Positions 1-64,000 of a stretch of 64,000 nt of DNA are shown here, one piece after another. A program made the position numbers and the translations under genes. Where the stretch lies: positions 62,001-126,000 of the forward strand of contig NZ_JAIPUT010000006.1 in assembly GCF_020055635.1 (NCBI RefSeq), in the 5' to 3' direction. This DNA is from Marivita sp. Its GTDB lineage: Bacteria; Pseudomonadota; Alphaproteobacteria; Rhodobacterales; Rhodobacteraceae. Within the stretch, counting starts at the first letter, position 1; each line of letters begins with the position of its first letter. The notes under the pieces are model-generated. The model worked only from the letters and a program-made list of their open reading frames with translations. It was not told where the DNA came from and ran no database searches.

Positions 1-426
1 TATGGCGACGACCTTGCCGACAAGTCCTACCGCGAGGCACAGGGCCTGATGCAATCCTATCCGGATCTCGACGCGATCATCGCGCCCACGTCCGTGGGCA
101 TCGTCGCGGCGGCGCGGGCGGTCGAGGATGCGGGCAAGATCGGTGAGGTCAACGTGACCGGGCTTGGTCTGCCGTCCGAGATGGCAGGCGCCATCGAATC
201 CGGTGCCTCCAAGTCCTTCGCGATCTGGAATCCGATCGACCTTGGCTATTCGGCAGCATATCTCGCGCATCAGCTGGCGACCGACCAGGCCGAGGCCGGT
301 CCGGGCGCAACCATCCCGATGGGCCGCATGGGATCGCTGACGCTGGACGAAAACAGCGAAGGCGCGATGGCGGACCCCTTTGTCTATGACGCGTCCAACA
401 TCGACGACTTCAAGGACATCTTCTGA
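1..426 (+). CDS. rhaS: Rhamnose-type ABC transporter substrate-binding protein, C-terminal part (5' end outside window)
   Basis: The frame is open from the first base, so this is the last ~141 codons of a gene that begins upstream. The product matches the C-terminal lobe of periplasmic type-1 sugar-binding proteins of the RhaS/RbsB class: a DAIIAPT segment, an AVEDAGK helix, GLPSEM, and the late FAIWNP segment typical of rhamnose-type binders. It would bind sugar in the periplasm and deliver it to the RhaPQ permease. It is first in the operon, 71 bases ahead of the ATPase gene, and a hairpin lies in that gap. The rhamnose assignment rests mainly on the downstream mutarotase and kinase; an AI-2 (LsrB-like) binder is the main alternative. 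Confidence 0.85.
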   Translation, partial: YGDDLADKSYREAQGLMQSYPDLDAIIAPTSVGIVAAARAVEDAGKIGEVNVTGLGLPSEMAGAIESGASKSFAIWNPIDLGYSAAYLAHQLATDQAEAGPGATIPMGRMGSLTLDENSEGAMADPFVYDASNIDDFKDIF

Positions 427-440
427 TCTTCCATCTGCTT

Positions 441-473
441 CCGGTCCCGACGCGATCTCCGCGCTGGGGCCGG
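441..473 (+). terminator. Intercistronic hairpin between binding-protein and ATPase genes
   Basis: CCGGTCCC at 441-448 pairs with GGGGCCGG at 466-473 (eight pairs, one G-T wobble), and a shorter GCG/CGC pair sits in the loop. No strong T-run follows. Such stems after binding-protein genes often act as partial terminators or 3' stabilisers that keep the binder more abundant than the membrane parts. That role is inferred here. Confidence 0.45.
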
Positions 474-497
474 CATTTCCAGACCACCGAGGTCACA

Positions 498-2036
498 ATG
501 CAGGCTCCCGTGCGCCCCGAAGACATCGACACCGCGACACAGGTCCCCGTCCTGAACCTGAACGGGATCACCAAGACCTTTCCGGGGGTGCGGGCGCTGT
601 CAGAGGTGTCCCTTGCCTTGTATCCGGGACAGGTCACCGCGCTTGTCGGTGAAAACGGCGCCGGCAAATCCACCATCGTGAAAGTGCTGACCGGCATCTA
701 TCAACCCGATGGCGGCGTCCTCGAGCTTGACGGAAAGCCCACGTCCTTTGCGACGGCACAAGAGGCCACCCGGGCGGGCATCACCGCGATTCATCAGGAA
801 ACGGTGCTGTTCGACGAACTGACGGTGGCCGAGAACATCTTCATCGGCCACACCCCCCGCACCCGCTGGGGGCTGATCGACTGGCCCGAGATCGAGATGC
901 GCGCGCGCGATATCCTGGCCCGGATCGGGGCCGATCTTGATCCGCGCGCGCCGTTGCGCAATCTCGGCATTGCCTCCAAGCATCTCGTGGCCATCGCCCG
1001 CGCATTGTCCGTCGATGCGCGCGTCGTGATCATGGACGAACCGACCGCTGCGCTCTCGCACAAGGAAATCGAGGAATTGTACGAGTTGGTCGAACGGCTC
1101 AAATCCGAGGGCCGCGCGATCCTTTTCATCAGCCACAAGTTCGACGAGATCTTCCGCATCGCCGACCGCTACACCGTGTTCCGCGACGGAGAGCATGTCG
1201 GGTCCGGCCTGATTTCCGACGTCACCGAGGACGCGCTCGTGCGGATGATGGTCGGCCGTTCCGTCGATCAGATCTTTCCGGCCCGCGACAAGACTCCGGG
1301 CAAGAAAGTGCTGGAGGTCGACAGCCTGTCACATCCCACCGAATTCGACGACATTTCCTTCACGCTGCGCAAAGGTGAAATCCTGGGCTTCTACGGCCTC
1401 GTCGGCTCGGGTCGGTCCGAGGTGATGCAGGCCATCTTCGGGATCACGTCGCCGTCGCGCGGAACGGTGCAGATCGACGGACGGCGCGTGACGCTCAGGT
1501 CTCCGGCCGACGCGGTGGCCAATGGCATCGTCTACGTGCCCGAGGATCGGGGCAAGCAGGGCGCGGTCATCGGGTTGCCGATTTTTCAGAACGTGACGCT
1601 CGCCTCGCTGAACCAGACATCGCGCAACGGGTTCACCCGGCTTGCGCAGGAATTCGATCTTGCCCGCGAATACACCGAACGCCTCGACCTTCGCGCGGCA
1701 TCGCTGGATCAGGACGTCGGCAACCTGTCGGGGGGCAACCAGCAGAAGGTGGTGATCGCCAAGTGGCTTGCCACGAAACCACGGGTGATCATTCTGGACG
1801 AGCCGACCAAGGGGATCGACATCGGCTCCAAGGCCGCCGTGCATGCCTTCATGGCGGAACTCGCGGCGCAAGGGCTGGCGGTGATCATGGTCAGCTCGGA
1901 AATTCCAGAGGTTCTGGGCATGTCCGACCGCGTCATGGTGATGCGCGAAGGCCTGCTTGCCGCCGAACTGAGCGGCGCGGACCTGACGCCCGAAACGCTG
2001 GTCCGATATGCCGCTGACATCAAAGGTGCCGCATGA
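498..2036 (+). CDS. rhaT: Rhamnose-type ABC transporter, duplicated ATP-binding subunit
   Basis: The 512-residue length is typical of CUT2 sugar importers (RbsA/RhaT class), in which one polypeptide carries two ATPase domains. The first domain has Walker A GENGAGKST at residues 51-59 and a Walker B segment ending MDEPTAAL. The second has a degenerate P-loop (GLVGSGRSE), LSGGNQQK at about 410-417, and ILDEPTKGID. Divergence of the second P-loop is usual for the family. It would power sugar uptake at the inner membrane. The start follows GAGG at a good distance, and the 3' end overlaps the permease start by four bases (ATGA). Confidence 0.92.
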   Translation: MQAPVRPEDIDTATQVPVLNLNGITKTFPGVRALSEVSLALYPGQVTALVGENGAGKSTIVKVLTGIYQPDGGVLELDGKPTSFATAQEATRAGITAIHQETVLFDELTVAENIFIGHTPRTRWGLIDWPEIEMRARDILARIGADLDPRAPLRNLGIASKHLVAIARALSVDARVVIMDEPTAALSHKEIEELYELVERLKSEGRAILFISHKFDEIFRIADRYTVFRDGEHVGSGLISDVTEDALVRMMVGRSVDQIFPARDKTPGKKVLEVDSLSHPTEFDDISFTLRKGEILGFYGLVGSGRSEVMQAIFGITSPSRGTVQIDGRRVTLRSPADAVANGIVYVPEDRGKQGAVIGLPIFQNVTLASLNQTSRNGFTRLAQEFDLAREYTERLDLRAASLDQDVGNLSGGNQQKVVIAKWLATKPRVIILDEPTKGIDIGSKAAVHAFMAELAAQGLAVIMVSSEIPEVLGMSDRVMVMREGLLAAELSGADLTPETLVRYAADIKGAA

Positions 2037-3013
2037 TGCATGCCCTGAAATCCCGCGAAGCCATCCTGCTTGGCGCCATCCTCGTCCTGCTGGCGATGAT
2101 CGCCTGGCGCTTTCCGTCCTTCGTGTCGCCGGGCAACCTGTCGAACGTGTTCAACGACACCGCGCCGCTCATCATCCTGGCGCTGGGTCAGACGCTGGTC
2201 ATCTTGACCCGTTGCATCGACCTCTCGGTCGCCGCCAACCTGGCGCTGACCGGCATGGTGGTTGCCATGCTCAACACCGCGATGCCCGGCCTGCCGATCG
2301 CGGTGATCCTCGTCATCTCGCTGGCGCTCGGAGCCTTCATGGGCGCAATCAACGGCCTGCTGGTCTGGAAGCTGGCGATCCCGCCGATTGTCGTGACCCT
2401 TGGCACGATGACGATCTTTCGCGGGCTGATCTTCGTGATCTCGGACGGCTCATGGGTAAACGCACATGAAATGTCCGACGCCTTCACCGGCTTTCCAAGG
2501 CTGCAATTCCTTGGCCTTCCGATGCTAAGCTGGATCGCCATATGCTGCGCGCTGCTGTGTCTCGTGATGGTGTCGAGAACGCCGTTGGGACGCGCATTCT
2601 ATGCCGTGGGCGGCAACCCGAACGCCGCGGTCTATGCCGGCATTGATGTTGGCCGGACACAGTTTGCGGCCTTCGTGCTGTCCGGGACACTCGCCGGGCT
2701 GACGGGCTATCTCTGGGTGGCGCGCTATTCGGTGGCCTATGTCGACATCGCCGGAGGTTTCGAGCTCGAGGTGGTGGCGGCCTGCGTGATCGGCGGCATC
2801 TCGATTGCCGGAGGGGCCGGAACCATTGTCGGCGCCATCCTGGGGGCCCTGTTTCTCGGCATCGTCAAGAACGCGCTGCCGGTCGTGAACATCTCGCCCT
2901 TCTGGCAACTCGCCATCTCGGGCAGCGCCATCATCATCGCGGTCGCGTTCAACGCCCAGACCCGTCGCAAACCCGGGCGCATCATCCTGCGCCGTGCGGA
3001 GGCCACGTCATGA
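2033..3013 (+). CDS. rhaP: Rhamnose-type ABC transporter permease
   Basis: This 326-residue polytopic protein of the BPD_transp_2 (RbsC-like) family has about eight to ten hydrophobic segments. Family landmarks include [16 protein letters not shown] near residue 55, [11 protein letters not shown] near 120, and a late cytoplasmic loop [15 protein letters not shown] that contacts the ATPase. It starts inside the stop of the ATPase gene and overlaps the second permease by four bases, so the three subunits are translationally coupled. An ATG one codon downstream (2036) is equally possible as the start. Confidence 0.9.
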
Positions 3014-3996
3014 GCGATCTGTCCACCCGACACATCCCCGACCGGCTGGAAAGCCCGGCAAGGCGGCTCCTGAAAAGTTGGGAGGTCCTGCTTCTGGCGG
3101 TCGCGGTGTCGATCTTCATCGCCAACAGTTTCGCCTCGCCCTATTTCCTCAACGCCTGGAACCTGAGCGACGCGACCTTCAACTTCACCGAAAAGGCGAT
3201 GATCGCCTTCGCGATGGCGCTTCTCATCATCTCCGGGGAAATCGACCTTTCGGTCGCTTCCATCATCGCGCTTGCCTCGACCGCGATGGGAGCCGCGGCG
3301 CAGTTCGACGTGTCTGCCGCCACGCTGGTCCTGATCGGCCTCGGCACCGGGGTCATCTGCGGAGCATTCAACGGATTTCTGGTCACCGGGCTTGGCCTGC
3401 CCTCCATCGTCGTGACAATCGGCACCATGAGCCTGTTTCGCGGGATTTCCTATATCGTGCTCGGCGATCAAGCCTATCGCGGCTATCCGGCCGAGTTCGC
3501 CTTCTTCGGCCAAGGCTACGTATTCTGGGTGATCTCGTTCGAGCTTGTGCTCTTCGCGGCTCTCGCCGTGATCTACGGCATCCTTCTGCACAAGACGGAT
3601 TTCGGGCGTGCGGTCTATGCCATCGGCAACAATCCCACGGGGGCGCTGTTCTCCGGGATCAAGGTCGCCCGGGTCAAGTTCATCCTGTTCGTCCTGACCG
3701 GTCTGATGTCCGGCGTCGCGGCGATCTGCCTGACCTCGCGGCTTGGCTCCACGCGCCCCTCGATCGCCTTCGCATGGGAACTCGAGGTGGTGACGATGGT
3801 GGTCCTGGGCGGCGTCAGCATCCTGGGCGGATCGGGCACCATTCCGGGCGTGGTCATCGCCGCGTTCGTGATGGGACTGGTGACCTTCGGGCTTGGCCTT
3901 CTGAACGTGCCGGGTATCGTGATGTCGATCTTTATCGGCGCGCTGCTGATCGGTGTGATTGCCCTGCCGCGGCTTGTCGACATGGCGAGGCGGTAA
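3010..3996 (+). CDS. rhaQ: Rhamnose-type ABC transporter permease, second subunit
   Basis: A 328-residue paralogue of the preceding permease, with the same landmarks: [11 protein letters not shown] near residue 80, [11 protein letters not shown] near 140, and [15 protein letters not shown] near 275. A heterodimeric permease with two distinct RbsC-like subunits is the arrangement known for RhaPQ and LsrCD. The start overlaps rhaP (ATGA). The stop TAA shares its last A with the ATG of the mutarotase gene. This tight packing argues for a single transcript. Confidence 0.9.
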
Positions 3997-4310
3997 TGGA
4001 GAAATACGCCTTCAAGATGCGGCTCAAGCCGGGCTGCGAGGAGGAATACAAGCGCCGCCATGACGCGATCTGGCCGGATCTCGTGACCCTCCTTTGCAAC
4101 GCCGGAATCTCCGACTATTCGATCCATCTCGATCGCGAGACAAACATCCTTTTTGCCGTGCTCTGGCGCACCAGTGACCACGGGATGGACGACCTGCCCG
4201 CAACCGAAATCATGCAGCGTTGGTGGGCACATATGGCCGACATCATGGAGACCCAACCAGATAACGAACCGGTTGCGGTACCGTTGGACACGGTCTTTCA
4301 CATGCCATGA
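3996..4310 (+). CDS. rhaM: L-rhamnose mutarotase
   Basis: A 104-residue protein of the RhaM/RhaU family, which interconverts alpha and beta anomers of L-rhamnose. Conserved features are visible: MRLKPG at the start, RRHDAIWPD with the family histidine, an ISDYSIHLD strand, and [11 protein letters not shown] near residue 75. The length matches the family (about 104). The start codon overlaps the rhaQ stop (TAATG), and the stop overlaps the kinase start (ATGA). This gene is the most specific indicator that the transporter and kinase act on L-rhamnose or a close 6-deoxy sugar. In Rhizobium the homologue is called rhaU. Confidence 0.92.
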
Positions 4311-5689
4311 TCAACCATGTGGCGGTCATCGACATCGGCAAGACCAATGCGAAACTCGCGCTGGTCGATACCGCATCGCTCAGCGAAATCGACGTGCGCA
4401 CGCGCCCGAACAGCGTTCTTGCAGGCCCGCCCTATCCCCGGTTCGACATCGACGGGATCTGGGACTTCGTGCTGGACGCGTTGGCGGTCTTGCACGCCGC
4501 CCACCGGATCGACGCCATCAGCGTGACCGCCCACGGGGCCTCCATCGCCCTGCTCGACAACACCGGCCTGCTGGCCTGTCCTCTGCTCGACTATGAACAT
4601 GACGGGCCGGACGACCTGAAGGAGGCATATGATCGCATCCGTCCTCCCTTCGACGAAACCGGCTCGCCGCGGCTTGCCATGGGCCTGAATGTCGGGGCGC
4701 AGCTGTTCTGGCTCTTGAAGACGCAAGAGGGGCTTGCCGACCGGGTCGAGACCATTGTCACCTATCCCCAGTTCTGGTCAGGCCGTCTGACCGGCATCCA
4801 CCGGGCCGAGTTTACCTCGCTTGGCTGCCACACCGACATCTGGTCGCCGCGCGACAAGGACTTCAGCGCGCTGGTCGACACGCTTGGCCTGCGCGACAAG
4901 ATGGCCCCGCTGGGGCGCGCGGATGAATGTCTCGGCACCCTCCTTCCCGAGATCGCCAGGCGCACCGGCCTGCCCGCCGAGACACCGGTGTTCAGCGGCA
5001 TCCACGATTCGAACGCCTCGCTCCTGCCGCATCTCCTGTCCCACGACGCACCGTTTTCGGTCGTTTCGACCGGCACCTGGGTGATCTCGATGGCCATCGG
5101 CGGACGGCTCGAAGGGCTCGATCCGGCGCGGGACACGTTGGTCAACGTGAATGCAAACGGCCATCCGACGCCGTCGGCGCGTTTCATGGGCGGGCGCGAA
5201 TTCGAGCGGATGACGCCCGGCGATGTGGCCCCGAATGACGCCGATGTCCGCAATGTGCTTGACCGGCGCTGGTTCCTGCTGCCGGCGGTCGAGCCCGGAA
5301 CCGGACCCTTTGCCGGACGCATGGGTGGCTGGACCGTGCCAGGAATGTCCGTTCCGGAACGCTCCGCCGCCCTCGCCTTCTATCTCGCGTTGATGACCGC
5401 CGAATGCCTGGCGCTTGTCGGTGCCGACGGAGAAATCATCGTCGAAGGCCCTTTCGCCAGAAATCCGCTATATCTCGACATGCTTGCGGCGGCGACGACC
5501 CGGCCTGTCCTGGTCACGGGAACCGCCACCGGAACCAGCATTGGCGCTGCCCTCCTGGCGACCCCCAAGGGCGCGACACCCCTGGCGCGGCCGCATGTCG
5601 TCGCGACGGACATGGCGGGGAAAATGCGCGGATATGCCAGCGCCTGGCGACAAGCAGTCGATCAGAGCGCCCAGCCGATAGACGGGTGA
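4307..5689 (+). CDS. rhaK: FGGY-family carbohydrate kinase, probable rhamnulose/rhamnose kinase
   Basis: A 460-residue cytoplasmic sugar kinase. The N-terminal phosphate loop [16 protein letters not shown] is intact. A middle [13 protein letters not shown] segment and a C-terminal [17 protein letters not shown] / [10 protein letters not shown] region fit the FGGY fold. It follows rhaM with a four-base overlap, as in the Rhizobium rhaRSTPQUK operon, where RhaK is also required for transporter activity (established for R. leguminosarum). Rhamnulokinase (RhaB) is the functional equivalent in enterics. No rhamnose isomerase or aldolase gene lies inside the window, so the rest of the pathway must be elsewhere. 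Confidence 0.87.
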
Positions 5690-5690
5690 T

Positions 5691-5711
5691 CGCAGCCCGC
5701 CTGCGTCTTTC
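5691..5711 (+). terminator. Possible weak terminator after the rha operon
   Basis: CGCAG at 5691-5695 pairs with CTGCG at 5701-5705 around a five-base loop, followed by TCTTTCT. It lies in the 31-base gap between the convergent rhaK and paaE genes, where a terminator is expected. The stem is short, so strength is uncertain. Confidence 0.4.
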
Positions 5712-5720
5712 TGCCATGTC

Positions 5721-6785
5721 CTACTGGTCGTAATCCACCACGATCCGATCCGTGACCGGGTAGGACTGGCAGGACAGGATATAACCCGCGGCAACCTCGT
5801 AATCCTCAAGCGCATGGTTGGCCACCATGTCGACCTCGCCCTCCAGTAGCTTGCACTTGCAGGTCGAGCAGACCCCGGCGCGGCAGGCGTGAGGCGCATC
5901 CAGCGCGTTGTCGAGCGCGGCTTCCAGCACCGTCATGTCGCGCGCCATGTCAAAGCTCCGCGCCATGCCGTCCAGCGTGACCGTGGCCTTGATCGCCGTT
6001 CCCGTCCCCGGTTCGGCGGCTTTCCTGCGCCGCTGCACCCGCCCGGTCTGGGCGCTGGCGAAAAGCTCGAACTTGATCTGTTCCCGTGTCAGCCCGTGAT
6101 CCTGCAACGCCTGTGAGATGGCCAGCATCATCGGCTCCGGTCCGCAGATGAAAGCGGTGTCGACGGTTTCGATGTCGATCCAGTGGGCGAAAAGCGCCGC
6201 GCATTTGTCGCCATCGACGCGGCCCTGAAACAGGTCGATCTCCTGCGCGTCGGTTTCGAGGATGTGCAGGATCGACAACCGCCCCATGTGGAGGTTCTTG
6301 AGATCCTCCAGGTCCTCGCGGAACATGATCGTGTTGACGCCGCGGTTGGCATAGACAAGCGTCACCTGCGACAACGGTTCGGCGGCAAGCACGGTCTTGA
6401 GGATCGACAGTACCGGCGTGATCCCTGACCCGCCTGCGAAGGCAAGGTAGGTCTTGGCCTTGTCCGGTTCGACCGGGGTGTGGAACGCCCCCATCGGTTC
6501 CATCGCATCGATCACCATGCCGGGTTTCAGGTCTTCGTTCGCCCAGATGGAGAAGGCGCCATCCGCGACTTTCTTGATGCCGACGCGCAGCATGCCATCC
6601 TGCACGCCTGAACAGATCGAATAGGAACGGCGCAGTTCAACCCCGTCGAAATCGCGCTTGAACGTCAGGTACTGGCCCTGGGTAAAGCTGAAATCACCAC
6701 CATCACGGGCTTCCAGCGTGACCGCCACGGCGTCGCGGGTGGTTTTTTGAACGTCGGTGACGGTCAGGGGATAGAAACGCGCCAT
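5721..6785 (-). CDS. paaE: Phenylacetyl-CoA epoxidase, reductase subunit PaaE
   Basis: A 354-residue flavin and iron-sulfur reductase that passes NADPH electrons to the diiron subunit of the ring-1,2-epoxidase. An FAD-binding half (LRRSYSICSG) comes first, then an NAD(P) half (FAGGSGITPVLSILK), then a plant-type 2Fe-2S ferredoxin domain with the cysteine pattern CRAGVCSTCKC and a final SCQSYP. It is the last gene of paaABCDE, 15 bases after paaD. Family length is about 356. Confidence 0.95.
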   Translation of the reverse strand: MARFYPLTVTDVQKTTRDAVAVTLEARDGGDFSFTQGQYLTFKRDFDGVELRRSYSICSGVQDGMLRVGIKKVADGAFSIWANEDLKPGMVIDAMEPMGAFHTPVEPDKAKTYLAFAGGSGITPVLSILKTVLAAEPLSQVTLVYANRGVNTIMFREDLEDLKNLHMGRLSILHILETDAQEIDLFQGRVDGDKCAALFAHWIDIETVDTAFICGPEPMMLAISQALQDHGLTREQIKFELFASAQTGRVQRRRKAAEPGTGTAIKATVTLDGMARSFDMARDMTVLEAALDNALDAPHACRAGVCSTCKCKLLEGEVDMVANHALEDYEVAAGYILSCQSYPVTDRIVVDYDQ

Positions 6786-6800
6786 GTCAGGGCCCTGGGA

Positions 6801-7259
6801 TCAGATGCATTTGAAATAGTCGAAGGGTTCGAGACAGTCGTCGCAGCGCCAGTGCGCCTTGCAGGGGGTCGATCCGAACTGGCTCACGCGGGTGACATTC
6901 GCGCTGCCGCATTGCGGGCAGGCCTCGGGGCCGCCTGCCGGGGAAGGCGGCGCGATGCCGTATTCGCGCAGCTTGGCCCGGCCCTTGGCGGACAGCCAAT
7001 CGGTTGTCCAGGGTGGCGCGATCCGGGTCCGGATCCGTACGTTTCGGACGCCCCGACCGTACAACGCGGTTTCGATGTCCATCGCGATGACCGATGTCGC
7101 CGGGCAGCCGGAATAGGTGGGCGTCACCGCCACGTCGAGCGTGTCGCCATCCCATGCCACGTCGCGCACGATCCCCAGGTCGACAACCGAGATCACCGGG
7201 ATCTCGGGGTCAGGCACGTCTTCGAGCCAGCGCCAGACGGTGGGCAGATCGGGCGTCAT
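6801..7259 (-). CDS. paaD: Phenylacetate degradation protein PaaD (iron-sulfur assembly-like, DUF59 family)
   Basis: A 152-residue protein with an N-terminal MIP18/DUF59-type domain (DVPDPEIPVISVVDLGIV) and a C-terminal four-cysteine cluster (CPQCG ... CDDC) typical of PaaD. It is required in vivo for epoxidase activity, probably in maturation of the metal centres, but is not a structural subunit. The start lies one base after the paaC stop. GDTLDVAVTPTYSGCPAT contains the conserved cysteine of the DUF59 core. Confidence 0.93.
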   Translation of the reverse strand: MTPDLPTVWRWLEDVPDPEIPVISVVDLGIVRDVAWDGDTLDVAVTPTYSGCPATSVIAMDIETALYGRGVRNVRIRTRIAPPWTTDWLSAKGRAKLREYGIAPPSPAGGPEACPQCGSANVTRVSQFGSTPCKAHWRCDDCLEPFDYFKCI

Positions 7260-7260
7260 G

Positions 7261-8022
7261 TCACCACACCGCGCCGGGATAGGCCCGTTGCAGCCATTGC
7301 ATCTGCGTCAACAGGTGGCCCAGATGCTCGGAATGGCGAAAGCCGGTCTTTCCGCCCGTCTGGGCATAGCTGCTGTCCGGCCTGGCCAGGGTCGCGTCCT
7401 TCAGCACCCTGTCGACCCGGCTGTCGAACCGCGCACGCAAGAGGCGAAGATCGGGCGCGACGCCGGCTTCGAACATCGCCGCGTCAATGTCGTCCGGCGT
7501 GAACATCTCGCCCACGTATGGCCAGAGCAGGTCGAGCGCCGCCTGCATCCGGGCGTGGCTTTCCTCGGTCCCGTCCCCAAGACCGATCACGGTCTCGGAA
7601 GACCGGTCGAAATGATAGGTCACCTCTTTCAGCGCTTTCGCCGCAACGGCGGCGATCCGGTCGTCACCGGCCCCGGCAAGATCGCTCAGAAGCTCGAAAT
7701 GGAAGGCATCGAACAGCATCTGGCGCATCATCGTCTGGCCGAAATTTCCATTCGGTTGCTCGACCAGCAAGACGTTCCGGAAATCCCAGACATCGCGCAA
7801 CATGGCAAGATCATCGGCCGTGCGGCCGTCCGCCTCGACCTCACCCGCGAGGCCAAGCCACATCTGCGTCTGACCGATGAGATCGAGCGCCGTGTTCGCC
7901 AGCGCGATGTCTTCCTCCAGCACCGGCGCGTGACCGCACCATTCGCTGACGCGGTGGCCAAGGATCAGCGTGTTGTCCCCCAACCGCAGGAGGTATTCGA
8001 AAAGCGCGCCCTGCCCGCCCAT
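7261..8022 (-). CDS. paaC: Phenylacetyl-CoA epoxidase, structural subunit PaaC
   Basis: A 253-residue ferritin-like subunit that pairs with PaaA in the epoxidase core. It shows LLRLGDNTLILGHRVSEWCGHAPVLEEDIALAN, a hallmark N-terminus, and VTYHFDRSSETVIGLGDGTEES near residue 130. The open frame continues upstream, but the ATG at 8022 overlaps the paaB stop as ATGA and gives the family length (about 250). That start was chosen. Confidence 0.93.
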   Translation of the reverse strand: MGGQGALFEYLLRLGDNTLILGHRVSEWCGHAPVLEEDIALANTALDLIGQTQMWLGLAGEVEADGRTADDLAMLRDVWDFRNVLLVEQPNGNFGQTMMRQMLFDAFHFELLSDLAGAGDDRIAAVAAKALKEVTYHFDRSSETVIGLGDGTEESHARMQAALDLLWPYVGEMFTPDDIDAAMFEAGVAPDLRLLRARFDSRVDRVLKDATLARPDSSYAQTGGKTGFRHSEHLGHLLTQMQWLQRAYPGAVW

Positions 8023-8306
8023 CACATGTGTCCGGCTTCGTCGGGTATGTCGAAAAAGGTGGGGTGACGGTACACCTTGCTTTCCGAGGGCTCGTACATC
8101 GGGCCCTTGGCCGATGGCGCCGAGGCGGTGATGTGCTGTGCCTCGACCACCCAGATCGACACCCCTTCGTTGCGGCGCGTATAGACATCGCGGGCGTTCT
8201 TGAGCGCCAGTTCCGCATCCGGCGCATGCAGGCTGCCGACATGACGGTGGTTCAACCCGTGCTGTCCGCGGATGAAGACCTCCCAGAGGGGCCATTCGTT
8301 TTTCAT
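8022..8306 (-). CDS. paaB: Phenylacetyl-CoA epoxidase subunit PaaB
   Basis: A 94-residue protein, the usual size of PaaB, beginning MKNEWPLWEVFIRGQHGLNH, close to the family consensus (WPLWEVFIR, HVGSLHA, ALKNARDVYTRR). PaaB bridges PaaAC heterodimers in the epoxidase. It sits between paaA and paaC, with a 69-base gap to paaA and a four-base overlap with paaC. Confidence 0.95.
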   Translation of the reverse strand: MKNEWPLWEVFIRGQHGLNHRHVGSLHAPDAELALKNARDVYTRRNEGVSIWVVEAQHITASAPSAKGPMYEPSESKVYRHPTFFDIPDEAGHM

Positions 8307-8375
8307 GTCACGTCCTCCACCCGCTTATCGAACCTCACGGCTCTTTTCGCGAAAATGCCCGTCCGGGCTGATGCA

Positions 8376-9353
8376 CTATTCCGCCGCCACCCGGGCGGCG
8401 CGTTTCTTGGCGGCATGGGCCATGAGACCGTCGCGCACCCATGCGCCATCGTCCCATGCCTTGTTTCGCGCCGCGAGCCGTTCGGTGTTGCAGGGCCCGT
8501 TGCCCTTGAGCACGTCGAAGAATTCCGACCAGTCGGGCTGCGAAAAATCGTAACCCGCCTTGTTCTCGTTCCAGCGCAGGTCCGCGTCCGGCACGGTGAG
8601 GCCAAGATATTCCGCCTGCGGCACGGTTTGGTCGACGAATTTCTGGCGCAGCTCGTCATTGGTGTTCATCTTGATCTTCCAGGCCATCGACTGCGCCGAA
8701 TGCACGCTGTCCTTGTCGGACGGGCCGAACATCATCAGCGACGGGTACCAGAAGCGGTTGAGCGCATCCTGCGCCATCTTCTTCTGCGCCGGCGTGCCCT
8801 GCGCCATCTTCATCATGATGTGATAGCCCTGCCGCTGGTGGAACGACTCTTCCTTGCAGATGCGGATCATGGCCCGGCTGTATGGCCCGTAGGAGGTGCG
8901 CTGAAGCGGCACCTGGTTCATGATCGCGGCACCATCCACCAGCCAGCCGACCGCACCCATATCGGCCCATGTCAGGGTCGGGTAGTTGAAGATCGAGCTG
9001 TATTTCATGCGGCCATCCAGCAGCATCTCGGTCAGCTCGTCGCGGCTCACGCCCAGCGTTTCGGCAGCGCCGTAAAGGTAAAGGCCATGCCCCGCCTCGT
9101 CCTGCACCTTGGCCAGCAGGATTGCCTTGCGTTCCAGCGTCGGCGCGCGCGTGATCCAGTTGCCTTCGGGAAGCTGGCCGACGATCTCGGAATGGGCGTG
9201 CTGGCCGATCTGGCGGATCAGCGTCTTGCGGTACCCTTCCGGCATCCAGTCCTTGGGTTCGATCTTTTCGCCCGCGTCGATGCGGGCCTGAAACGCGGCC
9301 AGCTTTTCCGGATCGTCCGCAGTCGCTTCGGATTTGATCATCTGTGCGTACAT
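8376..9353 (-). CDS. paaA: Phenylacetyl-CoA epoxidase, catalytic diiron subunit PaaA
   Basis: A 325-residue ferritin-like monooxygenase that forms the ring-1,2-epoxide of phenylacetyl-CoA. Paired EXXH-type diiron motifs are visible: [17 protein letters not shown] in the first half and [12 protein letters not shown] in the second. [15 protein letters not shown] is also conserved. The open frame extends to 9431, but ATG 9353 ([10 protein letters not shown]) gives the expected N-terminus and length. The promoter region of the operon lies just upstream. Confidence 0.94.
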
Positions 9354-9508
9354 GATTTCGCCCGCCAATCTGAGGTTTGAAGCCGGCCTTTGTTCAAACC
9401 GACACGACAGAAATAGCTTAACCCGGCGCATCTAGCAAGAATTGCGTTACAGAAGCCGGATCAAATTAACGATATCGTAACATCAGGGATCACGCGCAGG
9501 ATGATGGC
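9354..9508 (-). promoter_or_regulatory. Promoter region of paaABCDE with a candidate operator
   Basis: This 155-base gap separates the paaK stop from the paaA start. It contains a perfect ten-base palindrome, ACGATATCGT, at 9469-9478, and a wider pair GTTAC (9446-9450) / GTAAC (9477-9481). The sequence is AT-richer than the surroundings. A repressor of the PaaX or TetR-type PaaR class is the natural binder, but no published consensus was matched. Confidence 0.4.
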
Positions 9509-10819
9509 TCAACCGGCTGTGCGCTTGTCCACCACCCGCACCGCCTTGCCCTGTGACCGCGCCACCGATCCGGGATCCCCGACATCAACCGTGACCGAAA
9601 CGCCGACATGATCCTTGATCCGTTCCGTCAGCATCGTCGCCGCCGCCTGCCGGGACAAATCGCTGGTGGCATTCGGCATCGCTTCGACCAGAACGCGCAT
9701 CGCGTCCATGCGACCGGCGCTGTAAAGCTCGATCTGAAAATACGGGGCAAGACCGCCGGTCGCCATCACCTCGTCCTCGATCTGGGTCGGAAAGACATTC
9801 ACGCCGCGCAGGATCATCATGTCGTCGCTACGCCCCGTCACCTTTTCCATCCGCCGCATTGTGCGCGCCGTGCCGGGCATCAGGCGCGTCAGGTCGCGCG
9901 TGCGGTAGCGGATGACGGGCATGCCTTCCTTGGTCAGCGTGGTGAACACCAACTCACCCTTCTCGCCATCGGGAAGCACGTCGCCGGTTTCCGGGTCGAT
10001 GATCTCGGGATAAAAGTGGTCTTCCCAGATATGCAGCCCGTCCTTGGTCTCCACACATTCATTGGCGACCCCCGGCCCGATCACCTCGGACAGGCCGTAG
10101 ATATCGACCGCGTGCATGTCGAACGCCTCTTCGATTTCCAGCCGCATCGCGTTGGTCCAGGGTTCGGCCCCGAACACGCCCACCTCCAAAGAGGACGCGC
10201 GCGGATCAAGCCCCGCCTTGTGGAACGCCTCGAGGATGTTGAGGATGTAGGACGGGGTCACCATGATGCCCTTGGGCTGAAAATCGGTGATCAGCCCGAC
10301 CTGTTTTTCGGTCTGCCCGCCGCCCATGGGCACCACCGTGCCGCCCAGCTTTTCCACCCCGTAATGCGCGCCCAGACCGCCCGTGAACAACCCGTAGCCA
10401 TAGGCCACATGCACCATGTCCCCAGCCCGCAGACCCGACGCCCGCAGCGACCGCGCCACAACGGAGGCCCACATGTCGATGTCGTTCTTCGTGTATCCAA
10501 CGACGGTGGGTTTGCCGGTCGTCCCCGAGGACGCATGGACACGGGCAATCTGTTCGCGCGGCACGGCAAAGAGGCCAAAGGGGTAATTGTCGCGCAGGTC
10601 GGATTTCTGGGTGAAGGGAAACTTCGCCAGGTCCGACAAGTCCTTCAGATCGTCCGGATGCACCCCCGCCGCATCGAACTTCGCGCGATACATCGCCACG
10701 TTGTCATAGGCATGCCGCAGCGACCAGCGCAGGCGGTCCAGTTGCAGGCTGCGGATCTCGTCGATCGAGGCCAGCTCGATCGGATCGAGATCCGAGGTTT
10801 TTGGTGACAGATCCTTCAT
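9509..10819 (-). CDS. paaK: Phenylacetate-CoA ligase PaaK
   Basis: A 436-residue AMP-forming ligase that activates phenylacetate to phenylacetyl-CoA. The adenylate motif HASSGTTGKPTVVGYT lies near residue 95, followed by AYGYGLFTGGLGAHYG, DIYGLSEVIGPGVANEC, and the C-terminal GRSDDMMILRGVNVFP segment. An upstream in-frame extension overlapping paaI is not real: ATG 10819 (MKDLSPKTSD) gives the family length of about 435. It lies 14 bases after paaI on the same strand. Confidence 0.95.
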   Translation of the reverse strand: MKDLSPKTSDLDPIELASIDEIRSLQLDRLRWSLRHAYDNVAMYRAKFDAAGVHPDDLKDLSDLAKFPFTQKSDLRDNYPFGLFAVPREQIARVHASSGTTGKPTVVGYTKNDIDMWASVVARSLRASGLRAGDMVHVAYGYGLFTGGLGAHYGVEKLGGTVVPMGGGQTEKQVGLITDFQPKGIMVTPSYILNILEAFHKAGLDPRASSLEVGVFGAEPWTNAMRLEIEEAFDMHAVDIYGLSEVIGPGVANECVETKDGLHIWEDHFYPEIIDPETGDVLPDGEKGELVFTTLTKEGMPVIRYRTRDLTRLMPGTARTMRRMEKVTGRSDDMMILRGVNVFPTQIEDEVMATGGLAPYFQIELYSAGRMDAMRVLVEAMPNATSDLSRQAAATMLTERIKDHVGVSVTVDVGDPGSVARSQGKAVRVVDKRTAG

Positions 10820-10833
10820 ACGCGGCGCCTCCC

Positions 10834-11262
10834 CTACGCCTCGTCGAACACGGTGCCCTTGATGGCGCGCGACAATCCTCGGAATTCGGCAATCAGGGTG
10901 CCGGCCTGATTGGTCACCTGCACGTCGGTGATTCCGCTGCGCCCGGTCAGTGATATCTCTGTCGCCTCGGCGCGCAGACGGTCGCCAAGGCGGCCCGAGG
11001 CGATATAGGTGATCGAATTGTGCTGCGCGACGGTGACCTGGTTGCGACTGTTGCAGGCGAAGGCGAAGGCGCTGTCGGCCAGCGCAAAGATCACCCCGCC
11101 ATGGCACATGCCGTGCCCGTTGCAATGGTGTTGCGCGACGGTCAGTTCCATGACAGCCCGGCCCTCGGACGCATGGGCCAATACCATCCCCAGCCATTGC
11201 GAGGCATGGTCCTGTTGCCACATCGTCTGTGCGGCTTTCTCGGCGCGATCTTGCGGTGTCAT
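10834..11262 (-). CDS. paaI: Acyl-CoA thioesterase PaaI
   Basis: A 142-residue hot-dog-fold thioesterase that hydrolyses ring-hydroxylated or dead-end phenylacetyl-CoA derivatives and releases trapped CoA. The PaaI signature HHCNGHGMCHGGVIFALADSAFAFACNS carries the catalytic aspartate. ATG 11262 (MTPQDRAEKA) matches PaaI proteins better than the TTG 36 bases upstream. It diverges from paaZ, with 63 bases between the starts. Confidence 0.93.
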   Translation of the reverse strand: MTPQDRAEKAAQTMWQQDHASQWLGMVLAHASEGRAVMELTVAQHHCNGHGMCHGGVIFALADSAFAFACNSRNQVTVAQHNSITYIASGRLGDRLRAEATEISLTGRSGITDVQVTNQAGTLIAEFRGLSRAIKGTVFDEA

Positions 11263-11325
11263 GGTCGCGACGCTTGCATGAAGTTCGGGTCCGGTCAAAT
11301 ACTTAGACAGCCGAAAGGGGGCGCA
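11263..11325. promoter_or_regulatory. Divergent control region between paaI and paaZ
   Basis: Sixty-three bases separate the two start codons. The plus strand carries a strong ribosome-binding site, AAAGGGGG, seven bases before the paaZ ATG. No clear paired operator half-sites stand out by eye. Both paa arms must be transcribed from here or from within this gap. Confidence 0.4.
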
Positions 11326-13368
11326 ATGATCGTTCAGAATATCCAGAGTTTCATTGCCGGTTCATGGACTCCGCCCGACAGCAGCGCACGGGATATCCGC
11401 GATGCCGTGACCGGCGAGGTCATCGCGCGGGCCGGTCGGGACCATGTCGATTCCGGTGCCTTGATCGACCATGCCGTGCAGGTCGGCGCCCCTGCCCTGC
11501 GTGCCCTGACGTTTCATGACCGCGCCCGCATGCTCAAGGCGCTGGCGCTTTATCTGCAAGACCGCAAACAGGTGCTCTATGACCTCAGCTTTTCCACTGG
11601 CGCCACGCAGAAGGATCACCTGATCGACGTCGATGGCGGGATCGGCACGATGCTGGTGATCGCCTCCAAGGGCCGACGCGAAATGCCGGACGGGCATGTC
11701 TATATCGATGGCGGGGTCGAGCAATTGTCGCGCGGCGGCAGCTTTGTCGGACAGCATGTGTGCACCCCGTTGCAGGGCGTGGCCGTCCATATCAACGCGT
11801 TCAATTTTCCGGTCTGGGGGATGCTGGAAAAGCTGGCTCCGACCCTTCTCGCCGGGATGCCCGCCATCGTGAAGCCGGCGACGACGACCTGTTATGTCAC
11901 CGAGGCTTGCGTGCGGATGATGCTGGAAAGCGGGATTCTGCCAGATGGGTCACTCCAGCTTGTGACCGGCGGTCTGGGCGACTTTCTGGATCACCTTGGC
12001 CCGCAGGACGTGGTGAGCTTTACCGGGTCCGCCGACACCGCGTTCAGCTTGCGCAGCGCGCCGAACCTGCTGCGCAACTCGGTGCGCTTCGTGGCGGAGC
12101 AGGACAGCCTGAACGCGTCGATCCTTGGTCCCGATGCGGTGGCGGGCACACCGGAATTCGATCTGTTCGTCACCGAAGTTCACCGCGAGATGACCACCAA
12201 GGCGGGGCAGAAATGCACCGCCATCCGCCGGATCATCGCGCCTCGGGCGCAAGTCGATGCGGTGATTGCCGCCGTTTCGGAGCGTCTGCGCGAAACGGTG
12301 ATCGGTGATCCTCGCGATCCGGCGACAGGCATGGGCGCGTTGGTGTCGGACGCCCAGCGCCGGGATGTGCTGGACAAATGTGCAACACTTGGGGCCGAGG
12401 CCGAACGCGTGTTCGGCGACCCCGATGAATTCGCCGTGCACGGTGCCAATGCAACCAAGGGCGCGTTCCTGCCGCCGATGCTCTATCATTGCGCCGATCC
12501 CGACGCGGCGAGCCATGTGCACGACACCGAAGCCTTCGGTCCGGTTGCAACCATCATGGGCTACCGCGACCTGAACCACGCAATGGCGCTGGCCAACCGG
12601 GGGCAAGGCAGCCTCGTGGCCTCGATCGTCACCCATGACCCGCAGGTGGCCCGCGACGTGGTACTGGGCGCAGGCGCCTATCACGGGCGACTTTATTTCA
12701 ACAACCGCGACAGCATGGCCGAGGCGACAGGCCACGGATCACCCCTGCCCCACATGGTGCATGGCGGACCGGGGCGCGCAGGCGGTGGCGAGGAACTGGG
12801 CGGGGTGCGGGGTGTCTTGCACTACATGCAGCGTACCGCGGTTCAAGGCAGCCCGGATGTGATCGCCGCAGTAACCGGCCAGTGGCTTCCCGGGGCCACG
12901 ACGACCGAAGGCCCGGCGCATCCGTTCCGGCGCAGTTTCGACGCGCTGCGGATCGGGGACACCCTGCATACCGCCGAGCGCGAGGTGAAACTTGCGGATA
13001 TCGAGCATTTCGCCGACTTCACCGGCGATACCTTCTACGCCCACATGGATGACGATGCTGCCAGGCGAAACCCGTTCTTCCCCGGTCGCGTCGCGCATGG
13101 TTACCTGCTTCTGAGCTTTGCCGCAGGTCTGTTCGTCGATCCCGATGAAGGCCCGGTTCTGGCGAATACCGGCCTCGACAATCTGCGCTTTCAGAAACCG
13201 GTGAGCGCGGGCGACCGGATCAAGGTGCAACTGACCGTCAAGGCAAAGACCCCCCGCACCGATACCTATGGCGAGGTGCGCTGGCAGGTGATCCTGCGCA
13301 ATCAGGACGATGACCCTGTGGCCGATTACGAGTTGTTGACGATGAATGCCTATGAGCAGGCGCGCTGA
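11326..13368 (+). CDS. paaZ: Bifunctional oxepin-CoA hydrolase / semialdehyde dehydrogenase PaaZ
   Basis: A 680-residue two-domain enzyme that opens the oxepin-CoA ring and oxidises the aldehyde to 3-oxo-5,6-dehydrosuberyl-CoA. The N-terminal aldehyde dehydrogenase domain has the catalytic cysteine in GQKCTAIRR (C297) and the general-base region [11 protein letters not shown]. The C-terminal MaoC-type hydratase domain has [12 protein letters not shown], placing D568 and H573 five residues apart, as in the E. coli enzyme. Both halves therefore look active. ATG 11326 was chosen for its strong ribosome-binding site; the longer upstream frame overlaps paaI and is not used. Confidence 0.95.
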
Positions 13369-13406
13369 CCCTTGGCCTTGGGGCAGACGCGGCATAACCA
13401 TGCCAC

Positions 13407-14201
13407 ATGAATGAGTCCGAATTCGATCAGATCGTGAACGCTCTTCTGGGCGGCGACACGCCACGCGTGTGGTCGCTCCTGGTGACGATGTTCGGCGATC
13501 TTGCCCTGAGCCCCGACGCCCGTCTGAGCGGTGCCTGTGTCAATGCGCTGACGGCTGCCATCGGGATCAAGCCCGAGGCGACCCGCGTCGCGTTGCATCG
13601 GCTGCGCAAGGAAGGCTGGATCGAGAGCCACCGCACCGGCCGGCAATCGCGCTACGGGCTGACGCCGCAAGGCCGCCACGAGACCGAACGCGCCTGGCCG
13701 CGGGTCTACGGGCCGGAACCGGCCGAGGCAAAGGTGTGCCTTGTGCTGGAAGGGCCAGCAGGTGTGGCTGGACAGGAGCAGCCGCAGGACGGGTCGGACA
13801 GGGTTCAGCTTGCGCCAAGGACCTGGCTTTCCAGCCATGCCACAGAGACTTTGGGCCTCTGGTCAGCGCCCCTTTCCGCAAGCGCGGAGGTACCGCACTG
13901 GGTGTCGTCAAAGCTTTGCCCCCCCGACGTTCAGACCGCGTCACAGGTGTTTCACGCCCGGTTGACGACGGTCGAGGCCCACGACGATCTTGCGACCCTG
14001 ACCGTGTTGCAGCGGACGGCCCTGCGCGTGGTGATCGTGCACGAATGGCGTCGGCTTGTCCTGCGCGTGCCGCGTTTCCCCGAGCGCCTGTTTTCGGCGG
14101 GATGGAAGGGCCAGGCCTGCCGCGCGGCGGTTCACCGGATGCTTGAAACCCTTGCGGCCCCCGACCTCGACGTGTTGGAGGCGCATATCGAGTCGACTTG
14201 A
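13407..14201 (+). CDS. paaX: PaaX-family transcriptional repressor
   Basis: A 264-residue regulator. The N-terminal winged helix-turn-helix is visible (VNALTAAIGIKPEATRVALHRLRKEGWIESHRTGRQSRYGLT, residues 47-88). The later WRRLVLRVPRFPERLF segment and a C-terminal helical part match the PaaX C-terminal domain. PaaX responds to phenylacetyl-CoA and represses paa operons in E. coli; the same role is inferred from its place 38 bases after paaZ. It probably acts on the 9354-9508 and 11263-11325 regions. Confidence 0.87.
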   Translation: MNESEFDQIVNALLGGDTPRVWSLLVTMFGDLALSPDARLSGACVNALTAAIGIKPEATRVALHRLRKEGWIESHRTGRQSRYGLTPQGRHETERAWPRVYGPEPAEAKVCLVLEGPAGVAGQEQPQDGSDRVQLAPRTWLSSHATETLGLWSAPLSASAEVPHWVSSKLCPPDVQTASQVFHARLTTVEAHDDLATLTVLQRTALRVVIVHEWRRLVLRVPRFPERLFSAGWKGQACRAAVHRMLETLAAPDLDVLEAHIEST

Positions 14202-14281
14202 TCCAGGGCGGTCACCCGATGGGTTCGGGGAACCTCGGGATCGGCCACAGCGTTGCACCCACATCCAACCGGAGCAAGGCC

Positions 14282-14866
14282 GTGACCCAATCAGAAGACC
14301 ATATCCCCCGCAGCGAAACGCCCTTTGCCGGACGCCCGGTGCTGAACTGGAAATGGATGCTTTTTGCCGGCATCGTCTACCTGATCGGGGCGTTTGTGGC
14401 GTTTCTCAACCCGTTCATCGCGTCCTTGCTGGCGCAGAGCCTGATTGCCGCCGCCTTCCTGATCGGCGGCATCGCGGCGATTTGGATGGCGTTCAGAAAC
14501 GAGGACGGCACGACAGGCGGCCGGATCATCGGGGCAGTGACCGGGTTGCTGGCCGTGATCTTTGCCATCGCCCTCTGGACCAACCCGCTGGCCGGGCTGG
14601 TTTCGCTGACAATCACGGTCGCGGCGTTGTTCTTCGCGCTTGGCGTCATGCGCATCTGGCTCGGGTTTCGCATGCGGGAACGCAAGGGTTGGGGCTGGAT
14701 CGTGGCCTCTGGCGCGGTCACGCTGGCGCTTGCGGTGCTGATCTTCGTGGCCCTGCCTGCGGCATCGCTCAGCATCCTGGGCCTGTTGCTGGGGGTCGAG
14801 CTTGCCTTTGCCGGAGCCGCGCATATCGCGACCGCCCTGACCGCGCGATCGGACGAGGCGCGCTGA
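14282..14866 (+). CDS. HdeD-family inner-membrane protein
   Basis: About 194 residues with six predicted membrane segments arranged as three hairpins (for example LFAGIVYLIGAFVAFLN, LIGGIAAIWMAF, LTLALAVLIFVALPAA), the DUF308/HdeD pattern. HdeD is linked to acid resistance in E. coli; the function here is unknown. GTG 14282 is preferred because GGAG sits seven bases upstream; an in-frame ATG at 14219 would add 21 residues. It may share the paaX transcript. Confidence 0.75.
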   Translation: MTQSEDHIPRSETPFAGRPVLNWKWMLFAGIVYLIGAFVAFLNPFIASLLAQSLIAAAFLIGGIAAIWMAFRNEDGTTGGRIIGAVTGLLAVIFAIALWTNPLAGLVSLTITVAALFFALGVMRIWLGFRMRERKGWGWIVASGAVTLALAVLIFVALPAASLSILGLLLGVELAFAGAAHIATALTARSDEAR

Positions 14867-14894
14867 GGTCGTTTTTTCTCCGACCGTGACCGCG

Positions 14895-15941
14895 TCAGGC
14901 AAACACCACGCCATCCATCAGCTTGCGCGCAGTACGCAGGACCGCCGCCGAGGTGACCTCTCCGGTGTCGGCCACCTGCGCGATGATGCTGGTCTCTCCG
15001 ATCGGGTGTTCGATGGGCATCCGCTTTTCGGCGCCCTCGGGCACCTGCGCCAAATTTTCGGCCACCGATCCCGGCAGCAGGCACGCCGTGGCCACGCTCA
15101 CCGCGCCCAGCACCCCGATCGAGGCGTGGCAGCGATGCGGAATGAAGGTGCGTGTGGCAATCACGCCACCCTGCCGTGGCGCGCTGATCAGTGTCATTTT
15201 GGGCACGGTCTTTTGTGCCACATCACCAAGGTTCATCAGCGGTCCGCAGGCCAGGCGGATCACCTCAAGCTGTGTCTTGAGTGCATCATTGGCCTCGAGT
15301 TCCTCGCGACTTTCGGTGCCGGTGATACCCAGATCGTGTGCACGGAGCAGGACAACCGGCATGCCGTTGTCGATCATCGTGACATTGACGCCCTCCACCG
15401 TATCACGGGTATTGCCCGTGGGCAGAAGCGCACCACAGGTGGAGCCTGCCGTTCCGACGAATTCCAGCGGGATCGCAGCCGCCGTTCCCGGCACCCCGTC
15501 AATGGCGGCATCACCGTCGTAGGCTGGCATTCCTCCGGGCGTCTGGATTGTCGCAATCGCGGTCTGGCCGGTGTTCTCCATATAGATGCTGACGCGGGTC
15601 TGGCCGTCCTGCCCCGCGACCAAGCCACGTTCGATGGCGAAGGGCGCGACCCCGGCAAGGATGTTGCCGCAGTTCTGCCCGTCCGTGACACTGGCCGCAT
15701 CCACAGCGACCTGAAGGAACAGGTAATCTACATCCACGCCGTCGCGATCCGACCGCTTCACAACCGCCACCTTGGAGGTCAGCGGGTCGGCCCCGCCCAT
15801 TCCGTCGATCTGGCGCGGATCCGGGCTGCCCATGACGCGCAGCAGAAAGGCGTCGCGGTCGGCGGGCAGGTCTTCGGCAAGGAAATAGCCGCCCTTCGAC
15901 GTCCCGCCCCGCATCCACATGCAGCGGATGCCGTCAGACAT
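14895..15941 (-). CDS. galD: 4-oxalomesaconate tautomerase (PrpF/GalD family)
   Basis: A 348-residue PrpF-fold isomerase. GalD (LigU in sphingomonads) moves a double bond in 4-oxalomesaconate, the ring-fission product of gallate or protocatechuate 4,5-cleavage. Conserved features include [19 protein letters not shown] at the start, [31 protein letters not shown], and [12 protein letters not shown] with the paired-cysteine pattern of the fold. ATG 15941 overlaps the aldolase gene by eight bases. PrpF (aconitate isomerase) is the alternative, but the neighbours favour GalD. Confidence 0.85.
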
Positions 15942-16605
15942 AGCGCAGCCCTTTCTCGGCCAGCCGGTCGCGCATCTGGTACATGTCGAGGCCCAACTCG
16001 CCCGACGCGAGCCGCTTGCGTTTTGCCTCTTCATTGGCGAAGCGCGCCTGCGCTTTCGCAAGAACGTCCGCCGCGTCGGCCCGTTTGACGACACACACGC
16101 CGTCATCATCCGCAACGATCACGTCGCCCGGATCGACCGAAGCCCCGGCGCACACCACCGGCACGTTGACGGACCCCAGGCTTTCCTTGATCGTGCCTTG
16201 GGCGCAGATCGCCTTGGACCAGACGGGAAAGCCCATCTTTTCCAAGTCCACCACATCGCGCACCCCTGCGTCGATGATCAGCCCGCGACAGCCCCGCGCC
16301 TGCGCCGAGGTTGCCAGCAGATCGCCGAAATAGCCCGCATCCGATGGCGAGGTCGTGGCAAGCACCAGCACGTCGCCCGGTTTGATCTGTTCGATGGCGA
16401 CATGCAGCATCCAGTTGTCCGCGGGCGGCGCAAGGATCGTGACCGCCGATCCGCCGATCGCCGCGCCGCGATAGATCGGCCGCATGTAGGACGCCAAAAG
16501 ACCCGCGCGCCCCTGCGCCTCGTGCACCGTCGCCACGCCGCAGGCCGCCAGAGCGTCGATCACCTCGGCCTCAGCTCGATCTATATGCTGAACCACGACC
16601 CCCAT
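15934..16605 (-). CDS. galC: 4-carboxy-4-hydroxy-2-oxoadipate aldolase / oxaloacetate decarboxylase
   Basis: A 223-residue class II aldolase of the RraA-like HMG/CHA aldolase family (LigK/GalC). It cleaves 4-carboxy-4-hydroxy-2-oxoadipate to pyruvate and oxaloacetate. Signature segments are [50 protein letters not shown] (the G-x(20)-R-D metal and substrate motif), and [18 protein letters not shown] 16605 gives the family length and overlaps the galB stop. The longer frame to 16767 lies inside galB. Confidence 0.92.
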
Positions 16606-17336
16606 CAAAGCTCGTCCACAGTGCGCGGGAACACCGACTGGAACCCTTCGGCATATTTCGCCGGGCGCCCGCCCGACTGGCCGCCGGAATTGCGGCGGAA
16701 GTGGTTGCCCCGGTTTTCGGCCACGTTGGTGTAGTACTCCCAGAGATGGTGCTGGCCCTCCATGCATTCGATGGCGGCGCGCTTCTGGTCCCAGACCTCG
16801 GTGATGTCGAGGAACACATCCGGCTTCCAGCCCATCTGTTCGGTCTGGTGCGGCTCGAACAGGTAAAGCTGCGGAGCGCCCAAGACCTTTTCGCCCGGAT
16901 TGTGCCCCCAGGCCTGCGCGATCATCCGCACTTCGAGCGCCAGTTCGCTCGTGTACATATGGTCGGTGTTGTAGGGGTCGTATTTCGAATGGCTGAGCAT
17001 GAAATCAGGCTGCACCGCGCGCAGCACATCGACCAGCCGCATCTTGTTCTGTTCGTCCACGACAAGGGGATAGTCGCCCAGGTCGAAGAACTGGATATCA
17101 TGGACATCCAGGGCCTTCGCGGCGCTTTCGGCTTCCTTGCGGCGGATCGACTTCACCTCGGTGAGCGTCTTGCCATCCTTCCAGAGCCGCGCACTTTCAC
17201 CGCGTTCGCCGTAGGACAGGCAGACGACCGTCACCTCGTATCCCAGCTTCTGATGCAGTGCGATGGCACCGCCGCAGCGCCAGACAAAATCCGCCGCATG
17301 CGCCGAGATCACCAGCGCAGACTTTCGATCACCCAT
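16605..17336 (-). CDS. galB: 4-oxalomesaconate hydratase, PIG-L/LmbE fold (GalB type)
   Basis: A 243-residue zinc-dependent hydratase of the PIG-L (LmbE) superfamily. It starts [23 protein letters not shown], where classical deacetylases have HPDD; the HAADF variant is the form seen in Pseudomonas Gal[39 protein letters not shown] and [19 protein letters not shown] are further family matches. GalB hydrates the tautomer made by GalD. ATG 17336 has GGGAGG eight bases ahead; ATG 17342 is too close to that site. First gene of a coupled galB-galC-galD operon. Confidence 0.9.
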
Positions 17337-17446
17337 GAACATGACCTCCCAAGGTTCGTTTTGTCGGCAGATTGCACGGCTTGGAAAGGAATGACCACTC
17401 GAAAGAGGGGTATCCTTGATGGCGACGTGCCGGACGACAGGACGTG

Positions 17447-17465
17447 CCGGGACCTGGATGCCCGG
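17447..17465 (-). terminator. Short hairpin after the M15 peptidase gene
   Basis: CCGGG at 17447-17451 pairs with CCCGG at 17461-17465, directly after the minus-strand stop codon. There is no T-run, so it may only be a weak terminator or chance. Next to it, GACGTGCCGG occurs twice, at 17424-17433 and 17441-17450. Confidence 0.3.
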
Positions 17466-18338
17466 TCAGAGCGCGCCGTCCTGGATCCACTCGTCGAGCT
17501 TCTGTCGGCTCACCTCGAAATGCATGCTGTCTTCGCGTCCCCAGGACGCTCCCCAGACCCAGCCTTCGGTGCGGAAGAAATCGGCCAGGATGGTCAGCCC
17601 GAGCTGGGTTTTTCCATCCCCCAGCGTGTCCAGCACGCCATCGATGTTCAGATCGACCGCCAATCCGAACGCGTGGGTGGAGGCCCGACCGCGGGTTCCG
17701 CGGATTTGCCGGACACAGAGCGACCCTGCGGTATCGATCCGGTCGTACAGGTCGGGATCGGTCACGCGGATCTCTTCGAACACGCGGCGCAGCGAATCCG
17801 CCGCCGGCTTGAGCATGCGCACCCGGATCGGGCCCACCTCTTCGAGAACAAGCTTGTCCCGCAACCTCGGATTGGTCATTTCCTCGCAATCATCGGACAT
17901 GACTTCGCGCGGCGGCCCGAACACCCGTGTCAGGTAGGTCGGACCGGCGATGGTCAGCCCGTCATTGACGTTTCGGCGGTTCGCGATCAGCACGACCTGC
18001 GCATAGGCGTCGATAATGTCGTTCTCGCCATTGCGCCGGAAGGTGTCCGCACCGGTGGAAGGGGCTGAACGCGGGCTTGGCGCGGCTGCAAAGGCCTGAT
18101 TGCTGACGGCCGCAGCCGAGGCAGCGTTCGACACCCTGCCAAGTTCCTCGGACATCTCTTCCAGCCGGATTTGCAGCTCCTCGACCTGCTGGCTCAGCAT
18201 CTCGATCTCGATCCTGGCGCCGGAGTCGACGGCGGGTCCGGAATACGCCTCGTTCTGGAACAGCTTGGGCACGAAGATCCAGATGATCGGCGCCAGAAGG
18301 ATCGCGATGGCAAGGATGATCGCCGGAAGCAGGCGCAT
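17466..18338 (-). CDS. Exported M15-family peptidase (D-alanyl-D-alanine carboxypeptidase-like)
   Basis: About 290 residues. An N-terminal membrane anchor (LLPAIILAIAILLAPIIWIFV) is followed by a coiled-coil stretch (IEIEMLSQQVEELQIRLEEMSEEL, residues ~43-68), then a low-complexity linker and a C-terminal zinc peptidase domain. The M15 motif STHAFGLAVD (H222, D229) and SMHFEV (H273) supply the three metal ligands. It probably trims peptidoglycan stem peptides in the periplasm. ATG 18338 follows AAGGGAA; the TTG two codons upstream is less likely. Cell-wall access fits the nearby T6SS, but linkage is only by position. Confidence 0.78.
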   Translation of the reverse strand: MRLLPAIILAIAILLAPIIWIFVPKLFQNEAYSGPAVDSGARIEIEMLSQQVEELQIRLEEMSEELGRVSNAASAAAVSNQAFAAAPSPRSAPSTGADTFRRNGENDIIDAYAQVVLIANRRNVNDGLTIAGPTYLTRVFGPPREVMSDDCEEMTNPRLRDKLVLEEVGPIRVRMLKPAADSLRRVFEEIRVTDPDLYDRIDTAGSLCVRQIRGTRGRASTHAFGLAVDLNIDGVLDTLGDGKTQLGLTILADFFRTEGWVWGASWGREDSMHFEVSRQKLDEWIQDGAL

Positions 18339-18600
18339 GAACAATTCCCTTGAAAAATATCTATTCGATGTAATCGGATTCCGGCTTTCAAGCCAAGGGC
18401 AACCTTTGTCTGTCCGGCGTGGAAGGACATAAAAAACCGGTGAGTCCCCTGACCGGTCCGACGTCGTGACCGTGCGGGCGGGTGACGCGCATCGGCTGAT
18501 CCGCTTTGTCTGCCTTGCCTCGTCAAACCCATTGCCGGTGCGGCTCGGCTCGGCTAAACTTGCAAAACAAACTCCTTTTCATTCGAGGACATGTATTACT

Positions 18601-19182
18601 ATGTCGTACCTTCGAACTGTTTCCATCTTGGCACTTGCACTGACGCTGTCGACGTCTTTCCTCGACCGGGCCATCGCTCAGGACGCCGGAGCGGAGATGA
18701 CTGCGGAAGAGATCACCAGAGCATTCGAAAAACAAAAGACGCGCGGTCTGGTTCTGGTGCCTTCGGGAAGTGCCGAGACACCCGCCGCAAACTCATCCAG
18801 AACCACGGTCACCGCGACCGAAACCGCCTATAACGAAGTCGACCGGTCCGACCAGGTCAATATCAAGATCAGGTTCGACTTCGACAGCGCATCGCTTCGC
18901 GAAGACCAGAAACCGCAGCTGGCCACGCTATGCCAGGTGATGAAGTCGGTGGATGTGCAATTGTTCCAGATCGTCGGGCACACCGACAGTTCCGGTTCAG
19001 CCTCTTACAACGAGAACCTGTCATTGCTGCGCGCCAAGGAGGTCAAGCGCCACCTGGTCAGCGAATGCGGGATCGAGGAGACCCGTCTCGAAGCCATCGG
19101 CATGGGTGAAAGCGTGCCCTATGACGCCAACGACCCGCGCAGCGATGACAACCGGCGCGTCGAGTTCCAAGCGCTTGGATAA
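18601..19182 (+). CDS. Small exported OmpA-domain protein
   Basis: 193 residues with a signal peptide ending near AIAQ, a short variable region, and a C-terminal OmpA-like peptidoglycan-binding domain (IKIRFDFDSASLRED, IVGHTDSSGS, NLSLLRAKEVKRHL, DDNRRVEFQ). It probably anchors to peptidoglycan in the periplasm. ATG 18601 gives a clean signal peptide, with GAGG about 12 bases upstream. It lies 33 bases ahead of the T6SS kinase gene on the same strand and may be co-transcribed. Its partner is unknown. Confidence 0.78.
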   Translation: MSYLRTVSILALALTLSTSFLDRAIAQDAGAEMTAEEITRAFEKQKTRGLVLVPSGSAETPAANSSRTTVTATETAYNEVDRSDQVNIKIRFDFDSASLREDQKPQLATLCQVMKSVDVQLFQIVGHTDSSGSASYNENLSLLRAKEVKRHLVSECGIEETRLEAIGMGESVPYDANDPRSDDNRRVEFQALG

Positions 19183-19215
19183 CGACTTCGGTCCTCTGCC
19201 GAAACCGGAGCCAAC

Positions 19216-21402
19216 ATGACAGAAAGCCGTCCAGGAGACCTCTTCAAGCCTGGCGACCTGGTGAACAACACCTACCGCGTCGAAGCACTCCTGGGGCGCG
19301 GCGGCACATCAGACGTGTACCGGGCCCGCTCGGAAATCACCGGTCGTCTCGTCGCCCTGAAGGTTCTGAAATCGGAATTTTCGACGAACGAGGATTATCT
19401 TCTCCTGCTCACGCGGGAAGAAGCCATGCGCGAGATCCGGCATGATGCGATTGTCCGGTATTCGGAAAACCACCGCACCGCGGATGGGCATGTCTATCTC
19501 TTGATCGATTATGTCGATGGTCCGGGGATGGACAAGAAGCTCAAGGAAGGGCCGATGTCCGCTGATGATCTGCTGGTCATCTGCCGGCGGGTCGCCGAGG
19601 GGCTGCAAGCCGCGCATGAGCGCAAGATCTTCCACCGCGACCTGTCGCCCGACAACATCATCCTGCGCGACGGCGATCCTGCACAGGCGGTGATCATCGA
19701 TTTCGGCATCGCCAAGGACACCAATCCAGGCGCCGAGACCATCGTCGGCAACGAGTTTGCCGGGAAATACGCCTATGCCGCGCCAGAGCAGCTGTCGGGC
19801 ATGACCGATGCCCGAACGGACATCTATTCGCTCGGGGCGTCGCTGCTGGCGAATTTCCGGGGCAAGGCGCCGGATGTCGGTCGCAACCCGATGGAGGTCG
19901 TGCGCAAGAAGTCCGAAACACTCGATACCGAGGGCGTCCCAGAGCCTCTCAAGGCGCTTCTGGACAAGATGACGAACCCGAACCCGGACGAGCGTTTCGA
20001 AAGCGCCGCCGCGGTGCTTGCGGCGCTGGACGGTGAGAAATTCGATCCGCCCGAGACCGATACCCTTTCGGACGAGACCGTGATCGCACCGATCGCTGCG
20101 GCGGCCAAGGCCGCGTCCCAGCCGAAGGCCGAGATCATCGCAGGTGGCGCATCCGCCCCTCCCCCGAAAGCCAAGGCGACGAAAGATTCCGGGAAAAGCG
20201 GCATGTTGATCCCGCTCGTCCTTGGTGGCATGGTTGCCGCCGGGGTGGCGGGGGCCTTTGCGCTGGGGCTGTTTTCGTCGGCCCCTGCCCTGCCTGTTGC
20301 CGAGCCCTACCGATTGTCGGTCGCCAAGGCCAGGGACTCCGCTCCGCGCGCCGTGGGCTTCGTGCCAAGCGAAGAGATCGCCTCCGATCTTCGGGAACAG
20401 ATGCAGGCCCTGGACGGAAGTTTCGACCTGACGCTTGCCAGTGGCGCGATTTCGGAAAGCTGGGGGCTGGATGTACTGGCCGTGGTCGATGCGATCGACG
20501 ACATGGAAACCTGGCGCGTGTCGCTCTCGGGGAACATCGCCGAGGTCGAGGGATCGACCACAAGCAGACCGATCTACGACCAGGTTCAGGCGGCCTTCGA
20601 CGCCGGGATCATGGGCGCGCTGAGCGGCGAGCCGTCGCTGATCCTGGATGGCATCATCCTCGCGCCCGACCAGCTTGACCCGATCCTCAACACCTTCGCC
20701 GATTGCGGCCCGCTTGCCCTGGCCAACCGGCCGGTTGCGGGATACGGGCCCGAAAGCCCGATCACGATCCGCGGAGTGTTGTCCAGCGGGCAAAGTCGCG
20801 ATGCCCTGGCGAATGCCATGTCACCGGTGATCGGCGATCGACCACTCAACCTTGATGTCGACATCCTGAACACGACGCTGTGCCTGATCGAAAGCGTGAT
20901 GCCCAAGGCGCCGACAAGCGCCATCGACGTTGCCTTCTATCAAGGCGATCAGGCCAACAACCCGAACCCGACAGGAGCCTTCTTGGTCGGCGAAAACCCC
21001 GTCATCGACATTGAACTGCCCGCAGACATCACCGACGGGTACCTGTCCGTTTCCGTGCTGGACGTGTCAGGGAACGTGTTTCACCTTCTGCCCAACCTGA
21101 ACCGGGCCGATCATTCCGTCGCGGCGTTGCGGGACGGCACAGAGGGGTCGATGTCGGTCCGGGTCGCCTATTCGATCGAAGAGGCGCAGCAGACCGGCGG
21201 ATTGGCGTTCCGCGTTGACGACTCGACCTTGGGCAAATCCAAGATCCTCGTCATTCATTCGAGCGAACCGCTGTTCAACGAAATGCGCCCGACCAGTGAA
21301 TCCGCATCGAGCTATGCCGAGGCGATCCTCACGCAGGAGCGCAACGCCGCCTCGCGCATCTATTCCCTCGACAGTCGTATCCTGGAAACGCTGTCCCAGT
21401 GA
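19216..21402 (+). CDS. ppkA: T6SS-associated Ser/Thr protein kinase PpkA with periplasmic C-terminal module
   Basis: 728 residues. The cytoplasmic kinase domain has LGRGGTSDVYRA, lysine K49 in VALKVLK, HRDLSPDN (D142) and IDFGIAKD (162-164). An Ala/Pro linker leads to one membrane segment at about 330-352. The periplasmic part ends in a DUF4384-like segment (SVSVLDVSGNVFHLLPN). PpkA phosphorylates the Fha protein to switch the T6SS on in Pseudomonas and Agrobacterium. It converges on pppA, the opposing phosphatase. The C-terminal module resembles that of the protein at 48046-49769. Confidence 0.92.
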   Translation: MTESRPGDLFKPGDLVNNTYRVEALLGRGGTSDVYRARSEITGRLVALKVLKSEFSTNEDYLLLLTREEAMREIRHDAIVRYSENHRTADGHVYLLIDYVDGPGMDKKLKEGPMSADDLLVICRRVAEGLQAAHERKIFHRDLSPDNIILRDGDPAQAVIIDFGIAKDTNPGAETIVGNEFAGKYAYAAPEQLSGMTDARTDIYSLGASLLANFRGKAPDVGRNPMEVVRKKSETLDTEGVPEPLKALLDKMTNPNPDERFESAAAVLAALDGEKFDPPETDTLSDETVIAPIAAAAKAASQPKAEIIAGGASAPPPKAKATKDSGKSGMLIPLVLGGMVAAGVAGAFALGLFSSAPALPVAEPYRLSVAKARDSAPRAVGFVPSEEIASDLREQMQALDGSFDLTLASGAISESWGLDVLAVVDAIDDMETWRVSLSGNIAEVEGSTTSRPIYDQVQAAFDAGIMGALSGEPSLILDGIILAPDQLDPILNTFADCGPLALANRPVAGYGPESPITIRGVLSSGQSRDALANAMSPVIGDRPLNLDVDILNTTLCLIESVMPKAPTSAIDVAFYQGDQANNPNPTGAFLVGENPVIDIELPADITDGYLSVSVLDVSGNVFHLLPNLNRADHSVAALRDGTEGSMSVRVAYSIEEAQQTGGLAFRVDDSTLGKSKILVIHSSEPLFNEMRPTSESASSYAEAILTQERNAASRIYSLDSRILETLSQ

Positions 21403-21420
21403 TCCGGGGCCAGCGGCCGG

Positions 21421-22146
21421 TCAGGTCACGTCGACCACGATCACCGTGATGTTGTCCGCGCCGCCGCCGTTCAGGGCAATCTGGATCAGGCGGTCCACCA
21501 CGGTTTCAAGCGGTTCGTGATTCATCACGTCTTCAATCATCCGGAACGTCGCGTATTTGGTGAGCCCGTCCGAGCACAGAAGGAAACGGTCGCCCGGTTC
21601 GACCGCGCCCCGCACCTTGTCGAGTTCGAGCGTTTCACCCACGCCGACGGCCCGCGTGATCGCGTTCGACTGGGGATGATGCTCGGCTTCGTCCCATGTC
21701 ATCTGACCGGATTCGACAAGCGTTGCGACCAGTGAATGATCGGCCGTCAGCATCTGGATTTCACGGTCACGAAGGCGGTAGATGCGGCTGTCACCGGCCC
21801 AGATACCGACGAAATGCGAATTGGCCAGCATGAGGCTCGCCACGGTTGCGCCGATCGTTGTCACGCCACGGGCCGCCGCCTCATCCCGGATCAGGTCATG
21901 CGCCTTGTGGATGGCGTGACGCAGGGCATGCATCCGTTCGGTCGCGGGCAGGTTCGGTTCGATCGTGGCGATCATGTCGGTGATCAACCGACTGGCATAG
22001 TCGCCCGCCGCGTGCCCGCCCATGCCATCGGACACGACCCAGATATTCTGTTCGGGCAGAGCAAGAACCGAGTCCTCGTTCACCTTTCTCTTGAGACCGA
22101 CATGACTGCGGGCGCTGAAACGGATCTGTGGGGCAACGACATTCAT
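21421..22146 (-). CDS. pppA: PP2C-family protein phosphatase PppA
   Basis: A 241-residue metal-dependent Ser/Thr phosphatase with the full PP2C motif set: VNEDS, VSDGMGGHAAG, GDSRIYRLRD, CSDGLTKY and GGADNITVIVV. It would dephosphorylate targets of PpkA and switch the T6SS off. ATG 22146 overlaps the tagF stop as ATGA, which decides between several near starts. It is the last gene of the T6SS run. In Agrobacterium TagF and PppA are fused; here they are separate but coupled. Confidence 0.92.
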   Translation of the reverse strand: MNVVAPQIRFSARSHVGLKRKVNEDSVLALPEQNIWVVSDGMGGHAAGDYASRLITDMIATIEPNLPATERMHALRHAIHKAHDLIRDEAAARGVTTIGATVASLMLANSHFVGIWAGDSRIYRLRDREIQMLTADHSLVATLVESGQMTWDEAEHHPQSNAITRAVGVGETLELDKVRGAVEPGDRFLLCSDGLTKYATFRMIEDVMNHEPLETVVDRLIQIALNGGGADNITVIVVDVT

Positions 22147-22826
22147 GAAATGCATTCTCTCCAAAGATCGGCGTCCAGATCGAACAAACCTTGCATGTTC
22201 GATCCGTCCGGTAAACCGTTACAGACCATGAGGCGCGTGTCCTCTTCCATCGTCGTGCTCCAGATCGTCGGAGCGTCGAAGGATTTTCCCAGCATTTCCG
22301 CCGCCAGGATCGTCGTGACCTGCGCCATATCGCGACCCTTGCACGATATCGAGGCCCCCGGTGCGACCCGGCACTGCGCGGATTCTGGCGCGCCGGACAG
22401 GGCGAGCGTGGACAGCTTGTCTGCCAGCATGTCCTTGCTGATGTCCTCGTCGAGCACGGACAGCGACACGGTTTCCAGCTCCTGAAAAAGATCGGACTGA
22501 TGGAAATGCGTGCGCAGGGCCGACGCCATGTCCGGCAGAGGCGCCATCAGTGTCAGGGGAAAGCGCCGGCCCACGCGATCCACCGACGGCATCAGCACAC
22601 CCAGGATGGCCGCCGGGCCTGCGACGCCGGGTGACAGGCAGAACCGCCAGATCGGCACGGACATGTAAAGCCCGTCCCAGCGCGGCCCGTAGCCATGCGC
22701 CCCCGACACCAGGCAGCGCTGCAACCATTCATCCCAGACCGACGCGAAACCCGGCGGCGCGTTGATCCTGAAGAAATCCCCGACCGAGGGAATCTTGCCG
22801 AACGCTCCGAACGTCCCGGAGGGCAT
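22143..22826 (-). CDS. tagF: T6SS accessory protein TagF
   Basis: A 227-residue TagF/ImpM-family protein with the expected N-terminus TFGAFGKIPSVGDFFRI and a WDEWLQRCL segment. TagF is a post-translational repressor of T6SS activity in Pseudomonas and Agrobacterium, acting through Fha. ATG 22826 overlaps the tssM stop (ATGA); the longer frame upstream lies inside tssM and is discarded. Coupled to pppA at its other end. Confidence 0.9.
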   Translation of the reverse strand: MPSGTFGAFGKIPSVGDFFRINAPPGFASVWDEWLQRCLVSGAHGYGPRWDGLYMSVPIWRFCLSPGVAGPAAILGVLMPSVDRVGRRFPLTLMAPLPDMASALRTHFHQSDLFQELETVSLSVLDEDISKDMLADKLSTLALSGAPESAQCRVAPGASISCKGRDMAQVTTILAAEMLGKSFDAPTIWSTTMEEDTRLMVCNGLPDGSNMQGLFDLDADLWRECIS

Positions 22827-25800
22827 CAGAACGTCTTCGGGCAGCTGAACTTCGACAGCGCCGGCAGCGCAAACGGATTCAAGACGGATCCGGCCTGAAG
22901 TTGGAAAATCGAAATGCGTCCTCCGACATTGAAAATGACGCGCTTGCGGTCGGCCACGTTGGTCCGGCGCACCTCTGCCGCGTCGAGCAGTCGGAACCAT
23001 GCCCAAGGACCGTCTTTCTGCAAGGTGCTTTCAACATTCTGCGCAAGCGGCGCAAACGTCACCCGCGCCAGCCCGACGCCGCCGGGCCAGTCCAGAGCGA
23101 CAGGGGTCGGTGCGCCGCCCCGATGCGCAAACGGCACCTGCTTGCCATGGATCTCGAGCATGACCGACTCTGCCTTGGGGTCCAAAGCCTGCGGCAGCAT
23201 CTGGAACTGGATGTTCGGCGCGGCACCGCCAGCGAAAAACGCATCGCGGATTTCGGCGGCGTATTGAAGCTGTTCCAGCACTGCGGGGCTGATGCCGAGA
23301 TCGACCTCGTTCACCTGTTTCCACGACCAGGGCCGCGTCCGGGTGTCGATATATTGAAGCAGGTTCTCGTTGACGAAACTGTCGATCAACCCGGCCGGGC
23401 CGAACAGTTTCTGGAAGTCGGCGATGGCCACATCCGCAGCGGCCCGACGGTTGAAGGGGTACCTGTCGCTCAGCGCTTGCTGGCAGAACGGCAGGACGGT
23501 CGATTGCCACCGCGCGTTGAGGCCCGAGCGGGTGTTGTCCGACGTGATCCCGGACGACCCCGTGGCGATCTGCGTCGCCCAGCGCTCGAGAGGCCCATCC
23601 GCGCGGGCAGCGGCCTCCTGGAACCTCTGGATCGCGGCACCGCCTTCATTGCTGACCGAGGATCCCGAAAAGCTCATCTTGTTGAGTTCCTGGTAGAGTT
23701 CGGTCAGCAGGCCGATCAGTTCGTCAAGCTGCGACGGCAATCCGGGTTCGGGCGCCTCGGTCAACTGGTGCAACCAACCGAAGCGTTCCGCGACATAAAA
23801 GCCAGGCGGTTGCGGCGCCGGTTCGCCGGCCGCGTTGGCGTTCTTCGACAGCGCTTCGAGCAGCAACCGGGTCCGGACACTGGTCTGTCGCAATACGTCC
23901 CGTTCCGCGATATTGCCGACATCCGCCGCCAATTCCCCGGTGCCACCGGACCGGTCTTCGGTCAGGCGGGTTTCTTCCGAGATCGCCTCGAGCAGGTTCA
24001 CGATCGGCGATGTCGGCCCCGACAGGACATTCGTCACCTCGACCGCGTGGCTCAGGGATTCCATCGGGATGATGTCGACATCGCCAAGCACCGCATCGTA
24101 CTGCGCGATGAAGTCGTTGTAATACAGGTCCAGCACATCACGGCTCAGGGCAGCCAGCGCCTGTTCCGTCTGCTCGGCCTCGCCACGCGGACCAAGCACC
24201 CAGCTTTCGCGCTGGATGCGGGCGGCGACGCCAAGCGCCTCCCCCAGGAACACCTCGTTGAAGCCGTTATAGGTGAAGATGCCGTCCACCCCGTCGGTCA
24301 GCGGCTTGCCCGACGATCTGACCAGCACCCGCGACACGGCAGGGCCACCGGCATCGGTGATCCGCCATTTCGGCAGCGCAACCGCAGCCGGGCTGTTGAT
24401 GATGCCGTTATAGACACGCTGTGCCAAGGGCATCTCGGACAGGAGCGTCTGAACCTGTTCCACCAACGGGCCGTTCAGTTCGATCTGCTGCATCGGCTGG
24501 TCGAGAAGCGCATTCAGATGCATCGCCAGGTCCTGGCGGAATTCCTCGCGTCCTGGACCCGGGAAGGAAAGCTCCCAGTCGATGAGCATCCATTCGTCCA
24601 CGAGATCCTGGTTCATCGGCCCCTGCAAGCCGAGCATGAGATAGATCTTCAGCGCCTCGTACAGGATCTCGGGGTTGTTCATGTTGCCGCTGATCTGTTC
24701 TTCCAGACGCAGCAACAGGCGCGGCAGCAACCGCTGGTTCAACGCCCGCCGGTAGGTCTGGGCCGCCTGCGATCCGATCACGTCACCCTGGTAGAGACCA
24801 TAGGTGAGGCGCCGGTCGGGAGCCGGGTCGGAAATGGTCGGGTTGGCGGGCATGTCGCGCAGCACGTTGAGCGCGGCCACGACGGGCACCAGGTCCGTAT
24901 CGCCGATCGGACTGCCCGGAAGGGCGGACGCGGCGCCGGTATACTCTGTCACATGCGCATTGGCCTGCGCGACGAGGTCGCTGTTGCCCTGGAAAGACCG
25001 CACCAGAAGCGCGCCGGTGCCGGTCGCCACCATGATCGTGGCGATGATGGCAGCCCATTTGGTGATCTTGTAACGCCGTTCGACCTTGTCATCGGCCGAC
25101 ACCAGTCCAGCTTCGGGAAAGATCACACCCTCAAAGAGGCGCGTCAGGAAATACGAGCGCCCGGCCCCCTGCCCGGTTCCGATGGCCTGCCGCCCGATGC
25201 CGAAGGTCCGCGCCATGCTCAGCATGAGACGGTCGATTGGCGTGCCTTCCTGCGTGCCGGAGGTGAAGTAGACGCCGCGCAGCATCTGCCGATGCTGATA
25301 GCGGTTTTCCTGGAACACCTCGGTCAGAAACGCCTTGGCGACGCTGCGCATCGACGCCACCTGCGACGGGAAACCCGCCACCAGCGTGCGCCGTTGCGGA
25401 TCGGATTCCGCCTGCATGCGTTCGAGCGACTGCGCGTTGAGCCGCTCAAGCAGTCCGGCGAATTCCTCGTCGAACCCGCCGACCGGAGACGCTTCGGATT
25501 TGCCCTGCTCAAGAGGGAAGGTGAAGCCCCAGACCTGTTCGCGGTCTTCCTTGCCGAGATTGTCGTGGAACTCGGTGAAACCTGCGATCAGGTCGGCCTT
25601 GGTGAACAGGACGTAAACCGGGAAGCGCACGCCCAGCTTTTCGCGCAGCTCGGTCAAGCGGGCACGCACCGCGGCGGCGTGGCCGCGCTGGGTGATCTCG
25701 TCCTGCAAGGCGAGGTCGCTGAGGCTGATCGCGATGATCGCCCCGTTGATCGGTTGCCGTTTGCGGAATTTCTTCAAAAGGCCAAGGAAGCCGATCCAGG

Positions 25801-26383
25801 CCGCGTTGTCGGCCTGCGCGTCGCTTTCCTGCGTCGTGTAGCGCCCCGCCGTGTCGATCAGCACCGCGTTGTTGGTGAACCACCAGTCGCAATTGCGCGT
25901 CCCGCCGACGCCGCCGATGGCCGTCTTGCCCATCTCGTCGGCCAAGGGAAACTGCAGGCCGGAATTGACGATGGCGGTGGTCTTGCCGGCCCCCGGCGGG
26001 CCGATCATGATGTACCACGGCAATTCGTTCAGATGTTTGCGCCCGTTCTTGGACTTGCGCAACGCCGCCATCGCCGTCTTGAGCTTGTCGCGCAATTCGG
26101 TGATTTCGCCAGCCGCGACATCATCCCCAGTCTCGACACTCGCGGCGATCTCTTCGGTCATCGCCTTTTCGCGCCGTCGCCGCAGCAGGAAGATCGTCAG
26201 GCCGATGCCGCCGAAGACAAGCGCAAAGACCCCCACCAGCAAGAGTCGCGAGAGGACGGTGCCAAGCGGACGGGATTGATCGTTGCCGATCAGCGGACCC
26301 AGGTACCAGACAAGCAGCGACAGCGCGAGCGCCGCAAAGAACAGGCCAAAATAGACGGATGTGAAAAATCGTAGAAACTTCAT
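22826..26383 (-). CDS. tssM: T6SS membrane complex protein TssM (IcmF)
   Basis: 1185 residues, the standard size. Two N-terminal membrane helices (residues ~5-30 and 45-67) are followed by a cytoplasmic GTPase-like domain with Walker A GPPGAGKT (128-135) and a long periplasmic part after a third helix near 450 (WAAIIATIMVATGTGALLV). TssM spans the envelope and with TssL forms the docking base. The P-loop is intact. The stop overlaps tagF and the start overlaps the tssL stop (ATGA). No TssJ lipoprotein gene is present to cap it at the outer membrane. Confidence 0.96.
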   Translation of the reverse strand: MKFLRFFTSVYFGLFFAALALSLLVWYLGPLIGNDQSRPLGTVLSRLLLVGVFALVFGGIGLTIFLLRRRREKAMTEEIAASVETGDDVAAGEITELRDKLKTAMAALRKSKNGRKHLNELPWYIMIGPPGAGKTTAIVNSGLQFPLADEMGKTAIGGVGGTRNCDWWFTNNAVLIDTAGRYTTQESDAQADNAAWIGFLGLLKKFRKRQPINGAIIAISLSDLALQDEITQRGHAAAVRARLTELREKLGVRFPVYVLFTKADLIAGFTEFHDNLGKEDREQVWGFTFPLEQGKSEASPVGGFDEEFAGLLERLNAQSLERMQAESDPQRRTLVAGFPSQVASMRSVAKAFLTEVFQENRYQHRQMLRGVYFTSGTQEGTPIDRLMLSMARTFGIGRQAIGTGQGAGRSYFLTRLFEGVIFPEAGLVSADDKVERRYKITKWAAIIATIMVATGTGALLVRSFQGNSDLVAQANAHVTEYTGAASALPGSPIGDTDLVPVVAALNVLRDMPANPTISDPAPDRRLTYGLYQGDVIGSQAAQTYRRALNQRLLPRLLLRLEEQISGNMNNPEILYEALKIYLMLGLQGPMNQDLVDEWMLIDWELSFPGPGREEFRQDLAMHLNALLDQPMQQIELNGPLVEQVQTLLSEMPLAQRVYNGIINSPAAVALPKWRITDAGGPAVSRVLVRSSGKPLTDGVDGIFTYNGFNEVFLGEALGVAARIQRESWVLGPRGEAEQTEQALAALSRDVLDLYYNDFIAQYDAVLGDVDIIPMESLSHAVEVTNVLSGPTSPIVNLLEAISEETRLTEDRSGGTGELAADVGNIAERDVLRQTSVRTRLLLEALSKNANAAGEPAPQPPGFYVAERFGWLHQLTEAPEPGLPSQLDELIGLLTELYQELNKMSFSGSSVSNEGGAAIQRFQEAAARADGPLERWATQIATGSSGITSDNTRSGLNARWQSTVLPFCQQALSDRYPFNRRAAADVAIADFQKLFGPAGLIDSFVNENLLQYIDTRTRPWSWKQVNEVDLGISPAVLEQLQYAAEIRDAFFAGGAAPNIQFQMLPQALDPKAESVMLEIHGKQVPFAHRGGAPTPVALDWPGGVGLARVTFAPLAQNVESTLQKDGPWAWFRLLDAAEVRRTNVADRKRVIFNVGGRISIFQLQAGSVLNPFALPALSKFSCPKTF

Positions 26384-27828
26384 GACTCCCGCTCCTGGAT
26401 CAGAACGACCTCGATGCGTCGGTTCATGGCCCGCCCTTCGCTTGTGGCGTTGTCGGCAATCGGCTCTGCATCGGCCCGGCCCTCGGCGCTGAGCCTCGCG
26501 TCGTCGTCGATGGCGTCGGCCATGGAACTCATCACCGACTTGGCGCGCGCCAACGACAGGTGCATGTTCGACGGAAAACGCGAGGTCCGGATCGGGACAT
26601 TGTCGGAATGTCCCACCACGATGACCTTTCCCGGCTCGCCATTCAGGGCTTCTGCAACCCGTGCGATCGGGACCCGGAAGCTTTCGATCAGAGAATCCGA
26701 CCCCGACCCGAACATGCCGGACCCGGCGATGCGAATGACCAGCGTGTTGCCCTTGCCGAAAACATTCACAAGGCCCTCGTCGATTTCCGGCTTCAGGAAA
26801 GAGGCGACCTTTTCAAGCTGCACTTCCTTGGTGTCGATCGGCGGAGGTGGTGGGGGTGGCGCGCGGCGCTCAAGCTCTGCAACCGGTCCGGCATCGATGA
26901 TCGAAAGCTGGCCGATCAGGTTTTCAGTGCGATTGGACAAGACATAGCTGAGGCTGGCAAATTCGCTCACCAGCAGGACCGCCATCGCGCCCAGCGCGAT
27001 CCAGACCGGCTTCCACGCCGACAAGGCGCGGTAGGGTTTCTCAACACCCTTCCAGTTTGGTGACAGATCGCGTTCGAGCGCGCCGCGCTGGTTGCGGATC
27101 AACGAGGCCAGCCCCGCCCTGATGCGCGCGTGTTTGTCCGGTCCGCCCTGGTCGACGCGAAGGCGCCCCTCGAACCCAAGCGAGAGACACATGTACATGA
27201 ATTCCAGCAGGTCGATATTGTTGGCAGGTTCCTTTTCCAGCCGTGCAAGAAGGTCATAAAAGCGGTCGCCCCCCACGGTCTCGCGGTGGAAGGTACCCAC
27301 CATGGATTGCAGACCCCAGCTTGACTGACCGCCCCAGGGCGTGTTCAGCACCACGTCGTCGAGCGTCGCACAGAGCGAATAGCGCGCGGCCTTGACGGTC
27401 TGGGCCGGGATGCCCGCTTGCAGCGCCCGGTTCTCGAACGCCCGCACCTCGGATACCACCGACTGGCGCAGCTTGTCCGCGTCCATGTGCTGCGCCCTGT
27501 TGCGGATGCGGCTGATCAACGAAAAAAGCGGCGCGGCACAGGCGTTGAGCCGGTTCATCCCGGTGAGCACCTGCTCGGGGGCGTCCTGCTGGCTGCGCGG
27601 AGCCTGTCCTGCCTGGCCCTGTGCGGCGGGCGCGACCGGAATGCCGAAAGTGTCAAGCGCCGGTTCCGGCGCTGTCGGCGCAGATGGGTGCACCGGAGGC
27701 TGCGCGGGCGCCGCCGGCTGCGCGTAGGGCGGCGGAGCCTGAGGCACCGAACGACGACCGCCCGGATTCGGTTTGATCACGGTCTTGTCGGTGTCATCCG
27801 GTTCGGCAAACGGGTCTTCATCAGACAT
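26380..27828 (-). CDS. tssL: T6SS membrane complex protein TssL with C-terminal OmpA domain
   Basis: 482 residues. A Pro/Ala-rich cytoplasmic head precedes the DotU domain (LNACAAPLFSLISRIRN; YSLCATLDDVVLNTPWG; FYDLLARLEKEP), then one membrane helix near 290, then an OmpA-like peptidoglycan-binding domain (VVGHSDNVPIRTSRFPSN; NRRIEVVL). This is the 'specialised' TssL that holds the complex to the cell wall directly. A polyproline run, PPPPPP, precedes the OmpA part. Confidence 0.95.
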   Translation of the reverse strand: MSDEDPFAEPDDTDKTVIKPNPGGRRSVPQAPPPYAQPAAPAQPPVHPSAPTAPEPALDTFGIPVAPAAQGQAGQAPRSQQDAPEQVLTGMNRLNACAAPLFSLISRIRNRAQHMDADKLRQSVVSEVRAFENRALQAGIPAQTVKAARYSLCATLDDVVLNTPWGGQSSWGLQSMVGTFHRETVGGDRFYDLLARLEKEPANNIDLLEFMYMCLSLGFEGRLRVDQGGPDKHARIRAGLASLIRNQRGALERDLSPNWKGVEKPYRALSAWKPVWIALGAMAVLLVSEFASLSYVLSNRTENLIGQLSIIDAGPVAELERRAPPPPPPPIDTKEVQLEKVASFLKPEIDEGLVNVFGKGNTLVIRIAGSGMFGSGSDSLIESFRVPIARVAEALNGEPGKVIVVGHSDNVPIRTSRFPSNMHLSLARAKSVMSSMADAIDDDARLSAEGRADAEPIADNATSEGRAMNRRIEVVLIQERES

Positions 27829-27842
27829 CGCAGCAGCCTTTT

Positions 27843-29183
27843 CTAGCTATTCCGTATGGCCCACAGCTCCATGTCGAGTCCGGGATATTGTCCTGACACA
27901 TGCACGGCGATGCCACCGGATGTTGTCATTCTGCCCCAGTACGGACTGTCAGCATCAAGTTCAAAATACACTTTTCCCGCCTGATAGGGCACCTGTCGTG
28001 GTGCAACCGGCAGCGGCCTCAGCGTGATGCCCGGCAAGGCCGAATTGACCAGCTGCCGGATTTCTTCCACCGGTCCGATCTTGGACTGGCCCGCAAAATG
28101 GCGTCGAATATCCTCGGCCGGGATCTCGGCCTTGACCGCCAGGACGAAGCCCGCGGTCGACAGAAGCTTGCGATCCGCGATGAGGCCGACACTGATCCCG
28201 TACTTGCGCTCTTCCAAGGCGATATGCACCGCCGATTGTTCGAGAACCGCGCTCAGGTATTGGCGCAGGACACGGATGACCGGCAGGAAGGTTTGCGGCT
28301 GGTCGTCATGCCTGTAGGGCGGAAGCATCGGGGCTTCCTTGGACTCGCTCATGAACGACGCCAGTTCCCCCGCCAGCGCGATGCAGGCGCGATAGACCGT
28401 CTCGGGATGTACATTCTCGATATTGGTGAAATGGCGGAAAAGCGGAAGCGCCTTGTTGACCGTCATCAACAGCAGGAAATCCGAGATGTCCGCCGTCCCC
28501 TTGGCCGGCCCGCTTTCCGACAGCCGACCCGCCAGGGCCTGCATGCGATGCGACAAGAGACCTTCGAGTTCGCTGACGAAGCCGGCAAGGCTTGGCGCGG
28601 CACGGATGTCGACACAGCTCGGGATGAAGGCCCGGTCCAGCACGATTTCCTTGTCGGGACGCACTTCGATGATGCGCGCGATCGGGATCACCAGCATATC
28701 CGCGAGGTCATCGACCTCGAGCGCGAATTGCAGCCGCAGCTTGCCGACACCGATCGTGACGCCCTTCTTGACCGCGCCCATCACGTCGGTGATCTCGATC
28801 TCGGACGGGCGCAGGCGGCTTGCCGAGTTTCCGCTGTCGGCGAGATCGACCTCGGTCGCACCCTGGCGCCGCTGCGGGACCGTCAGGACAACCACGCAAT
28901 CCTTGATGTTTTCGGGCACTTCCAGCGACGGCGGATGATCTTCGGTCTGCGGCACACGAAACACCGTGCCGTCCTGGGTCAGTCCGGCGCAGGACTTGAC
29001 CGCGAATTTCCCGATCTTGAGAGCTTCGTCATCGATTTCCAGTTCGCTGAATCCCCAGGCATAGGGGGTCACGCGACGCGCCAGCCCTGCAACCAGCGCT
29101 TCGGTATAGCGGTCGGCCTGCTGAAAGTGGTGAGGCTGTAGAAAAAGCCCCTCCGTCCACAGCACTTTGTTGTCCCAGGACAC
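27843..29183 (-). CDS. tssK: T6SS baseplate protein TssK
   Basis: 446 residues from GTG 29183, which reads MSWDNKVLWTEGLFLQPHHFQQ, the family N-terminus, and has GGGGGAA six bases upstream. The TTG six codons earlier lacks this support. TssK links the baseplate to the TssLM membrane complex. It lies 14 bases before tssL. Confidence 0.95.
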   Translation of the reverse strand: MSWDNKVLWTEGLFLQPHHFQQADRYTEALVAGLARRVTPYAWGFSELEIDDEALKIGKFAVKSCAGLTQDGTVFRVPQTEDHPPSLEVPENIKDCVVVLTVPQRRQGATEVDLADSGNSASRLRPSEIEITDVMGAVKKGVTIGVGKLRLQFALEVDDLADMLVIPIARIIEVRPDKEIVLDRAFIPSCVDIRAAPSLAGFVSELEGLLSHRMQALAGRLSESGPAKGTADISDFLLLMTVNKALPLFRHFTNIENVHPETVYRACIALAGELASFMSESKEAPMLPPYRHDDQPQTFLPVIRVLRQYLSAVLEQSAVHIALEERKYGISVGLIADRKLLSTAGFVLAVKAEIPAEDIRRHFAGQSKIGPVEEIRQLVNSALPGITLRPLPVAPRQVPYQAGKVYFELDADSPYWGRMTTSGGIAVHVSGQYPGLDMELWAIRNS

Positions 29184-29220
29184 GTAACGTTCCCCCGTCA
29201 ATTTGCGTGCAAGACCACGC

Positions 29221-30669
29221 TTATTTTAGTTTTTCGAGCTGCTCCTTGTACGCCCGAGCGAACTCGCGGCTGAACAGCTCGTGAAAATCATTTTCGGCCT
29301 GATCCGAGATCTGGGCATACATCTTTTCGTACACTTCCCAGTACCGGGCTTTTTTACCTTTAAACATACTGCCGATCGCAGTGGATGTCTCAATCTGACC
29401 TGACAAGACCTCCGGATCAAGCTTGCTCAGCACCCCTTTGATCGCGGCCTCCATCCCGGTGACCATCGCGATCTCATGCGCCTTGATGTCGTCAAGCGCC
29501 TGTTCGACGGCTGTTTCGGAACTCAGGTACCCTTTTGCCTTGGGTTTCACCAAGGCCGTCACGGCATCGTCCTCGCTCAGCGAGAACTTGAGCGGGTTGT
29601 TTCCGCCGGAACTGATCATCGTCTGGTCGATGCGGAATTCCGACTTGATCGACGTCCGGGTCATCAGGACCTCGCGCAGGCCGACGATCATCATCCGCAT
29701 GACGCGGCCCATCCGGGTCATCGTGCGGTCCAGATCGGCGTCGTCGATGACGAGATCCTCTGCCTCGAGCGCCGCGATGAAGGCTTTCGCTGCCGATTGG
29801 TCGCCGCCCTGAGAGACAGGCGATGCAGCTTCGGTCGCCGGTGGCGCGGCGGCCGGTTGCGACCGGACCGGTTCTTGCGCCGGTTCTTGGACCGTTTTTT
29901 GCGCCGGGTCCGGGATCTCGGTCCGGTCCGGCTCGGGCACCGGGTCGGGCGGGGCTTCGGGCGCTTCGGGTGCCGCGGCATCATCGGGCTCGAGAAAGGC
30001 GTCCCAATCGTCTGGAATGAGCTTGTCCGAGGGCGCAAAGCTGTCCGACACCGAAGGGTTGTGCGTCGCAACGGACGCGCCGTCGCCTTCCCGGCCATCC
30101 TTCGGCTTCTGGAAGAATTCGTCCTCGTCTTCGCCGAGCGGCGGCAGAAGATCGTCGATCGGATCGGAGGCGTCGATGTTTTTCGGCCCGGTCGGTCCGT
30201 CTTGCGAGCCCAGCAGATCGTCAAGGAAATCGCCTTCGGGGCCGGGATCGTCCAGCATCGCAAATGGGTCGGGCGCATCATCGGCCTGGCCGTGTGAAAT
30301 GCCGGACCGTGTCGGCGCGGCGGGTGCAAGATCGTCGATGTCGCGAAGGTCCTGACCGATCTCGACAACCAGCTCATAGCCCCCCGCCGACAGCACGTCA
30401 CCATTGTTGAGGGTTGTCGGCGTGCGGCCCAGCGGCGCCTTGGAATAGTTCAGGAAGGTTCCGTTGGTCGAGAAATCGACGATGACGATCTTGCCGTTGT
30501 GATCTTCGATGACAAAATGGCTTTTCGACAGCATGCGGTCCGGGTCCGGCAGGACCAGGTCATTTCCCTGCCCCCGGCCCACAGTCAGGCTGCCGCCCTG
30601 CATGCGGACAGGGCGTCCATCCCCCGGCACCATGCCGGATGATTGAAACTTCAGAGTCACCGTCATCAC
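29221..30669 (-). CDS. tagH: T6SS FHA-domain protein TagH (Fha)
   Basis: 482 residues. The N-terminal forkhead-associated domain (VGRGQGNDLVLPDPDRMLSKSHF, then STNGTFLN near 70) binds phosphothreonine. A long acidic and proline-rich linker follows, then the conserved T6SS C-terminal domain (MGRVMRMMIVGLREVLMTR; SGGNNPLKFS). It is the expected target of PpkA and PppA. The start is GTG 30669 or ATG 30666; GGAGG upstream fits the GTG slightly better. Confidence 0.93.
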   Translation of the reverse strand: MMTVTLKFQSSGMVPGDGRPVRMQGGSLTVGRGQGNDLVLPDPDRMLSKSHFVIEDHNGKIVIVDFSTNGTFLNYSKAPLGRTPTTLNNGDVLSAGGYELVVEIGQDLRDIDDLAPAAPTRSGISHGQADDAPDPFAMLDDPGPEGDFLDDLLGSQDGPTGPKNIDASDPIDDLLPPLGEDEDEFFQKPKDGREGDGASVATHNPSVSDSFAPSDKLIPDDWDAFLEPDDAAAPEAPEAPPDPVPEPDRTEIPDPAQKTVQEPAQEPVRSQPAAAPPATEAASPVSQGGDQSAAKAFIAALEAEDLVIDDADLDRTMTRMGRVMRMMIVGLREVLMTRTSIKSEFRIDQTMISSGGNNPLKFSLSEDDAVTALVKPKAKGYLSSETAVEQALDDIKAHEIAMVTGMEAAIKGVLSKLDPEVLSGQIETSTAIGSMFKGKKARYWEVYEKMYAQISDQAENDFHELFSREFARAYKEQLEKLK

Positions 30670-30675
30670 AGGCGG

Positions 30676-30984
30676 TCAGCCTCCTACAAGCACAGTAAAT
30701 TCACCTTTCATGATAACGCCCCCACAGGCGACGTTATCGAGAACCCGTGCGGCGGGCATCTTGCCGATCAGCACTGTGCTTGATCCCTTGATGATCGGAT
30801 GCGGAAAGGCCGGGTTGCACAGGTCCATCATCCGCGCTGCCGGAAATTTTCCCACGATGACAGTCACGCAGCACGGCGGGATGATCGGGATCGGCACCGG
30901 AATAGGCACCGGGGGCGCCGGTGGCGGGCCGGGCGTGAAGCACGCATGCAGATCCAGAAGCCTTGCCTGCGGAAATCCCGGCAT
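30676..30984 (-). CDS. PAAR-domain spike-tip protein
   Basis: A 102-residue protein made of PAAR repeats: AARLLD-like, FPAARMMD and MPAARVLDNVACGG, with a proline-rich insert at about residues 18-38. PAAR proteins sharpen the VgrG tip and can carry effectors; this one has no extra toxin domain. It starts immediately after the stop of the preceding unknown gene and lies six bases from tagH. Confidence 0.88.
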   Translation of the reverse strand: MPGFPQARLLDLHACFTPGPPPAPPVPIPVPIPIIPPCCVTVIVGKFPAARMMDLCNPAFPHPIIKGSSTVLIGKMPAARVLDNVACGGVIMKGEFTVLVGG

Positions 30985-31584
30985 CTATGCGCCCTCTTTC
31001 ATGGTCTTGCGCTTTCCGTTGCCACCGCGCCCGATATCGGCTGCGCGGTCAATGACTTCCTGGATGTAGCTGTCGAAATCGTCGCGCCGGGTCGAGATGG
31101 CTTCGACATTCATGGCAAAGGCAGCAATCGAGGACGCGCCCGGCGGAGCCGGCATCTGGGCCATGTCTCCGGTCCCCAAGGTGCCATCGCAATACATCAC
31201 GGCCATTGCGCAATGGGTGGTCACGTCGTTCTTGTCGGCATGATCCATGCTGTCGATGGCGGTGTTGCGGTTTTCGTCGCTCGGCCTGAACACCCAGGCC
31301 TCGGCCGCCAGAAGGCAGGGCGTTTCGTTTTCCACACCGGTCCCGACAATGTCTCGCGCGGCCAGGCAGGCCCACCAGACCCGTTCGCGCGGCGGCAAGG
31401 CGACGGACAGCAGACGCAACAGGTCGACATGCGCGTCTTTCGCGTCAAGCTCGTCCAGCACGGCTTCGACCGAGGCACTGGCGGGTGCCTCCAGCCTGGT
31501 TTCCAACGTGACATTCCCCTGCGCCAGCAGCTTGGCTGCGGGCTCTGGCGGGATCTTGGTAAGTTTGCCGAAACGACCTGCCAT
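30985..31584 (-). CDS. Unknown protein of the VgrG-PAAR module (DUF6931-like)
   Basis: 199 residues, no signal peptide or membrane segment. A hydrophobic core, LPPRERVWWACLAARDIVG, near residue 65 and WVFRPSDENRNTAIDSMD near 105 resemble a family often seen between vgrG and PAAR genes in alphaproteobacteria; the DUF number is from memory. Its position suggests a loading adaptor or effector-related protein. The Gly/Lys-rich C-terminus (GRGGNGKRKTMKEGA) may be flexible. Confidence 0.6.
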   Translation of the reverse strand: MAGRFGKLTKIPPEPAAKLLAQGNVTLETRLEAPASASVEAVLDELDAKDAHVDLLRLLSVALPPRERVWWACLAARDIVGTGVENETPCLLAAEAWVFRPSDENRNTAIDSMDHADKNDVTTHCAMAVMYCDGTLGTGDMAQMPAPPGASSIAAFAMNVEAISTRRDDFDSYIQEVIDRAADIGRGGNGKRKTMKEGA

Positions 31585-31594
31585 GGTGCGTCCT

Positions 31595-33598
31595 CTAGTT
31601 GATAAACACGATGCCGCCCTTGAGCGTCAGCATCCCGTCACCTTGTACGGTGGTCATCGGGCTCTTCACGTCGGCTTTGATATCGGCCTTCACAGTGATC
31701 ATCGAGCTTTTCATCGTGATCGACATCGGGTCCATCTTGATCGTCGAGCCGCCGCACTTGAATTCGATGGATTGTGCTGCGCTCACGGTGATCTTGCCGG
31801 ATTTTACGGAAACGTCCATGTTCCCCATCTTGAGGGTCGTGTTGTGGTTCCCCGTGTCGATATTCGTGATGTGATCGCCCTTCTTGACCGTCTCGGTATA
31901 GGTGCCTTCGTTGATCGTCTCGGTGACGTCGTTGTGCACGGTTTGCGTCAGGTCTCCGGGGTCGTTTTTCTCGAGGCCAACCGTGATCGTCGCATTGTTC
32001 TTGACGATCTGTTCATAGTCCTTCTCGGCCTGGAAGCGGACCAGTTCGCTGTCCTTCTTGTCCTCGAACATCAATTCGTTGAAGCCGCCACCGCCCTTCG
32101 AGCTGTTGGTCTTGACGCCGGACTGGGTCTTGTTGTCGGGCAAGGTGTAGGGTGGCATGGTCTTGTCGTTGTACAGCATCCCGATGCACATCGGACGGTC
32201 GGGGTCGCCTTCCTCGAAACTGATCACGACCTCCTGCCCGATCCGCGGGATCGCGATGGCGCCCCAGTTCTTGCCGGTCCAGGGCATCATCGTGCGCACC
32301 CAGCACGTGGTCTTTTCATCCTTCTTGCCGTCACGATCCCAGTGGAACTGCACCTTGATCCGGCCATATTCGTCGGTGTAGATTTCTTCCCCGCTTGGCC
32401 CGGTGACTATCGCCGTGTGAATTCCGCCGACCTTTGGCCAGGGCGTGACTTGTGGCGCGCGATACTGGGTTTTCGTCTCGACCACGCGGAACTTCACCAT
32501 GTGGGGTTCTTCGGGGTTCAGTTCGAAATCAATGCTGTCCTTCAGATCGTCGGCATCCTTGAACACGCCGCCATTGAACATTTCGACCTGCACGATGTCA
32601 TGCTGACATTCGACGAGCATGACGTCTTTGGGATCATTGTCGCGCGGAAGCTTGGAAACCGAAAACGTGTGGCCGACTGCCAGGTTGATCGCGTCAGAGA
32701 CACCCGAAACCAGGTGATGCGGCACGGATTCGGATTCCATGCGCACCTTGGCGTAATGTTCGCCAAGGTCGCCGGACCTGAAATGACCCGGATAATCGTA
32801 GCGCTCGTTCTCGTCCTTCAGATAGGTCGCCTGCGTCTTGCTGCTTTCGGAGGTCAGCACGGCGGTCGAATTCTCGAAATTGTAATCGTCCAGGACGACC
32901 TTGGCGCTGCGCACCTTTTCGGACGCGCTCCATTCGAAGATATAGGGCAAGGACTCTTCCTGAGTGGACCTCATCGAATATTCGCGAAATTCGAAAGCCG
33001 ATGGCGCCGCAACGGCGGGATGTTTGCCGCAATCGTCGATCAGCACCAATTTTTCGGTCGCTTCGGAATGGTCGAAATAATAATAGATGCCTTCTTCCTG
33101 CATCAGCCGGTTCAGGAAATCGAGGTCGGTTTCCCGGTACTGCACGCAGTATCCGCGCGGCGTATAGGTATGCGACAGCTTGAGTTCGAGGTTGCCGGAA
33201 AACCCGTATTCCCCCAGGACCGATTGGATGATGTCGACGACGCTCATTTCCTGAAAGATGCGCAAATCCGTCCGCCGTGACAGGAACCAGAGCCAGGGCC
33301 GGACAACCGCCTTGAATTGCCCGCCGACATCCAGGATCGAAATGAATTCGGCCGAAATACAGGTGCCGCGAAACCATCGTTTCGACGTCTTGTCTTCGCT
33401 CTCCGCCACAAGATGCATGGTCTTTCCGACGATGGTTTCGAGATCGAGCTTTTCATTGACGCAGAAAAAATGGACCTCGATCGTCGGAATCTCGCTGATC
33501 CGCTCGTGGATGCGCGATGCAATGGGCAGAAGTTCCTTGTCCTTGCCCTCGCATTCAAGCCGCAAAGGGAAATTCGAAGGATCAAGTTTCTCCAGCAT
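31595..33598 (-). CDS. vgrG: T6SS spike protein VgrG (TssI)
   Basis: 667 residues, a standard-length VgrG: a phage gp27-like head (RDTDLDFLNRLMQEEGIYYYFDH-type segment near 165), a gp5 OB-fold (GRIKVQFHWDRDGK; CWVRTMMPWTGKNWGAIAIPRIGQEVV) and a beta-helix needle ending GMLTLKGGIVFIN. No extra C-terminal effector domain is present. GGAG eight bases before the ATG is a good ribosome-binding site. First gene of the vgrG-unknown-PAAR module. Confidence 0.96.
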   Translation of the reverse strand: MLEKLDPSNFPLRLECEGKDKELLPIASRIHERISEIPTIEVHFFCVNEKLDLETIVGKTMHLVAESEDKTSKRWFRGTCISAEFISILDVGGQFKAVVRPWLWFLSRRTDLRIFQEMSVVDIIQSVLGEYGFSGNLELKLSHTYTPRGYCVQYRETDLDFLNRLMQEEGIYYYFDHSEATEKLVLIDDCGKHPAVAAPSAFEFREYSMRSTQEESLPYIFEWSASEKVRSAKVVLDDYNFENSTAVLTSESSKTQATYLKDENERYDYPGHFRSGDLGEHYAKVRMESESVPHHLVSGVSDAINLAVGHTFSVSKLPRDNDPKDVMLVECQHDIVQVEMFNGGVFKDADDLKDSIDFELNPEEPHMVKFRVVETKTQYRAPQVTPWPKVGGIHTAIVTGPSGEEIYTDEYGRIKVQFHWDRDGKKDEKTTCWVRTMMPWTGKNWGAIAIPRIGQEVVISFEEGDPDRPMCIGMLYNDKTMPPYTLPDNKTQSGVKTNSSKGGGGFNELMFEDKKDSELVRFQAEKDYEQIVKNNATITVGLEKNDPGDLTQTVHNDVTETINEGTYTETVKKGDHITNIDTGNHNTTLKMGNMDVSVKSGKITVSAAQSIEFKCGGSTIKMDPMSITMKSSMITVKADIKADVKSPMTTVQGDGMLTLKGGIVFIN

Positions 33599-33696
33599 AG
33601 CCGCCGCTCCTTCAGATTACCTTGAGACTAAAGCAAAAAACATGCCCTGACCAATCTTCTGTGTCGGTCATTGCATATTTCACGCCAGGCCCCGTC

Positions 33697-36408
33697 TCAG
33701 TCGAACGCATAGGTGAACTCCCCATCCGACACGTCGATGGCCACCTTGTCGACGGACTTGCCGTCGATCATCCGCTTGAGGAATTCGGACGAGATATCCG
33801 GCAGCATGGTGTTGGTGACGATGGCGTCGATCATCCGGCCCCCGGATTCAAGCTCCTGGCAGCGCGACACGATGGTCTCGACGACGTCGTCGGAATATTC
33901 GAACGGCACGCCATGCGCTTCGGCGACGCGCTTCTTGATCCGGTCCAGTTGCAGACGGGTGATCTTGCCGATCATGTCCGGGCTGAGCGGGTAATACGGG
34001 ATCGTCACCAGGCGCCCCAAGAGCGCCGCCGGGAAGATCTTCAGCAGCGGATCGCGCAGCGCTTTGGCGATGCCTTCGGGTTCGGGCATCAGGTCGGGAT
34101 CGGAACACATGTCCATGATCATTTCCGATCCCGCGTTCGACGTGAGCAGGATCAGCGTGTTCTTGAAATCGATCACCCGGCCTTCGCCGTCTTCCATCAC
34201 ACCCTTGTCGAAGACCTGGAAAAACACTTCGTGCACATCCGGGTGCGCCTTTTCCACCTCGTCCAGAAGCACCACGGAATAGGGTTTGCGCCGCACCGCC
34301 TCGGTCAGAACGCCGCCTTCGCCATAGCCGACATAGCCCGGAGGCGCGCCCTTGAGGCTGCTGACCGTGTGCGCTTCCTGGTATTCGGACATGTTGATCG
34401 TGATGACGTTCTGTTCACCACCATACAGAACCTCGGCCAGGGCCAAGGCCGTTTCCGTCTTGCCGACGCCGCTTGTCCCGGCAAGCAGGAACACCCCGAT
34501 GGGTTTGTTGGGGTTGTCCAATGCGGCACGGCTGGTCTGGATGCGCTTGGCGATCATCTCCATCGCGTGATCCTGGCCGATGACGCGCTTGGCGAGGTGA
34601 TCCTTGAGGTTCAACACCGTCTGCAACTCGTCGCTCATCATCCGGCCGACAGGGATTCCCGTCCAGTCGCCAACCACGCTGGCCACCGCCTGTTCGTCGA
34701 CGATCGGCAGGATCAAGGGTGTCTCGCCCTGAAGGTCGGCCAGTTCGGCGTTCTTCGCCTTGAGCTGGCTCAGAAGGTCAGACCGTTCCTCGGCCGTCAT
34801 CGGGCTTTTCTCTGCGGCCTCTTCGCCCCCGGCATCCGGCGTGTCGACCGGCGCGCCACCTTCCCGCAGCCTTGCCCGAAGATCGAGGATATCGGTCACG
34901 ACCGTCCGTTCCGCCTCCCAGCGCTTGTCCAGCACCTCAAGCCGAGCCTCTTCCTCCTGCTTGAGCGCCGTGATCGCTTCGCGACGCGCATCCACGTCCA
35001 TCCCGGCGGTTTCATCGCGCCCGATTATTTCCAATTCCGTCGTCAAGGCGTCGATCCGCTTGCGGCTGTCATCCACCTCGGCGGGCACAGCGTGCTGGCT
35101 GACAGCGACACGCGCACACGCGGTGTCAAGAACGCTCACCGATTTGTCCGGCAATTGCCGCGCCGGGATATAGCGGGCCGACAGCGAAACCGCTGCCTCG
35201 ATGCCTTCATCCAGGACCTGTACCTTGTGGTGGTTTTCCAGCATCGACGCGATCCCGCGCATCATCATGACGGCCTTTGGAATGCTGGGCTCCTCGACTT
35301 GCACCACCTGGAAGCGCCGGGTGAGCGCCGGATCCTTTTCGATGTGTTTCTTGTACTCCGCCCATGTCGTGGCGCCGATGGTCCGCAGCGTGCCGCGCGC
35401 CAAGGCCGGTTTGAGCAGGTTCGCGGCATCGCCGGTTCCGGCTGCTCCCCCTGCCCCGACCAATGTATGTGTCTCATCGACAAACATGATGATCGGCACG
35501 GTGGACGCCTGAACCTCGTCGATGACCTGTCGCAGGCGGTTCTCGAATTCGCCCTTCATCGACGCGCCGGCCTGCAACAGGCCCACGTCCAGCGCCAGCA
35601 ACCGCGCCTCGCGCAGTGCCGGCGGAACGTCGCCCCGTGCGATCCGCAGGGCGAACCCTTCCACCACGGCGGTCTTCCCGACCCCGGCCTCCCCGGTCAG
35701 GATCGGGTTGTTCTGACGCCGCCGCATCAGCACATCGACAATCTGGCGGATTTCCTCGTCACGTCCGACGATCGGGTCGATCTCGCCGTTGCGGGCCTGT
35801 TCGGTCAGGTCGGTGCAGAACTGGGTCAGCGCTTCTTGCTTGCCCATCGCGCCCGGAGCCATCGCGCCTGATGCCTCGCCGGGCACAGCGCCACCGCCGG
35901 TTTGCGATCCGTCCTGCGGTCGCATGCTGTCCTCGACCGACCCATTGACCACCTTGGCAAAATTGTCGGAAAGGTCGTCGGCACCGATCTTGGAAAACTC
36001 TTTCGAGATGTTCATCAGGATCGACCGGAGTTCCGGCGTCTTGAGCATGCCGAGGATCAGGTGACCCGTGCGCACCTGGTTGGAGTTGAACAAGAGCGAG
36101 CCATAGACCCAGGCCCGCTCCATCGCGTCCTGCAAATGAGAACTGAGGTCCGAGATCGAGCTTGCGCCTCTGGGCAATGCATCCAGGGCGCGTGTCATGT
36201 CCGCTGACAGCTTTGCAGGGTCGATGTCGTAATGCTGCAGGATTTTCTGCACGTCGGAATTGTCCAGCTGCACCAGCTGCGCGAACCAGTGCACCACCTC
36301 GACATAGGGATTGCCCCGCATCTTGCAGAACACCGTGGCCCCTTCGACTGCCTGATACCCCACCTTGTTAAGCTTCCCGAACAGGGCGACACGGCTAATC
36401 TCAGTCAT
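33697..36408 (-). CDS. clpV: T6SS AAA+ ATPase ClpV (TssH)
   Basis: 903 residues with a Clp N-domain and two AAA+ modules. Walker A sites are GEAGVGKTAVVEG (near 240) and LLAGTSGVGKTETALAL (near 640), with Walker B segments and a middle coiled-coil region between them. ClpV disassembles contracted TssBC sheath for reuse. A near-ideal AAGGAG lies seven bases upstream of ATG 36408. A 98-base gap follows before vgrG. Confidence 0.96.
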   Translation of the reverse strand: MTEISRVALFGKLNKVGYQAVEGATVFCKMRGNPYVEVVHWFAQLVQLDNSDVQKILQHYDIDPAKLSADMTRALDALPRGASSISDLSSHLQDAMERAWVYGSLLFNSNQVRTGHLILGMLKTPELRSILMNISKEFSKIGADDLSDNFAKVVNGSVEDSMRPQDGSQTGGGAVPGEASGAMAPGAMGKQEALTQFCTDLTEQARNGEIDPIVGRDEEIRQIVDVLMRRRQNNPILTGEAGVGKTAVVEGFALRIARGDVPPALREARLLALDVGLLQAGASMKGEFENRLRQVIDEVQASTVPIIMFVDETHTLVGAGGAAGTGDAANLLKPALARGTLRTIGATTWAEYKKHIEKDPALTRRFQVVQVEEPSIPKAVMMMRGIASMLENHHKVQVLDEGIEAAVSLSARYIPARQLPDKSVSVLDTACARVAVSQHAVPAEVDDSRKRIDALTTELEIIGRDETAGMDVDARREAITALKQEEEARLEVLDKRWEAERTVVTDILDLRARLREGGAPVDTPDAGGEEAAEKSPMTAEERSDLLSQLKAKNAELADLQGETPLILPIVDEQAVASVVGDWTGIPVGRMMSDELQTVLNLKDHLAKRVIGQDHAMEMIAKRIQTSRAALDNPNKPIGVFLLAGTSGVGKTETALALAEVLYGGEQNVITINMSEYQEAHTVSSLKGAPPGYVGYGEGGVLTEAVRRKPYSVVLLDEVEKAHPDVHEVFFQVFDKGVMEDGEGRVIDFKNTLILLTSNAGSEMIMDMCSDPDLMPEPEGIAKALRDPLLKIFPAALLGRLVTIPYYPLSPDMIGKITRLQLDRIKKRVAEAHGVPFEYSDDVVETIVSRCQELESGGRMIDAIVTNTMLPDISSEFLKRMIDGKSVDKVAIDVSDGEFTYAFD

Positions 36409-36443
36409 TTTATTCTCCTTCGCGAAATTGCGAACAGGTTTCT

Positions 36444-37487
36444 TCAGGCCGCGAGGCCTTCTTCAAAAGGGACATCTGTCAAAGGTGTCATGAACAAATC
36501 CGCCACTTCGTCGGGGTGATCGTCCGACCCGATCCAGCTTGTCAGGCCGAGTTGTGTGCTTTGCCCAAGCTGCGCCTGGGGAATGTCTGTGCCGCGCAAG
36601 ACCAGGTTCACATCCCAGTTGAGCTGATCGCCGACATAGTTTCGGACGATGGCGCGAAGCCGTCTCATTGCCGGCGTGCCGGGCAGGAACTGCGAATACT
36701 CTTCAAGCGACAACGGCCCGATGCGCAATCGGAATTTCGAGGAGTTGGACCAGACCCGCGCGCCGATGCAGGTGGTGTGTCCAAGCCCGCCCGCCCCACC
36801 GAGTTGCCAGCGATCATCCGGTTCCAGTTCGAGCCAGTCTCCGACGAATTCCTCCAACCGAACCGGCGCGTCGAAAAACCCGGTCAGGATCGCGATGAGC
36901 CCTTCGGCGTTTTTCGGACCCGCCGAGAGCACGCCTGCAAAATGCCGCCTGGCAAGATCGGGCATCGCGTCCCGGTTGCGCAGATGGGTGCCGTAAAACC
37001 CCGAAAGCGCTCCGATCTTGGCTTCGGTCTCGCTGTGTTCGCCCCGATCGAAAGCCGCCGTCGGCTGGCCTCTTACCCAGGCCCGATAAAGCAGGGTCAT
37101 CATCCGGTGCGTCAACATGTCGGCGAAGGCCACGAAGGTCGGGTCGGTGTGATTGACCATCCGGCTGCGCGCATATTCGGTCAGGTGCAGCGGCAAGGGG
37201 CCATTTGGTCCGAAGAGACCGAAGAACAGGTTTGAAAGCTGCGCCGGCGCGTTCGCGGTCTGTTGCTTGAAACCGGCCACTGTCGATTTCGGAAACGCGA
37301 GGTCCGGCTCCTGGCCGAAACGCACTTTTTCCTGTCCCGGCCGACGGGCCGTTCCAAGACGCGGATTTTCAGCGAAATGCGCCTCGATGACACGCATGGC
37401 AAAGAAGATGTGATGGGATTTGGGATCGCGGATCAGACGGTCGAAATGGGTCAGATCACGCGGTTCACCCCCATTGTCGGTGACCAT
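36444..37487 (-). CDS. tssG: T6SS baseplate protein TssG
   Basis: 347 residues of the ImpH/VasB family: FFAMRVIEAHFAENPRLGTARRPGQEKVRFGQEPDLAFP, then FGLFGPNGPLPLHLTEYARSR, then WLELEPDDRWQLGG. TssG with TssF and TssK builds the baseplate wedge. Its start overlaps the end of tssF by 37 bases in another frame, so translation is probably coupled. Confidence 0.95.
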   Translation of the reverse strand: MVTDNGGEPRDLTHFDRLIRDPKSHHIFFAMRVIEAHFAENPRLGTARRPGQEKVRFGQEPDLAFPKSTVAGFKQQTANAPAQLSNLFFGLFGPNGPLPLHLTEYARSRMVNHTDPTFVAFADMLTHRMMTLLYRAWVRGQPTAAFDRGEHSETEAKIGALSGFYGTHLRNRDAMPDLARRHFAGVLSAGPKNAEGLIAILTGFFDAPVRLEEFVGDWLELEPDDRWQLGGAGGLGHTTCIGARVWSNSSKFRLRIGPLSLEEYSQFLPGTPAMRRLRAIVRNYVGDQLNWDVNLVLRGTDIPQAQLGQSTQLGLTSWIGSDDHPDEVADLFMTPLTDVPFEEGLAA

Positions 37488-39331
37488 CGCGCAATCTCTC
37501 CTCTTTGTTGGGTTTTCAGGACCGTTTCCGTGAAACTGTTTATTGTCGAATACTTGCGGAAAAACCGTTCGAGAACCGAGCCAAGAGTGTAGATCGAACT
37601 GCCTTCGAACAGGCTTTCGTCGAACTCCATGGTGATCTCGAGCCCGCGCACGGCGGTGGACAGAACGCCATCATGGATGCGCCTGACAATGGGCCGTGTC
37701 TTGACCGAAACGATCCCTTCAAGCTGCCGCTCCATCGCGCTGTCTCCGATCGGCGTGTAAAGCCCGACCAGTTCCCGCAGCGCGGCCGCCCCGCCGCCCG
37801 GCGCATCGCTTTCATCGGCAATCGACAGGTAATTGAGGCTCAGGTGGCTGACGGCCCGCCACGCCGCATCGCCTTGCGCGATGCAGGTGCGCGGTTTCGT
37901 CGGCCCGATCAGGGTGCGGATGGCCAGGACCGGGCCGCCATCGGGCAGGTGAAATACGTCGTCCACCCCGGTCGGAAGCAGCATCGGCAAATCCCGGTTG
38001 CTCACCATCGCCTCGACCGCAAGCTGGCTCAGGTCACCGGGATAGGGCGCTTCGTTTGCATCGACGATCGACAGGTAACTTTCCGAGCCAAGATAGTTGG
38101 TCCGGACGCCGCGCAAGGCCTCGCTCTCGCTCCTTTGCCTCAGATGCCGCTGATGCGTGAAATAGGCCGCCCCCCGCCCCCCGGCCGCGGTAAATTCGTC
38201 GGACGAATAAAACGCCTTGAGGGGCAGTTCATCGCGCCCTTCCTGGCGGATCCCCGTGACCTTGGTGATCGCGAAAATCTCGAAATCCTTGGGTGCGGTG
38301 CGATCGGCCACGACATGATGCTCGGTGACGCGATGGGACACCGGAACGCGGTCACAGCGTTTCGGGAACAGGTTGATGGCCGGGACGCAGTGCAGCTTGA
38401 ACGCGTCCGGCGTGACGTTCGGTGCGATGTCGGCCTTGTTGTCACGCAGCAGGATATACAGATCGACGCTGTCGCCGGTCGCGCGCGACAGCGGCGCCTG
38501 AAGACCCGACAGTTCGACAAAAAGGTTCCGCTCCGGCATCGCGAAATATTCCTGGAGCAACCGGTAGCCGTCGAAGGACGGGCGCGGCGTCGGCAAGAGC
38601 GCATCCTCGGTGGCAAGACCACGGGCTGTCACCGGCGACCCGAGCGTCATCGACCACTCATCGCGTCGATCGACCGACCGCGCCACGACGGTTGCAGGCC
38701 TGGCGCACAGCATCTCGAACATGGTCCAGCTCAGGCTGACCTGCCCACCCAGGAACAGCGTCAACCGGTCAAGCGGCAGATCCTTGATCGGAAGCCCCGC
38801 ATGGCGTTTCAGGCGCAACCGCACCGCCGCCCGCGCCGCAGGGTCCCTGGCCACACCGGCAGCGACAAGCGCCCCGCGCCCGTCGATATACTCGGCCTCG
38901 GCGATCGTGACGGGCCAGAGCGCAAGATCATGCGCCGTGCGGAACTGGCAGGCTTTCTGGGCGCCCGGAACCGGCTTGGACCGCAGGACAGTCTGGCGGG
39001 GCAAGGTGAACCCGGCGGCCAGGTCGGCGTTCTCCATGTCAGGCGTCAGTTCGGCGATCATCATCGACGGCGTCGGCGCAAGAAAATGCGGAAACACGAC
39101 ATCAAGCAGATGGCTGGTGAAGGCCGGGTATTGCAATTCCAGTTCAAGCTGGACGCGGGCGGTCAGGAAGGCGGTCCCTTCCAGAAGCCGTTCGACATAC
39201 GGATCAAGGATCTCGAGCCCGTCCATACCAAGACGCGCGGCGATCTTGGGATAGCTCTTGGCGAATTCCGCGCCCATCTCGCGCAGGAAGGCGAGTTCGG
39301 TCTCGTAATGTCTGAGCAGTCGGGTATCCAC
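37451..39331 (-). CDS. tssF: T6SS baseplate protein TssF
   Basis: 626 residues of the ImpG/VasA family, with the typical opening LLRHYETELAFLREMGAEFAKSYPKIAARLGM and LLEGTAFLTARVQLELELQYPAF. The C-terminal DESLFEGSSIYTLGSVLERFFRKY segment is also conserved. The start is GTG 39331, six bases after the tssE stop. Confidence 0.95.
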   Translation of the reverse strand: MDTRLLRHYETELAFLREMGAEFAKSYPKIAARLGMDGLEILDPYVERLLEGTAFLTARVQLELELQYPAFTSHLLDVVFPHFLAPTPSMMIAELTPDMENADLAAGFTLPRQTVLRSKPVPGAQKACQFRTAHDLALWPVTIAEAEYIDGRGALVAAGVARDPAARAAVRLRLKRHAGLPIKDLPLDRLTLFLGGQVSLSWTMFEMLCARPATVVARSVDRRDEWSMTLGSPVTARGLATEDALLPTPRPSFDGYRLLQEYFAMPERNLFVELSGLQAPLSRATGDSVDLYILLRDNKADIAPNVTPDAFKLHCVPAINLFPKRCDRVPVSHRVTEHHVVADRTAPKDFEIFAITKVTGIRQEGRDELPLKAFYSSDEFTAAGGRGAAYFTHQRHLRQRSESEALRGVRTNYLGSESYLSIVDANEAPYPGDLSQLAVEAMVSNRDLPMLLPTGVDDVFHLPDGGPVLAIRTLIGPTKPRTCIAQGDAAWRAVSHLSLNYLSIADESDAPGGGAAALRELVGLYTPIGDSAMERQLEGIVSVKTRPIVRRIHDGVLSTAVRGLEITMEFDESLFEGSSIYTLGSVLERFFRKYSTINSFTETVLKTQQRGEIARWSPTMGVNRVI

Positions 39332-39337
39332 TGTCGA

Positions 39338-39835
39338 TCAGCCCCCGTACTCGAGCGAGACATGACCCGTCGTGGCATCGAACTGGCTGCGCAGGTAAAG
39401 TTCGGTCGGAACCGGTTCGGCCCACATGTCGGCGACGATATCGAAGACGATCACGGACGCGCGGCCTTCGGTTTCGGCCCGGCTGATCACGTTCAGGGAC
39501 CCTTCCATGATACGGGGCTCGAAAAGCTCGATCGCCGACTTGATCGCATCGCGCACATCCGCAGAACGCGTCTTGGTGGAAAAATCGCCCGTTGATTCCG
39601 GGACGCCGTAATTGATCACCGACCGCAGCACATTCGGATATTTCTCGGCATCGATCTGCGTTTCGAGATTGCCGGTGTTCAGCAGCCAGGACAGGTCGCG
39701 CTGGATGATCTCGCGCAGACGGCGGATGTCGATCACGCGACTGCTCGGACTTTCCGTCTTGGACTTTGGATCATCGTCGGTCAGTCGATCGAGGATGGAC
39801 GGCTGAAGCCGCTCTGTCAGTGTTCGGTCAGCCAT
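39338..39835 (-). CDS. tssE: T6SS baseplate protein TssE (gp25-like)
   Basis: 165 residues of the gp25 family: LRRDLSWLLNT-like segment (REIIQRDLSWLLNTGNLE), SVINYGVPE, and LYLRSQFDATTGHVSLEYG. TssE initiates sheath assembly. ATG 39835 overlaps the tagJ stop by eight bases. Confidence 0.93.
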   Translation of the reverse strand: MADRTLTERLQPSILDRLTDDDPKSKTESPSSRVIDIRRLREIIQRDLSWLLNTGNLETQIDAEKYPNVLRSVINYGVPESTGDFSTKTRSADVRDAIKSAIELFEPRIMEGSLNVISRAETEGRASVIVFDIVADMWAEPVPTELYLRSQFDATTGHVSLEYGG

Positions 39836-40661
39836 CAACTCCGACCTCGCCTGCGGCGTCCGCTGTCACCGGGGCAAATTGGAAATTGCGGGTGTCCATC
39901 AGGGACAGTTCGGCCTGATCCGTCGTCAACAGGCGCTGGCCGAGACCAGCAAAGGTGTCATTGCCCAGGTCTTCCCATTCCGTCACGCGCGACAGCTTCA
40001 TCGCGTCGGTGCCCCGGTCGGCGGTTCCGGCATAGCGCGTCGGGATCAGCGCAACCATTTCGCCGCCGTTCTGCAATGTCAGGTGGGCCGCGGTCCACAC
40101 CGTATCGCGCAGATCCTGCGGCGGGTCGATCCGAAGGCTGGACAGCACGTTGAACGGCATCCAGTAGTATTTGCCGTTCACGATGATTTCCAGAACCGGA
40201 CCCAGCCGCATGTCACCATCGGCGATCCACGCGAATTCCTGGTCGTCAAGCGTGCCGGGTGTCGCCGGTGCCTTGTCGAAGGCTTGTTCGCGCAGCTGCG
40301 CGGCGCGGTCCGGGTTGCCCTGCGCCAGCGCGCGCAGTCCTTGTGCCAGCAACGCCACCCAGTCCTGCGGTTCGCCGAAGATCAGCGCGTCCTTTTCGCC
40401 GGCAAAGACCTTTTCGCGGAACACCTCGCAGATGATCGCCTCGCGGTAGGTCTGGGCCATCGGCAACGCCGTCGCATCAAGCTGGGCGCAGAGTTTTAGT
40501 TGCGTCACTGCCCGTTTCCAGTCGCCCATGACGCACAGCAACTGGAACAGGAAAGTGCGCAGTTTCGCATCGTCGGGGTTTGCCCGGACGCTGTCTTGCA
40601 AGCTCGCCAATGCGCCGGAAAGGTCCCCGGCCTTGAGAAAATCTGATGCGGTGTTCGGCAC
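39828..40661 (-). CDS. tagJ: T6SS accessory protein TagJ (ImpE)
   Basis: 277 residues with TPR-like N-terminal repeats (LKAGDLSGALASLQDSVRANPDDAKLRTFLFQLLCVMGDW) and the ImpE C-terminal part (FAWIADGDMRLGPVLEIIVNGKYYWMPF). TagJ binds the sheath protein TssB and modulates ClpV access in related systems. It marks the Agrobacterium/HSI-III-like clade. The start is GTG 40661 with GGAG seven bases upstream. Confidence 0.92.
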   Translation of the reverse strand: MPNTASDFLKAGDLSGALASLQDSVRANPDDAKLRTFLFQLLCVMGDWKRAVTQLKLCAQLDATALPMAQTYREAIICEVFREKVFAGEKDALIFGEPQDWVALLAQGLRALAQGNPDRAAQLREQAFDKAPATPGTLDDQEFAWIADGDMRLGPVLEIIVNGKYYWMPFNVLSSLRIDPPQDLRDTVWTAAHLTLQNGGEMVALIPTRYAGTADRGTDAMKLSRVTEWEDLGNDTFAGLGQRLLTTDQAELSLMDTRNFQFAPVTADAAGEVGVDG

Positions 40662-40691
40662 AGGCGTGCTCCGGTATTGTCAGTGTCAGGA

Positions 40692-40715
40692 GGCCGCCGC
40701 ATACCTGCGGCGGCC
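40692..40715 (-). terminator. Strong hairpin after hcp
   Basis: GGCCGCCGCA at 40692-40701 pairs perfectly with TGCGGCGGCC at 40706-40715 around a four-base loop. It lies in the 70-base gap between the hcp stop and tagJ start. Without a T-run it is more likely a partial terminator or an mRNA-stabilising stem that raises Hcp over its neighbours. Confidence 0.6.
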
Positions 40716-40731
40716 AACTCGATGTCGGAAA

Positions 40732-41223
40732 TCAGCCAGCGACGTTCTTGGCGATGTCCCACTTGAAGCTCGGCTTCTCGCCCTCTGTGCCCTCAGCGGT
40801 CTGCTCGATGTAATCGACGGCCACCTCGGCGAAGTTGAGCGAGACGTTCTCGGTCAGCTTGTCCTCACCGCCTGACCCGCCGGTCGAGACCGAGGTGATC
40901 ATCACCTTGGTCATCGTGATGGTTAGGTATTCCAGCGGGGTCTTGCCGGCCTTGCGCACGACGATCTTGGCCGACGGGAAGTGGTCGCCATTGGCGCAAT
41001 AAAGTTGCAGGACCGGCGATGATTTGTCGATCCACTTGGTGCAGGAAATGTCCTGAAAGTTCGCCTTGCCGGCACCGCCGCCGCCGCCCGCGTGGAACGA
41101 TCCAGCCTGGCTCATCCCCCAGGACCAGGCCAGAAGGTCGATACCGCCTTCCGCGCTGAACTTGTCGTCCTGGGTTTCACCAGAGATCTCGCCTTCGATA
41201 ATGAGAAACATGTCAAGTGCCAT
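40732..41223 (-). CDS. hcp: T6SS tube protein Hcp (TssD)
   Basis: 163 residues that form the hexameric inner tube. It opens DMFLIIEGEISGETQD and contains LLAWSWGMSQAGS, ISCTKWIDKSSPVLQLYC and the YLTITMTKVMITSVSTGG strand typical of Hcp. GAGGAG is eight bases before the ATG. A Gly-rich loop at residues ~46-52 is slightly unusual. Stems on both sides of the gene set it apart from the rest of the run. Confidence 0.96.
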   Translation of the reverse strand: MALDMFLIIEGEISGETQDDKFSAEGGIDLLAWSWGMSQAGSFHAGGGGGAGKANFQDISCTKWIDKSSPVLQLYCANGDHFPSAKIVVRKAGKTPLEYLTITMTKVMITSVSTGGSGGEDKLTENVSLNFAEVAVDYIEQTAEGTEGEKPSFKWDIAKNVAG

Positions 41224-41263
41224 GTCAGGTACTCCTCTTTGAAAATAAAATTAAGGTGCGATG

Positions 41264-41291
41264 CCGGGCGGCGCAAAAAAGATCCGCCCGG
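41264..41291 (-). promoter_or_regulatory. Strong hairpin in the tssC-hcp gap
   Basis: CCGGGCGG at 41264-41271 pairs perfectly with CCGCCCGG at 41284-41291, and two more pairs extend it. On the transcribed strand the loop contains a T-run. It lies 40 bases upstream of the hcp start. It could be an RNA-processing site, an attenuator or a 5' stabiliser for hcp mRNA. Confidence 0.5.
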
Positions 41292-41298
41292 TACCAGG

Positions 41299-42792
41299 TC
41301 AGGTTTTCTCTGACGGAAGCTTCGAGACGAGCCTCAGGGAAACCGACAGCCCTTCAAGCTGGTAATGCGGTTTCAGAAAGAACCGGGATTTGTAGTAGCC
41401 CGGGTTTTCGGGGTCTTCCTCGATCTGGACATCAGCCGCGGCCAATGGCTTGCGGGCCTTTTCCGCTTCCGAGGAATGTGCGGCTGAGTAATCGACATAT
41501 TGGTCGATCCACTTTTTCAGCCAGCGCTGCATGTCGTCCCTGGTCTTGTAGCTTCCGACCTTGTCGCGGACCATGCATTTCAGGTAATGCGCAAACCGGG
41601 TCGTCGCAAAAAGATAAGGCAGACGTGCGGCCAGGTTCGCGTTCGCCGTGGCATCCGGATCGTCATATTCAGCCGGTTTGTGCAGCGACTGCGCGCCGAT
41701 GAAGGCGGCCATGTCGGTGTTCTTGCGGTGAATGAGCGGCATCAGACCGGCTTTTGCCAGTTCCGCCTCGCGCCGGTCGGAAATGCCGATTTCGGTCGGA
41801 CACTTCATGTCGACGCCACCATCGTCAGTGGGGAAGGTGTGGGTCGGCAAGTTGGCAACGGTGCCTCCCGATTCCACGCCGCGGATCCGCGAACACCAGC
41901 CATATTCCTTGAAGGACCGGTTGATGTTCGTCGCCATGCCGTAGGCCGCATTGAGCCAGGTGAAATGTTCGGACTCGGCGTTGCCCGTGTCTTCTTCGAA
42001 AGCGAATTCCTCGATCGGGTTCGACTTGGCGCCGTAAGGCTGACGCCCGAGGAAGCGCGGCATGGCAAGACCCAGGTACTTGCTGTCCTCGCTGTCGCGC
42101 AGGCTGCGCCAGGCTGCATATTCCGGCGTCTGGCTGATCTTGGTCAGGTCGCGGGGGTTGGACAGTTCCTGCCAGCTTTCGAAATTCATCAGCGCGGGAT
42201 CGGCCCCGGTGATGAAGGGCGCATGGGCCGCAGCGGCGATCTTGGCCATTTCGCCCAGCAGTTCGACGTCCGGCGGGCTGTGGTCGAAGTGATAGTCTCC
42301 GACAAGGCAGCCATAGGGTTCGCCACCGAACTGGCCATATTCCTCTTCATACAGCTTCTTGAAGATCGGCGACTGATCCCAGGCCGTACCCTTGAACTTG
42401 CGCAGCGTCTTGTGCAGGTCCTTCTTGGAAATGTTGAGCACGCGGATCTTCAGCATCTCGTCGGTTTCGGTGTTGTTCACCAGGAAATGCAACCCGCGCC
42501 ACGCGCTTTCGAGCTTCTGATACTCGTCGTGGTGAATGATCAGGTTGATCTGCTCGGTCAGCTTGCGGTCGATCTCGGCGACCATCGCTTCGAGCGATTT
42601 CAGGACGTCTTCCGAAATCAGGTTCGAATTCGCGAGCGCCTGTTGCGCCAAGGTGTTGACCGCGGATTCGACCGCCGTCTTGGCGGTGTCCGACCGGGGT
42701 TTGAATTCCTTCTGAAGCAGACTGGCAAAGTCGGATTCCGTGGCCTCTGCTGCGCCACCTTCGGGTTGTGCTTCTGTTGCTTGTTCGGCCAT
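41299..42792 (-). CDS. tssC: T6SS contractile sheath large subunit TssC
   Basis: 497 residues of the VipB/TssC family: ISEDVLKSLEAMVAEIDRKL, HDEYQKLESAWRGLHFLV, FGGEPYGCLVGDYHFDHSP, and the C-terminal RFFLKPHYQLEGLSVSLRLVSKLP. TssC with TssB forms the sheath that fires the Hcp tube. It lies three bases after tssB. Confidence 0.97.
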   Translation of the reverse strand: MAEQATEAQPEGGAAEATESDFASLLQKEFKPRSDTAKTAVESAVNTLAQQALANSNLISEDVLKSLEAMVAEIDRKLTEQINLIIHHDEYQKLESAWRGLHFLVNNTETDEMLKIRVLNISKKDLHKTLRKFKGTAWDQSPIFKKLYEEEYGQFGGEPYGCLVGDYHFDHSPPDVELLGEMAKIAAAAHAPFITGADPALMNFESWQELSNPRDLTKISQTPEYAAWRSLRDSEDSKYLGLAMPRFLGRQPYGAKSNPIEEFAFEEDTGNAESEHFTWLNAAYGMATNINRSFKEYGWCSRIRGVESGGTVANLPTHTFPTDDGGVDMKCPTEIGISDRREAELAKAGLMPLIHRKNTDMAAFIGAQSLHKPAEYDDPDATANANLAARLPYLFATTRFAHYLKCMVRDKVGSYKTRDDMQRWLKKWIDQYVDYSAAHSSEAEKARKPLAAADVQIEEDPENPGYYKSRFFLKPHYQLEGLSVSLRLVSKLPSEKT

Positions 42793-42795
42793 GTC

Positions 42796-43317
42796 TTATC
42801 CCTCGTCCTTTGCGGCGTCGTCCCCGTCCGTCGGCGCAGCCTGGGCGGCAAGCGACTTCAGCAGGGCAGGATCGTTCATCGTTTTCGAAATCAGTTCCTC
42901 TGCGCCCGGCTTGCCGTCCATGTAGGTCATCAGGTTGGACAACTCGTTGCGGGCCTCCATCAGCTTGCGCAGCGGTTCGACCTTGGCCGCAATCGCACCG
43001 GGCGAAAAATCGTCCATGCTTTCGAAGGCGACATCGACGGACAGGTTGCCTTCGCCCGTCAGCGTGTTGGGCACCGAAAACGCAACGCGGGGCTTCATCG
43101 CCTTCATCCGGTCGTCGAAATTGTCGACGTCGATTTCAAGAAACTTGCGGTCAGCGACATTGGGCTGCGCGACTTCGGATTTGCCCGCCAGGTCGGCCAT
43201 GACGCCCATGACGAACGGAAGCTGCACCTTCTTTTCCGCGCCGTACAGTTCGACATCGTATTCGATCTGCACCCTCGGTGCTCTGTTCCGTGCAATGAAT
43301 TTTTGTGAACTGGACAT
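42796..43317 (-). CDS. tssB: T6SS contractile sheath small subunit TssB
   Basis: 173 residues: the typical RAPRVQIEYDVELYGAEKKVQLPFVMGVMADL opening and KFLEIDVDNFDDRMKAMKPRV near 60. TssB carries the ClpV recognition helix near its N-terminus. A gap of about 86 bases separates it from tssA. Confidence 0.96.
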   Translation of the reverse strand: MSSSQKFIARNRAPRVQIEYDVELYGAEKKVQLPFVMGVMADLAGKSEVAQPNVADRKFLEIDVDNFDDRMKAMKPRVAFSVPNTLTGEGNLSVDVAFESMDDFSPGAIAAKVEPLRKLMEARNELSNLMTYMDGKPGAEELISKTMNDPALLKSLAAQAAPTDGDDAAKDEG

Positions 43318-43403
43318 ATTATTCCCTCATCTGTTGATACGAATTCTTGTTCTAAGCCGCTGCCGCCTCGGTCAGAGCCAGCACCGGTGGCCAGTCAAAC
43401 CGG

Positions 43404-44429
43404 TTACTCCGCTTCATCCGTTCCGCCCACTCCGCCGATCAGCTTGACGTTGTCTGCGCCAAGCGGAGCCAGATCGTTGATGATTTCCATGAACTCCGCC
43501 CCGACCAGTCGCCGGGCCCGCTTCAGCAATATTGGAAGCGGGCTCGAAGGCTCGTGGCGCGCGTAGTAGTCGATGACCCGGTCAAGCGCGGCCGTCACGT
43601 CTGATCGAGTAGAGATTTCGCCGGGAACGCCACCGCCGGCCACCGGTTTCGCTGCGGGTGCAGCGCCGACCCCTTCGGCTTCGACCGCGTCCTGCACAAC
43701 CTCGACATCGACGTGCTTCGCCAACTCTTTCAGAATCTTGCCAAGCGTCGTTTGCAGATCGTCAAGCGCCGGTCCGAACCCCGGGGTCTTTTCCATGAAC
43801 ACCGCATCGATCGCGGCCACATCCTCGAGAGCCGAGGTCGCGGCCTCGAAATATGCCTTGAGCGTGTCGTCATCGGTGTCTTTGAAGGCCGCGTCGATCT
43901 CGCTTTTCGACATCGGCGTTTCGTCGGCCACAGGGTCGGCCTCGCCATTCGCGATCTCGATGGCCTTGAGCGTCACGCGCCCCAAAGCGCGGCTGTCGGT
44001 CAGGGGCGCGGCGGTCCTCAATCCCCGGATGATCGTGCCGCGCGCCCCAAGCCCCGTAATGGCGTTGATCCGCATCATCGGATCGTTGTCGTCGTCCTCA
44101 TCAAGCTGCGGATGGCATGTGTCCCAGTACTCCTCGAGACAACCGCGGATGTAGCGTGTGATCTCGGCAAACCCCGGGAGACCATTCAGCCGGGCCTCGC
44201 AATCGGCCAGGTAGACGGCTGCGCGGATGTCGTGGGTCCGCTCGAGCACCGCGCGCGCCTTCTTGGCAAGATCCTTGTAGTCCGGATCCCGGCCCTCGAC
44301 GATTTCGGCTCCGGCTTGACGTTCTTCCTCGGGTTGGCCCGCCAGCTCCATCGCGGTGAAGTCGGGATCATATTCGAGGTTTTCGCCACTCGGCGCATCG
44401 TCCCCGTGTGATTTGAGCATATCTGACAA
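43404..44429 (-). CDS. tssA: T6SS assembly protein TssA
   Basis: 341 residues with an N-terminal ImpA domain (DAPSGENLEYDPDFTAMELAGQPEEERQ; EARLNGLPGFAEITRYIRGCLEEYWDTCHPQLDEDD) and a helical C-terminal part (EPSSPLPILLKRARRLVGAEFMEIINDLAP). TssA primes tube and sheath assembly. The start is TTG 44429, with GAAGG nine bases upstream; ATG 44420 is the alternative. First gene of the T6SS run. Confidence 0.92.
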   Translation of the reverse strand: MSDMLKSHGDDAPSGENLEYDPDFTAMELAGQPEEERQAGAEIVEGRDPDYKDLAKKARAVLERTHDIRAAVYLADCEARLNGLPGFAEITRYIRGCLEEYWDTCHPQLDEDDDNDPMMRINAITGLGARGTIIRGLRTAAPLTDSRALGRVTLKAIEIANGEADPVADETPMSKSEIDAAFKDTDDDTLKAYFEAATSALEDVAAIDAVFMEKTPGFGPALDDLQTTLGKILKELAKHVDVEVVQDAVEAEGVGAAPAAKPVAGGGVPGEISTRSDVTAALDRVIDYYARHEPSSPLPILLKRARRLVGAEFMEIINDLAPLGADNVKLIGGVGGTDEAE

Positions 44430-44647
44430 AAGTGGCAGCCTTCAGAAACCGTAATAAAAAAATGCACGATACACGGAACGCGAAACAAAACTGTGCAAAG
44501 CGTACCAACTCTTTGCAAAAAATCCAGCCCAAGAATCTTACCTTACGTCAGTTTCTTCAAGCTTGGCTAACGTCGCCACACTGCGGAAAATCGTTCTCAG
44601 AACAGCCGCGCGACCGCCCGCCTGCTGCGCGTCGTGATCCGCTCGCC
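44430..44647 (-). promoter_or_regulatory. Upstream control region of the T6SS operon
   Basis: This 218-base, AT-rich stretch lies between tssA and the next gene. It holds an inverted repeat: TGTGCAAAG at 44492-44500 and CTTTGCAAA at 44511-44519, ten bases apart, with one mismatch. Such spacing suits a dimeric regulator. No sigma-54 -24/-12 element with correct spacing was found. Confidence 0.45.
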
Positions 44648-45829
44648 CTAAATCCGCACCGGCTCGCGACTGATATCGAATCCGCACCTGTGCGACGCCA
44701 CAAGCAGGGGCGTCCAGAGGTTGCTCGGCCTCGAATGCTCCGGCTTGACGACGGCGGGACCGGTCCTTTCGGCCTTCCGTCGCAGCCAGTCGGTTTCCTT
44801 CTGGCTGGTCTTGGCCAGGTACACGTTGCCGGCGACATGGCCGCAGTCCAGCGTATCGCACCGCGCTGAAAACCCCAGATACGGTGCGACGAGAATCGTT
44901 CCCGGGCGCGCCATCTCCACGATGCGCCGCTCCATGTCGATCAGTTGCGACTCGTGCCGGATCGGTCTGTAGAAATAGATGACGTCGTAATCCGCATAGC
45001 CTTCGAAACTCAGCGCGTCCGCCTGAAAAACCTCGGGCCGGTTCCCCACCGCGTGATCCAGAAGCTTCCGGGCGACGTCGACATAGGATTGCTGGAAATC
45101 GAGACCATGTGCGTCGGTGAAGTACCGCAGGGCCGACAGGACCTTCAGCCCACCGCCGCAGCCCACGTCCAGAAAGCGGCTCGGCTCGGTCTTTTCCTGC
45201 GCAAGCAGAACCCGGTAGGCCGCGTGCAAATGCTGATGGAACTGGCTGTTGGCAAGCGAAATATCCGGAAAACACCCCTTCGCTTCGGCGTCGTCGGACT
45301 GTTTTTCAGGGTTCAGGACCGCGTGCAACATGGCGAAGACGGTGTCGCTCACCGCGTTCTGCGACGCGATGATGTCTGAAATTTTCGGATCGTATAACGG
45401 CATGCGTTTGCGCATGGACACCACCTGCGTCCGCACGAGGTCGCGCATCATAGCCCACTGGTTCAGTTCGACCCGTGTCAGGCTGGAGCGCGCGCCAAGA
45501 ATGGCCCAGTCGCGCCGGATGGACACCAGTGCCTCAGGCGATTCCGCGCCAGCCTCGGCCGCCACCCGCGCGTCGTTGATCCGGGTCATCAGGGCGGTGT
45601 ACTCGCGGATTTGCAGGTCGATCTGGCTGCAAGCGACGTCGACCTTGAGGTCGTTCATCCTTTCCCGTTTGAGCACTTCCTCGGACAGGGCCTTCACCTG
45701 CGAAGCAATCGTTTCACGCAACGCCTGAAGCTCGGAAAACAGCGTCTCCAAATCCGGAACGGTCTTCAGCATACCCAAACCTTTCAAATGTTGTGAAACC
45801 ATATCAAGGGGTTGAAATCCCTGGCTCAC
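44648..45829 (-). CDS. SAM-dependent methyltransferase-like protein with N-terminal coiled coil
   Basis: 393 residues from GTG 45829, or 374 from ATG 45772, which has a better ribosome-binding site (AAAGG, seven bases ahead). The first ~100 residues are predicted coiled coil. The C-terminal half has methyltransferase motif I FLDVGCGGGLKVLSALRYF and an acidic loop after it (HGLDFQQSYVDVARK). The target is unknown. It is on the same strand as the T6SS, upstream of its promoter region, so it is probably a separate transcript. Confidence 0.7.
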   Translation of the reverse strand: MSQGFQPLDMVSQHLKGLGMLKTVPDLETLFSELQALRETIASQVKALSEEVLKRERMNDLKVDVACSQIDLQIREYTALMTRINDARVAAEAGAESPEALVSIRRDWAILGARSSLTRVELNQWAMMRDLVRTQVVSMRKRMPLYDPKISDIIASQNAVSDTVFAMLHAVLNPEKQSDDAEAKGCFPDISLANSQFHQHLHAAYRVLLAQEKTEPSRFLDVGCGGGLKVLSALRYFTDAHGLDFQQSYVDVARKLLDHAVGNRPEVFQADALSFEGYADYDVIYFYRPIRHESQLIDMERRIVEMARPGTILVAPYLGFSARCDTLDCGHVAGNVYLAKTSQKETDWLRRKAERTGPAVVKPEHSRPSNLWTPLLVASHRCGFDISREPVRI

Positions 45830-46137
45830 CTGAATGAACTTTCATCTACAATATTTCGCACGCAAATACCGGTGCGGCCTGATTGTCCACCCTGTCACAC
45901 AAAACGCGCCCGACAAAGCCTTTCCTGCATCCGCCAAGTGGCAGGCTTGACCTGTCATGCGTCTTGGCGTTTGGTGAAGGAAATCCGGGGACGGACAGCA
46001 CATGACATGAGACACGCCGCGGATACGGTTGCTTTTCTTCCCGGCCAAGACGGAAAATTTCTACTTTTTGGTCAGCGCCTTTGCTGACGAAATAATACCA
46101 GCCCGGACCATATCGGGCCGCATTTCGGGAGGTCGAC
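45830..46137. promoter_or_regulatory. Divergent intergenic region ahead of the ExbBD operon
   Basis: This 308-base gap separates divergent genes and should hold promoters for both. GTCAGC at 46071-46076 and GCTGAC at 46083-46088 form a perfect short hairpin. GCCCG at 46101-46105 and CGGGC at 46114-46118 form another, just before the GGGAGG ribosome-binding site of the next gene. A TTGACC hexamer occurs near 45945. No coding potential was seen. Confidence 0.35.
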
Positions 46138-46560
46138 ATGAACAAAACCTCAACATGGCTGTCGGGTATCGCCTGTCTGTTTCTTGCAACGTCCGCCAGC
46201 GCCCAGTCGGGGCCGCTCTCGGTGGAACTCAACAAGTTCGAGCCCGGAGATCCAAGCGGGTGCCAGGCCTATTTCCTGTTCCGGAACGACACCGGCAAAA
46301 GCTTCGAGGGCTTCGAGATGAGCCTGGCCATCCTGGATGCCCAGGGTGTCATCGACCGGCTGCTGTCCATCGACGCGGCACCCTTGCCGGTGCAACGCAC
46401 GACGCTCAAGCTTTTTGCGATCCCGGATATCGACTGTTCCGACATCTCGGAAATCGTTCTGCATGACATGCCCGCCTGCAAGCCCCAGAACGAGGACGAG
46501 GTCGACTGTTTCGAATTTCTCGAGCTTGGCAGCAAGACTGACGCGCAGTTGGTGAAGTAG
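46138..46560 (+). CDS. Secreted protein of unknown function, first gene of the ExbBD operon
   Basis: 140 residues. A signal peptide ends near SASAQ (residue 23). The mature part has four or five cysteines (GCQAYF, DIDCSD, PACKP, DCFEF), which suggests disulfide bonds in the periplasm. I do not recognise the family. GGGAGG precedes the ATG. One base separates its stop from the exbB start, so the two are almost surely co-expressed. Confidence 0.72.
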   Translation: MNKTSTWLSGIACLFLATSASAQSGPLSVELNKFEPGDPSGCQAYFLFRNDTGKSFEGFEMSLAILDAQGVIDRLLSIDAAPLPVQRTTLKLFAIPDIDCSDISEIVLHDMPACKPQNEDEVDCFEFLELGSKTDAQLVK

Positions 46561-46561
46561 G

Positions 46562-47185
46562 ATGTTCGCCGCCTTCGACGATATCGGGACGGGCGCACCG
46601 ATCATCCTTCTGCTGCTTGTGCTGTCGGTTCTTTCGCTTGCCCTGATCGTCTACAAGATCGTGCAGCTCTGGTCGGTGACGTCGAAGGTCGAAACCCGGG
46701 ACGCAGCACTGAGCAGTTTCGAAACCGGGAACCTGACCGAAGCCAAAGCCAGGGCGGAAAGCGGGCAGACCCCTGCCAACCGGGTCCTGGCCTTTGCGAT
46801 AAAGGCGTTGGGCGACGGACGCTCCGGGGCCGCGTTGATGACCGAACTGACGCGCCGCGGAAACGAGGAATTCGCCCAGATGTCGCGTCACATCCGGCTG
46901 CTGGAGTTGATCGCGATGATCTCTCCGCTGCTTGGTCTGCTGGGAACGGTGCTGGGGATGATCCAGTCGTTCCAGGAACTCGAACTGGCCGAAGGTGCAG
47001 CCAATGCGTCGCTGTTGGCGGGCGGGATCTGGCAGGCCTTGCTGACGACTGCCGCGGGGCTGCTGGTGGCCATTCCGGCCGCGGTCGGGGCGACGCTGCT
47101 GGCGGCGCGGGCCGAACGCGGTGCGCAGCTGATCGAAGGCGCCATCGCGCAACTCATGCTGATTGCGGATCAGCCGTCAAGATAG
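46562..47185 (+). CDS. exbB: MotA/TolQ/ExbB-family proton channel protein
   Basis: 207 residues with three membrane segments: IILLLLVLSVLSLALIVYKIV (residues ~15-37), LLELIAMISPLLGLLGTVLGMIQSF (~115-140) and LLTTAAGLLVAIPAAVGATLLAA (~160-182). The GTVLGM and AAGLLVAIPA motifs are those of ExbB/TolQ. It should work with the ExbD proteins downstream to turn proton motive force into work on a periplasmic partner. TolQ of the Tol-Pal system is less likely without tolA/B/pal nearby. Confidence 0.88.
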   Translation: MFAAFDDIGTGAPIILLLLVLSVLSLALIVYKIVQLWSVTSKVETRDAALSSFETGNLTEAKARAESGQTPANRVLAFAIKALGDGRSGAALMTELTRRGNEEFAQMSRHIRLLELIAMISPLLGLLGTVLGMIQSFQELELAEGAANASLLAGGIWQALLTTAAGLLVAIPAAVGATLLAARAERGAQLIEGAIAQLMLIADQPSR

Positions 47186-47195
47186 GGGCGCCCCG

Positions 47196-47636
47196 ATGCA
47201 TGACCCCTCGATGACACTTCTCAAGCGGCCAGGCCCGCCGAAGGCGCTGATTTCCCTGGTGCCGATGATCGACGTGATGCTCATCCTGCTGGTGTTCTTC
47301 ATGGTCACCTCGACCTATCTGAACCTCGACATGATCCCGGCCGTCGCGCAGGCGGATGATCTGGCCGACCCGTCCGAAAGCGCCTCCGACACGCCCGGCG
47401 GCACGCTGCTGATCAGGATCGGGGCGGATGGCGTGCCGACGTCGCAAGGCCGGGGGCACGATCTCCAATCGCTCGAAACCCTGTTTTCCGACCGGCTGCG
47501 GACATCGCCGCAGCTTCGCGTTCTGGTGCTTCCATCGGGGGCTGCCGACATGCAGGCGCTGGTCTCGGTCATGGACACAGCCACGCGGTCCGGGGTCACG
47601 AACCTGCGCATCGTGCGCCTGGAGGCGGCGGAATGA
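47196..47636 (+). CDS. exbD: ExbD-family biopolymer transport protein, first copy
   Basis: 146 residues from ATG 47196. One membrane helix near the N-terminus contains the proton-carrying aspartate (SLVPMIDVMLILLVFFMVTS). The periplasmic domain follows (LRVLVLPSGAADMQALVSVMDTA). An open frame starting 33 bases earlier overlaps exbB and lacks support. The stop overlaps the second exbD (ATGA). Confidence 0.85.
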   Translation: MHDPSMTLLKRPGPPKALISLVPMIDVMLILLVFFMVTSTYLNLDMIPAVAQADDLADPSESASDTPGGTLLIRIGADGVPTSQGRGHDLQSLETLFSDRLRTSPQLRVLVLPSGAADMQALVSVMDTATRSGVTNLRIVRLEAAE

Positions 47637-48049
47637 AACTGTCCCGCCCACCCGCGCGACAACCGCCAGAGACGATCATCGCGCTGATCGACGTGGTGTT
47701 CTTCCTGCTGGTCTTCTTCATGCTGATCGGACGCATGGACGCCACCGCCCCCTTCGAGGTGAGCCCGCCGGTCGCGGCCACCGGCGCCGACATGCCCTCG
47801 GGCGGGATCACCCTGGCCGTCGCGCCGACGGGCGAGCTTGCGCTCGACGGGACGCCGATCGAGCGCGGTGCGCTGGACCAGGTGCTGGCAGACCGGCTGG
47901 ACCAGGCACCGGACACCCTCGTCCGGCTCAACGCGCATCGCGACACCGAATTGCGCCATGTCCTGCCCCTTGTCAGCCGTATCGAGGCGCTGGGTGCGCG
48001 CGACGTCGTGCTTGTCGTGACCCCCGAACCCGCGCCGCCCGGCCAATGA
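47633..48049 (+). CDS. exbD: ExbD-family biopolymer transport protein, second copy
   Basis: 138 residues with the same plan: IIALIDVVFFLLVFFMLIG carries the key aspartate. Two different ExbD proteins after one ExbB suggests a heteromeric stator. Its stop codon overlaps the ATG of the next gene (ATGATG at 48046), which implies that the next gene is the TonB-like partner. Confidence 0.85.
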   Translation: MKLSRPPARQPPETIIALIDVVFFLLVFFMLIGRMDATAPFEVSPPVAATGADMPSGGITLAVAPTGELALDGTPIERGALDQVLADRLDQAPDTLVRLNAHRDTELRHVLPLVSRIEALGARDVVLVVTPEPAPPGQ

Positions 48050-49769
48050 TGCGCTCTGCCCTGATATGGACCGGCGCGCTTGGCGTGTCCGCCGGAGTTC
48101 ATGTCGCCAGCGCTTTCGGGCTCTACCTGGCGACCCAGCCGGGGGATGTTCCCGAACAGCCGATGCCCGAAACGGAAATGCAGCTTGCCGCATACCAGGT
48201 GCAACGCAGCGAAGCGCGCGAAACCGCACCCGACTCGGACCAGGCGGCGTCGGGCGATACCGGCGGCGCGGCCCTCACCCAAGGCAGCATCGCAACCTCT
48301 CGGGCCTCGGCGCTGAGGCCGGGTGCAGAGGAAGGCGAAACGGTTTTGCCATCCGCCACCAGCGTCGCTGCGATGCCCCCGACAGGTACCGTCGCCCCGG
48401 CCCTGCCCGAAACCGCCGCGCCGCTGGCCCCGCAGGCCGTGTTGCAGGGCGCGCCCGTGACCGCGATACGGCCGGTCGATGTGGCCCTGCCGCCCGAAAG
48501 ACCGTTGCGAGCACCGGTTCCGGTCGCCACGATCGCACCCGAGCGCATGTCCGAAGCCGCCCCGAAGGCGGTGTCGCTTGCGTCGGAGACGATGGTCCAG
48601 ATCACGCTGTCGACGACGGATGCTGCCGCAGCGGCCATGCCCGCCCCCCCGGTCCAGCCACAGGCAACACGACCCGACGCCCCCGCCCTCGCAAGCCAAG
48701 CCGCCTTCCGGCAACCGGTCCCAAGCCTGACCGCGCCTGAACAGGCACCGCAGCCGCGTCCCGCAGCGCAGCAAGAACCGCAAGCCAGCCCCGCAGCCCG
48801 ACAGGAACCGCAGGCCGGGCTCGCAGCCGAGCAGGACCCGCAGACCAGTTCTGCATCGCGGCAGGACCCGCAATCCAGTCCTGCACCCCAGCAGGCCGTC
48901 CGAGCGGAAACTGCAGCATCAGTCGCACCGCCTGCCGATCGGGCCAAGGCGGCGCTGACCTTCCAGAATTCAGCCGGTGGCGCGATCGACCCGGTCTCCC
49001 TGACGGCGTTCCAAAGCTTCATGGAACCCGGCGACCTGAGCGGGGCCGCGGCCGAGATCCGCGACGGGATCAAGGGCGCCCTGAGCGCCATCCCCTGCTC
49101 GCGTCTGCAGGTCCAGTTCGTTCCGGATGAAAACAGCCTGCTCGTCTCGGGCCATGTGCCCGACCCGGACCTGCGGGATACGGTCGTATCGGCGATGCAG
49201 GCACAGATGGGGCGCGACATCCCGGTGCGCAGCGACCTGCTGATCCTTCCAAGCCCGCAATGCGCGGCCCTTTCGGGCATCGCCAATGTCGGCTTGCCGC
49301 AATCCACCGACCAGATCACCAACCCGCTGCTCGTGGGCGAGGACACCCACGCGCGCGAATTCCGCTACACCGCGGGCAAACCGCTGGTGATGACCCTGCA
49401 AGGTGCGGATTACGATGCCTATGTCTATGTCGATTACTTCGATGCCGACGGCAACGTGCTTCACCTTGCCCCGAACGAACATACGCCGCTTGAACGGACC
49501 GAGGCCAAGTCGGAATTGCAGATCGGGTCGGATCACGTTCTCGAGCCGGGCGAACCCGGCCTTTACATCGAGATCGGTCCCCCCTTCGGCCAGGAAATTG
49601 CGGTCGCCTTCGCGGCATCCCGGCCGCTTTACGATGGGGTGCGCCCATTGGTGAACCCGCCGAACCCTACCTGGACTGGCTCCGGGACCGGGTCGCCGAA
49701 GCACGCGCCGCCGATCCCGATTTCAAAGGCGAATGGGTCTACTTCTTCATCTCGACCTCGGAAGACTGA
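48046..49769 (+). CDS. TonB-like partner of ExbBD with a DUF4384-type C-terminal domain (apparent frameshift)
   Basis: About 574 residues if one base is restored near 49645. One N-terminal membrane helix (residues ~3-28) is followed by a long Ala/Pro/Gln-rich periplasmic spacer, with ten-residue repeats, then a domain with a single cysteine pair (AIPCSRLQVQF; SPQCAALSG) and a DUF4384-like end (DYFDADGNVLHLAPNEH). As read, the frame runs to 49965, but the other frame gives GEPAEPYLDWLRDRVAEAR and a stop at 49769. That tail aligns with the end of PpkA, so the shift looks real. The TonB role is inferred from context. Confidence 0.72.
48761..48900 (+). repeat. 30-base tandem repeats coding Q-E/D-P-Q spacer units
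   Basis: Units start at 48761, 48791, 48821 and 48851, with a partial one at 48881. Each codes a ten-residue block of the form AAxQ(E/D)PQxSP. They lengthen the periplasmic spacer of the TonB-like protein. Copy number may vary between strains. Confidence 0.85.
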
Positions 49770-49961
49770 CCAGCCCAACCGTCCCGGCGGACGGCATTGC
49801 AGCGGAGGATCGTTTTTCAGGCCAACCTTGCGTGGAATCGAATCCCGCCCTACCGTTTCACGGGTAACAGGCAGGATGCCAAACCTGCGTTTCCTGTTAA
49901 GCCGCGGTTCGCCGCGCGCGCCTTCGCATTTGATCGCAGATATATGGAAAGCACCAAGACC

Positions 49962-50669
49962 ATGATTTCAAAGAAAACCTCAATCCGTCTTGTCGGCCTT
50001 CCTGTCCTGATCGGGATGGTCACCACCCCCGTCTTCGCGATGACACCGGACCCGATGCGGGCCGGTCCTGCGACAGTTTCCGAAGCGATGCAGATCGAAC
50101 TGGTCTACCCCCGCTATGCCCAGGTCGGCGGCGACGAGATCGGCGGCTCTAATGCGGCCGAAGGGGACAACGACAACCGTCGCGTCGCGCCCGCAGGCCC
50201 CGTCGTGCCCGCGTCGACCGCGCAAACCACGCAGATCGTCACTCAGCTGGACCAGATCCAGCGTATCTGCGAATTCATGGGGGACGAATACCGCATCGCC
50301 TGTTTCGCGACCACCTATCGCGATCTGGCCGACGACATCCCGGCCAATGGCGATTATGCCGAAACGCGCGAAGTGCTGCTCGAGGCCGCGCGCGAACTCG
50401 ACGACCTCGTGCGCAGCAACATCGACCGGAGCAAGCCGGCCCTGCAGGCCCGGACCACGAATAGCAGCGGACAATCGGTCCAGACACCGCCCATGCGCGC
50501 GGTCCAGGCATCGCAAGCGCCACAGCTGAACCGGCAGGCCAGCAACATCATCGAGGAAGCCGAAACCGTTCTGCTCAGGTCGGCCAGCTCGGACGCCACG
50601 CGCGCCATCCATTACCAGCGGATCGCGGCGGCGGTCGGCTCGAACAAGGTTCTGCTGCGGTCAGGCTGA
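49962..50669 (+). CDS. Secreted protein of unknown function, last gene of the ExbBD operon
   Basis: About 235 residues from ATG 49962, which gives a good signal peptide (KKTSIRLVGLPVLIGMVTTPVFA); ATG 49944 would add six residues. The mature part is helical and charged, with two cysteines (RICEFMGDEYRIACFATTYRDLADDI) that could be bridged. Two Gln/Ser-rich linkers follow. No family was recognised. It sits 192 bases after the TonB-like stop and converges on the caspase-like gene, three bases away. Confidence 0.7.
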   Translation: MISKKTSIRLVGLPVLIGMVTTPVFAMTPDPMRAGPATVSEAMQIELVYPRYAQVGGDEIGGSNAAEGDNDNRRVAPAGPVVPASTAQTTQIVTQLDQIQRICEFMGDEYRIACFATTYRDLADDIPANGDYAETREVLLEAARELDDLVRSNIDRSKPALQARTTNSSGQSVQTPPMRAVQASQAPQLNRQASNIIEEAETVLLRSASSDATRAIHYQRIAAAVGSNKVLLRSG

Positions 50670-50672
50670 CCT

Positions 50673-52178
50673 CTATTCCAGGCCGTATGCAGCCCGGATG
50701 CCACGCTTGGTGCCCGGGCCGATATCACCGTCCAGAGCGCCGTTATAGAATTCGTAGGCCTGCAATTGCGCCTGCAACTCGCGCCGGGTTTCCTCGGCAA
50801 ACATCGTCGGACGTTCAAGCAGAAGGTTCAGCACGTCCTGGCTGCCGCTGCGCAAGGCGGCATAGAGATAGGTCGCGGCATCCTTCGGCCCCTTGTTCGG
50901 GATCAGCCCGTCATCGATCAGGGCGGCAAAGTTGAACTGCGCCTCGGGATGGCGCAGGTCAGCCGCCCGCTCGAACAGCTCCAGCGCCTTGTCCGGGTTC
51001 GGACGCAGCCCCAATCCCCCCTGGTAGTGCAAAAACCCCAGATCGTTGATCGCATCGGCGAAATCCTGGTCGGCGGCCGCCTGGTAAAGCTCCAGCGCGC
51101 GGGCTTCATCGACATCCACGCCGATCCCCTGCTCGTAAAGCTTTGCCAGTTCCATCTGGGCCTCCGGCGACCCACGCTCGACCGCGCGCTCCAGAAAGCT
51201 GACCGCCTGCGACGGATCAAAGCGCGAATCCTCGGGGTTTAGCCGGATATAGGCCAGCCCCAGCATCGAGCGCGTATCGCCAAGATTGGCCAGCGCCAGC
51301 AGTTGGGATTCCTGGTCGGGCCGAAGCTGCGACCAGGTCTTCGAAGGTTCGGCGGTGGCAAGGTCCGTTCCGGCATCCGGCGCGCCGGACAGGTAGAAGG
51401 GTTTCCCGGTCAGCGAGCCATAGGTGTAAGGCTCCTGGAGGTTCTGGGTCTCCTGCAACACGGCATCCCGCACCTGGCGGAACATCAGGCTGATCTCCAG
51501 CCCCGGCTTCGCCATTTTCTCCATCAGGGCCCGGGCATAAGGGCTGTTTCCGCGGGTGCCGTCCAGCGCCACCTGACCATCCTTGGCCGCGAAGGCCACA
51601 AGCGTGCCGCGATCCGGGTTGGCCGGCGCCAGACCGCCTGCGCCCCGCGTCGCCTGATCGGTGGCTTCCAGTGCGGATTGCACAACCGCGTTGGTGTCGA
51701 TGGCCCCGCCCAGCGGATTGTCGCGGCAGCTGTCAAGGATGACGATCCGCATCACCCGCGCCTTCTCGACCACCTCGAGCATGTCCTTGAGAGACACGGA
51801 TTGCCGTTGCACGTCGATATTCGAGGTCGGACGTGCATCGACGGGGATCAGGAAGTTCTCGCCCTGCACCTCGATCCCGTGTCCGGCGAAATAGATCAGC
51901 GCCAGGTCGGCCGTTTCCGAACGGAACGAAAATTCCTTCATGACCGCGCGGAGTTCCGCAAGGCTGAGGTCGATGCCCCGGGTCACATCGAACCCGATTT
52001 CCGTCAATGTGTCGGCAAGGTCTTCGGCATCGTTGCGGGTGTTCGTCAGCGGCGTGATCGTATCGTACTCCGCCATCCCGATCACCAGCGCCACGCGGTC
52101 AGGACTGGCCGAGGCCATCCCCAACTGGGCGCAGATCACGAAGACGGGAAGAATGAACAGGCGGACGACGCAGCGCAT
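50673..52178 (-). CDS. Exported caspase-like (C14) protein with Sel1 repeats
   Basis: 501 residues from ATG 52178 (AGGA eight bases ahead). A signal peptide ends near residue 25. The caspase-like domain has the catalytic pair H100 (YFAGHG) and C151 (ILDSCRDNP), both intact. Sel1-like repeats follow (LGDTRSMLGLAYIRL; GSPEAQMELAKLYEQGIGV; DFADAINDLGFLHYQGG; HPEAQFNFAALIDDG). The end (YNGALDGDIGPGTKRGIRAAYGL) looks like a peptidoglycan-binding motif. The substrate is unknown; export makes an intracellular death role unlikely. Confidence 0.83.
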   Translation of the reverse strand: MRCVVRLFILPVFVICAQLGMASASPDRVALVIGMAEYDTITPLTNTRNDAEDLADTLTEIGFDVTRGIDLSLAELRAVMKEFSFRSETADLALIYFAGHGIEVQGENFLIPVDARPTSNIDVQRQSVSLKDMLEVVEKARVMRIVILDSCRDNPLGGAIDTNAVVQSALEATDQATRGAGGLAPANPDRGTLVAFAAKDGQVALDGTRGNSPYARALMEKMAKPGLEISLMFRQVRDAVLQETQNLQEPYTYGSLTGKPFYLSGAPDAGTDLATAEPSKTWSQLRPDQESQLLALANLGDTRSMLGLAYIRLNPEDSRFDPSQAVSFLERAVERGSPEAQMELAKLYEQGIGVDVDEARALELYQAAADQDFADAINDLGFLHYQGGLGLRPNPDKALELFERAADLRHPEAQFNFAALIDDGLIPNKGPKDAATYLYAALRSGSQDVLNLLLERPTMFAEETRRELQAQLQAYEFYNGALDGDIGPGTKRGIRAAYGLE

Positions 52179-52552
52179 GGTTCGAATCCTTTCGCTGATT
52201 TCGCGAGGCTTGACCCAGCATAGTACCAGCACGCCCGGATTTCACTCAATTCTTTGCGAACTCCCCGGATATCACCCTGAGTACCTGCCGCCGCGGCACC
52301 GCTCGGAAACGCCGCGCCTTCCGTCGCGCCGTTGGCTCCGTTCGTTTCGCACAGGCCATGCTTGACTTGAGGTAAGGTTGCGCCTCACACTGGGGCCAAT
52401 AGGTCGGGATCAAGAAACGGTCGTCACACGCCGTGGGCCGTGCACGAAGGCAGCCTGATATATCGTCATGCTGCCGGATTTTTTCGCGTTTCGCCCTTCG
52501 TTTTCAATCGGCTTTCCAAGAGCCTGAATTTTAGCAGACGGACGTATCGATT
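52179..52552. promoter_or_regulatory. Divergent intergenic region before the large repeat protein
   Basis: A 374-base gap with no gene recognised. A TTGACT hexamer at 52362-52367 is followed by TGAGG (52368-52372) and CCTCA (52383-52387), a possible operator overlapping a promoter. The -10 hexamer is poor. Base composition drops in GC toward the plus-strand gene. Confidence 0.35.
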
Positions 52553-55500
52553 ATGGAAGAAGATCCCGACTATGCTGATTTTTTCAACGACCCTAGTGGT
52601 GACTATGGCAGCGCAATTCCCGGAGTTCCATCGTTAGCGGGCCTACAAGACTTTGGCGACGACACAGATTGGTTCCAAGTCAATCTGATCGCTGGCCACG
52701 AGTACGAGATTCAAGTGCGAGGTTCAGAAACTGGTGATGGGACTCTCGTTGATCCGTTTTTCTTTGGCGTCTACAATGCGAATGGCGAATTATTAGGCAG
52801 TGAAAACGACGATGGAGGACAAGGTCTAAATAGCCGAGCGTTATTTACTGCCGATTACACTGGCGTCCATTACTTTACGGTCGGAGATGCTTTCAAGCTG
52901 GATGTCAGCGGCGGTGGCACCTACACGCTAGAGTATTTTGATCTGAGCCTGCCCGAAGTGTTAAACGAGGGCGACGACATTACGCTGTCGATCCCCACCG
53001 AAATTCCTCCAGAAATTTCTCGTTTACTGAGTGATTTTGGTTCTCTGGATGACTATACCCGAACCCCGGACATTCTCGTCGTTGTGACTTCCCAGAATGC
53101 TATCGAGGGTGAGGATTTCACGGTCTCGTATTCCTTTGGCGCGACACAATCCTTGAATTTCGCCGCTTTACTGGATGAGCTTGTCGAAGACGACGAGTCT
53201 GTTTCGGTCAACATCCAAGGCACCGTTACTTGGAGTGGCCCGGGCTTGGACGGGCCGCTGGTAGATTCAATCGATTTCACCCGAAACTTCACGATCAACT
53301 CGGCGCCTTTCGGCGTGCCCGACCCGATCATCGACTATACCTTCACCGGGCCGGAGATCATCGGCAATGTCCTGACCAATTTTGCCGACGGCAGCGAAGA
53401 GACGTTCACCGCGATCCCGTTTTCCTTTGAAAGCCCGACCGTCATCGGCGAATTGCTTGAAAATGGCGACATCTCGATCACGGATTCGACTGCGACTCCC
53501 GGTCAGACCGTCATCGTCCGGTTCAGCGTCATCGACGAACGCGGCGCAACCACCGCTTCAGAACAGGAAATCCGGTTCGGCGCGCTGGTCGACGACTACC
53601 TGCCGGGCGAAACCGCGCTGGACCTTGGCAGCATCGATATCGGCTTTCCCGAGATCGGCAGCGTCGAACGCGCAGAGGATCGCGACAGGTTTCTGGTCAC
53701 GCTCGAGGCGGGGCAGCTTTATTCGATCGGATTGGCCTCGGCATCGAATGACAGCGGCACGCTGGCCGATCCCGCGATATTCGGGATTTTCGACAGCCTG
53801 AATGTCGTTCTGCCGGACTCTGCGGACAATGACAGCGGGACCGGACGAAATGCCCTGCTCGACCCTTTCCTTGTCGAAACAAGCGGCACCTACGAGATCG
53901 AAGTCGGCAGCAACACGCCGTTCGGCATTGGCGGGTACGAACTGAGCGTCCTGTCGCTCGGGGCCGCGGATGATTTTCTTCCCGGTCCGTTTGCCGGTGT
54001 CTTCGGCACCGCTGTGGTCGATGTGCCCGCACTCGGCAGCATCGAGCGCGCAGGCGACCGCGACCGCTTCGAGGTCTCGTTGCAGGCCGGGGTCGAATAC
54101 GACATCTCGCTGGAAGGCGTGGCGACCGGCGGCGGGTCAAATCCGAACCCGGACATCATCGGCGTTTTCTCGGGAACGGGCGCGTTGCTGCCCGGCAGCG
54201 CCGACACCAACGGCGGCATCGACACCAATGCCCTGGTCAGCGGCCTGACCGTCGCCGAAGACGGCATCTACCAGATCGAAGTCGCGGGCGCTCAGGATCT
54301 GGCGATCGGTGATTATACCCTTTCGGTGAATTTCGCGGGCTTTGTCGACGATTTCCTGCCGGGCATCGCCGGGGGTCTGGGCAGCGTCGCCGTCGGCGGG
54401 CGGACCTTGGGCGAGATCGAGACTTCGGGCGATATCGACGCCTTCCGGGTCACGCTTCAGCCGAACGCCACCTACGAGATCGCCATTCTGGGCAGCGACT
54501 CGAACAACGGAACGCTGCTTGATCCCGACCTGATCGGCATCTTCGCGTCCGGCGATCTGGGCGGTGCGCCGATCACGTCGGTTCAGACGCTGAACCAGCA
54601 GTTCATCGGTGATGACAGCGTCTCGTATTTCACGCCGCAAACGGCAGGCGACTTCTTCATCGGCGTCCAGGATGCCTTTGGCGGCATTGGCACCTATGCC
54701 GTCGAAGTCACCAACCTTGGCTTTCGCGACGACTTCTCCGCCGACATCGACACCACAGGCTCCATCACGCCGGGTGGCAGCGCATCGGGCCGCATTCATT
54801 TCGCACAGGACAATGACTGGTTCGAAGTCAACCTGGCCGCCGGCCGCCTTTATGAAATCAGCCTTGTGCCGACGGGCGACGGCGCCCTTGCGGACCCGTT
54901 TTTCAGGGGCGTCTATGACAGTGACGGCGTTCTGATCCAGAACACCTCGAATGACGACGGTGGCGCCGGGACAAGCAGCGCACTGCAATTCGTGACCGAT
55001 GAAGGCGGGCTCTTTTACCTGTCTGCGGGCGGCTTCGGCGATACCACGGGGCAGTACCGGCTGGACCTGAACGATCTCGGCCCGCTTGACGACGGGCAGT
55101 TCGACATCACTGTTGAATTTTCGTCGGACGACGTATCCAATGCCTACATCAACGCCTTCGAAGAGGCGGTCGAGCGGTGGGAAGACATCATCGTCGGCGA
55201 CCTGCCCTACGCATTTGTCGACGGGTACGGCTATGTCGATGATATCCTGATCGAAGTTGCCGTCGAAGACATCGAACTGACCTTCGAAGGCGTTGAGCAG
55301 ACGATCCTCGCGATCTCGAGCGTTCTGGACCAGCGGGACGGAGCGTCCGGTGCCTCCGCGCTACCGACCTATTCCCGGATCGTCATAAACTCCGAGGAAG
55401 TCGGCGCGCTCTTGAACCTCGACGAATTCGTGGCAAATACAATCGGTCGTGCGCTTGGATTCGGATCGCTGTGGGAAGAATTCGGCATCGTGCGCCCGAT

Positions 55501-57325
55501 CGAGGGGGTCGCCACCTATACCGGCATCAACGGCTTGCGCGAACTGTCCGAACTGTCGGACGACCTCAACGGCGCGAACGCGCTGGAGGACGGTGCAGAT
55601 GGCGCCCTCGCCGCGGAATATTGGAGCGAGGCCGTCTTCAACCAGGAACTGATGACGCCGCGCGTGGAATTACGGAGACCCGAAGTTGGACCGGGGAACC
55701 CGAACAACCCGGACAACCCCATCAGTGCGCTGACCATCGCCGCCATGCAGGATTTGGGCTATCAGGTCGATTACGGCGAAGCCGACGGTTTCCGCCTTTC
55801 TCCCGGCGCCCTGTCCCGCCATGCCAGCAACTCCGACGGTCCCGAGGCATCTCCCAGCGCCCTGGTCCAGAGCACTGCATCGAAGCGTCTGCTTGCCGAT
55901 CTTCCGGAGACAGACAGCATTCCGAACGGCGCCGCGTATATCTACGCCCGGCCCAACGTCCTGTCCGAAAACCCGCGCAGTTTTGCCCTGACCGACGCGA
56001 ACACCGAGCTGGTCATCGCGAACGGCACCAATGCGTTGTTCATCGAAGGTGTTACCAGCGAAGCGCTCAATATCGAACTGACGGGAACCTTCGCTAAGAA
56101 CAGCCCGACAGAGCTGTCGCAGCTTTCCGGCACCGTCGAGTCGATGGAGGTCCGGTCTCTGGATGGCGACCTGCTGTTCAGTGTCGACTACACGCAAGAA
56201 CCTGTTTCCGTGGCAGAAATCGCGAGCCAATGGCCGAATTATTCGATCGCTGACGAGAACATCATCATCATCGACACGCTTCCCGGAACCGTCGCGCGGG
56301 TGAACCCGAATGGCGGCGGCGAGAACGCCAACCGCATTTTCACCGGTGCCAGCGATGATTTCGTCCGCGGCGGCAACCTTGCCGAGCTGATCAACGGCGG
56401 CGCGGACAATGACACGCTGGAAGGAGAGAACGGCAACGATTCCCTCGTGGGCGAAACTGGCGACGACGTGCTCGAAGGCGGTCGGGGCAATGATCTTCTC
56501 AATGGGGGCGCCGGCATCGACACGGCGGTCTTTTCGGGCGCGCAAAGCGCCTACACTTTGACGCTCAGCGCCGAGGGAACGCTCATCCAGGATCGTCGCG
56601 GTGATGGCAACGGCACGGATAATCTGATCAATATCGAACGGCTCGACTTCGACACCGACTTCTTTCCCGACACGCCGTTCAATCTGCAGGAATTCGGAGG
56701 GCCAGCCGGGTTGTCGGCACCCGATTTCGAAAGCTTCATCGAGCTTTACATCGCCTATTTCAACCGGGCTCCGGACGCGGTGGGCCTCAACTTCTGGGGC
56801 ACGGCTTTTGCAAATGGTGTGAGCCTCGCGGAATCTGCACGATTGTTTGTCACTCAGGATGAAACAATTGCCACATACCCATCCAATCTCAGCAATTCGG
56901 AACTGGTGGCAACGATCTACCAGAACGTGCTGGGACGTATTCCCGATCAGGAAGGGTTCGATTTCTGGGTCGATGCCTTGGAGAGTGGTAGTATCGGGCG
57001 AGATATTGCAATTCTTGGTATATTGGGTGGCGCCAAGGCGGACCCGCCCGCAGATGCGACACAAGACTTTATCAACCAGCAACTGGCCGACCGGGCCTAC
57101 CTTGCCGACAAGACCGATATCGGCGCGTATTTCGCGGTGCACAAAGGCATGTCCGATGTCGCCAACGCGGCGGCGGCGATGGGAGAGTTCGATGGATCGG
57201 ATGCCAGCATCGCCACGGCGGTGGCTGCCATCGACGGGTTCCATGAGGCCGCCCTGAACCCGAACAGTGGCGAATTCCTGATGCCGGTGGTGGGCGTGCT
57301 TGACGATCCGTTCTCGGTCGCCTGA
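52553..57325 (+). CDS. Giant PPC-repeat/RTX protein with a degenerate leishmanolysin-like domain
   Basis: 1590 residues, no N-terminal signal peptide, as in type I secreted proteins. Five or so ~125-residue PPC-like repeats (DDFLPG...LGSIERAGDRDRFEVSLQAG) cover about 20-880. Next is a domain with the scaffold of M8 (leishmanolysin-like) peptidases: NTIGRALGFGSLWEEFG at 962-978 replaces HEXGH, Y1023 replaces the third histidine, and ELMT (M1034) keeps the Met-turn, so it should be inactive. RTX nonapeptides (GGADNDTLEGENGNDSL) and two DUF4214 blocks (AYFNRAPDAVGLNFW; NVLGRIPDQEGFDFW) finish it. Start ATG 52553 has no clear ribosome-binding site; a stop lies 21 bases upstream. Confidence 0.85.
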   Translation: MEEDPDYADFFNDPSGDYGSAIPGVPSLAGLQDFGDDTDWFQVNLIAGHEYEIQVRGSETGDGTLVDPFFFGVYNANGELLGSENDDGGQGLNSRALFTADYTGVHYFTVGDAFKLDVSGGGTYTLEYFDLSLPEVLNEGDDITLSIPTEIPPEISRLLSDFGSLDDYTRTPDILVVVTSQNAIEGEDFTVSYSFGATQSLNFAALLDELVEDDESVSVNIQGTVTWSGPGLDGPLVDSIDFTRNFTINSAPFGVPDPIIDYTFTGPEIIGNVLTNFADGSEETFTAIPFSFESPTVIGELLENGDISITDSTATPGQTVIVRFSVIDERGATTASEQEIRFGALVDDYLPGETALDLGSIDIGFPEIGSVERAEDRDRFLVTLEAGQLYSIGLASASNDSGTLADPAIFGIFDSLNVVLPDSADNDSGTGRNALLDPFLVETSGTYEIEVGSNTPFGIGGYELSVLSLGAADDFLPGPFAGVFGTAVVDVPALGSIERAGDRDRFEVSLQAGVEYDISLEGVATGGGSNPNPDIIGVFSGTGALLPGSADTNGGIDTNALVSGLTVAEDGIYQIEVAGAQDLAIGDYTLSVNFAGFVDDFLPGIAGGLGSVAVGGRTLGEIETSGDIDAFRVTLQPNATYEIAILGSDSNNGTLLDPDLIGIFASGDLGGAPITSVQTLNQQFIGDDSVSYFTPQTAGDFFIGVQDAFGGIGTYAVEVTNLGFRDDFSADIDTTGSITPGGSASGRIHFAQDNDWFEVNLAAGRLYEISLVPTGDGALADPFFRGVYDSDGVLIQNTSNDDGGAGTSSALQFVTDEGGLFYLSAGGFGDTTGQYRLDLNDLGPLDDGQFDITVEFSSDDVSNAYINAFEEAVERWEDIIVGDLPYAFVDGYGYVDDILIEVAVEDIELTFEGVEQTILAISSVLDQRDGASGASALPTYSRIVINSEEVGALLNLDEFVANTIGRALGFGSLWEEFGIVRPIEGVATYTGINGLRELSELSDDLNGANALEDGADGALAAEYWSEAVFNQELMTPRVELRRPEVGPGNPNNPDNPISALTIAAMQDLGYQVDYGEADGFRLSPGALSRHASNSDGPEASPSALVQSTASKRLLADLPETDSIPNGAAYIYARPNVLSENPRSFALTDANTELVIANGTNALFIEGVTSEALNIELTGTFAKNSPTELSQLSGTVESMEVRSLDGDLLFSVDYTQEPVSVAEIASQWPNYSIADENIIIIDTLPGTVARVNPNGGGENANRIFTGASDDFVRGGNLAELINGGADNDTLEGENGNDSLVGETGDDVLEGGRGNDLLNGGAGIDTAVFSGAQSAYTLTLSAEGTLIQDRRGDGNGTDNLINIERLDFDTDFFPDTPFNLQEFGGPAGLSAPDFESFIELYIAYFNRAPDAVGLNFWGTAFANGVSLAESARLFVTQDETIATYPSNLSNSELVATIYQNVLGRIPDQEGFDFWVDALESGSIGRDIAILGILGGAKADPPADATQDFINQQLADRAYLADKTDIGAYFAVHKGMSDVANAAAAMGEFDGSDASIATAVAAIDGFHEAALNPNSGEFLMPVVGVLDDPFSVA
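56393..56526 (+). repeat. RTX-type calcium-binding nonapeptide repeats
   Basis: About four to five GGxGNDxLx units in a row (GADNDTLEG, NGNDSLVG, GDDVLEGG, GNDLLNGG). They form a calcium-stabilised beta-roll after export and point to a type I secretion route. No type I exporter genes lie in the window. Confidence 0.8.
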
Positions 57326-57345
57326 GACATCGGCAGAACGAAAAC

Positions 57346-57370
57346 GGGGCACCGGTTCGACCGATGCCCC
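57346..57370. terminator. Bidirectional terminator between convergent genes
   Basis: GGGGCA with an inner CGGT pairs with ACCG and TGCCCC (57346-57370), one mismatch, loop TCG. AAAAC precedes it on the plus strand, giving a T-run for minus-strand transcripts; ATTTCT follows for plus-strand ones. Confidence 0.72.
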
Positions 57371-57400
57371 ATTTCTGACTTCAGGTCGACAAGACAGGCG

Positions 57401-58462
57401 TCATTCGGTGAGCGCGGTGAATTCGATCCGGCGGTTCCGGGCACGGTTGGCCGAAGTGTCGTTGGCAACGATCGGGCGATCCTCGCCGTAACCGACGGCG
57501 ACGAGTTGGTCGCGTTCGATCCCCTTGTCCTGCAACCAGGTCACGACAGACGCCGCGCGCCGTTCGCTGATCGACTGGTTCTGCACGTCACTGCCGATGG
57601 AATCCGTGTGACCGGCGATCTCGAGCCGCACCGAGGGGCAGCGCGAGACGATGTCGTACAGGTTCTCGAGCAGCGGCAGGCTCTGATCGTCGAGCCGCGT
57701 GCTGCCGGAGGCAAAGAAGATGTTGCCGGTCCGCGACAGGATTTCAAACCGCCCAAGGCATTCGTCCCTGGACATTTCCCCCTTGGTCTCGAGCGCCACC
57801 GCAGCCGGGGTCAGAACGGCTTCGGGAAGGTCCGGCGGTGTGCCCGACTGGGCGCGGTTGAATACGAAATTGAAGCTCACCACGCCGACCGGCGTGATGT
57901 CCACATTGGCCGCCTCTTCAAGCTTTGCGCGGCCTTCTTCGAGGTTCAGTTCCTCGAGCGAGTAGGCGATCGGCGTGATCGACGACACGACCACGCGGTC
58001 ATTGTCGATCAGCGTGACCGCGACATCGGTCGTCCGATCGATCGTCAGGCCCCGCAGCGTCAGGGAATAGGGAAGTTCGATTTCCTTGCGACGCGTCAGG
58101 TGCAGATCGGTCAGTTGATCCGCGGACAGTTCGGTCGTTATGATCGCTTCGGGAAAGCGGAAGGTCTCGAAAAACAGGAACCGCATGCGGACATTGCGCA
58201 GGTCGACCTTGGTATCGACCGAGTCCAGAAGGACCCGGACCTGAGCCTGACCATCTTCGGTGATGCGCCCCGACAAGGTCGCAAACGAACTTGTTTCGGC
58301 GATTTTTGACTTCTTGACGGACAAAAACCGCAATTCGGACGCGTTACCATCCAAATTCCACCCATACTCGAACGGGTCGCCGCTTTGTGCCGAGGCCATC
58401 CCGAACGGGGACGCCAACACTATGGCAACAACACAGAAAACACGTAGCAGATCGATTTTCAT
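57401..58462 (-). CDS. Exported YceI-OmpA fusion protein
   Basis: 353 residues from ATG 58462 (GAGG seven bases ahead). A signal peptide ends near SAQS (residue 25). The first half resembles the YceI lipocalin-like fold (YGWNLDGNASELRFLSVKKSKIAETSSFATLSG; DSVDTKVDLRNVRMRFLFFETFRFPEA). The second half is an OmpA-like peptidoglycan-binding domain (IFFASGSTRLDDQS; IAGHTDSIGSDVQNQ; NRARNRRIEFTAL). It could bind an isoprenoid or other lipid while anchored to the wall. It converges on the giant repeat gene and diverges from the second caspase-like gene. Confidence 0.83.
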   Translation of the reverse strand: MKIDLLRVFCVVAIVLASPFGMASAQSGDPFEYGWNLDGNASELRFLSVKKSKIAETSSFATLSGRITEDGQAQVRVLLDSVDTKVDLRNVRMRFLFFETFRFPEAIITTELSADQLTDLHLTRRKEIELPYSLTLRGLTIDRTTDVAVTLIDNDRVVVSSITPIAYSLEELNLEEGRAKLEEAANVDITPVGVVSFNFVFNRAQSGTPPDLPEAVLTPAAVALETKGEMSRDECLGRFEILSRTGNIFFASGSTRLDDQSLPLLENLYDIVSRCPSVRLEIAGHTDSIGSDVQNQSISERRAASVVTWLQDKGIERDQLVAVGYGEDRPIVANDTSANRARNRRIEFTALTE

Positions 58463-58635
58463 AATTACCTCGCAGAAAAATTGCGCCAGAAGTTGAAGAG
58501 AGTAACAATGTGTTTCAGGTTGGAGTTTAACAGAAATCTTGTATGCTTGCATAGGACACGCGATAAATTTGCGACAAGAAAATATCTTCATGCCATTTAA
58601 CCCAACGCACCATCCCGCGATGGTAGGAGGACGCT
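58463..58635. promoter_or_regulatory. Divergent region between YceI-OmpA and caspase-like genes
   Basis: 173 AT-rich bases that should hold promoters for both genes. AGGAGG five bases before TTG 58636 decides that start. No strong inverted repeat seen. Confidence 0.4.
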
Positions 58636-60153
58636 TTGACTGACTGCATACGACGTCTGGGCACCCGCATCAGAACCAACGCCGTTGCGACATGCCTTGC
58701 TGTGCTGACATTGACCGGGGCCGCATCGGCGCAGGAGCGGATCGCGCTCGTCATCGGCAATTCCAACTACAGCAGCGTTTCAACGCTGGACAATCCGACC
58801 CGTGACGCGGAACTGATCGCATCGACTTTGGAAGAGATCGACTTTCAGGTCACCCTGCTGATCGACGCGACCCAGAATGACATGAAGCAGGCGCTGTCCG
58901 ATTTCGGGCGCAGCCTGCGCAACGGCGGAGCGGACACGACCGGCCTGTTCTATTATGCGGGCCACGGCGTTCAGAGCTTTGGAAACAACTACCTGCTGCC
59001 CGTCGACGTGGCGCTGAACGATGCCGCCGACCTTGACCTCGAGGGGGTCGAGGCACAATCGGTCCTCCGTCAGATGGCCTCGGCCCGCAACCGAACCAAT
59101 TTCGTCATTCTCGATGCCTGCCGCAACAATCCGTTCGCCGACATGGCCGAATTCGATTCCCCCGGTCTCGCCGAGATGAAGGCGCCGACCGGCACGTTCC
59201 TGTCCTACGCGACCTCTCCAGGTGCCGTGGCGCTTGACGGCACCGGACAGAATAGCCCGTTCACGCTGGCACTGGCCAAGGAAATGACCAAGCCGGGCAT
59301 ACCCGTCGAACAGATGTTCAAGCAGGTACGCATTTCGGTCCTGGACCAGACCAACGGCTTGCAGACCCCGTGGGATACATCGTCCCTGACGAACAATTTC
59401 GCCTTCGTCGACGCCCCGCTGGAAACGCCGGAAGACCTCGCTGCGCGACAGCTCTGGAACTCGGTCCAGGCGACGCGGGATCCGGTGCAGATCATGCTCT
59501 TCCTGCGCGGCTACCCCGACAGCAGCTATGCCGAAGAGGCGCGCGCGCTTCTGGCCGAAGCCATCGAAAGCGAACTGACCGACGATACCGTGACCGCTGC
59601 CCGGCCCGAACCCGCAGGACCCTCGGAAGACGAACAGGCCATGTTCGAAGCGGTTCAGGCGAACCCGACCATCGCCGGATATCAAGACTTCCTCGACATG
59701 TATCCGGAAGGAACATTCTCGGAATTCGCCAAGGGCGAGATCGAGGCGCTTACCGCGCAGACCAACCTTGATCCCGTCGGCGAAGGTGTCAGCGAACCGG
59801 ACCCCGAACAGGACATCGAACTTGCACTGGCGCTGGAACAGGAACGCTCGTCTGTCCCGAACGTCGTGACATTCGACACCGCGCTCGTGGCGCCGGGAAC
59901 GGCCATCGACGGAATCCTGTTGTCGGAAATCACCCAGCTGTCACCGATGTTCCCACCTGTCGAAGGGCTGCCGGAAGAATATTGGAAAGACGTGACCTGC
60001 TCCAATTGCCACGAGTGGAACAAGGATCGGCTGTGTGAACAGTCGAATGTCTATCTCAATCTGAGCGGTCAGAAATCGCTGGAAAAGCCGCATCCCTTCA
60101 ATGGGGTGCTCAAGCGGAACCTCCGGCAATGGGCCGCCGGAGGCTGCCAATAG
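58636..60153 (+). CDS. Exported caspase-like (C14) protein with a C-terminal CXXCH motif
   Basis: 505 residues from TTG 58636, supported by AGGAGG; no ATG lies in the signal peptide, which ends near ASAQ (residue 33). The caspase-like domain has H110 (YYAGHG) and C162 (ILDACRNNP), both intact. The middle is Glu/Pro-rich with tetratricopeptide-like segments. Near the end VTCSNCHEW (C455, C458, H459) matches the c-type haem-binding pattern, followed by a further cysteine pair (LCEQ, GGCQ). It is a paralogue of the 50673-52178 protein, on the opposite strand. Confidence 0.83.
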   Translation: MTDCIRRLGTRIRTNAVATCLAVLTLTGAASAQERIALVIGNSNYSSVSTLDNPTRDAELIASTLEEIDFQVTLLIDATQNDMKQALSDFGRSLRNGGADTTGLFYYAGHGVQSFGNNYLLPVDVALNDAADLDLEGVEAQSVLRQMASARNRTNFVILDACRNNPFADMAEFDSPGLAEMKAPTGTFLSYATSPGAVALDGTGQNSPFTLALAKEMTKPGIPVEQMFKQVRISVLDQTNGLQTPWDTSSLTNNFAFVDAPLETPEDLAARQLWNSVQATRDPVQIMLFLRGYPDSSYAEEARALLAEAIESELTDDTVTAARPEPAGPSEDEQAMFEAVQANPTIAGYQDFLDMYPEGTFSEFAKGEIEALTAQTNLDPVGEGVSEPDPEQDIELALALEQERSSVPNVVTFDTALVAPGTAIDGILLSEITQLSPMFPPVEGLPEEYWKDVTCSNCHEWNKDRLCEQSNVYLNLSGQKSLEKPHPFNGVLKRNLRQWAAGGCQ

Positions 60154-60188
60154 GCGCCACGTCGTCCCGGCCCGTCGCCCTTGATGCC

Positions 60189-61895
60189 CTAACCGGCGCA
60201 GGTTTCGGGCAGAACATCCGTTTGCGCCGGGCGCTGCGCGGTTTTCCAGTCCGGCGCAATCCACGGTTCGGAATTGTCCAGCGGCAGCGGCGCGCGCCCG
60301 AGGATGTGGTCGGCGGCCTTTTCGCCCGTCATGATCGACGGCGCATTGAGATTGCCATTCGTGATGCGCGGAAAAACCGAGCTGTCGGCGACGCGAAGCC
60401 CATCTACACCGATCACGCGGCACTGCGGGTCGACCACCGAGGACAGATCGTCCGCCGCCCCCATCCGCGCGGTGCCGCAGGGATGATAGGCACTTTCGAC
60501 ATGCTGACGGATGAAGTCGTCGAGTTCGTCATCGCTCTGGCATGCAGCGCCCGGCTGGATCTCGTGCTTGAAATAGGGGGCAAAAGCCTCTTGTTCGAAG
60601 ATCTCGCGGGTCAGACGGATACAGCGCCGGAAATCCTGCCAGTCCGCCTCGTCGGACATGTAGTTGAACAGGATGCGTGGCGCGTCCTTGGGATCTGCCG
60701 AGCGTAACGTGACCTCTCCCCGCGACGGCGACCGCATCGGCCCGACATGGGCCTGAAATCCATGCCCCTCCGCCGAGGCCTGACCGTCATAGCGCACGGC
60801 GATGGGCAGGAAATGGTACTGGATGTCGGGATAATCGACCCCGGCGCGACTGCGGATAAAGGCACAGCTTTCGAACTGGTTCGACGCCCCCGGCCCGCTC
60901 CGGTTCAGCAGCCAGCGCGCGCCGACATAGGCTTTGCCCAGCAGGTTCCAGTACTTGTAAAGGCTCACCGGCTGACTGGACGCCGCCTGAATGTAAAGTT
61001 CCAGGTGGTCCTGAAGGTTCTGACCGACGCCGGGCCTGTCCGCGACCACCTCGATGCCGTGTTCCGCCAGATGTGCGGCCGGCCCGATCCCCGACAGCAT
61101 CAGCAGCTTGGGCGAGTTCAGCGACGACGCCGCGAGGATGACCTCGGCATCGGCGTGGATCACCTCGACCTTGCCGCCGCGTTCGACCTCGACACCGACC
61201 GCGCGCCCGTCCTCGATCACCACGCGGCGCGCAAAGGCGCGGATCAGGTCGCAGTTGTCCCGTTCAAGCGCGGGCTTCAGATACGCCTTGGCCGCAGACC
61301 AGCGCGCGCCTTGCCAGACCGTCATGTCGAAGGGTCCGAAACCTTCCTGCTGGTGACCGTTGTAATCCGCCGTCGCCGGGTACCCCGCCTGCACACCCGC
61401 CTCGACGAAGGCCCGCGTCAGCGGGTTGTCGCGTGGCCCGCGCGTCACGTGCAGGGGTCCATCGTGACCGCGCCAGGCCGGGTCGCCGCCATGCCCGCCG
61501 GAATGCCAGGATTCCAGGCGTTTGAAATAGGGCAACACGTCTGCATAGCCCCAGCCCGCCGCCCCCTGATCGCGCCAGTGATCGTAATCGCGCGCATGGC
61601 CGCGCACGTAGATCATGCCGTTGATCGAGGACGACCCGCCGATCACCTTGCCGCGCGGACAGGCCAGACGACGACCGCCCAGATGCGGCTCCGGCTCGGT
61701 CTGGTAGCCCCAATCGTAGCGCTTCATGTTCATCGGGTAGCTCAGCGCGCCGGGCATGTTGATGAACGGCCCCCAGTCGGTGCCACCATGTTCGATGACC
61801 AGCACACGCTTGCCCGCCTCCGACAGCCGGTAGGCCATCGCACATCCGGCGCTTCCGGCACCGACGATCACGTAATCCGCACGTATCTCTGCCAT
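60189..61895 (-). CDS. betA: Choline dehydrogenase
   Basis: 568 residues of the GMC flavoprotein family, which oxidises choline to betaine aldehyde at the inner membrane. The FAD-binding motif [20 protein letters not shown] is at the start, [20 protein letters not shown] near 85, and the C-terminal HPCGTARMG / [23 protein letters not shown] signature follows. Last gene of the bet run; its start overlaps the betB stop (ATGA). Confidence 0.96.
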
Positions 61896-63352
61896 CAGAA
61901 CGGCGCCTCGACGTCGCCCATGCGCACGTAGACAGACTTGAGCTGGCTGTAATGCTCGATCGCGGCCTTGGAGTTCTCACGCCCCACGCCGGACATCTTG
62001 GAACCCCCGAACGGAGCCTCGACCGGCGCGTCGTTATACGAGTTGATGAAGCAGCTGCCCGCCTCAAGCCTGCCGATGACCCGGTGCGCGCGAGCAAGAT
62101 CGCGGGTAAACACACCCGCCGACAGGCCGAAAGGCGTGTCATTGGCGCGCGCGATCACCTCGTCTTCGTCCTCGAAGGCGAAGACCGCCATCACCGGGCC
62201 AAAGATCTCCTCGCGTGCGATGGTCATGTCATCGGTCACATCCGCAAAGACCGTCGGCTCCAGGTAATAGCCCTCCCGGTCCAGACGCGTGCCTCCGCAA
62301 ACAAGGCGCGCCCCTTCGGACGTGCCTTTGTCGATATATCCCAGAACAAGGTTCAGCTGCGCTTCGGACACCATCGGGCCGATGCTGGTCGCGTCATCCC
62401 GCGGATCACCGATCACCGCCTGCGCGGTGCGCGCGGCAAGCCGGTCAAGGAACGCCTCCAGGATGGATTTGTGAACAAACACCCGCGTCCCGTTCGAACA
62501 GACCTGCCCCGTCGAATAGAAATTGCCAAGGATCGCGCCGCCCACGGCATTCTCGATATCCGCGTCCTCGAACACGATCATCGGGGACTTGCCGCCAAGC
62601 TCCATCGTGACATGCTTCATGCCCTCGGCCGCCGCGGCATAGACCCGCCGCCCCGTGGGCACCGACCCGGTCAGCGAAACCTTGGCCACGCGCGGATCCC
62701 CGACCAGTGCCGCCCCGGTCTGGCCCATGCCCTGCACCACGTTGAAGACGCCTTTGGGCAGGCCCGCCTCGATCAGGATCTCGGCCACCTTGAGCGCACA
62801 GAGCGGCGTCGTCTCGGAGGGTTTGAACACCACGGCATTGCCGCAGGCCAGCGCGGGCGCGCCTTTCCAGCAGGCAATCTGCGTCGGATAGTTCCATGCG
62901 CCGATGCCGACACAGACGCCCAGCGGTTCGCGGATCGTGTAAACCCAATCCTGTCCCAGCGGGATATGTTCGCCGGTCAGGGTGCCCGCCAGACCGCCGA
63001 AATATTCGAACGCATCGGCCCCCGACGTGGCATCCGCGACGCGGGTTTCCTGGATCGGCTTGCCGGTGTCGAGCGTTTCGAGCTGCGACAGCTCTTCGTT
63101 GCGCTCTCGCATGATGGCTGCGGCACGGGTCAGCACCCGGCCCCGTTCGCGTGGCGACCAGCTTGCCCAGTCCTTCTGCGCCGCCTGCGCAGCGGTCAGG
63201 GCCTGGTCGACAATCGCCGAAGTGCCGGCATGCACACGGGCGATCTCTTTTCCGGTGGCGGCGAAGATCACCGGGATCACGTCGCCCGCCTTGTCCTCGA
63301 CATAGGTGCCGTCAATGAAATGGCTGGCTTGCGGTTGTGCATCGTAGGTCAT
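61895..63352 (-). CDS. betB: Betaine-aldehyde dehydrogenase
   Basis: 485 residues of the aldehyde dehydrogenase family, making glycine betaine from betaine aldehyde. Catalytic glutamate lies in TMELGGKSP and the catalytic cysteine in [26 protein letters not shown] and [16 protein letters not shown] are also conserved. It starts one base after betC and overlaps betA. Confidence 0.96.
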
Positions 63353-63353
63353 G

Positions 63354-64000
63354 TCATTCTCCCCGCGGGAAACGTTGGTTTTCTTCGACCACGTTCAGGT
63401 CCATGTGATTGCGCATGAAGCGTTCGCTGGCCGTCTTCAGGGGTTGGTAATCCCACGGGTAATACTCCCCGTTGCGCAGCGCTTCGTAGACGATCCAGCG
63501 CCGCGCCTGGCTGCGGCGCACCTCCTCGTCGAAGCGATCCAGATCCCAGCGCGCCTCGGCCATCTTGCGGAACCCGGCCAGCGCCTCGGCATGGGCGGGA
63601 TCGTCCACCAGATCGGTCAGCTCGTGCGGATCGGTCTCGAGGTCGAACAGCTGGTCGGGATCGAGCGCGCAGCGGTTGAACTTGTACCGGCCCTGGCGCA
63701 ACGAGACGATCGGCGCCTGGCTGGCCTCGGCGGCGTATTCCATCGCCACCGGGCTGCTGCGCCCCTCGCCCCGCGCAAGCGGCAACACGCTTTCGCCGGC
63801 AGTCCAGGGGGCCACCTCGTCCATCGAGATACCCGCAAGGTCGCAAAGCGTCGGGCAGACATCGATATTGCTGACCGGCGTCGCGACATGCTGCGGCTCG
63901 AGCCCCGGCGCGCACAGCATCATCGGCACCCGCGACGAACCCTCGTAGAAGCTCATCTTGAACCACAGACCGCGCTCGCCAAGCATGTCGCCGTGATCGG
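63354..64000 (-). CDS. betC: Choline-sulfatase, C-terminal part (5' end outside window)
   Basis: The frame is open to the window edge, giving about 214 C-terminal residues. [21 protein letters not shown] and the [17 protein letters not shown] segment are sulfatase signatures. BetC hydrolyses choline-O-sulfate to choline, feeding BetA and BetB. The order betC-betB-betA on one strand matches Sinorhizobium betICBA; betI would be upstream, outside the window. Confidence 0.93.

Follow-up and report, generated by a model that had tools for sequence, protein, structure and literature searches.

The ectodomain of PpkA, a T6SS-linked Ser/Thr kinase, was reported to be contacted by lineage-specific partners, namely TagR in Pseudomonas and RtkS in Serratia (PMC6082577, PMC12607579) and TssW in Acidovorax (PMC12607579); in addition, PpkA was described to phosphorylate TssL in Agrobacterium (PMC3953482) and to carry a vWA sensor domain in P. 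aeruginosa (PMC3224232). In E. coli, the motor is contacted by Ser16/His20 of TonB and Ser18/His22 of TolA (PMC12215075), and force transducers with vWA heads were proposed to be driven by proton-motive force, their function being given as unknown (PMC12204202). The locus described here combined a PpkA-type kinase (K) with a Ton/Tol-like transducer (T). T resembled the transducers of TonB–ExbB–ExbD and TolA–TolQ–TolR in its ExbB/TolQ and ExbD/TolR partner genes, Ser-3X-His helix, low-complexity linker, and globular C-terminal head, with the pore Thr and ExbD Asp (residues as in PMC12215075) invariant in its motor, but it differed from them in its BON-like plus DUF4384 head, its two ExbD copies, an ExbB without the Trp pairing with Ser, and the location of its genes inside a T6SS cluster. 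T and the vWA-headed transducers had in common a motor-binding helix, a linker, and a head unrelated to that of TonB/TolA, but the latter transducers carry a vWA head, and T6SS and kinases go unmentioned in the available part of their description (PMC12204202). As proposed below, T would be similar to TagQRST, RtkS, and TssW as a periplasmic or trans-envelope protein acting on the PpkA ectodomain, but ExbB goes unmentioned for these systems in the available parts of PMC12607579 and PMC6082577, and T, unlike them, harbored a head sharing homology with the kinase's own.

The window (the whole stretch of 64,000 nucleotides from Marivita sp. that was analyzed) contained the following features:

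19216 to 21402, forward strand: K, a PpkA-type Ser/Thr kinase of 728 aa with a transmembrane helix and a C-terminal ectodomain

20305 to 20880, forward strand: two BON-like units of the K ectodomain (model residues about 36–227)

20701 to 21399, forward strand: head of K in common with T, starting at the first invariant Cys (model residue 169) and extending to the C-terminal end

21421 to 22164, reverse strand: PppA-like phosphatase

22143 to about 23006, reverse strand: TagF-like protein

22826 to 44429, reverse strand: T6SS core, with TssM, TssL, TssK, Fha, VgrG, ClpV, TssG, TssF, TssE, TagJ, Hcp, TssC, TssB, and TssA

46138 to 46560, forward strand: SP140, a small protein whose N terminus is signal-like and whose gene opens the motor operon

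46562 to 47185, forward strand: ExbB/TolQ-like proton channel subunit (Pfam MotA_ExbB, 3.3e-27)

47163 to 47636, forward strand: ExbD/TolR-like protein, copy 1, start codon uncertain (Pfam ExbD, 3.1e-19)

47633 to 48049, forward strand: ExbD/TolR-like protein, copy 2 (Pfam ExbD, 1.4e-18)

48046 to 49769, forward strand: T, a Ton/Tol-like transducer with a transmembrane helix, a Pro/Ala/Gln-rich linker, and a BON-like plus DUF4384 head

49093 to 49647, forward strand: head of T in common with K, starting at about the first invariant Cys and ending where the frame shifts

The gene order of the window placed K in the company of pppA, fha, and tss genes. Five components of the T6SS core (TssM, TssK, Fha, Hcp, and TssC) had Pfam support, and the remaining ones were presumed from their sequences to be TssL, VgrG, ClpV, TssG, TssF, TssE, TagJ, TssB, and TssA; the names thus given matched the annotated order in Ruegeria conchae. 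The identities of the PppA-like and TagF-like proteins were likewise presumed from their sequences, and related clusters annotated a PP2C phosphatase and tagF at the corresponding place.

T was the last gene of a five-gene operon SP140–exbB–exbD–exbD–T, usually located beside tssA, and the operon genes in the window overlapped or nearly touched at their ends. SP140 matched no Pfam family, and it was present in 13/13 T-positive regions. ExbB displayed the invariant residues T129, T162, and T163 (pore Thr), P122, and P172 (14/14 each) together with invariant Ser22 and Ser25 (14/14), either of which may match the Ton/Tol Ser; the residue four positions past Ser22/Ser25 was I/L/V or F/I/L, not the Trp of the Ton/Tol network. 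Asp37 of the first ExbD and Asp20 of the second were both invariant (14/14). The source genome harbored seven ExbB-family genes, the T motor being one of several. Distant SP140 copies were observed at the head of other ExbBD operons of the same genome (L220).

The five-gene operon was found in all 13 T-positive regions read, across two T6SS layouts (tssA in view in 12/13; operon co-directional with tssA in the type B layout), and in none of seven stretches from five K-positive T-negative genomes. Among 80 named loci (Rhodobacteraceae or MAGs), SP140, ExbB, and both ExbD genes accompanied T in 73, and tss genes lay within 10 kb in 70; as for the remaining seven loci, six ended 93–651 bases from the match, and L179 had three of the four partners on a 6.8-kb contig. 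Taken together, the T operon is very probably dedicated to T6SS.

The N-terminal hydrophobic helix of T held S15–H19, corresponding to the SxxxH motor-binding motif of TonB/TolA, a pattern that was looked for first and then picked by hydrophobicity. This helix was visible in 73 of the 80 named loci (SxxxH in 71 and SxxxN in two), and S...H was present in 49/53 order entries of T, the remainder having SxxxN (two genes) or being cut off. Replacement of TonB His20 by Asn is tolerated. DUF4384 was the only Pfam domain found in T (34.1 bits, above the cut-off of 27), with neither TonB_C nor TolA being matched at E up to 1.

The T copy of the window had a frameshift at roughly 49644–49668: it was matched by the T profile in two pieces, contig 110946–111668 and then 111644–111763 (window 48946–49668 and 49644–49763), a three-frame view likewise changed frame near 49644–49668, and 49769 was a stop codon in the second frame. 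The 11 same-genus relatives in the alignment ran in a single frame through to the end, and thus the piece with GEPAEP was part of the same protein; the frameshift was either an error of sequencing or assembly or a mutation of recent origin. All motifs quoted in the original prediction were located, those of PpkA within 19216–21402 and those of the TonB-like protein from 48046 on, both on the forward strand; GEPAEP did belong to the same protein as the other TonB-like motifs, but it lay in another frame in the window copy.

K had a clear kinase domain (Pfam Pkinase, 3e-36), and its structure model (pLDDT 88.4) displayed a helix at residues 3–21 followed by a folded predicted ectodomain, in which Cys169 and Cys228 were invariant (36/36 alignment rows). 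The ectodomain model resembled (VIA-align) the BON pair of Rv0899/OmpATb plus an Ig-like sandwich. It differed from the BON domains of ArfA/OmpATb (Rv0899) in sequence and geometry (identity 12–13%, rmsd 5.2–6.1), and T and K showed no porin or OmpA context. Sequence searches of PDB gave no convincing match (best E 0.82 and 0.17). The comparison of folds suggested earlier for the two proteins was feasible for the K side only, since the T model (12-sequence alignment) had a pLDDT of 44.7, too poor for comparison with K.

Judged from sequence, T and K have homologous C-terminal heads, each composed of a BON-like domain with a Cys pair followed by a DUF4384-type domain. Full-length BLASTP aligned residues 528–692 of K with residues 377–534 of T at E 3e-6, and the C-terminal parts alone scored 35.8 bits, a value reached by 0/1000 shuffles (best shuffle 24.6). 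In hhalign, T and K matched at E 7.7e-8 with 12 + 12 genus sequences and, with 34 + 36 sequences, at E 6.7e-11 across 190 columns, compared to E 0.29 and 0.58 in controls with one side reversed. The identity was low (about 21–26%), and the two cysteines invariant in each family aligned with each other; in a wider alignment including outside rows, the second Cys column was conserved in 75/75, and the first Cys column was also 75/75, partly by construction as outside, T, and K rows were cut there before aligning. The segments preceding the motifs aligned between PpkA and the TonB-like protein in the order originally given, and the alignment of the two C-terminal parts proposed at that time came out well above its reversed controls. 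The claim of a common extracytoplasmic module on a T6SS kinase and an ExbBD-energized protein is accordingly upheld at the level of sequence homology. K scored 12.3 bits against DUF4384, under the curated cut-off of 27 bits, and it is counted in this family solely through its homology to T.

In a genus sample of 17 genomes, T was present in 12 and K in 14, with T always occurring within the K genomes; T and K lay 27.7–28.7 kb apart on one contig in 9/12. The two genomes with K alone had K at the end of a contig, and T could therefore be missing merely from the assembly. A survey of 390 order genomes, with strong T defined as E below 1e-60 and strong K as E below 1e-30, gave T in 41, K in 63, and TssC in 112: all 41 T genomes had K and TssC, all 63 K genomes had TssC, and the hypergeometric value for this nesting was 7.6e-15, a statistic that ignores shared ancestry. 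T was missing from 22/63 K genomes and 71/112 TssC genomes. The search of other genomes for the pair, as first suggested, found T and K on the same contig in 36/41 (spacing 12–262 kb), and T lay within 10 kb of tssC in 37/41. On Rhizobium and Sinorhizobium plasmids, K-type PpkA was present, and a T search gave no match.

A generic DUF4384 similarity, named in the original prediction as the opposing explanation, was rejected as the whole explanation of the K–T pairing: K accounted for 32/34 secondary matches of the T profile in the 390 order genomes, and K was therefore the nearest relative of T in those genomes. DUF4384-positive order genomes numbered 69, of which 41 were the T genomes and 28 were without T.

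When 382 class genomes were searched with the T profile, nine gave matches besides its own genome. Four of these nine matches were heads on kinases: the kinase of G530 was in a T6SS cluster, that of G731 was beside pppA, tssM, tssL, and tssK, that of G450 was beside pppA, and that of G751 was near vgrG. These four kinases gave stronger matches with the T profile (4e-30 to 1e-21) than with the K profile (3e-8 to 2e-11), and the other five matches were non-kinases. A quick tree showed T and K as separate groups, each split off by a branch (99), and placed the outside kinases between them, nearer T; its long branches were flagged, leaving the placement and the root unsure. Since the outside kinase heads fit the T profile and place nearer T, the T head is, as far as profiles indicate, a PpkA-type head, with its placement in the tree unsure. 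The relationship put forward in the original prediction thus exists but proved wider than claimed, with T-like heads also occurring on kinases linked to T6SS in further orders of Alphaproteobacteria. In G676, a T-type head was observed on a protein resembling, by eye, a papain-type peptidase (L214 9272–11839), which adjoined caspase and OmpA genes.

A second pair, composed of transducer X and kinase K2, was found in five of nine K-positive T-negative genomes searched, and the other four showed no such locus. The X/K2 locus had the organization SP140-like gene–exbB–exbD–X beside a PP2C phosphatase gene and K2, with exbD in two copies in 4/5; two of the five loci adjoined T6SS genes, and no tss genes were seen within the stretches examined of three (L223, L225, and L231). 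Caspase-like and OmpA genes were observed alongside the loci of this organization in L223, L225, L226, L228, and L231. On plasmids, seven of 16 X-match records were viewed (Sagittula stellata, Paracoccus aminophilus, P. alcaliphilus, P. aminovorans, Leisingera S132, Thioclava, and Rhodovulum); in 7/7, X lay within a T6SS cluster and was preceded by ExbB and one or more ExbD, and a kinase was in view in 5/7. X of Leisingera S132 (L248 19380–20603), which had a Ton-like helix and lay behind two ExbD genes, was annotated as a serine/threonine protein kinase, a label that probably stems from the common head.

The heads of X (n = 12) and K2 (n = 11) matched in hhalign with a probability of 99.6 and E 5.3e-25 (reversed controls: 0.17–0.62), and the Cys pair was present in 12/12 X and 11/11 K2. 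BLASTP within own X–K2 pairs gave matches in 9/10 (1e-3 to 1e-11, two of them weak at 0.002 and 0.001) and no match at E up to 1 in G374. The cross pairs, T or K versus X or K2, matched weakly (E 0.0012–0.048). Strong X–K2 and weak cross-pair matching thus indicates that the head of each transducer is of the type found on its partner kinase. A descent of both pairs from one duplicated unit was unsupported by sequence, the cross-pair matches being weak. K2 reached the kinase heads of other orders at 1.3e-5, and all these heads may therefore be one old superfamily. A K2-headed T6SS kinase of Mesorhizobium ciceri was not accompanied by ExbBD within the 30 kb inspected; together with the Rhizobium and Sinorhizobium cases, this indicates that kinase heads also occur without a transducer.

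The reading preferred here is that T belongs to the Ton/Tol class of transducers driven by proton-motive force, serves this T6SS exclusively, and works with PpkA, to which we assign about even chances; that T acts through PpkA is, taken by itself, a similarly balanced proposition. ExbBD would turn or pull T, and the T head would reach the PpkA head by direct like-with-like BON or Ig-type contact or through one common envelope partner; the binding or force would then alter PpkA dimerization, with consequences for the phosphorylation of Fha or TssL and for the assembly of T6SS. In this role, T would take the place occupied by TagQRST in Pseudomonas, RtkS in Serratia, and TssW in Acidovorax. A kinase/transducer pair that functions together predicts within-pair matching in two head families, and the matched heads point to a membrane-energy input into the T6SS control circuit. 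The control link that the original prediction had drawn between the kinase and the proton-driven machine is borne out to the extent that gene linkage and a second pair with its own matched heads make a functional T–K link likely. Also in favor of the preferred reading are the strict nesting of T in K and of K in TssC, the conserved five-gene operon and motor-binding motif, the T-like heads on kinases beside pppA or tss genes in other orders, and the lineage-specific activators RtkS and TssW that contact PpkA ectodomains. The 22 K genomes without T count against it, T being dispensable to K there, although five of the nine searched hold an X/K2 locus. Further points against it are the three X/K2 loci with no tss gene in the stretches examined, the G374 pair without a BLASTP match and the two weak pairs, the ExbB lacking the Ton/Tol Trp, the T model too poor for a fold comparison, and the Rhizobium and Sinorhizobium plasmids with K-type PpkA and no T match.

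The chief competing reading, rather unlikely in our estimate, holds that T serves the envelope complex of T6SS mechanically or as an anchor and is not a kinase input: both heads would dock on one T6SS part, and the motor would help the complex to get through peptidoglycan or to the outer membrane, perhaps replacing TssJ. It is consistent with Roseobacter T6SS1 clusters having every core gene but tssJ (PMC9515649), with the outer-membrane anchor TssW binding the periplasmic parts of TssM and PpkA (PMC12607579), with the extension of TolA/TonB-type proteins to the outer membrane (PMC12215075), and with the position of the T operon next to tssA, co-directional in the type B layout. However, the same T6SS core exists without T in the 22 K-positive and 71 TssC-positive genomes, which argues that T is not required for the machine as such, and the within-pair head matching would need the common partner to differ between two T6SS types. 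The heads might instead, in line with the original prediction, sense one ligand, such as cell-wall or outer-membrane damage, without T–PpkA contact, PpkA signaling by phosphorylation and T applying proton force on that ligand; one head type on both proteins and the likeness of the modeled K ectodomain to a BON pair and an Ig-like sandwich, plausible binding folds, agree with this, but no ligand is known, and we regard it as improbable.

Generic module shuffling, in which BON + DUF4384 would be a widespread adhesion domain of the periplasm, carried by T and K for unrelated reasons while they hitch-hike in one island, would account for the non-kinases among the other-order matches, for the 28 DUF4384-positive order genomes without T, and for T and K forming single clades with long separating branches in the quick tree. 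It is already disfavored and has very little probability left, given that the secondary T matches were nearly all K, that T was strictly nested in K and K in TssC, that head matching occurred within two independent pairs, and that the operon was retained beside tssA in two T6SS layouts.

Returning to T as an energized input to PpkA, the two pairs would conform to a pairing rule for alphaproteobacterial T6SS, in which transducer and kinase bear matched heads and the transducer mechanically reads proton-motive force or its loss (e.g., on envelope damage) and hands it to the kinase; this generalization is tentative and falls somewhat short of an even chance. The vWA domain is likewise reported both for a kinase (P. 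aeruginosa PpkA) and for motor-driven force transducers, and this may be a further case of pairing. The pairing rule, if true, would define a third class of energized Ton/Tol transducer, and to our knowledge it would provide the first proton-motive-force input to a Ser/Thr kinase. T itself would add a new head class to Ton/Tol transducers, would link cell-envelope energization with the control of an interbacterial weapon, and is a genetically testable candidate for sensing the PpkA trigger outside the well-studied species, in many marine Rhodobacteraceae. The titles among the literature matches listed included no T6SS-linked ExbBD transducer and no matched kinase heads.

Two caspase-domain genes were additionally observed near T6SS and T in the window, at 50673–52232 (Peptidase_C14, 1.1e-37) and 58636–60153 (7.9e-40), and caspase-like genes recurred next to T and X loci. 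Long ORFs with TssB- plus TssC-like parts were seen in three places in related clusters: (i) L104 17409 to L105 2022, (ii) L107 3–3620, and (iii) L235 9642–13781; a TssB/TssC fusion (TssCL) has been reported from roseobacters (PMC9515649).
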